A stretch of DNA of 33,671 bases from an uncultured Mollicutes bacterium (GTDB taxonomy: Bacteria; Bacillota_I; Bacilli_A; Acholeplasmatales; Anaeroplasmataceae): positions 1 through 33,671 of the forward strand of contig CAMELE010000024.1 in assembly GCA_945923475.1 (NCBI GenBank), written 5' to 3'. The first letter of the stretch is position 1. Each line of letters begins with the position of its first letter. The notes below the pieces were generated by a model that saw only the letters and a program-made list of their open reading frames with translations, was not told the DNA's origin and did no database searches. Below, one piece after another: positions 1 through 33,671 of this stretch. Position numbers and translations under genes: made by a program.

Positions 1-410
1 TATTCGTTAATTTGCGCTTTGATACGATTTGCAACTTCCTCTAAATTATACTTTCCTTCATTATTTGGAAATTCAAATTTAATACTGTCGTTCTTATACC
101 TAGGTATAAGATGAACATGAGCATGCATTACAGTTTGACCAGCTGCCTCATAAGAATTATTTATAATGTTAATTCCATCTGCGTTAGTTGCCTTTAAGAT
201 AACATTGGCTAATTTTTTTACAGCCTTCATAACCTCACAATAATTCTTATCATCAAGTGCTAGCAAAGTATCAGCATGGGCTTTAGGAATAACAAGAGTG
301 TGACCCATATTAGCTTGCGATAAATCTAAAAAAGCCATAACATACTCATTTTCATAAACCTTAGCACTTGGTATTTGACCATCCTTAATCATACAAAATA
401 TACAACCCAT
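1..410 (-). CDS. HIT-family nucleotide-binding hydrolase, cut by window edge
   Basis: Histidine-triad proteins are small hydrolases acting on nucleoside phosphoramidates and related dinucleotides. The translated product begins MGCIFCMIKDGQIPS, with a CxxC pair typical of bacterial HIT proteins, and carries the active-site motif HAHVHLIPR (His-x-His-x-His-x-x), encoded near bases 105-131. The start ATG at 410 follows a near-perfect Shine-Dalgarno AGGAGG about seven bases upstream. About 136 codons are visible. Bacterial members are usually 130-145 residues, so only the last few residues, or just the stop codon, lie beyond base 1. It is 39 bases downstream of gerQ on the same strand but has its own extended -10 promoter. 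The family call is firm; the physiological substrate cannot be told. Confidence 0.93.
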   Translation of the reverse strand, partial: MGCIFCMIKDGQIPSAKVYENEYVMAFLDLSQANMGHTLVIPKAHADTLLALDDKNYCEVMKAVKKLANVILKATNADGINIINNSYEAAGQTVMHAHVHLIPRYKNDSIKFEFPNNEGKYNLEEVANRIKAQINE

Positions 411-436
411 AAAATGTACCTCCTAAATTACTATTA

Positions 437-445
437 ATTATAGCA
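437..445 (-). promoter_or_regulatory. Extended -10 promoter for the HIT gene
   Basis: Read on the minus strand the sequence is TGCTATAAT, a perfect extended -10 (TGnTATAAT), placed just after the gerQ stop codon. The expected start point is about 20 bases before the ATG at 410. A -35 element at the matching distance is poor, which is usual for extended -10 promoters. It suggests the HIT gene is expressed in growth independently of the sporulation genes upstream. Confidence 0.55.
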
Positions 446-449
446 CATT

Positions 450-806
450 TTATTTGTTTGGTGTATTTTGATATGGATAATAATAATTTATTTCTTCTTC
501 AAATGTTATATAATCCAAATAAATTGAAAGAAGAAGATATCTCATATTAGTTTCTCTATCTGAAATAATAATATGGTCCTTTCCTGCCGCTTCGAGTGTA
601 CCCTTGAATATTTTAGAACCCCACTGTGCACCTTCAAAGTTCATGTAAACAGAAACTGTTTTACCTAGGTTTAATCTTAAAATATTCTCAATATAAGATT
701 CCTCTTGAGTATCGACATTGTTTTGAAACTGTGGATACCCTGGGTACTGCATTCCATACATAGGTCCCATATAAAATGGATACTGCGGATAATTACAATA
801 ATTCAT
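450..806 (-). CDS. gerQ: Spore coat / germination protein GerQ
   Basis: GerQ is an inner spore-coat protein required for retention of the cortex hydrolase CwlJ in the spore. The C-terminal ~80 residues match the family well: SYIENILRLNLGK, then QWGSKIFKGTLEAAGKDHII, then MRYLLLSIYLDYITFEEEINYYYPY. The ATG at 806 is preferred over an in-frame start 54 bases upstream because AAAGGA lies 8 bases before it, and the upstream start would overlap cwlJ; this gives 118 residues. The N-terminal 30 residues are rich in Tyr, Pro, Gln and Met and contain no lysine, unlike the B. subtilis protein, whose N-terminal lysines are transglutaminase targets. The Shine-Dalgarno abuts the cwlJ stop codon, so the two genes are almost certainly co-transcribed. 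GerQ-CwlJ adjacency is a known arrangement. Confidence 0.93.
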   Translation of the reverse strand: MNYCNYPQYPFYMGPMYGMQYPGYPQFQNNVDTQEESYIENILRLNLGKTVSVYMNFEGAQWGSKIFKGTLEAAGKDHIIISDRETNMRYLLLSIYLDYITFEEEINYYYPYQNTPNK

Positions 807-820
807 TTCTTTAGTCCTTT

Positions 821-1240
821 CTAATAACAATTTTCGCTTTCTAGAGGCTGATAGAAGCAATGATTTTTATACTTGCCACTATTCCATTGTCCAAACCATG
901 ATGCTCTACACGCTTGACCAAATGGATTATAAAACCATAAAGCAGTAGTTGCAGGTACAAAACGCTCACCATTAATACATCTTAATGCAAGCTTTTTATC
1001 AACCTCACGTGCACGTTGATTAAAATAGCTCTTAGTAGTAGCTTCAAATCCACCAGGAGATTGGTATACCATTTTGGTAATAGTGTTAATATTTTTGAAG
1101 TCGAGGCAATTACCTCTAACCCTATTAATACCAACATTACCAACTAGCAACATCCCCTTCTTACCTTCACCCTCTGCCTCAGCTCGCATTAATCTTGCAA
1201 GAAGTGCAACCTCACTATCGTTATATTTAACCACAGCCAT
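821..1240 (-). CDS. cwlJ: Spore cortex-lytic cell wall hydrolase CwlJ
   Basis: CwlJ hydrolyses spore cortex peptidoglycan during germination, notably in response to calcium-dipicolinate. The 139-residue product is a single SleB/CwlJ hydrolase domain: LLARLMRAEAEGEG near residues 13-26 (Glu21 is the likely catalytic acid), VGNVGINRV near 33-41, and the C-terminal NPFGQACRASWFG near 105-117. It has no signal peptide and no peptidoglycan-binding domain, which is typical of CwlJ and distinguishes it from SleB. The start ATG at 1240 follows a modest GGTGA. It is the first gene of a two-gene unit with gerQ, whose product family localises it. A candidate mother-cell sigma promoter lies about 70-100 bases upstream. 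Confidence 0.93.
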   Translation of the reverse strand: MAVVKYNDSEVALLARLMRAEAEGEGKKGMLLVGNVGINRVRGNCLDFKNINTITKMVYQSPGGFEATTKSYFNQRAREVDKKLALRCINGERFVPATTALWFYNPFGQACRASWFGQWNSGKYKNHCFYQPLESENCY

Positions 1241-1308
1241 TTAATCACCACTAATTTATATGTGATAATACTTTATTTTATTAATATATTTATCCAAAAA
1301 TTAATAAA

Positions 1309-1339
1309 TATAATATGTGAATTATATACTATAATATTT
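1309..1339 (-). promoter_or_regulatory. Candidate sigma-E type promoter for cwlJ-gerQ
   Basis: Read on the minus strand there is AAATATT (bases 1339-1333), a 15-base spacer, then CATATTATA (1317-1309). This resembles the B. subtilis sigma-E pattern KMATATT-N14/15-CATAcanT; the -10 also fits the looser sigma-K form CATAnnnTA. B. subtilis cwlJ is made in the mother cell, so the match is sensible. The region is extremely AT-rich, so a chance match is possible. Confidence 0.4.
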
Positions 1340-1458
1340 ATGAAAATTATAATGTCTAAAATTGAATATTTTTGTAACTTTTATGTATTAAAATAAATAA
1401 AATTATGATATCATTATTTTAAATTAAAAAAAGTATTTTATAAGTAAAGGAGGCACTT

Positions 1459-2247
1459 ATGAGTATCGATAAAAATAAGAAAGTTAAATTGATATTATAT
1501 TGGGTAATAAGAGGATTTAGTATTGCTTTAATCGTATTTGCTATTATAGGGTTGATTGCAAATGATGATCCTGAGGTTCCTTTTTCTAATTATGTCACAT
1601 ACATCATTCAATCAGTTTTATTGTTTGGCTTAACATATGTGCCAACGTTACTTGATAAGCTATTTCATATAAAAATACCATTTACAATTAATCTTATCTA
1701 TTTATTGTTTGTAACGGCATCAATATTGTTTGGAGAAATATTTGATTTTTATGTTAAATTTAGTTGGTGGGATGATGTACTTCATACATTCTCAGGATCC
1801 TTTATCGCAAGTCTTGGATTTATGACTATCTATTTTTTAAATGAGAAAAAAAATATAGATGTTAGACTGTCACCTTCGTTTATTATATTATTTTGCTTTT
1901 GCTTTTCGATGTGTGGATGCTTAATTTGGGAGGTAATAGAATTTACTATCGATGGTATATGGGGTTCTAATATGCAAAGATTCAAAGATTCTATAACTGG
2001 AGAACCATTTATAGGTAGAGAAGCTTTAATTGATACAATGAGTGATATTATTGAAGGCCTTGGTGGTGCTTTACTATTCTGTGTATTATCGTTAGTTGAT
2101 GTTAAGATTCGTAAGGAATCATTTATAAAAACATCATTAAATATAGAAGATAATAATTCTAAAGAAAATGAGAATTTAGATTTAAAGACTTCAGAAATTA
2201 AGGATTCAGATAGAAATGCTAATCCTTCAGATGATGATTTAGAATAA
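1459..2247 (+). CDS. Six-helix membrane protein, YjdF/DUF2238-like
   Basis: No specific function is recognised. The 262-residue product has about six hydrophobic segments (roughly residues 11-33, 45-63, 76-97, 107-127, 140-158 and 196-213). Polar motifs lie at membrane edges: WWDDVLHTFSG (103-113), WEVIEF (157-162) and DTMSD (192-196). This pattern of Asp-x-x-His and Trp-Glu at helix ends resembles the YjdF/DUF2238 family of uncharacterised membrane proteins, a tentative assignment. Residues ~225-262 form a polar, acidic, Asn/Ser/Asp-rich tail predicted to be disordered. The ATG at 1459 has a strong AAAGGAGG. It is a single-gene unit ended by a good terminator, between the divergent cwlJ operon and the HD-domain gene. 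Confidence 0.6.
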   Translation: MSIDKNKKVKLILYWVIRGFSIALIVFAIIGLIANDDPEVPFSNYVTYIIQSVLLFGLTYVPTLLDKLFHIKIPFTINLIYLLFVTASILFGEIFDFYVKFSWWDDVLHTFSGSFIASLGFMTIYFLNEKKNIDVRLSPSFIILFCFCFSMCGCLIWEVIEFTIDGIWGSNMQRFKDSITGEPFIGREALIDTMSDIIEGLGGALLFCVLSLVDVKIRKESFIKTSLNIEDNNSKENENLDLKTSEIKDSDRNANPSDDDLE

Positions 2248-2265
2248 AATAACTAAGTGAATAAT

Positions 2266-2308
2266 GCTATGAGTACAATAATCTTTGGTATTCATAGCTT
2301 TTTATTTT
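2266..2308 (+). terminator. Intrinsic terminator after the membrane protein gene
   Basis: The arms GCTATGAGTAC (2266-2276) and GTATTCATAGC (2288-2298) form an 11-bp stem with one G-U pair and an 11-base loop, followed directly by TTTTTATTTT. It separates the membrane protein gene from the HD-domain gene. Confidence 0.88.
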
Positions 2309-2335
2309 AAAAAGATAGATAAAATGATGTATAAT
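2306..2335 (+). promoter_or_regulatory. Sigma-A-like promoter for the HD-rnmV-rsmA operon
   Basis: A perfect -10 TATAAT (2330-2335) lies 18 bases after TTTAAA (2306-2311), which overlaps the T-tract of the preceding terminator. The gene start at 2359 is 23 bases further on. Confidence 0.5.
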
Positions 2336-2358
2336 AAACCTAAGGAGTGTGTGTATGG

Positions 2359-3591
2359 ATGTTTAAAAAACTAGAACGAACAAAAGTGTTTAGAGACCCA
2401 ATATATGGCTATATTCGAGTTAATTATGAAATAATTTTAAAACTAATTGATACATACGAATTTCAACGTTTAAGAAGAATTCGTCAATTATCTGGAGTTT
2501 CGATGGTTTTTCAAACTGCAGAACACTCTCGTTTTACGCATAGCCTTGGGGCATATGAATTATGTAATTTAGCTTTAGAGGGTATTGATGGACTTGCTGC
2601 TACATTAACAGAATATGAACAGGTTGTATTTTTAATCTCAGCCTTACTTCATGATATAGGACATGGACCATATTCTCATGCCTTTGAGCATGTAATGCAG
2701 GTATCACATGAGGAAATGACAGTTAAGCTAATTTTAGGAGATACGGAAATTAATCATGTTTTAAGTGAATATGAAAATTTAGCATCTGATGTAGCATCAG
2801 TAATCGCTCACGAAGGAAAGTATAAGTTAATTGAATCGCTGATTTCTTCTCAACTTGATGTAGATAGAATGGATTATTTATCAAGAGATGCCTATTTTAC
2901 AGGAGCAACCTATGGCAATATTGATTTTAGAAGAATTATTCGCTCACTTTTAGTTAAGGACAATCAGCTTGTATTAAGAGCTTCAGGTGTAAATTCTGTT
3001 GAATCATATATAATGGCTAGATATCACATGTACTGGCAGGTCTATTTTCATCCAACGGCTAGAGCATATGAGCTTTTATTGATGTCAATTTATAAAAGAA
3101 TCTATGATTTAGCTAAATCAAATAAAGCTACATCAGTTAATGCAGAAGCATTAATTAATGTTATTAATAATCCAGATGATTTAAAAAGCTATGTATTGCT
3201 TGATGATTCATATGTAAATGGAATGATTAAGTATCTAACATCATCAAATGATGAAATATTAAAGGATTTAGCATTGTCTTTTGAAAAAAGAAGTCTATAT
3301 CAGCATATAGAAATTGAAACTGCAAAGGACAGTAAGCAGTTAACAATAATCAAAGATAGTATAGATTCAAAATATTTACCATATTACTATATCCAAACTG
3401 AAGTATCACAAAAGGCATATTTACATACCAGTGGTGATAAAACAGATATTAATGATATAAAAATATTAAAGCCAGATGGTTCTATCGTTTCATTAGAGGA
3501 TTATTCACCAATTGTAAAAGGATTAATTGATAGTGCAAAGAAAACTAGTATTAGAGTATTTTATAAGGAGCCTTTATGTCAAATAAAATAG
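2359..3591 (+). CDS. HD-domain phosphohydrolase, YwfO/SAMHD1-like
   Basis: Proteins of this family are metal-dependent phosphohydrolases related to dGTPases and SAMHD1; some members hydrolyse dNTPs. The N-terminus (FRDPIYGYIRVN, then FQRLRRIRQLSG) is characteristic. The metal site is visible as His61 in EHSRFTHSLGAYE, His98-Asp99 in LLHDIGHGPYSH, and Asp167 in QLDVDRMDYLSRD. The length of 410 residues is close to B. subtilis YwfO (~433). A GTG at 2347 is in frame, but it overlaps the Shine-Dalgarno TAAGGAG, so the ATG at 2359 is chosen. The 3' end overlaps rnmV by 16 bases, indicating translational coupling. Substrate is unknown; a role in nucleotide-pool control would suit the neighbouring genes but is inference. 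Confidence 0.9.
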   Translation: MFKKLERTKVFRDPIYGYIRVNYEIILKLIDTYEFQRLRRIRQLSGVSMVFQTAEHSRFTHSLGAYELCNLALEGIDGLAATLTEYEQVVFLISALLHDIGHGPYSHAFEHVMQVSHEEMTVKLILGDTEINHVLSEYENLASDVASVIAHEGKYKLIESLISSQLDVDRMDYLSRDAYFTGATYGNIDFRRIIRSLLVKDNQLVLRASGVNSVESYIMARYHMYWQVYFHPTARAYELLLMSIYKRIYDLAKSNKATSVNAEALINVINNPDDLKSYVLLDDSYVNGMIKYLTSSNDEILKDLALSFEKRSLYQHIEIETAKDSKQLTIIKDSIDSKYLPYYYIQTEVSQKAYLHTSGDKTDINDIKILKPDGSIVSLEDYSPIVKGLIDSAKKTSIRVFYKEPLCQIK

Positions 3592-4130
3592 TAGTAGTCG
3601 AGGGTTCTCACGACGTTCAAGCTATAAAAAGAGTTTTTAAGAATGCTACTTGCTTAATAACAAATGGATCAGAGGTTCTTGATGAAACCAAATCAATGCT
3701 AAAGGCTTTAGCAAAGGATAATGAAATAATTGTTTTTACAGACCCCGATTTCCCCGGAGAAAGAATTAGGTCAAAAATACATGAAATAGTTCCATCCGCA
3801 ATAGATGTATTTATGAAAAAGGATTTGTGTATTAGTAAAAACAAAAAGAAGGTTGGCGTGGAGCACGCTACAGATGAGGATATATATAACGCTTTATATC
3901 CGTATTTAAATGGTAGTATTGAAAGAAAATCGGATATTACAATGAGGGATATTAGAGATTTTGGCTTGAATGGTAATACATTCTCTAAGAAAAAACGCGA
4001 TAAAATTAGCAATAAATTAAATATAGGAGCTCCTAATGCTAAAATGTTTTTACAAAGAATTTTAATGCTAGGCATTAGCAAGGAATGCTTAAAAAGGATG
4101 GTCGATGAGATTAATGAACAAGATAGGTAG
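3576..4130 (+). CDS. rnmV: Ribonuclease M5
   Basis: RNase M5 completes maturation of 5S rRNA by cutting both sides of the precursor helix with help from a ribosomal protein. The 184-residue product starts with a Toprim domain: VVVEGSHD with the catalytic Glu at residue 9, and FTDPDFPGERIR with the metal-binding DPD at 56-58. Asn-Gly at 30-31 also fits. The C-terminal half is the family-specific DUF4093-like region. The ATG at 3576 has AAGGAG upstream within the HD-domain gene, and the 3' end overlaps rsmA by 26 bases. rnmV followed by rsmA is a conserved Bacillota pair, both acting on ribosomal RNA. Confidence 0.95.
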   Translation: MSNKIVVVEGSHDVQAIKRVFKNATCLITNGSEVLDETKSMLKALAKDNEIIVFTDPDFPGERIRSKIHEIVPSAIDVFMKKDLCISKNKKKVGVEHATDEDIYNALYPYLNGSIERKSDITMRDIRDFGLNGNTFSKKKRDKISNKLNIGAPNAKMFLQRILMLGISKECLKRMVDEINEQDR

Positions 4131-4980
4131 TGTGGATAATACACTTAAGATAATTGAAGAGAATGATTTTAATATTAAAAAGAAGTTTGGTCAAAATTTT
4201 ATAATTGATCAAAATGTATTAAATAACATCGTAAATGCCTCAAAAATTACCGAAAATACATGTGTTATAGAAATCGGACCAGGTCTTGGAAGCTTAACTG
4301 AACTAATGCTAAAAAAAGCAAAAAAGGTTTTAGCGTTTGAAATTGATAAGGATTTAATTCCAATTTTAAATAATAATCTTGGTTCATATGATAATTTTAC
4401 ATTAATAAATGAAGATATTTTAAATGTAGATATTGATAAATATATAGATGAATATTTTCCAGATGAAGTAGATATAGCATTAGTAGCTAATTTACCATAC
4501 TATATCACAACCCCAATTATATTAAAGCTTTTATCGGAAACAAAAAGAATAAAGACCTATACAATGATGATGCAGGATGAGGTTGCGGATAGGATTTGCG
4601 CTTTAAAAAATATTAAGGATTATAATGCATTATCAATTTGTATTCAGTATAGAGCATCTGCAAAAAAGGTCCTAAATATATCTAGAAGCATATTCGTACC
4701 AAAGCCTAATGTTGATAGTGCTGTTATAAGGCTAGAATTATATGATACGCCACCATTTAAGGCACAAAATGAAGAATTTTTCTTTAAATTTATTAGAGAT
4801 GCCTTTTGCCAAAGAAGAAAGACGCTAGTAAATAATCTTAAACAAACCGGTTATAACAAAGATAATGTAGTTTTAGTTTTAAACGAATTAAATATACCAT
4901 TAGAGATTAGGTCAGAAGCCCTATCTGTTTCTGATTTTGTTCGTATTAGTGATATGTTATCTGCCAAGTCTATTAAATAA
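4105..4980 (+). CDS. rsmA: 16S rRNA (adenine1518/1519-N6)-dimethyltransferase
   Basis: RsmA (KsgA) dimethylates two adjacent adenines in the 3'-terminal hairpin of 16S rRNA late in small-subunit assembly. The 291-residue product shows the N-terminal KKKFGQNFIID (residues 25-35), the SAM-binding loop EIGPGLGSLT (56-65), the acidic NEDIL (102-106) and catalytic motif NLPYYITTP (129-137), then AFCQRRKTLVNNLK in the C-terminal domain. Two in-frame ATGs are possible; 4105 is chosen because AAGGA lies 6 bases before it, versus 15 bases before the ATG at 4114. It overlaps rnmV and is followed after 28 bases by yabG, as in B. subtilis. Confidence 0.96.
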   Translation: MRLMNKIGSVDNTLKIIEENDFNIKKKFGQNFIIDQNVLNNIVNASKITENTCVIEIGPGLGSLTELMLKKAKKVLAFEIDKDLIPILNNNLGSYDNFTLINEDILNVDIDKYIDEYFPDEVDIALVANLPYYITTPIILKLLSETKRIKTYTMMMQDEVADRICALKNIKDYNALSICIQYRASAKKVLNISRSIFVPKPNVDSAVIRLELYDTPPFKAQNEEFFFKFIRDAFCQRRKTLVNNLKQTGYNKDNVVLVLNELNIPLEIRSEALSVSDFVRISDMLSAKSIK

Positions 4981-5008
4981 TTATTGAATATAATAGAGTG
5001 GTGGTTAA

Positions 5009-5764
5009 ATGAATTATGTAATTAGAAGGAAATATCATGGGGATGTTTTATTTGAAGTAAAAAAAATAGTCAAGGATATTGCGATTATTAGGGGAGTCTA
5101 TGTTAGGCTTGTAGCTACAGCTCCAATTAGTGATTTGATATATGTTGATAGAAAAGAACTAAAATATTATCAAAATCAATTTAATAAAAGACATCCCAAC
5201 CTTTTTAATGAGGTTAATATGGTCCATAATCATTTAACTGGTAAAATTCTTCACATTGATAGTGATTATGAATATTTAAGGAAATGTAATGAGGTATATG
5301 AGCGTCTAAATTTATATTCAATTTGTGTTTTACTTGAGCCACATGAGATTGAAGACCATATAGTAAAGCTTGTTGAAGAATATAATGTTGATATTGTTGT
5401 ATTAACTGGTCATGATTCCTATAACAATCAAGGACTAGCGAATATGAGTAATTATACCTCGACAAAGGGATTTTATAATAGTGTTAAGGAACTAAGGAAA
5501 AAATATAGCAAGGATGATTTATTTATTTTTGCTGGAGCATGCCAATCAAATTTTGAAGCATTAATCGCAGCTGGTGCAAATGCTGCATCATCACCAAAAA
5601 GAGTAAATATTGATGCTTTAGATCCATTGGTTGTAGCTGTTAAGGCTTCCACAACTCCCTTTAATAAAATAATATCGTATGAAGCAATTTGGAATTATTC
5701 TATGGCAGGTCATGATGGAATATCTGGCATTGATTCTTATGGAAAGATGAGAATACTACGGTGA
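5009..5764 (+). CDS. yabG: Sporulation-specific protease YabG
   Basis: YabG is a mother-cell cysteine protease that trims spore coat proteins during coat maturation. Diagnostic family blocks are GKILHIDSDYEYL (78-90), VLTGHDSYNN (131-140), FAGACQSNFEALIAAGAN (174-191) and SSPKRVNIDALDP; His135 and Cys178 are the likely catalytic pair. It has 251 residues against ~290 in B. subtilis. The ATG at 5009 follows GTGGTGG. A TATAAT-like string at 4989-4994 has no good -35, so independent transcription is not shown. The position after rsmA is the conserved one, but veg and sspF, which follow yabG in B. subtilis, are absent and ispE comes next. Confidence 0.94.
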   Translation: MNYVIRRKYHGDVLFEVKKIVKDIAIIRGVYVRLVATAPISDLIYVDRKELKYYQNQFNKRHPNLFNEVNMVHNHLTGKILHIDSDYEYLRKCNEVYERLNLYSICVLLEPHEIEDHIVKLVEEYNVDIVVLTGHDSYNNQGLANMSNYTSTKGFYNSVKELRKKYSKDDLFIFAGACQSNFEALIAAGANAASSPKRVNIDALDPLVVAVKASTTPFNKIISYEAIWNYSMAGHDGISGIDSYGKMRILR

Positions 5765-5775
5765 TAATTTTAAAG

Positions 5776-5804
5776 AAAGGAAAATCAATTAAATGTTGAT
5801 TTAA
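5776..5804 (+). promoter_or_regulatory. Shine-Dalgarno serving a 3-codon ORF ahead of ispE
   Basis: AAAGGAAAA (5776-5784) is a good ribosome-binding site positioned for ATG 5793, but that frame reads only ATG TTG ATT TAA and stops at 5804. The ispE ATG at 5814 is in the same frame, nine bases after that stop, and has no convincing Shine-Dalgarno of its own. This looks like re-initiation or coupling from a minimal upstream ORF. Confidence 0.4.
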
Positions 5805-5813
5805 TATAGAAAT

Positions 5814-6647
5814 ATGGTTAAAGAAAAAGCATATGCTAAAATTAATATTGGACTAGAGGTCGGCGCATTAAGAGAAGATGGATATCATGATATGAATACT
5901 ATAATGGTTCCGATTAATTTATATGATGAGCTAACGCTTGAGCAAATTGATGAAGGAATTCAGTTAATTGATAATACCTCAATTAAGGTAGAGGATAATT
6001 TTGTTTATAAGGCAGCAAAGCTATTTTTAAGCCACTACAATATTACAAAGGGTGTTAGAATATTTTTAAACAAAAAAATTCCATCTGAGGCTGGTCTTGG
6101 TGGAGGATCATCAGATGCGGCAGCGGTACTTAGAGGACTTAATTATTTATTTTTTGTGGGCGCATCAATGGAGGAACTAGCTAATCTTGCAAAATGCTTA
6201 GGCTCTGATATGCCTTATTGTGTATATTCTAAGCTTGCATTTTGTAGTGGTCGTGGCGAGATTGTAAGCTTAATAGACATTAATTATGAGCGCAGGCCAG
6301 TTGCGATAATTAATCCACCCTATGGCTTGTCGACCAGGCTTGTTTATGAAACTGGTGTGTTTGATACAGTAAATATTCATAAAGAGCAATTTGAGGGAAT
6401 AAAGGAATTCCTAAAAACTGGTAATTTAGAATTGCTCAAAAGTAATCTATTTAATGAATTAGAAAAGCCTGCATTTATTCTTCAACCAGATTTAGAAGAG
6501 CTAAAGAAGAAAGTTGAAGCTTTGGGTCTTGTGGTCGGAATGTCCGGAAGTGGGACATCATTATTTGTGTTTGGAGATGAAAAGAAGCTAAAAGAACTAC
6601 CATATTTGTTTAAATATTACGATATATATCTAACAAATATCATGTAA
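5814..6647 (+). CDS. ispE: 4-diphosphocytidyl-2-C-methyl-D-erythritol kinase
   Basis: IspE is the GHMP-family kinase of the non-mevalonate (MEP) isoprenoid pathway; it phosphorylates the 2-hydroxyl of CDP-methylerythritol. The 277-residue product has the N-terminal KAYAKINIGL (catalytic Lys9), the glycine-rich ATP loop GLGGGSSDAA (94-103), the catalytic Asp in GSDMPY (130-135), and the C-terminal MSGSGTSLF motif. The only in-frame ATG that keeps the conserved N-terminus and avoids a stop codon is 5814, despite its weak ribosome-binding site. In B. subtilis ispE is followed by purR, yabJ, spoVG and glmU before prs; here only 104 bases separate ispE from prs. Confidence 0.95.
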   Translation: MVKEKAYAKINIGLEVGALREDGYHDMNTIMVPINLYDELTLEQIDEGIQLIDNTSIKVEDNFVYKAAKLFLSHYNITKGVRIFLNKKIPSEAGLGGGSSDAAAVLRGLNYLFFVGASMEELANLAKCLGSDMPYCVYSKLAFCSGRGEIVSLIDINYERRPVAIINPPYGLSTRLVYETGVFDTVNIHKEQFEGIKEFLKTGNLELLKSNLFNELEKPAFILQPDLEELKKKVEALGLVVGMSGSGTSLFVFGDEKKLKELPYLFKYYDIYLTNIM

Positions 6648-6680
6648 AACGCTTTATTAATTTTTTAAATAGATAATTAT

Positions 6681-6709
6681 TTGAAAAATAAGTCTTAGCA
6701 ATGTATAAT
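6681..6709 (+). promoter_or_regulatory. Sigma-A promoter for prs-pth-mfd operon
   Basis: TTGAAA (6681-6686), a 17-base spacer, then a perfect TATAAT (6704-6709). The start point would be about 6716, some 35 bases before the prs ATG. This is one of the best housekeeping promoters in the window. Confidence 0.8.
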
Positions 6710-6751
6710 AGTAATTGAGTTTTAAAAATAATTAAATATAGGAGTTATAAT

Positions 6752-7735
6752 ATGGCTATTTTAGATGGAAAGAAAATCAAATTGTTTACTTTGAGTGCTA
6801 ATCCGGAGTTAGCAAATGAAATTGCGAAGGCTTGTGGAGTACCTCTTTCAGATTGTGATGTACTACATTTTGCTGATGGAGAGATTAATGTAAGCATTAA
6901 CGAAACTGTTCGTGGTTGTGATGTTTTTGTTGTACAACCAACATCTGCCCCAGCTAACGATCACTTAATGGAATTATTAATTATGTGTGACGCCCTTAAA
7001 AGAGCATCATGTAAATCTATTTCCTTAGTAATCCCTTATTATGGATATGCTCGTCAGGATCGAAAGGCTAGAAGTCGTCAACCAATTAGTGCAAAGCTAG
7101 TTGCTGATTTAATTCAAGCAGCTGGAGCTGATCGTGTTATTACATTAGATTTACACGCTGCTCAAATTCAAGGATTTTTTAACATCCCTATTGATAATAT
7201 GATGGGACTTCCAGTTCTTGCAAACTATTTTTTAGATAAAAAACTACCAAATGTTTGTGTCGTGTCACCAGATCACGGTGGAGTTACTCGTGCTAGAGCA
7301 TTTGCTCAGGTATTAGAAGCTCCAATTGCAATTATTGATAAGCGTCGTCCTGAACCTAATAAGGCTGAGGTTATGAACATTATTGGTAATGTTGAAGGTA
7401 AGACCTGCATTATTGTTGATGATATGATTGATACTGCTGGTACCCTTGTAGCCGCATCAAACGCGTTAATTACAGCTGGTGCTAGTAATGTTTATGCTTG
7501 TGCTACTCATGGTGTTTTATCAGGCCCTGCAGTAGAACGTATTAATAATTCTGCATTACAAGAGGTTGTAATTACTAATACAATTGCTCAACCTAAGGAA
7601 AAGGAATCACCAAAAATTAAGGTATTATCAGTTGGTAGTATTTTAGGCCATGGTATTTTGCGTATATTTAAAGATGAATCCTTATCTGGCTTATTTACAT
7701 ATAGCTATGATAAGTCAAAAAGAGATTTACTATAA
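6752..7735 (+). CDS. prs: Ribose-phosphate pyrophosphokinase (PRPP synthase)
   Basis: Prs transfers pyrophosphate from ATP to ribose 5-phosphate, giving PRPP, the substrate of PurF encoded later in this window. The 327-residue product is a class I enzyme: [20 protein letters not shown] (96-115, the flexible ATP-binding region), [12 protein letters not shown] with His135, [14 protein letters not shown] (172-185), and the PRPP-binding loop [11 protein letters not shown] (221-231). Length is near the usual 310-320. The ATG at 6752 has TAGGAG upstream and a strong promoter beyond that. Its TAA overlaps the pth ATG by one base, so pth translation is probably coupled. Confidence 0.97.
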
Positions 7736-8298
7736 TGAAATTAATAGTAGGACTTGGTAATATTGGCCGCGAATATGAGCATACTAGACATAATGTAGGC
7801 TTTGATACAATTGATATACTAGCTGATATGCTTAATGTGTCATTTAAAGAAGAAAAAAGCTTTAAGGGAAGCATTGCAGCTGTAAATGTTAATGGTCATA
7901 AGGCTATTTTATTAAAGCCATCTACATATATGAATTTATCAGGAGATAGCGTTATTCTTGTAATGAAGTATTACAAAATAGCAATTGATGATTTAATTGT
8001 GATATCTGATGATTTAGATATGGTTGCTGGCAAGGTTCGTTTACGCTTTAAGGGTAGTGCAGGTGGTCATAACGGGCTTAAGAGCATTATTGCCAATTTA
8101 CAAAATGAAGAATTTAAAAGAATTAAAATTGGAATTGATAAGGATAAGCTAATTCCAGTTGTGGATTGGGTTTTAGGAAGACCAAAAGATTCTGACAAGG
8201 AAGCCATGGATAAAGCATTTAATCATGTAGCAGATGTTTTAAAGGATTATATTATGTATGAAGATGATAAACGTCTAGCCACAAAAATAGCATTGTAA
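7735..8298 (+). CDS. pth: Peptidyl-tRNA hydrolase
   Basis: Pth releases tRNA from peptidyl-tRNAs that drop off the ribosome; the B. subtilis gene is called spoVC because a mutant blocks sporulation. The 187-residue product has the typical N-terminus LIVGLGNIGREYEHTRHNVGF (Asn9 and catalytic His19), then KPSTYMNLSGDSV, SDDLDMVAGKVRLR, and GSAGGHNGLKSI, all family hallmarks. It shares the TAATG junction with prs and lacks a strong Shine-Dalgarno of its own. The prs-pth-mfd order follows B. subtilis, without ctc and fin. Confidence 0.96.
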   Translation: MKLIVGLGNIGREYEHTRHNVGFDTIDILADMLNVSFKEEKSFKGSIAAVNVNGHKAILLKPSTYMNLSGDSVILVMKYYKIAIDDLIVISDDLDMVAGKVRLRFKGSAGGHNGLKSIIANLQNEEFKRIKIGIDKDKLIPVVDWVLGRPKDSDKEAMDKAFNHVADVLKDYIMYEDDKRLATKIAL

Positions 8299-8320
8299 AG
8301 AAGTAAGAAGGAGTAGAGAA

Positions 8321-8848
8321 ATGGATTATAAAATACTTGAGTTTATAAGACTACATTTTAAATGTAGCTTCTTAGATAAGTTTATGAAGCATTTTTCTAC
8401 TCTCTTTAATTATTCGATAATTTGGATGATTTTAGGAGTAGTATTATTCTTTTTTAAAGCTACAAGACAATATGGCTTTGAAATTTTCCTTGCGTTAACA
8501 TTAGAATTATTAATTTGTAATGCATTTATTAAAAGATTTACCAAACGAGAGCGTCCGTTTAAGCGTAACGAGGAAATAAATTTACTAATTAATCCACCGA
8601 AGGATTATTCCTTCCCATCAGGGCATACACTATGTGCATTTTTAGTAGCTACAATAATGATATATTTTAATATGTGGCTTGCACTTGCTTTATTTTTAGT
8701 AGCCGTTATATTAGCTTTTTCCAGGGTATATTTGTATGTTCATTTTCCAAGTGATGTCCTTGCTGGGGCTATTTTAGGTGTATGTATTGCCCTAATAGCT
8801 CATGTATGTACTAATCAAATGATAAGAATTGGATGGCTTGAGCTTTAA
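8321..8848 (+). CDS. PAP2-family membrane phosphatase
   Basis: PAP2 membrane phosphatases dephosphorylate lipid phosphates such as undecaprenyl pyrophosphate or phosphatidylglycerol phosphate. All three signature motifs are present: KRFTKRERP (residues 71-79, the K-x6-RP motif), FPSGH (98-102) and SR-x5-H-x3-D (134-145: SRVYLYVHFPSD). About five hydrophobic helices surround them, and no signal peptide is needed. The ATG at 8321 is preceded by AAGGAG. It is inserted between pth and mfd, where B. subtilis has fin. Substrate is not determinable from sequence; an UppP/BcrC-like role in recycling undecaprenyl pyrophosphate is one possibility. Confidence 0.92.
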   Translation: MDYKILEFIRLHFKCSFLDKFMKHFSTLFNYSIIWMILGVVLFFFKATRQYGFEIFLALTLELLICNAFIKRFTKRERPFKRNEEINLLINPPKDYSFPSGHTLCAFLVATIMIYFNMWLALALFLVAVILAFSRVYLYVHFPSDVLAGAILGVCIALIAHVCTNQMIRIGWLEL

Positions 8849-8869
8849 ATTTTATAAAGTGATTAAGGT

Positions 8870-8897
8870 AGTAGGAAGATGATTCCTACTTTGTTTG
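8870..8897 (+). terminator. Terminator-like hairpin ahead of mfd
   Basis: AGTAGGAA (8870-8877) and TTCCTACT (8883-8890) form a perfect 8-bp stem with the loop GATGA, followed by TTGTTTGCTT, a broken T-tract. It ends only 23 bases before the mfd ATG and no clear promoter lies between, so it may be a leaky terminator that lowers mfd expression relative to prs and pth. Confidence 0.5.
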
Positions 8898-8913
8898 CTT
8901 GAGGAGAGATAAT

Positions 8914-11900
8914 ATGTTTAGTAATTATTTATATCAAAAACTTAATAATGTAATAGCTTCAAACGAAAAAATATTTTTAAAAAATCAAAATATTAATTTT
9001 ATGATAGAGATGATTAAAGCAGATTTTATTCAAAATCATAAAACTATTTTTGCTATATTACCTACATTATATGAAGCAGAGCGTGTTTACGAAGCTTTGA
9101 TCAATGATTTAGAGGATGAAAATGTGTTATTTTTCCCATCAGATGAAATTGTAGCTGCGCAAATGATTGAATCAATGGGTGATTTTAAGTACGAAAGAAT
9201 AAATACCCTTGTATCATTACTTGAGGATAATGAATATATCGTTGTAACAAATTTAGCGGGAGCAATTAGATTTGAAGCTAGCAAGGAGTATTGGACATCC
9301 TGTATAATTAATATCAATAAGGATTCTATTATTGATGAAGAAAAGCTATATAATAATTTATTAAAATTAGGCTATCAATTTTCTTATACGGTTACTAAAA
9401 CAGGACAATTTTCACATCGTGGATCAATCATTGATATATTTCCTTTAAATTATAATAATCCTATTAGATTAGATTTGTTTGATGATACAATTGATGAAAT
9501 GAAGTATTTTGATGTGGATACACAACGTTCGTTAGAGAAAATTGATGAATTTACAATTATTCCTGTTGTAGAGATGGTTTATGATAATGAGATTCTAAAG
9601 AGTGCTACAAAAGAAATAGCTGATTATGCAAAAAAAATTAATGTATCTGAGTTAGAAATGAATCGAATTAACAAGGATATTGAAGCTTTGAATTTCCATA
9701 AGGATCATTCGTCATTACATCGTTATATAAGTTTTTTTGGCCATAAATCTACGATTTTTGATTATAAAGAAGATTCTAAGCTATATTTAATGGATTATAA
9801 GAAGTGTGAGGATAATTATAATCAAATGATTATAGATTTAAATAATTACTCAAACGAAAAAAATGAAATATTCTCTTTGCACATCAATCAATTTCTAGCT
9901 TTTTGTGATTTAGTTGATAGAGCAAATGTACTATCTGAGGGTGTCGTAAATGTATTTGAAAATGGAATCGATTATTTTACAACAATTCCAGCAGATTTTC
10001 ATGCACATCCTGAGGCTATTATTAAGTATCTTAATGATATTTATGGTAAATATACCTTAGTATTGAGTATAAAAAATCAAATTAGGAAGGATAGATTGAT
10101 TGAAACCTTACTTGATGAAAGAATGAATTATAATAATTGTGATCTCACTCAAAAAATAGAAGAGAATAGTTTTAATATTATTATGAAGGAGCATATTAAT
10201 TCATTTAAATCAGAGGCATTAAATTTAATTGTTTTAGATGAAACTACATTATTTGATATTAAAGCTTCACAGATACTTAAACCTAGATACAAGTCAATCT
10301 ATAAGAATACAACCAAGATTAGTCGCTATGATGAGCTAGAGATAGGAGACTATGTTGTTCATTTTGATTATGGTATTGGTATATATCGAGGCCTTAAGAC
10401 ATTAGAGGCATCTGGTGTTTGGAGAGATTATATTCAAGTTGAATATGATAAAGGAGACTCTTTATATGTCCCGCTTGAGCAAATTGGATCGCTTGAAAAA
10501 TATAGTGCAGGGGAAGCAAGAAGAGTCACTCTATCGACGCTTGGTACAAAGAAATGGAGCCAAGCAAAGGAAAAGGTTAGAAGAAAGCTTCATAACATTA
10601 GCCAGGAGCTGATTAAATTGTACGCCTCAAGAAGTGCTGCAGTCGGCTTTGCGTGTGGACCTGATACAGCTGATCAAGTGTTATTTGAAGCCGATTTCGG
10701 CTATGAGCTAACACCAGATCAAGCAAAGGCAATTAAAGAAATTAAGGCTGAAATGGAGACGGAAAAGGTTATGGACCGTCTTGTTTGTGGAGATGTTGGC
10801 TATGGTAAAACAGAAATAGCGCTAAGAGCGGCATTTAAAGCGGTTGAAAACGGCAAGCAGGTTGCATTACTTGCACCTACTACAATTCTTACTCGTCAGC
10901 ATTACTATACATTTAAAAATAGAATGGAAAGGTTTGGCATAAGAGTTGATTTGTTTAATCGTATGCAAAAAACTAAGGCTTTAAATGCGACTAGGGAAGG
11001 TTTGAAATCTGGCGAGGTTGATGTAGTTATTGGTACCCACAAGCTTCTTGGTGCAGATATTAAATTTAATAATTTAGGTTTATTGATTATTGATGAGGAG
11101 CAGCGATTTGGAGTTGCTCAAAAAGAAAAGATTAAATCTCTTAAGGTTAATGTAGATGCTATAACTCTATCTGCAACCCCTATTCCAAGAACTCTTCAAA
11201 TGTCAATGATGGGAATCAAAACATTATCAATGCTAGAAACTCCGCCAAAGAATCGTTATCCAATTCAGACATATGTTCTTGAAAGAAATGATTCAATCAT
11301 CAGAGACGCAATTACAAGAGAGCTTTCTCGTCATGGTCAAGTGTTTTACATGTATAATTTTACCGAAACAATTTACGAGGTAGCTTCCCATATTCAAGCA
11401 CTTGTCCCTGAGGCTAGAATATGTGTTGGACATGGTAAAATGGATAAAAATGAGTTAGAGGATATAATTGCTAATTTCATTGATCGAAAATATGATGTAC
11501 TTGTTTGTACAACAATTATTGAAACAGGAATTGATATTCCGGACGCAAATACCCTTATTATTCACGACGCAAATCGTTTAGGATTATCTCAGCTTTACCA
11601 GCTACGTGGACGTGTAGGTAGAAGTGATAAAATAGCCTATGCATATCTAATGTATGAGCCTCATTATGTTTTAACTGAAACTGCGTTAAAGAGGTTAGAT
11701 ACTATAAAAGAGTTTAACGAGCTAGGCTCTGGCTTTAAAATTGCAATGAGTGATCTTGCAATAAGAGGAGCTGGCGATATTTTAGGCGATGAGCAATCAG
11801 GCTTTATTGAATCGGTTGGACTTGAAACATATCTTCATATTCTAGATGAAGAGCTTAAGCGAATAACAAATCCGTTACCACCAGATCCTCCTAGAGAAAA

Positions 11901-12345
11901 GGATGCGTCCTTAAATAAGGCTTATGCTGATAGATTGATTCCTTCTAAATATATTGATAACGATGATGTGAAAATTGAAATTCATAAACGAATTAGTAAG
12001 CTTAATCGTATAAGTGATATTAAAGAATTATCTGCGGAGCTTAGAGATAGATTTGGAGATTATGATGAGCAAATTAATACATATATGTATGAAATGCTAT
12101 TGAATAAGCTAACTGATAAGCTGGAGATAACGAAGATTGTAGATAATAAAATGCAGATGATCTTATTTATGTCAGAGCATATGAGTAATCAAATGGATGG
12201 AAATAAAATGTTTGCACTTGCAAATAGTGTAAGCAAAAATATTAATCTTCATTATTATAATAAGCAAATTGAAATAATTATAAATAAAATGAAGAATTCT
12301 AATCATATTGTGATTCTTTCGACATTTTTAGATAAATTAATCTAA
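8914..12345 (+). CDS. mfd: Transcription-repair coupling factor Mfd
   Basis: Mfd removes RNA polymerase stalled at DNA lesions by ATP-driven translocation and recruits UvrA to the site. The 1143-residue product shows, in order, a UvrB-homology region (~residues 1-210, including DIFPLNYNNPIRLDLFDD), a CarD-like RNA-polymerase interaction domain (EIGDYVVHFDYGIGIYRG, ~475-530), superfamily 2 helicase lobes with Walker A GDVGYGKTE (626-634) and Walker B DEEQ (727-730), the translocation motif LYQLRGRVGRSDK, and a C-terminal TRCF domain. A TTG at 8899 is in frame, but the ATG at 8914 has GAGGAG seven to eight bases upstream and is preferred. mfd-spoVT adjacency matches B. subtilis. Confidence 0.97.
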   Translation: MFSNYLYQKLNNVIASNEKIFLKNQNINFMIEMIKADFIQNHKTIFAILPTLYEAERVYEALINDLEDENVLFFPSDEIVAAQMIESMGDFKYERINTLVSLLEDNEYIVVTNLAGAIRFEASKEYWTSCIININKDSIIDEEKLYNNLLKLGYQFSYTVTKTGQFSHRGSIIDIFPLNYNNPIRLDLFDDTIDEMKYFDVDTQRSLEKIDEFTIIPVVEMVYDNEILKSATKEIADYAKKINVSELEMNRINKDIEALNFHKDHSSLHRYISFFGHKSTIFDYKEDSKLYLMDYKKCEDNYNQMIIDLNNYSNEKNEIFSLHINQFLAFCDLVDRANVLSEGVVNVFENGIDYFTTIPADFHAHPEAIIKYLNDIYGKYTLVLSIKNQIRKDRLIETLLDERMNYNNCDLTQKIEENSFNIIMKEHINSFKSEALNLIVLDETTLFDIKASQILKPRYKSIYKNTTKISRYDELEIGDYVVHFDYGIGIYRGLKTLEASGVWRDYIQVEYDKGDSLYVPLEQIGSLEKYSAGEARRVTLSTLGTKKWSQAKEKVRRKLHNISQELIKLYASRSAAVGFACGPDTADQVLFEADFGYELTPDQAKAIKEIKAEMETEKVMDRLVCGDVGYGKTEIALRAAFKAVENGKQVALLAPTTILTRQHYYTFKNRMERFGIRVDLFNRMQKTKALNATREGLKSGEVDVVIGTHKLLGADIKFNNLGLLIIDEEQRFGVAQKEKIKSLKVNVDAITLSATPIPRTLQMSMMGIKTLSMLETPPKNRYPIQTYVLERNDSIIRDAITRELSRHGQVFYMYNFTETIYEVASHIQALVPEARICVGHGKMDKNELEDIIANFIDRKYDVLVCTTIIETGIDIPDANTLIIHDANRLGLSQLYQLRGRVGRSDKIAYAYLMYEPHYVLTETALKRLDTIKEFNELGSGFKIAMSDLAIRGAGDILGDEQSGFIESVGLETYLHILDEELKRITNPLPPDPPREKDASLNKAYADRLIPSKYIDNDDVKIEIHKRISKLNRISDIKELSAELRDRFGDYDEQINTYMYEMLLNKLTDKLEITKIVDNKMQMILFMSEHMSNQMDGNKMFALANSVSKNINLHYYNKQIEIIINKMKNSNHIVILSTFLDKLI

Positions 12346-12393
12346 TTACTAATAAATATTATTTTTTTGGTAAAAATAAATGTGGTGAAAAAT

Positions 12394-12918
12394 ATGAAAG
12401 AAACTGGCGTAATAAGAAGAATTGATGAACTTGGGAGAATTGTTATACCAAAGGAAATTAGAAAAAGACTTCGAGTTGGTCCAGGTGATATGCTTGATAT
12501 ATACACCTCAAATAAAGAGATAATCTTATCTAAATACACTGTTGTTGGGGAATTTAATGAGCATTTAACGCATTTACTTGATGCTTTAAAAAAGGATAAA
12601 ATTGATTTTTTAGTCGCCTCATCATCAGAGGTTATTGCATCAACTACTAAGGAAATAAAACCTATGGAAGAGCTTAGCTTAGCATTCTTAGATTTGTTTT
12701 TAAAAAACGGAACGCTTGAGTTATCTAAGGAAAATAAGGTTGAAATCGTGCCTGGAACAAATATTAAAAGATATGTTTATGGAAAGAAAATATACCATTT
12801 AGGTGATTTGTTTGCAGTGATAATTATTTTAAGTGATAACCCATTAATGAAGACTGAATATGACGCCCTTAGTGTTATAGAAAAATATTTACTTAATTAT
12901 GTTTCAAAGATAGCTTAG
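12394..12918 (+). CDS. spoVT: Stage V sporulation regulator SpoVT
   Basis: SpoVT is an AbrB-type transcription factor that adjusts late forespore gene expression in B. subtilis. The N-terminal swapped-hairpin DNA-binding domain is clear: MKETGVIRRIDELGRIVIPKEI, RKRLRVGPGDMLDIYT, EIILSKY. The rest of the protein (~residues 55-174) corresponds to the GAF-like domain of SpoVT, absent from AbrB itself. The ATG at 12394 is chosen because it gives the conserved MKxTG start and follows GGTGA; a TTG 27 bases upstream has no support. Its 174 residues compare with 178 in B. subtilis. It is the last gene of the prs operon, ended by a strong terminator. Confidence 0.95.
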   Translation: MKETGVIRRIDELGRIVIPKEIRKRLRVGPGDMLDIYTSNKEIILSKYTVVGEFNEHLTHLLDALKKDKIDFLVASSSEVIASTTKEIKPMEELSLAFLDLFLKNGTLELSKENKVEIVPGTNIKRYVYGKKIYHLGDLFAVIIILSDNPLMKTEYDALSVIEKYLLNYVSKIA

Positions 12919-12928
12919 CTATAAAATT

Positions 12929-12966
12929 AAAGAACGAGATATTATATTTTGTTCTTTATTTTTTTT
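12929..12966 (+). terminator. Intrinsic terminator after spoVT
   Basis: AAAGAAC (12929-12935) pairs with GTTCTTT (12951-12957); the stem continues inward with A-U and G-U pairs. An eight-base T run (12959-12966) follows. It closes the prs-pth-PAP2-mfd-spoVT unit. Confidence 0.85.
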
Positions 12967-13080
12967 ATGTATATTTAGATATTAGTGTGTGGATGATAGA
13001 TATTTTAATTGTGTTTTACAGAAAAACTTATTTTAGCAAACAGCTTATTGTTAAATTTTATTCTTTTTCGTTAAAAACAA

Positions 13081-13109
13081 TTTAAAAACATTATGAAATT
13101 TGCTATAAT
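13081..13109 (+). promoter_or_regulatory. Promoter for the FAD dehydrogenase-purA operon
   Basis: TTTAAA (13081-13086), a 17-base spacer, then a perfect TATAAT (13104-13109), itself preceded by TGC so that an extended -10 is also present. The start codon at 13141 is 31 bases downstream. Confidence 0.7.
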
Positions 13110-13140
13110 GAAGTGTAAAAATAAAAGGCAGTGATAAGAT

Positions 13141-15841
<2,701 letters not shown>

Positions 15842-15842
<1 letters not shown>

Positions 15843-16288
15843 TGAAGACCCCTTTAATTATTAGTGCCTGTTTTTTAGGACGTAATGTAAAGTATAATGG
15901 TGGGAATAATCTTCTATCTAATATAAAGGAGCTAGAAGAATACTTTGAGTTAATTCCTATTTGCCCTGAAACCGAAGGAGGATTAAATACACCAAGGAAT
16001 CCTTCGGAAATTATAGGAGATAAGGTTTTCAGTAATATAGGTGAGGATGTAACTGCTCAATTTAGAAAAGGAGCTTCTATAGCATTAGAAAGAGCAATCA
16101 AATCTGGTGCTAAATTAGCTTTATTGAAATCTAAAAGCCCAAGCTGTGGAAATGGTTTAATTTATGATGGTGCATTTTCAGGTAACCTTACTGTTGGTGA
16201 TGGGATAGCAACATCTTTATTAAAAGAGCATGGAATAATGGTATTTACAGAGAATGAGATAGAACAATTATTTCAAAAAATAGCATAA
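15842..16288 (+). CDS. DUF523-family protein
   Basis: This is a 148-residue protein of the uncharacterised DUF523 (YbbK-like) family; no biochemical function is claimed. Family blocks are ISACFLGRNVKYNGGNN (7-23), IPICPETEGGLNTPRNPSEI (39-58), and LLKSKSPSCGNGLIYDG (93-109), followed by GDGIATSLLKEHGI. The conserved cysteines in SACFLG, ICPE and SPSCG could bind a metal or cluster. There is no signal peptide. The ATG at 15842 overlaps the purA stop as TAATG and has one of the strongest Shine-Dalgarno sequences in the window, so it is co-transcribed and coupled with purA. No convincing terminator follows before the pur promoter, so some read-through into the riboswitch leader is possible. Confidence 0.88.
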
Positions 16289-16308
16289 AAACCTTAAAAA
16301 AACGCAAT

Positions 16309-16336
16309 TTGAAATCGTTTTCTAGCGTACTATACT
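16309..16336 (+). promoter_or_regulatory. Sigma-A promoter of the purE operon
   Basis: TTGAAA (16309-16314), a 16-base spacer, then TATACT (16331-16336). A start point near 16343 would give a leader of about 305 bases before purE, enough to hold the riboswitch and both terminators. Confidence 0.6.
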
Positions 16337-16400
16337 AGCATTTGATGTATTTTTATGCTAATATATCAATGTATTTAAAATTTAAATGAAAATATATTTA

Positions 16401-16471
16401 TTCTTGTATATAAGCTTTAATGTGGTAAGCAAGTTTCTACCCCATAACCGTAAATATTGGGACTACGAGAA
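16401..16471 (+). ncRNA. Guanine-class purine riboswitch aptamer
   Basis: The conserved core is present in order: P1 5' strand TTCTTGTA (16401-16408), J1/2 TATA, P2/L2 with GCTT...AATGTGG...TAAGC, J2/3 AAGTTTCTACC (16431-16441), L3 ACCGTAAAT, and J3/1 GACTACG. P1 closes as an 8-bp helix with TACGAGAA (16464-16471), one G-U pair. The residue equivalent to xpt C74, which pairs with the ligand, is C16463, giving guanine rather than adenine specificity. P2 ends in a U-U pair beside L2, as the adenine add riboswitch does. P3 contains adjacent U-U and A-A mismatches next to L3, which is unusual. Binding is expected to turn purE-guaA off. Confidence 0.93.
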
Positions 16472-16499
16472 AAGATAAGGCGTAAGACGCCCTCTTTTT
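16469..16499 (+). terminator. Terminator 1 after the riboswitch aptamer
   Basis: GGCGT (16479-16483) and ACGCC (16487-16491) form a GC-rich stem with loop AAG. AAAAGA (16470-16475) can extend it by pairing with TCTTTT (16493-16498), and the T run 16495-16499 follows. Its outer arm overlaps the last bases of aptamer P1 by two. This is the expected position for a riboswitch terminator. I could not identify by eye a conventional antiterminator acting before this point. Confidence 0.72.
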
Positions 16500-16500
16500 G

Positions 16501-16535
16501 CTTACACATAAAGTATGAGGTGTTTTATGAGTAAG
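16501..16535 (+). promoter_or_regulatory. Hairpin presenting a leader-peptide start site
   Basis: CTTAC-A-CATAAA (16501-16512) pairs with TTTATG-A-GTAAG (16524-16535): 11 pairs around one A-A mismatch. The 11-base loop holds GAGGTG (16517-16522), a six-base Shine-Dalgarno, and the stem contains ATG 16527-16529 paired to CAT. No T-tract follows, so it is not a terminator. It looks like a structure that controls access to the start of the small ORF below. Confidence 0.5.
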
Positions 16536-16601
16536 TGTAAATTAAGAAAATTCAATAATAAACAAACTCATATATATGGGAATACTATGCAATTGCGATA
16601 A
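16527..16601 (+). CDS. Candidate 24-residue leader peptide of the pur operon
   Basis: The ORF runs from ATG 16527 to TAA 16599-16601 and would encode a 24-residue basic peptide starting MSKCKLRKFNN and ending GNTMQLR. It resembles no known protein and has no run of one regulatory amino acid. It is reported because of its position: GAGGTG lies 4 bases upstream of the ATG, and the stop codon falls inside the 5' arm of terminator 2 (16594-16602). A ribosome reaching the stop would cover that arm and block the hairpin. In AT-rich DNA a short ORF can arise by chance, so the call depends on this geometry, not on the peptide sequence. Confidence 0.38.
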   Translation: MSKCKLRKFNNKQTHIYGNTMQLR

Positions 16602-16624
16602 CTTTTTTGTTGTCGCATTTTTTT
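16594..16624 (+). terminator. Terminator 2 just upstream of purE
   Basis: TGCGATAAC (16594-16602) and GTTGTCGCA (16609-16617) form a 9-bp stem with one U-G pair and a T6 loop, followed by seven Ts (16618-16624). By eye it is among the best intrinsic terminators in the window, yet it lies only 23 bases before the purE start codon and inside the operon leader. It must therefore be regulated or leaky for purE-guaA to be expressed. Confidence 0.85.
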
Positions 16625-16647
16625 AATTTAAAAACGGAGGAATTAAC

Positions 16648-17112
16648 ATGGTTGGAGTTATAATGGGCTCAAAAAGTGATTATGAGGTAATGAAGGATGC
16701 GTGCGACATACTTGATTTACTAGAAATTGAATATGAGGTGAAGGTTGTATCTGCACATAGAACACCTAATTTACTTGTATCATATGCCCAAGAAGCTGCA
16801 CAAAGAAACATCGATTTGATTATTGCTGGAGCAGGAGGTGCTGCTCATTTACCAGGAATGGTAGCGTCACTTACACATCTACCGGTCATTGGTGTTCCAG
16901 TAAAATCAAGAGCTTTATCAGGTATTGATTCACTTTTATCTATTGTACAAATGCCTGGTGGAGTACCTGTTGGTACAATGGCTATTAATGGGGCTAAAAA
17001 TGCTGGATTATATGCAGCATCAATCTTAGCAATGCATGATGAAAAGGTTAAAAAGAATTTGATTGCGTATAGGGAAAAACAAACAAAGGATGTGCTTGAA
17101 ATTGAACTCTAA
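16648..17112 (+). CDS. purE: N5-carboxyaminoimidazole ribonucleotide mutase
   Basis: PurE moves the carboxyl group of N5-CAIR to carbon, making CAIR, the sixth intermediate on the way to IMP. The 154-residue product is a class I PurE, as its pairing with PurK implies: [10 protein letters not shown] (6-15), SAHRTP with His37 (35-40), and [15 protein letters not shown], then [13 protein letters not shown]. Length is typical (~160). The ATG at 16648 follows CGGAGG. It is the first gene after the riboswitch leader and overlaps the start region of purK by about 20 bases, so the two enzymes, which act in sequence, are translationally coupled. Confidence 0.97.
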
Positions 17113-18187
17113 AACTGTTGGAATCATCGGAGGTGGACAGCTAGGAATGATGCTAGCTGAATCACTAAAGAAGTTAGGGGCTAAGGTTATTTCTTTAGAT
17201 CCTAATAGTGAATGCTCAATCACTCATGTATGTGATTCATTCATTTGTGCACCCTATGATGATTTAGATGCCTTAGAGCGCTTATGTGCTTCATGTGATG
17301 TTGTCACATACGAATTTGAAAATATTAAAGGTAGTGATTTAAAGCTACTTAATGAAAAATATAATATTAAGCAAGGAATTAAAAGCCTAGTTGATAGTCA
17401 GGATCGACTTGTAGAAAAAGATAATGCGAATAAGCATGGTTTAAAAACTGTTAAGTATTTTAAATGTAATACCGAAGAAGACCTAGATAATGCAATAGCT
17501 TCTTTAGGGCTTCCTTGTGTATATAAAACAAGAAGAGAAGGCTATGATGGTCATGGCCAGGTTGTAATTAAAACGATAGAAGATAAGGAGAAGGTAAAGC
17601 CTTATCTTGGTGTTGATGGTATTGTTGAGGAATATTTAAAGTTTGATTATGAAGCCTCAGTTATTATGATTGGTGAGGGAGATAAGATAGTTGCACTTCC
17701 TGTTGGCCACAACATTCACAAAAATGGAATTCTAGATATTTGTGAGGTGCCATTTAATATACCAAATGAAATGGCTGAAGCGATGAAAGAAAAATCAATT
17801 GAATTTATGAAAAATGCCGGCTACAAAGGAATCTTATGTATTGAGTATTTTATTAAGGATAATGCATTTTACTTTAATGAAATGGCTCCACGTCCTCACA
17901 ATAGTGGTCACTATTCAATTGAGGCCCTAAATTATAGTCAATATGATTTATTCGCAAGATATTTACTAGATTTGGATTATGAAGAACCTAAAATAATGCA
18001 TAAGGCAATTATGAAAAATATTTTAGGAGTTGATTTAAAAAATGTTGATTACTATTTAAAATGTCCAAACAGCTATTTGCATATGTATTATAAAAAGGAC
18101 GCAAAGCCACAAAGGAAAATGGGTCATATAACATTTTTAGATATGACGCTTGATGAGTTTTTACAAATTGAGAAAGGATTAGAATAA
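17090..18187 (+). CDS. purK: N5-carboxyaminoimidazole ribonucleotide synthase
   Basis: PurK uses ATP and bicarbonate to carboxylate AIR, giving N5-CAIR for PurE. The product has the ATP-grasp fold: N-terminal [26 protein letters not shown], then [17 protein letters not shown] and a C-terminal [17 protein letters not shown]. The start is uncertain. ATG 17090 is reported as the only ATG, but AAAGGA abuts it; TTG 17096 or TTG 17102 would be better spaced from that Shine-Dalgarno, and TTG 17063 is also open. All options overlap purE or nearly abut it and change only the first few residues. At about 365 residues the length is normal. purL follows after one base. Confidence 0.94.
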
Positions 18188-18188
18188 T

Positions 18189-21100
18189 ATGAATTATCGA
18201 GTTTATGTTGAAAAGAAGAAAGGATTTCAAGTAGAATCTTTAAGTCTTATGAATGACTTAAATAATAATCTTGGTCTTAATCTAAAGGGACTTAGAATCA
18301 TTAATGTTTATGATTTATTTGGATTTAAAAAGTCATTAGTTGAAAAGGCTAAATATCGTGTATTTGGAGAAATTAGTACAGATACTGTATTTGATACACT
18401 TTCTTTAGATAATTTAAAGTATATTGCGATTGAATTCCTTCCAGGGCAATTTGATCAAAGAGCAGATGCGGCAATTAGCTGTATTCACCTAATCAGCCCA
18501 GAGGCTAAGATTAAGGTTAAATCTTCTAAGATTATTATTCTTGATGGGGCTACAGATGAAGATGTTCTTCGTGCAAAGAACTATCTTATTAATCCAGTTG
18601 AATCAAGAGAAAAGGACTTATCAGTATTAGAATATAACGATAATACAACACCACTTCCTGTTAAGACATTGAAAGGATTTAGAAAACTAGATGAATCAGG
18701 TCTTAAAAACCTAATTAGTGAAATGGGACTTGCGATGAGCTATGATGATTTATTATGTGTTGTTGAATATTTTAATTCTTGTAAAAGAGATCCTAATGAA
18801 ACAGAAATTAGAATTCTAGATACATATTGGTCAGATCACTGTCGTCATACAACATTTAATACTCATTTAGAGAATATTGAATTTGAGGATTCCTTCTTAA
18901 CAGAAGAGCTTAAGAAGGCTTATGAATTATATTTAGACATGAAGCATGAGCTTAAGCGTGATAGTAAGCCAACTACTTTAATGGATATGGCTTGTATCGG
19001 TGCTAGATATTTAAGTAAAAAGGGATATTTAAAGGATCAAGAAAATTCTTCAGAAAATAATGCCTGCTCAATATTTGTTGATGTTGACAATGGTGGAGTT
19101 AAAGAAAAATGGTTATTACAATTTAAAAATGAAACTCATAACCATCCAACAGAAATTGAACCATTTGGTGGAGCATCTACCTGCTTAGGTGGAGCCATTA
19201 GAGACCCACTTTCAGGAAGAAGCTATGTTTACCAAGCTATGCGTGTTACAGGTGCTGGAGATATATTTAAAGAGGTTAAGGATACTATTAAGGGTAAGCT
19301 TCCTCAAAGAGTTATTTCCACAAAAGCTGCAGCTGGATATTCAAGCTACGGTAATCAAATTGGTCTTGCTACAACTCATGTTAAGGAAATCTTCCATAAG
19401 GGCTATGAAGCAAAGAGAATGGAAGTTGGTGCTGTAGTTGGTGCTGTTAAATATGAAAATGTAAGAAGAGAAGAACCAAAAGAGGGCGATGTAATCATTA
19501 TGTTTGGTGGTAGAACTGGACGTGATGGTATTGGTGGTGCGACTGGTTCATCTAAGGAGCACAATGTTAAATCTATTGAAACATGTTCATCAGAGGTTCA
19601 AAAGGGTAATGCACCTGAGGAAAGAAAAATTGAAAGATTATTTGCTCGTCCTGAGGTAACTAAATTAATTAAAAAATCAAACGATTTTGGAGCTGGTGGT
19701 GTATCAGTAGCCATTGGTGAGCTTGCAGAAAGCCTAGATATTTATCTTGACCGTGTTCCAGTTAAATATAATGGATTAAATGTAACAGAACTTGCTATTT
19801 CTGAATCACAAGAAAGAATGGCAGTATGTATTGAAAAGAAGGATATTGAAGAATTCTTAAAATATTGTAAGGAAGAAAATCTTGAAGCTACATATGTGGC
19901 AGATGTTACAAATTCAGCTAAGATGAATATGTACTATAAGGACAAGCTAGTAGCTTCACTAGATCGTAGCTTTATTGATAGTGCAGGTGCAATTCATAGA
20001 GCAAATGTAGTAGTTAACAAGGTAGAAGAAAAGAATCCATTTAAGCGTAATATTACAGGAAGTACACTTGAAGAAAAATTCTATAACAATTTAAGCGAAA
20101 AGAATGTTTTATCTCAAAAGGGTTTAGTTGAAATGTTTGACTCTACCATTGGTACATCAACAGTATTAATGCCATATGGTGGTAAGTATCAAGCATCAGA
20201 AACTCAAGTATCATGTCAAAAGCTTCCAACAGAAAATAGCACTAATACCGCTTCAATGATGTCATTTGGATATAATCCAGATATTGCGAGCTGGAGTCCA
20301 TATCATGGTTCATTATATGCAGTACTTGAAAGTGTTGCAAAGGTTGTAGCAGCTGGTGGTACTTACCAAACAATGCGTTTTTCTTATCAAGAATATTTTA
20401 AAAAGATGACAGATGCAAATTCTTATGGTTTACCATTTGCAGCATTACTTGGTGCAATTAAAGCTCAAGTAGAGCTTAAGCTTCCATCAATTGGAGGTAA
20501 AGACTCAATGTCTGGTACATATATTGATTTAAATGTACCACCTACATTAGTAGCGTTTGGTATTACACCTGTTAAGGCTTCAAATGTAATTTCAACAGAT
20601 TTCAAGGAACCTGGTAACTATATATATTTAGTAAATCCAGGATATACAAATACATATGAGCCAGATTTAGCAAATGCCAATGAGCTTTACAAGAAGGTAG
20701 AGCATGAGATTAAGGCTAAAAATATTATAAGTGGTTATGCTCTTGGCTTTGGAGGTCTTGCAGAAGCTCTTGCAAAGATGAGCTTTGGTAATAAGGTTGG
20801 TTTTGAGGTATTAGTTGATGAGGAATCATTATTTGATTTATCTTATGGTGCAATTTTAGTTGAATCTAAAAAGCCACTTGATTTTGCAGAGTGCTTAGGA
20901 CGCACAGCAGAGATTACAAAGATTAATGATATTAAGCTAGATATTGAAAAGATGTATAAGGCAAATACAGCTAAGTTTGAAGAGGTTTATAAGATTTCTT
21001 CGGGACTTAAAGCAGATGTTCCTGCTCATGAATCATTACGTCGTCACGTAATTAAATATCCATATGAAGCTCATACACCAGTTGCATATGTTCCAGCATT

Positions 21101-21872
21101 CCCTGGTACAAACTGTGACTTTGACACTATAAAGGCATTTAAGCGTGCTGGTGCTAAAACTACAACTTCAGTTTTTAGAAACTTAACTGAAGAAGATGTA
21201 AATAACTCAATTGATGAGATGGAAAAATATATTGATAATGCTGATATTTTAGTATTATCAGGTGGATTTAGTGCAGGAGATGAACCAGATGGTTCTGCTA
21301 AATTTATCGCTAACGTCTTAATGTCAGCTAAGGTTAGCGCTGCAATTAATCGCTTAATCAAGCGTAAGGGATTAATTTTAGGTATTTGTAATGGATTCCA
21401 AGCTCTTGTTAAATCTGGATTACTTCCTGATGCAAAGCTAGGTAAGCTTACAAGTGATTCACCTACATTATTTAGAAATGATATTAATCGTCACGTATCA
21501 CAAATGGTAAGAACTAGAGTTTCTTCTAATAGATCACCTTGGTTAAGTTCATTCAAACTTGGTCAGGTATACACAATTCCAGTATCACATGGAGAAGGAA
21601 AGTTCGTGGTAACTGAGGAGGATGCTAAACGTTTATTTGAGCAAGGACAAGTTGCATTCCAATATGTTGATTATAATGATAATCCAACAATGACTTCACC
21701 AATGAATCCAAATGGCTCTAGCTATGCAATTGAAGGTATTATTTCGAAGAATGGTCAAATATTAGGAAAGATGGGTCATACTGAAAGATATACAGATAAT
21801 TTATATAAGAATATTTATGGAAATAAGAAACAAGATATTTTCACAAATGCAGTTAAATATTTTACAAAATAA
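18189..21872 (+). CDS. purL: Phosphoribosylformylglycinamidine synthase, single-chain
   Basis: PurL converts FGAR to FGAM using ATP and glutamine. At 1227 residues it is the large single-chain form: an N-terminal PurS-like region, a linker with YWSDHCRHTTFNTH, the synthetase core with FKNETHNHPTEIEPFGGAST (near residue 315) and a second half with GGKDSMSGTY, then a C-terminal class I glutaminase domain. In the latter, PAFPGTNCD, SGGFSAGDE, nucleophile Cys1067 in GICNGFQ and SHGEGKF (His1134, Glu1136) are all present, so ammonia is made internally. This replaces the separate PurS, PurQ and short PurL of B. subtilis, and no purS or purQ gene is present in the operon. It has an AAAGGA ribosome-binding site. 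Confidence 0.97.
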   Translation: MNYRVYVEKKKGFQVESLSLMNDLNNNLGLNLKGLRIINVYDLFGFKKSLVEKAKYRVFGEISTDTVFDTLSLDNLKYIAIEFLPGQFDQRADAAISCIHLISPEAKIKVKSSKIIILDGATDEDVLRAKNYLINPVESREKDLSVLEYNDNTTPLPVKTLKGFRKLDESGLKNLISEMGLAMSYDDLLCVVEYFNSCKRDPNETEIRILDTYWSDHCRHTTFNTHLENIEFEDSFLTEELKKAYELYLDMKHELKRDSKPTTLMDMACIGARYLSKKGYLKDQENSSENNACSIFVDVDNGGVKEKWLLQFKNETHNHPTEIEPFGGASTCLGGAIRDPLSGRSYVYQAMRVTGAGDIFKEVKDTIKGKLPQRVISTKAAAGYSSYGNQIGLATTHVKEIFHKGYEAKRMEVGAVVGAVKYENVRREEPKEGDVIIMFGGRTGRDGIGGATGSSKEHNVKSIETCSSEVQKGNAPEERKIERLFARPEVTKLIKKSNDFGAGGVSVAIGELAESLDIYLDRVPVKYNGLNVTELAISESQERMAVCIEKKDIEEFLKYCKEENLEATYVADVTNSAKMNMYYKDKLVASLDRSFIDSAGAIHRANVVVNKVEEKNPFKRNITGSTLEEKFYNNLSEKNVLSQKGLVEMFDSTIGTSTVLMPYGGKYQASETQVSCQKLPTENSTNTASMMSFGYNPDIASWSPYHGSLYAVLESVAKVVAAGGTYQTMRFSYQEYFKKMTDANSYGLPFAALLGAIKAQVELKLPSIGGKDSMSGTYIDLNVPPTLVAFGITPVKASNVISTDFKEPGNYIYLVNPGYTNTYEPDLANANELYKKVEHEIKAKNIISGYALGFGGLAEALAKMSFGNKVGFEVLVDEESLFDLSYGAILVESKKPLDFAECLGRTAEITKINDIKLDIEKMYKANTAKFEEVYKISSGLKADVPAHESLRRHVIKYPYEAHTPVAYVPAFPGTNCDFDTIKAFKRAGAKTTTSVFRNLTEEDVNNSIDEMEKYIDNADILVLSGGFSAGDEPDGSAKFIANVLMSAKVSAAINRLIKRKGLILGICNGFQALVKSGLLPDAKLGKLTSDSPTLFRNDINRHVSQMVRTRVSSNRSPWLSSFKLGQVYTIPVSHGEGKFVVTEEDAKRLFEQGQVAFQYVDYNDNPTMTSPMNPNGSSYAIEGIISKNGQILGKMGHTERYTDNLYKNIYGNKKQDIFTNAVKYFTK

Positions 21873-21897
21873 TTAAAAATTAAAGGAGAAATATATT

Positions 21898-22614
21898 ATG
21901 GAAAAATTAGAAATGCTATATGAAGGAAAAGCAAAACAAATTTACAAGACTGAAGATGAAAATTTAATTATTATGCATTACAAGGATGATGCAACTGCAT
22001 TCAACGGTATTAAGAAGGCTCAAATTGCATCAAAGGGAATTTTAAATAATGAAATTACAAACATTATTTATAAGCGTTTAATTAAGGCAGGAATTCCTAC
22101 ACACTTCATTGAAAAGCTTAATGATCGTGATCAATTATGCAAGAAGGTTGATATTCTTCCTCTTGAAGTAATCGTTAGAAATGTAATTGCTGGTTCAATG
22201 GCAAAGCGTTTAAATATTGAAGAGGGTACAAAGCCATCTAATGTTATTAAAGAGATTTGCTACAAGAATGATTCACTTGGAGATCCACTTATTAATGATG
22301 ACCATGCTGTAGCACTTGGAGCTTGTACTTATGAAGAACTTCATACAGTATATGATTTAACAAATAAGATTAATGCTGAGCTTGTAAAGATGTTTGATCA
22401 AATCAACATCACTTTAGTTGATTTCAAGATTGAATTTGGTAAGACTGCAGATGGTGAGATTGTTCTTGCAGATGAAATTTCTCCAGATACTTGTCGTTTA
22501 TGGGATAAAGCAACAAACGATAAACTAGATAAGGATCGTTTCAGAAGAGATTTAGGAAAAGTTATAGAAGCATACGAGGAAATTTTAAGAAGATTAAATA
22601 CATTAAAGGACTAA
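21898..22614 (+). CDS. purC: SAICAR synthetase
   Basis: PurC joins CAIR and aspartate using ATP to give SAICAR, which PurB then cleaves to AICAR. The 238-residue product matches the short bacterial form: [13 protein letters not shown] (9-21), [26 protein letters not shown], the acidic [12 protein letters not shown] and the C-terminal [10 protein letters not shown]. The ATG at 21898 has AAAGGAGA upstream. It lies 25 bases after purL and 10 before purF. No unusual features were seen. Confidence 0.97.
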
Positions 22615-22624
22615 GGAGTAAGCT

Positions 22625-24031
22625 ATGGAAGATTTTGACTTAGGGCTTCATGAGGAATGTGGAGTGTTTGGTGTGTTTGGCGTTTCTGATGCCAAGCAAT
22701 TAACATATTATGCACTTCATGCTCTTCAGCATCGTGGCCAAGAAGGGGCCGGAATTGTTACCGTAGATGAGAATTGTGAATTTCACCGCATTAAGGGATT
22801 AGGACTTGTTACTGAAGTGTTTAATGAAAGAAATTTAGCAACCTTGCCTGGTAATATGGCAATTGGTCATGTTAGATATGCAACCTCTGGTGGTGGAGGT
22901 ATTGAAAATGTTCAACCATTTTTATTCCACCATCACAATGGTGATTTTGCGCTTGCGCATAATGGTAATATTGTAAATTCAAATGAATTAAAGCGTTTCT
23001 TAGAGGATCAGGGAAGTATTTTTCAATCAACATCTGATAGTGAAATACTTGCTCACCTTATTAAAAAGGAGCGTTTAGGAGAAAAAAGAATAAAAGTTAT
23101 TATTGAAGCGTTAAATAAGCTTGAGGGTGGCTTTGCATTTTTAATAATGACAGAAAATAGAATTTATTGTTGTAGAGATAAATATGGCTTAAGACCTCTT
23201 TCAATCGGTACATTAAATGGTGGATATGTAGTCGCATCAGAAACATGTGCTTTTGAGGTACTTGGGGCTAAGTTTGTTAGGGATGTTGAACCAGGTGAAA
23301 TCGTTGTAATTGATGCGGATGGACTTCACAGCTATGACTATTCAAAGTTTAAGCACAGAAATATGTGTGCAATGGAGTATATTTATTTCTCTCGCCCTGA
23401 TAGTGATATTGAGGGTGTTAATGTCCACACATTCCGTAAGGAAACAGGAAAGCTTATGTATGAGGAATCACCAGTTGAGGCTGATGTAGTTGTCGGTGTT
23501 CCTGATTCATCACTTTCAGCTGCTAGTGGTTATAGTGAGGCCTCAGGTATTCCTTATGAAATGGGACTTGTAAAGAATAAGTATATCGGACGTACATTTA
23601 TTCAACCATCTCAAGAATTGCGTGAACAAGGAGTAAGAATGAAATTATCTCCTGTTACATCAATTGTAAAAGGTAAAAGAGTTGTACTTATTGATGATTC
23701 TATCGTAAGAGGTACAACAAGTAAAAGAATTATAAAAATGATTAAGGATGCAGGTGCAACTGAGGTACACGTTAGAATTGCATCACCACAAATGAAAAAT
23801 CCATGTTTTTATGGAGTAGATACTTCAACCTATGAAGAGCTAATTTGTGCTCGTCATACTAAAGATGAGGTACGACAAATTATAGGTGCGGATAGCTTAG
23901 AGTTCTTATCAACTGAGGCTTTATATAAAGCTGCAAAAAGATCGGAAATGTGCTGTGCATGCTTCACAGGACATTATCCAACTCAACTATATACATCAAT
24001 TGAAGAAGCTAATAAAGATAAAAAATTTTAG
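22625..24031 (+). CDS. purF: Amidophosphoribosyltransferase
   Basis: PurF makes phosphoribosylamine from PRPP and glutamine, the committed step of purine synthesis. The 468-residue product is of the B. subtilis type. An 11-residue propeptide MEDFDLGLHEE precedes Cys12, the N-terminal nucleophile exposed by processing. The glutaminase domain has GHVRYATSG and HNGNIVN; the PRPP loop VVLIDDSIVRGTTSKR spans 353-368. Cys248, Cys394, Cys443 and Cys446 correspond to the four ligands of the structural 4Fe-4S cluster, which in B. subtilis makes the enzyme oxygen-labile. The family is feedback-inhibited by purine nucleotides, adding enzyme-level control to the riboswitch. AAGGAG precedes the ATG. Confidence 0.97.
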   Translation: MEDFDLGLHEECGVFGVFGVSDAKQLTYYALHALQHRGQEGAGIVTVDENCEFHRIKGLGLVTEVFNERNLATLPGNMAIGHVRYATSGGGGIENVQPFLFHHHNGDFALAHNGNIVNSNELKRFLEDQGSIFQSTSDSEILAHLIKKERLGEKRIKVIIEALNKLEGGFAFLIMTENRIYCCRDKYGLRPLSIGTLNGGYVVASETCAFEVLGAKFVRDVEPGEIVVIDADGLHSYDYSKFKHRNMCAMEYIYFSRPDSDIEGVNVHTFRKETGKLMYEESPVEADVVVGVPDSSLSAASGYSEASGIPYEMGLVKNKYIGRTFIQPSQELREQGVRMKLSPVTSIVKGKRVVLIDDSIVRGTTSKRIIKMIKDAGATEVHVRIASPQMKNPCFYGVDTSTYEELICARHTKDEVRQIIGADSLEFLSTEALYKAAKRSEMCCACFTGHYPTQLYTSIEEANKDKKF

Positions 24032-24043
24032 GAGGAAAAATAT

Positions 24044-25075
24044 ATGGGTTCAAAAGCGTATGGAAGCTCTGGAGTTGATCTAGAGGCCGGTTATGAGGCA
24101 GTAAGAAGATATAAGAAGCACGTTTTAAGTACTAACCGTAAGGGTTGTGTTTCTAATATCGGTTCATTCGGAGGAATGTTTGATCTATCTATTTTAAATT
24201 ATAAGGAGCCAATGCTAGTTTCTGGTACTGACGGCGTTGGTACTAAGCTTAAGCTTGCATTTCAAATGGATAAGCACGATACTATCGGTATTGATGCAGT
24301 AGCTATGTGTGTTAATGATGTTTTAGCTCAAGGAGCTGAACCACTATTCTTTTTAGATTATGTTGCGGTTGGCCATGCTGATCCAGTTAAGCTTGAAAAA
24401 ATCGTTAAAGGTGTAGCTGATGGATGTATCCAAGCTGGCTGTGCTTTAATTGGTGGAGAAACAGCAGAAATGCCTGGTATGTACTCAGATGGTGAGTATG
24501 ATATTGCTGGATTCACAACTGGTGTTGTTGAAAAATCAAAACTAATTGATGGTACAAAGGTTTCAGCTGGAGATGTTTTATTAGGAATTGAATCTTCAGG
24601 CGTACATTCAAATGGATTCTCACTTGTAAGAAAGATAGTGACTGATGCTAACTTAGACCTATTTAAGGTTTATGATGAGCTTGATTCTAGCAAGACTTTA
24701 GGTGAAGTATTACTTACTCCTACAAATATTTATTGTAAAGAAGTTAAAGAAGTTATCGATAATGTAGATGTTCATGGTGTAGCTCATATTACTGGTGGAG
24801 GATTCGATGAAAATATTCCACGTATCTTAAAGGATGACCAAGGTATTGAGGTAAAGGAAGGCTCTTGGCCAATTTTACCAGTATTTAAATTCTTAGAAAA
24901 ATATGGTAAGGTTAATCACCGTGAAATGTTTAATATCTACAACATGGGTATTGGAATGGTACTTGCAATTAATGAGGCTGATGTAGAACGTGCCCAAAGT
25001 ATTTTATCCTCACACGGACGTAAGTCTTATGTTATTGGTCATGTTACTTCAAAGCCAGGAGTTGAAATTAAATGA
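24044..25075 (+). CDS. purM: Phosphoribosylformylglycinamidine cyclo-ligase
   Basis: PurM closes the imidazole ring, turning FGAM into AIR with ATP. The 343-residue product carries the family blocks [19 protein letters not shown] (6-24), [24 protein letters not shown], and the later [14 protein letters not shown] and [15 protein letters not shown]. The length is normal and the start follows TTAGGAGG. Its TGA stop overlaps the purN ATG (ATGA), which also shows that TGA is a stop in this genome. PurL, PurM and PurN act in consecutive steps. Confidence 0.97.
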
Positions 25076-25638
25076 ATCTAGCAGTATTCGCATCTGGAAG
25101 CGGTACAAATTTTAAAGCAATCGTAGATGCCACAAGAAATGGTGAAATTGAATTTGCCGAGGTTAAAATTTTAGTATGCGATAACAAGGATGCATATGTT
25201 ATTAAAAGAGCAGAAGAGTACGGAATAGAAACTTTAGTTTTTAATCCTAAGGATTATAAAAAAAGAAGCGAATTTGAAGCGATAATTCTTAAAAGACTTC
25301 AAGAATTAGAAATTAATCTAATTTGTCTTGCTGGGTATATGCGTATTGTTGGAAAAACATTACTTGAGGCATATCCCGATAAAATAATTAATATTCATCC
25401 AGCCTTACTTCCATCATTTAAGGGTGCTCATGGTATAAAGGATGCATTCGATTATGGTGTAAAGGTGTTTGGTGTAACTGTTCATTATGTATCTCCTGAA
25501 TTAGATGGAGGTAGAATAATTGCCCAAAGAGGCTTTGAATATTATGGTTCATCTATTGATGAGGTAGAAGCTAAAATTCATGAAATTGAACATGTCCTAT
25601 ATCCTGAAGCGATTAGGATGATTACAAGGAGACGTTAA
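25072..25638 (+). CDS. purN: Phosphoribosylglycinamide formyltransferase
   Basis: PurN formylates GAR using 10-formyltetrahydrofolate, giving FGAR. The 188-residue product has the N-terminal substrate loop [11 protein letters not shown] (7-17), and the catalytic triad Asn107 and His109 in [13 protein letters not shown] plus Asp145 in [10 protein letters not shown]. It starts inside the purM stop (ATGA overlap) with GGAG eight to ten bases upstream. The formyl donor depends on FolD, encoded further along the same transcript. No folate-independent PurT was seen here. Confidence 0.97.
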
Positions 25639-25639
25639 T

Positions 25640-27202
25640 ATGAAAGCATTAATTAGTGTATCAAATAAAAATGGTGTTGTAGAATTTGCTAAAAATCTAG
25701 TAGAGCTTGGCTTTGAAATTATTTCGACAAGCGGTACAATGAAGGCTTTAAGAGAAGCCGGATTAAAGGTTACAAATATTTCTGATGTAACTGGATTTCC
25801 TGAAATTTGCGATGGTAGAGTAAAAACCCTACATCCAAATGTTCATGGTGCATTACTTGCAAGAAGAGATAATGAATCTCATATTGCACAGCTTAAGGAA
25901 AACAATATTGAATTTATTGATTTAGTCTGTGTTAATCTTTATCCTTTTAGAGAAACAATTGCCAAAGAAGGCGTTACAATGGAGGATGCAATTGAAAACA
26001 TCGACATTGGTGGTCCTTCAATGCTAAGAAGTGCAGCTAAAAACTATGCTTCTGTAACTGTTGTATGTGATCCTGCTGATTACAATCAAGTTATTGAAGA
26101 AATTAAAGAAAATGGAAATACATTACTTGAAACAAGATTTAAGCTATCAGCTAAGGCATATACTCATACAGCCTCTTATGATATGGCTATATCTGATTTT
26201 ATGCGCCATAATGCAGGTCTTGATCCAGTGCTTCATATAGAAGCTCCACTTGTTCAAGGATTAAGATATGGTGAAAATCCTCATCAAAGTGCAGCATTCT
26301 ACAGCTTAAATCCAACTACATATAGCTTAGCTAATGCAATTCAAATTCAAGGAAAAGAATTATCTTATAATAACATTCAAGATGCAAATGCAGCATTAAT
26401 GATTGTAAGAGAATTTGATCCAGAAATTCCATTTGCAGTAGGATTAAAGCATATGAATCCATGTGGTGCAGCCTGTGGTACTGATTTATGTGATGCATGG
26501 ACAAAGGCTTATTTAGCAGACCCAACATCAATCTATGGTGGTATTGTAGCTACAAACCAGGTTATAGATAAAAAGGCTGCAAAATTAATGAAATATACGA
26601 TTCCAACAAATGGAGAAGATAAAACACCATTATTCCTAGAGGTCGTACTTGCTCCTTCATTTACAGATGAGGCTAAGGCTGAATTTGCAAAGAGAAAGAA
26701 TGTAAGATTAATCGAATACAAGATTGGTCCTGTTGTAAAGACACCTCAATACGTTAGTGTTAACGGTGGAATTTTAGTTCAAGACCAAGATACTGAAATG
26801 GTTAGTGTATCTGAGAATATGTGTGTTACAAACGTAAAGCCATCTAAGGAATTACTAAATGATATGCAATTTGGTATGAAGATTGTTAAGCATGTTAAAT
26901 CAAATGCTATCGTTGTAGTAAAGGACGGTGTAACACTTGGTGTTGGTGCTGGTCAAATGAATCGTGTTGGTTCTGCCAACATTGCTTTAGAGGAAGCTAA
27001 AGCCAAAGGATATACTGATGGCTTAGTTTTAGCCTCTGATGGTTTCTTACCATTTGGTGATACAGTAAAATTAGCTGCTTCTTATGGTGTATCTGCAATT
27101 GTTCAACCTGGTGGCTCTATTCGTGACGAAGAGTCAATCGAAGTAGCAAACGAGAAGGGAATTTGCATGCTATTTACTGGTATGCGTCACTTCAAACACT
27201 AA
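25640..27202 (+). CDS. purH: AICAR transformylase / IMP cyclohydrolase
   Basis: PurH is bifunctional: it formylates AICAR with 10-formyltetrahydrofolate, then closes the ring to IMP. The 520-residue product begins with an MGS-like cyclohydrolase domain (MKALISVSNKNGVVEFAK, STSGTMKALREAGL, GRVKTLHPNVHGALLAR). The transformylase domain follows, with LRYGENPHQSAAFY, the catalytic Lys-His of VGLKHMNPCGAAC, and SDGFLPFGDTV near the C-terminus. AAGGAG precedes the ATG. Its TAA overlaps the purD ATG by one base. Confidence 0.97.
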   Translation: MKALISVSNKNGVVEFAKNLVELGFEIISTSGTMKALREAGLKVTNISDVTGFPEICDGRVKTLHPNVHGALLARRDNESHIAQLKENNIEFIDLVCVNLYPFRETIAKEGVTMEDAIENIDIGGPSMLRSAAKNYASVTVVCDPADYNQVIEEIKENGNTLLETRFKLSAKAYTHTASYDMAISDFMRHNAGLDPVLHIEAPLVQGLRYGENPHQSAAFYSLNPTTYSLANAIQIQGKELSYNNIQDANAALMIVREFDPEIPFAVGLKHMNPCGAACGTDLCDAWTKAYLADPTSIYGGIVATNQVIDKKAAKLMKYTIPTNGEDKTPLFLEVVLAPSFTDEAKAEFAKRKNVRLIEYKIGPVVKTPQYVSVNGGILVQDQDTEMVSVSENMCVTNVKPSKELLNDMQFGMKIVKHVKSNAIVVVKDGVTLGVGAGQMNRVGSANIALEEAKAKGYTDGLVLASDGFLPFGDTVKLAASYGVSAIVQPGGSIRDEESIEVANEKGICMLFTGMRHFKH

Positions 27203-28446
27203 TGAAGGTTTTAGTTATTGGTGCTGGTGGTAGATGTCACGCTATTATCCATGCGCTTAGTAAATCAAAAAAAGTTACAAAAATATATAGTGCGCCAGGA
27301 AATGCAGGAATTGCAGCCTTGGCGACTACTTTAAATATTAAGGAAACAGAAGTAGACAAGCTTTTAGAATTTGCTGTTACAAATAAAATTGATTTAACAG
27401 TTGTTGGTCCAGAGGCTGCTTTAGAAAAAGGAATAGTTGATGCCTTCCAAGCTAAAGGATTAAAGATTTTTGGTCCAACAAAAGCTGCAGCCAAAATAGA
27501 AACAAGTAAGGCTTATGCTAAATACATTATGGATAAATATAATATTCCAACAGCTTCATATAAAACTTTTTCAAATTATGAAGAAGCAGTTGAATATGTT
27601 AAAAATGTTCCATATCCAACAGTATTAAAGTATGATGGACTTGCGGCTGGAAAAGGTGTAGTAATTGCCCAAAACTATGAAGAAGCAAAATCAACTTTAT
27701 ACGATATGCTTGTTGATGCTGAATTTGGTACATCTTCAGTTGTTATTGAAGATTACCTAACAGGCCCTGAATTTTCATTTATGTGCTTTGTAGATAATGA
27801 GAATGTGTATCCTATGCAGGTATCTCAAGACCATAAAAGAGCATATGATAATGATTTAGGTCCAAATACTGGGGGAATGGGTGCATATAGTGAGGTGCCA
27901 ATTATCACTGATTTAGATAAAGCGTATGCTTTAGAACATATTATGAAGCCAACAGCTTTAGGGCTTGTTAAGGAAGGGTGTCCTTTTAAAGGTGTTCTTT
28001 ATGGTGGATTAATGAAAACTCCAAATGGTATTAAGGTAATTGAATTTAACGCTAGATTTGGAGATCCTGAAACAGAAGTTGTTCTTCCTAAGTTAAAAAG
28101 TGATATATATGATGTTTTTTGTGATATAATAGATGGAAATAAGGTCAATTTAGAGTGGGACACAGATTTTTATCTAGGAATAGTAATGGCTAGCAAGGGC
28201 TATCCTAAAGAATATCAAAAGGGTTATGTAATTAAAAACCTAGAAAGTGTCAATGCCTTAGTATATCATATGGGTACTGCATTTAACAGTAACACTGAAT
28301 ATGTGACTAATGGTGGACGTGTCTTAATGGTAGTTGGTCATGGAGCATCCTTGAATGCTGCTAAGGAAATGGCAATGAATGCTGTTAAGCAAATTGACTG
28401 TGAAAATTTATTTTACAGAAGTGACATCGGTCATTGGTCACTATAA
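27202..28446 (+). CDS. purD: Phosphoribosylamine-glycine ligase
   Basis: PurD is an ATP-grasp ligase that joins phosphoribosylamine and glycine to form GAR. The 414-residue product starts MKVLVIGAGGRCHAI, where most family members have GGREH; the Glu is Cys here. The rest is orthodox: PGNAGIAALA, VVGPEAALEKGIVDAF, FGPTKAAAKIETSKAYAK, LKYDGLAAGKGVVIA and EFNARFGDPETEVVLP. The ATG at 27202 overlaps the purH TAA and has no visible Shine-Dalgarno, so it probably depends on ribosomes finishing purH. An in-frame upstream ATG at 27163 lies within purH and would only add non-homologous residues. Confidence 0.96.
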   Translation: MKVLVIGAGGRCHAIIHALSKSKKVTKIYSAPGNAGIAALATTLNIKETEVDKLLEFAVTNKIDLTVVGPEAALEKGIVDAFQAKGLKIFGPTKAAAKIETSKAYAKYIMDKYNIPTASYKTFSNYEEAVEYVKNVPYPTVLKYDGLAAGKGVVIAQNYEEAKSTLYDMLVDAEFGTSSVVIEDYLTGPEFSFMCFVDNENVYPMQVSQDHKRAYDNDLGPNTGGMGAYSEVPIITDLDKAYALEHIMKPTALGLVKEGCPFKGVLYGGLMKTPNGIKVIEFNARFGDPETEVVLPKLKSDIYDVFCDIIDGNKVNLEWDTDFYLGIVMASKGYPKEYQKGYVIKNLESVNALVYHMGTAFNSNTEYVTNGGRVLMVVGHGASLNAAKEMAMNAVKQIDCENLFYRSDIGHWSL

Positions 28447-28457
28447 GGAGGAATATT

Positions 28458-29315
28458 ATGGCAAGTATTATAAGTGGTAAAGAGTTATCAAAAAATATTA
28501 AGGATAAACTAAAGGAAGAAATTATTTATTACAAGAGAGTGTATAAAAGATTACCGCAGCTTGTCGTAATTTTAGTAGGAGATGATCCTGCATCTGAGTC
28601 TTATGTAAAAGGCAAAGAAAAGGCTTCTTTAGAAATTGGTATGTTAAATAAAACTATTGTATTACCAAAGGATATTTCTGAAGAAAAGCTTTTAAATCAA
28701 ATAGATATTTTAAACAATGATGATACGGTAGATGGTATTTTAGTTCAATTACCATTACCTAAGCATATCAATAAAGATCACGTGTTAGATAGGATTAACC
28801 CATCAAAGGATGTAGATGGTTTTCACTATGCAAATGTTGCAAGCCTATGGCAAAGAAGAAAGGGAATGATTCCTTGTACACCAAGAGGAATTATTACGCT
28901 TTTAGAATCAGCAAATATAAATATAGCAGGTAAGCATGCAGTAGTAATGGGAAGGTCTTCATTAGTTGGACTTCCAGTTTATAAGCTACTTCTTGATAAG
29001 GATGCAACAGTAACTATTGTTCATTCGAAAACCGAAAATATGAAGGAAATAACTAAGCAAGCGGATATTTTAATAGTTGCAGTTGGTAAGCCAAAGCTTG
29101 TTACAGGCGATTATATTAAAGAAGGAGCTGTCGTTATTGATGTAGGTGTTAATCGTGATCCTCAAACAAAAAAATTATGTGGCGATTGTGATTTTGAATC
29201 ATGCGAGCCAAAGGCATCATACATTACCAAAGTTCCTGGTGGTGTAGGTCCTATGACTATCTGCTGCTTGATGCAAAATACAATTGAGGCTTATTTGAAT
29301 CATATGGAGGAATAA
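28458..29315 (+). CDS. folD: Methylene-THF dehydrogenase / cyclohydrolase
   Basis: FolD interconverts 5,10-methylene- and 10-formyltetrahydrofolate, the donor for PurN and PurH. The 285-residue product shows VGDDPASESYVKGKEKAS (40-57), with Tyr49 and catalytic Lys53, VQLPLPKHI, PSKDVDGFH, GRSSLVGLPVYKLL in the NADP-binding domain, and the C-terminal PGGVGPMTI. The ATG at 28458, behind AAGGAGG, is chosen over an in-frame ATG 24 bases upstream that lies in the purD 3' end. Its place inside the operon ties one-carbon supply to purine demand, so guanine would presumably repress it too. Confidence 0.97.
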   Translation: MASIISGKELSKNIKDKLKEEIIYYKRVYKRLPQLVVILVGDDPASESYVKGKEKASLEIGMLNKTIVLPKDISEEKLLNQIDILNNDDTVDGILVQLPLPKHINKDHVLDRINPSKDVDGFHYANVASLWQRRKGMIPCTPRGIITLLESANINIAGKHAVVMGRSSLVGLPVYKLLLDKDATVTIVHSKTENMKEITKQADILIVAVGKPKLVTGDYIKEGAVVIDVGVNRDPQTKKLCGDCDFESCEPKASYITKVPGGVGPMTICCLMQNTIEAYLNHMEE

Positions 29316-29317
29316 AA

Positions 29318-32082
<2,765 letters not shown>

Positions 32083-32090
32083 GAGTTTAT

Positions 32091-33620
32091 ATGAGTGATA
32101 AAATAATAGTATTAGATTTTGGTTCACAATATAATCAATTAATCGCAAGACGTATAAGAGAAATGGGCGTTTATAGCGCCCTATTACCTCATACAACTTC
32201 TGCGGAAGAAATCAAAAAAATGGAAGGCGTTAAGGGTATTGTATTTTCTGGTGGACCTAAATCAGTATATGATAAAGACGCATTTAAATGCGATAAAGAA
32301 ATATTCAATTTAGGATTACCTATTTTAGGTATTTGTTACGGAATGCAGCTTTGTGCTTACACATTTGGTGGTCAAATTTCAGCTAGTAGCACTAAAGAAT
32401 ACGGAAGAATGGAAATTGAGGTAGATAATACTTCTTTACTATTTAAGGATTTAAGTCAAAAGGAAGAAGTATGGATGAGTCATGGTGACCATGTAAGTCA
32501 ATTACCAGAAGGATTCAAGCTTTTAGCTAAAACATCTAACAATTTGGTAGCTTCCATTGCGTGTGAAGCAAAAAAGATTTACTGTGTACAATTCCATCCA
32601 GAAGTAAGACATACTGTAAACGGAAATAAGATGATTTCTAATTTCGTATTTGAAATTTGTAAAGCCCAAAGCAATTGGTCAATGAAAAATTACTTAGACA
32701 TGCAAATTGAAGAAATTAGAAAAACTGTTGGCGATAAGAAGGTACTTTGTGGACTTTCTGGTGGTGTTGACTCTACAGTAGTTGCCGTACTTTTACATAA
32801 GGCTATTGGTAAGCAATTAACATGTATGTTTATAGATCATGGATTGCTTAGACAAAATGAAGCAGCTGAGGTTATGGCTGCATGTTCTAAGTTTGATATG
32901 AATGTAATTAAAATTGATGCTAAAGATAGATTCTTATCTAAGCTTGCAGGTGTTTCTGAACCTGAAAAGAAAAGAAAAATCATTGGTAATGAATTCGTAT
33001 ATTGCTTCGACGAGGAATCTAAGAAGCTTGGTGAATTTGACTTCTTAGCCCAAGGAACACTATATACAGACGTTATCGAATCAGGTACAGCTACAGCTCA
33101 AACAATCAAGTCACACCATAATGTTGGCGGACTTCCTAAAGATATGAAATTTAAGCTAATCGAACCTCTTAACGTTTTATTTAAGGATGAGGTTAGAGCT
33201 TTAGGTCTTGAGATGGGATTACCATATGAAATCGTATGGCGTCAACCATTCCCAGGTCCAGGTCTTGCAATCAGAATTATCGGAGATATTACAGAAGAAA
33301 AGCTTGAAATCGTTCGTAAGAGTGATGCGATCCTTCGTGAAGAAATTGCAAGAGCAGGTCTTCAGAAGGATATTTGGCAATATTTTACAGCTCTTACTAA
33401 TATGAGAAGTGTTGGTGTAATGGGTGATGGAAGAACATATAATTATGCTATAGCTATTAGAGCAGTTACATCTATCGATGGAATGACAGCTGACTGGGCT
33501 CGTATTCCTTATGATGTTCTTGATATCATTTCAAGAAGAATTGTAAATGAAGTTCAAGGTGTTAACCGTGTACTACTTGATTGTACATCTAAACCACCTG
33601 CAACAATTGAGTTTGAATAA
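32091..33620 (+). CDS. guaA: GMP synthase (glutamine-hydrolysing)
   Basis: GuaA aminates XMP to GMP using ATP and glutamine. The 509-residue product has an N-terminal class I glutaminase domain, with [16 protein letters not shown], Cys82 in GICYGMQ and QFHPEV, then the ATP-pyrophosphatase domain with the PP-loop [10 protein letters not shown] (221-230). The C-terminal dimerisation region contains [13 protein letters not shown] and ends KPPATIEFE, the standard family terminus, so the gene is complete. AGGAG precedes the ATG. It appears to be the last gene of the operon. Its product, GMP, feeds the guanine pool sensed by the leader, closing the loop. Confidence 0.98.
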
Positions 33621-33628
33621 AATATATC

Positions 33629-33653
33629 AGCTAAATCCTAATGGATTACAGCT
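33629..33653 (+). other. Hairpin after guaA near window end
   Basis: AGCT-A-AATCC (33629-33638) pairs with GGATT-AC-AGCT (33643-33653) around the loop TAAT. No T-tract follows in the 18 bases left in the window, so it is not a proven terminator. It may be the operon end structure or part of a larger element continuing beyond the edge. Confidence 0.35.
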
Positions 33654-33671
33654 AATTGGTGATTGATAACA

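Follow-up and report, generated by a model that had tools for sequence, protein, structure and literature searches.

The window, the whole 33,671-nucleotide stretch of DNA analyzed here, carries a purine operon in the order purE, purK, purL, purC, purF, purM, purN, purH, purD, folD, purB, guaB, and guaA (to position 33620). The gene content from purE to guaA that a preliminary description of the locus had given for this operon was verified. The following features were located in its leader and at its first gene.

16309-16336, + strand: promoter-like sequence TTGAAA-16-TATACT from a consensus scan; weak, as such sites are not above shuffles in this region
16401-16471, + strand: guanine-type purine aptamer (RF00167, 72 bits), with P1 formed by 16401-16408 and 16464-16471
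16415-16433, + strand: P2 hairpin and start of J2/3, CUUUAAUGUGGUAAGCAAG, targeted by the switch strand; base-paired with 16497-16513 when no constraint is put on the fold
16469-16499, + strand: hairpin 1 with a U-run, previously called terminator 1 (-10.4 kcal/mol, z -3.5)
16497-16513, + strand: switch strand, UUUGCUUACACAUAAAG, 17 nt; alternative pairing with the ORF start or aptamer P2, each at 9.3 kcal/mol or more
16500-16536, + strand: start-site hairpin burying the AUG (-10.5 kcal/mol, z -2.3)
16517-16522, + strand: Shine-Dalgarno sequence (SD) GAGGTG (-6.9 kcal/mol against the anti-SD)
16527-16601, + strand: 24-codon leader open reading frame (ORF) encoding MSKCKLRKFNNKQTHIYGNTMQLR, with stop codon TAA at 16599-16601; position kept in relatives
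16594-16624, + strand: terminator 2, with a stem at 16594-16617 (-12.8 kcal/mol, z -7.0) followed by seven T
16648-17112, + strand: purE, the first gene of the operon (TIGR01162, 217.6 bits)

All SD energies refer to an assumed anti-SD sequence.

The single Rfam match in the window is the purine riboswitch RF00167, at positions 16384 to 16485 (72 bits, E value 4.7e-11), which exceeds the gathering score of 37. The core coordinates agree with those of the guanine aptamer proposed earlier. GACUA occupies positions 16461 to 16465, and C16463 is the guanine-type specificity base, which we take to be the counterpart of C74 in xpt. The same genome has a second purine riboswitch (L002, contig C52) before fhs, which encodes formate-tetrahydrofolate ligase; in that leader, a 13-codon ORF stops 4 nt ahead of the terminator, and no switch strand was recognized.

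Among the named relatives of purE are Anaeroplasma and uncultured Acholeplasmatales, so the window is probably from the order Acholeplasmatales. Family-wide, a purine riboswitch was found in 29 of 55 genomes. Near purE, Rfam did not find one in four loci of Anaeroplasma or uncultured Acholeplasmatales (L034, L036, L041, and L047). Two 72-bit purine aptamers with hairpins, L141 (G011) and L142 (G001), have no downstream ORF of at least 80 codons in the available stretch and are possibly orphans. Six Acholeplasmatales loci (L225, L227, L228, L229, L231, and L232) have a purine-type aptamer of 60 to 67 bits followed by a conserved structured stretch, AGGGGTTGTTT...ACGTAG...GGGGATAAGTAGC. This second stretch matches no other Rfam family and lies before a terminator and a gene whose product starts with MNIWHDI and, judged by eye, is inorganic-pyrophosphatase-like.

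Both ends of the leader ORF are embedded in RNA structure. In the computed fold, the AUG at 16527-16529 base-pairs with 16507-16509 inside the start-site hairpin, and the stop codon sits within the 5' arm of terminator 2. The hairpin over the start site with the ATG in its stem, the 24-codon ORF behind GAGGTG, and the strong terminator with the stop codon in its 5' arm all stand as first described. The gene purE begins 46 nt past the leader stop codon and has a strong SD of its own (-9.5 kcal/mol). Only about 0.5 to 1% of shuffles of the window leader give an SD-preceded ORF of at least 8 codons that ends on terminator 2; these shuffles, together with those of the relatives' leaders, rule out a chance ORF.

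The preliminary description had connected the aptamer to the start-site hairpin but had missed the switch strand at 16497-16513. The connection itself is supported by the alternative pairings of this strand, which can pair with the aptamer, where the 9-nt core of its target is GUAAGCAAG (16425-16433), or with the ORF start. When the aptamer is forced to form, the probability that the window AUG is unpaired is 0.00, and it is 0.50 when the switch strand is on the aptamer. The SD of the window is no better hidden in the bound fold (unpaired probability, 0.66 versus 0.57); the AUG alone changes. Between the same two states, the unpaired probability of the SD rises from 0.05 to 0.79 in L136, from 0.00 to 0.32 in L120, and from 0.13 to 0.47 in L122. 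By computation, the full-length apo fold exceeds the aptamer fold in stability by about 10 kcal/mol, and control would therefore be kinetic.

Anti-aptamer pairing tested alone was consistent but mostly gave p values of 0.007 to 0.2 per leader. Therefore, we adopted a two-way test that asks for a single 12-nt segment pairing well with both the aptamer and the start region. Two-way pairing was above chance both across 30 leaders (Fisher, 1e-7) and across 13 representatives (9.5e-5). Individually, p was 0.0017 in L133 and L127 and 0.007 in L120, while six leaders (L114, L129, L137, L122, L288, and L248) were not significant singly and the signal was absent in three NCS2 permease leaders (L244, L245, and L247; Fisher, 0.57). 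Sequestration of the ORF start in alternation with the aptamer, which is characteristic of a translational platform, was thus found with a significance that lies over the leaders, the window alone giving a p of 0.03.

In relatives, the switch strand is UUGCUUACC, UUGCUUGCC, or UUGCUUAUC and its partner in the aptamer is always GGUAAGCAA, with an SD-side partner that varies along with the switch strand (GGAGGUAAG, GGAUGG, and GGAUGGUA). In one genus, the switch strand UAGAGACUU targets J2/3, and the start-site helix ACUUGGAUC:GAUGCAAGU shows compensatory differences in sister genera. In another family, UUUUGUCG pairs with the 3' strand of P1. The aptamer targets of the switch strands are therefore of three kinds, namely, the P2 3' arm, J2/3, and the P1 3' strand.

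Recurrence of the layout was scored by a rule that required an ATG, an SD of -5 kcal/mol or better, at least 8 codons, and a stop codon from -12 to +25 nt relative to the start of the last terminator. Leaders were counted as long when 60 nt or more separated the last terminator from the aptamer, and expectations were taken from dinucleotide shuffles. Such an ORF is present in 17 of the 20 long leaders of the window's family, versus 0.48 expected (the count was also run with a stricter positional window), and these leaders precede purE, purK, purS, guaB, or fhs. As a control in the family, other codons taken as pseudo-starts gave about 5% per codon versus 85% for ATG. In a sample of 60 leaders drawn from across the class, the layout is present in 10 of 13 long leaders (0.31 expected), and it extends beyond the window's family to four further families (f10, f13, f19, and f22). 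Within the same order but outside the family, just 1 of 7 long leaders has the ORF, and most leaders have short direct terminators before permeases, without an ORF. As related leaders from one genus do not count as independent, we take the effective number to be about 10 family-by-gene contexts.

The purE leaders of two congeners and of another genus repeat the whole arrangement of aptamer, hairpin, switch strand, SD, 23- to 30-codon ORF, and stop codon on the terminator. The same layout is found before purK and purS in two further genera, in two guaB leaders with 10-codon ORFs, and in an fhs leader. The purE leader peptides differ (MSKCKLRKFNNKQTHIYGNTMQLR, MLKNIKFQLHKQNYHGKMVVLSC, MRNEIFKLNILNAYLYTSFFKLR, and MRNNVLKNLIYIQSCIIYNDFWLRKQSFFY); five of them, from two genera, have the stop position in common and not the sequence, and likewise for purK, purS, guaB, and fhs. 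Conservation of the ORF start and stop positions across relatives, which had been suggested as a check, is therefore seen with wholly different peptides. In three leaders, L114 and L126 of the family and L079, the ORF runs through the terminator, and its translation would likewise block termination. The ORF of L114 and L126 overlaps the start codon of purK, an overlap that would add translational coupling to the relay.

In 23 leaders, no upstream segment pairs with the 5' arm of terminator 2 beyond shuffles (Fisher, p 0.98; lowest single p, 0.07), which gives no indication of a classic antiterminator or a trp-type attenuator. Rho was not found in the 99% complete window genome, which has ATPase-like matches only (43 bits versus a cutoff of 509), and a Rho-dependent model of the Mycobacterium tuberculosis Mbox type was rejected on this ground. 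With neither an antiterminator partner nor Rho, translation is the sole visible link to terminator 2. As in pyrBI-type attenuators, an SD-preceded leader ORF overlaps or abuts an intrinsic terminator. A ribosome with the stop codon in its A site would cover the whole 5' arm of terminator 2 in the window and at least two-thirds of the corresponding arm in 21 of the 23 leaders.

The effect of such proximity has been described in Escherichia coli, in which termination efficiency falls from about 90% to less than 10% when the distance of the stop codon upstream of the terminator is cut from 28 to 5 bp, full efficiency requires more than about 27 nt from the stop codon, and uncoupling of translation abolishes the effect (PMC4824070). 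In E. coli, a terminator can be efficient when it lies within the first 100 bp of a coding region, as the ribosome has not yet caught up (PMC4824070). Since most ORFs with the relay layout are 30 to 90 nt long, the relay would need tight coupling or RNA polymerase pausing. Candidate pausing elements are hairpin 1, in the window and L133, and a mid-ORF hairpin with a U-rich tail in several family leaders. A terminator-like hairpin of the latter kind, often CCATTA..TAATGG with a U-rich tail, occurs in L123, L125, L128, L129, L134, L135, L137, L138, L119, and L133; it is possibly a pause site keeping polymerase and ribosome in step or an additional terminator controlled by translation.

Taken from sequence comparison, the likely output of this guanine riboswitch is translation of the leader ORF, which would in turn decide intrinsic terminator 2. 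When guanine is low, the switch strand would invade the P2 arm of the aptamer and the start-site hairpin could not form. A ribosome following RNA polymerase closely would then read the 24 codons and, once at the stop codon, would cover the 5' arm of terminator 2, allowing transcription into purE-guaA. When guanine is high, the aptamer would be closed before the switch strand emerges, the strand would pair with the ORF start and prevent translation, terminator 2 would fold, and the operon would be off. A pause at hairpin 1 would give the aptamer time for binding. Guanine binding in vivo, translation of the ORF, masking by the ribosome, and the pausing role of hairpin 1 are steps that we infer. 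A relay from guanine sensing via leader translation to terminator 2 had been put forward in the preliminary description, and the comparative evidence supports it, in that the ORF and its stop position recur, the pairings are exclusive, and neither another partner for the terminator nor Rho was found.

Alternatively, the aptamer might act on hairpin 1 as an ordinary terminator, with the ORF and terminator 2 as an independent attenuator of the pyrBI type, responsive to translation or nucleotide supply and not to guanine. The U-run on hairpin 1 in the window and L133 is consistent with this arrangement, as are the permease leaders L244, L245, and L247, which lack the two-way signal and in which a first terminator is followed by an SD-preceded 35- to 45-codon ORF ending on a second terminator. 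These permease leaders may themselves be stand-alone translation-coupled attenuators. For the window, however, we consider separate control by two attenuators unlikely. Counterparts of hairpin 1 in L120 and L127, from another genus, lack the U-run, and no equivalent is present in the L128, L129, and L137 leaders, which excludes hairpin 1 as a conserved guanine-responsive terminator. Further, the switch strand is transcribed after the U-run of hairpin 1, too late to act on it, so termination at hairpin 1 could not be prevented by the switch strand, and aptamer-start pairing is above chance in biosynthetic leaders. The first terminator proposed in the leader thus has the look of a terminator in the window and a congener, without being conserved as such elsewhere. 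To judge from these leaders, hairpin 1 is probably not the guanine-responsive element; it probably serves for pausing or as a spacer, perhaps with constitutive termination to some extent.

Control of the terminator by RNA pairing alone, with the ORF incidental, would make the leader an ordinary direct guanine riboswitch. This is the mode of most purine riboswitches, and the many leaders outside the family that have no ORF, before permeases and other genes, are in keeping with it. Most purK leaders of the sister genus (L113, L115-L118, and L121) also have no ORF; in these, a strand complementary to J2/3 (GTAGAGAC or a sequence close to it) contributes to the terminator's 5' arm, and they look like ordinary direct switches. 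Direct control is nevertheless very unlikely in the window, where terminator 2 has no upstream partner, and the family has 35 times as many stop-on-terminator ORFs as expected. Relatives that keep control without the ORF had been named beforehand as a challenge to the relay. They do exist in the sister genus, but there the anti-aptamer strand is itself the terminator arm, and control would have become direct with the loss of the ORF. An ORF is present in L119 and L126 of the same genus, so the relay and direct designs replace each other. This argues for a regulatory role of the ORF rather than a need for its peptide.

It is highly improbable that the ORF serves for translational coupling to purE or that its product is a small protein with a function: MMQVNN...NG.F is common to the peptides of one genus and the overlap with purK in L114 and L126 would suit coupling, but no relation is seen among peptides of different genera, the part in common falls on the start-site helix ACUUGGAUC:GAUGCAAGU and an internal hairpin, and purE starts 46 nt after the stop codon with its own strong SD. 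Peptide-specific stalling was likewise rejected on the basis of the unrelated peptides.

The relay in the window may be one case of a wider design. On balance, we favor a general third riboswitch output in Bacilli, a ribosome-gated intrinsic terminator, in which an aptamer would control a dispensable leader ORF and a ribosome at its stop codon would mask the terminator. Such an output would have arisen repeatedly before purE, purK, purS, guaB, and fhs, with anti-aptamer strands that differ in their target (P2, J2/3, and P1). If this is true, the ligand signal passes through translation to intrinsic termination, across the usual divide between transcriptional and translational riboswitches, and operon expression depends on guanine together with working ribosomes in bacteria without Rho. 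As the relay works only with ribosomes closely following RNA polymerase, the tightness of coupling in poorly studied Bacilli becomes testable with reporters. The order of aptamer, SD, short ORF, and stop codon on a terminator also provides a search rule for other riboswitch classes.

In the open-access literature, to which our search was confined, we found no guanine riboswitch described as having a leader peptide on an intrinsic terminator. The window leader shares its aptamer class and the genes it serves with the RF00167 members of the Bacillus subtilis xpt, pbuG, and purE leaders. However, in known members control is exerted directly, either at a single terminator or at the SD of the gene itself, whereas the window has a leader ORF with its stop codon on a separate terminator. 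In M. tuberculosis, a B12 riboswitch (ppe2) controls an upstream ORF (uORF), with downstream expression by reinitiation (PMC11260477), and an Mbox (pe20) controls a uORF, with downstream control by Rho-dependent termination (PMC12810186). These systems resemble the window in the translational platform of a riboswitch that controls a short upstream ORF; they differ in that no intrinsic terminator is used (such terminators are rare there), whereas in the window an intrinsic terminator lies on the ORF stop codon in a genome without Rho. The E. coli pyrBI leader is alike in that a closely following ribosome keeps RNA polymerase from stopping at a terminator that overlaps or abuts the leader ORF, but its signal is UTP-dependent RNA polymerase pausing, whereas initiation at the ORF in the window would be set by a ligand-binding aptamer. 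Attenuators of the trp and his type also combine a leader peptide with an intrinsic terminator. They rely on control codons and on hairpins that compete, and in the window no competing hairpin was found; in amino acid attenuators, moreover, the terminator lies more than 20 bp from the stop codon (PMC4824070), whereas in the leaders with the relay layout the stop codon is on the terminator. The aptamer is thus a member of the purine riboswitch class, and riboswitch-controlled uORFs are already known; what appears to be new is the combination of this aptamer with a pyrBI-like output on an intrinsic terminator.
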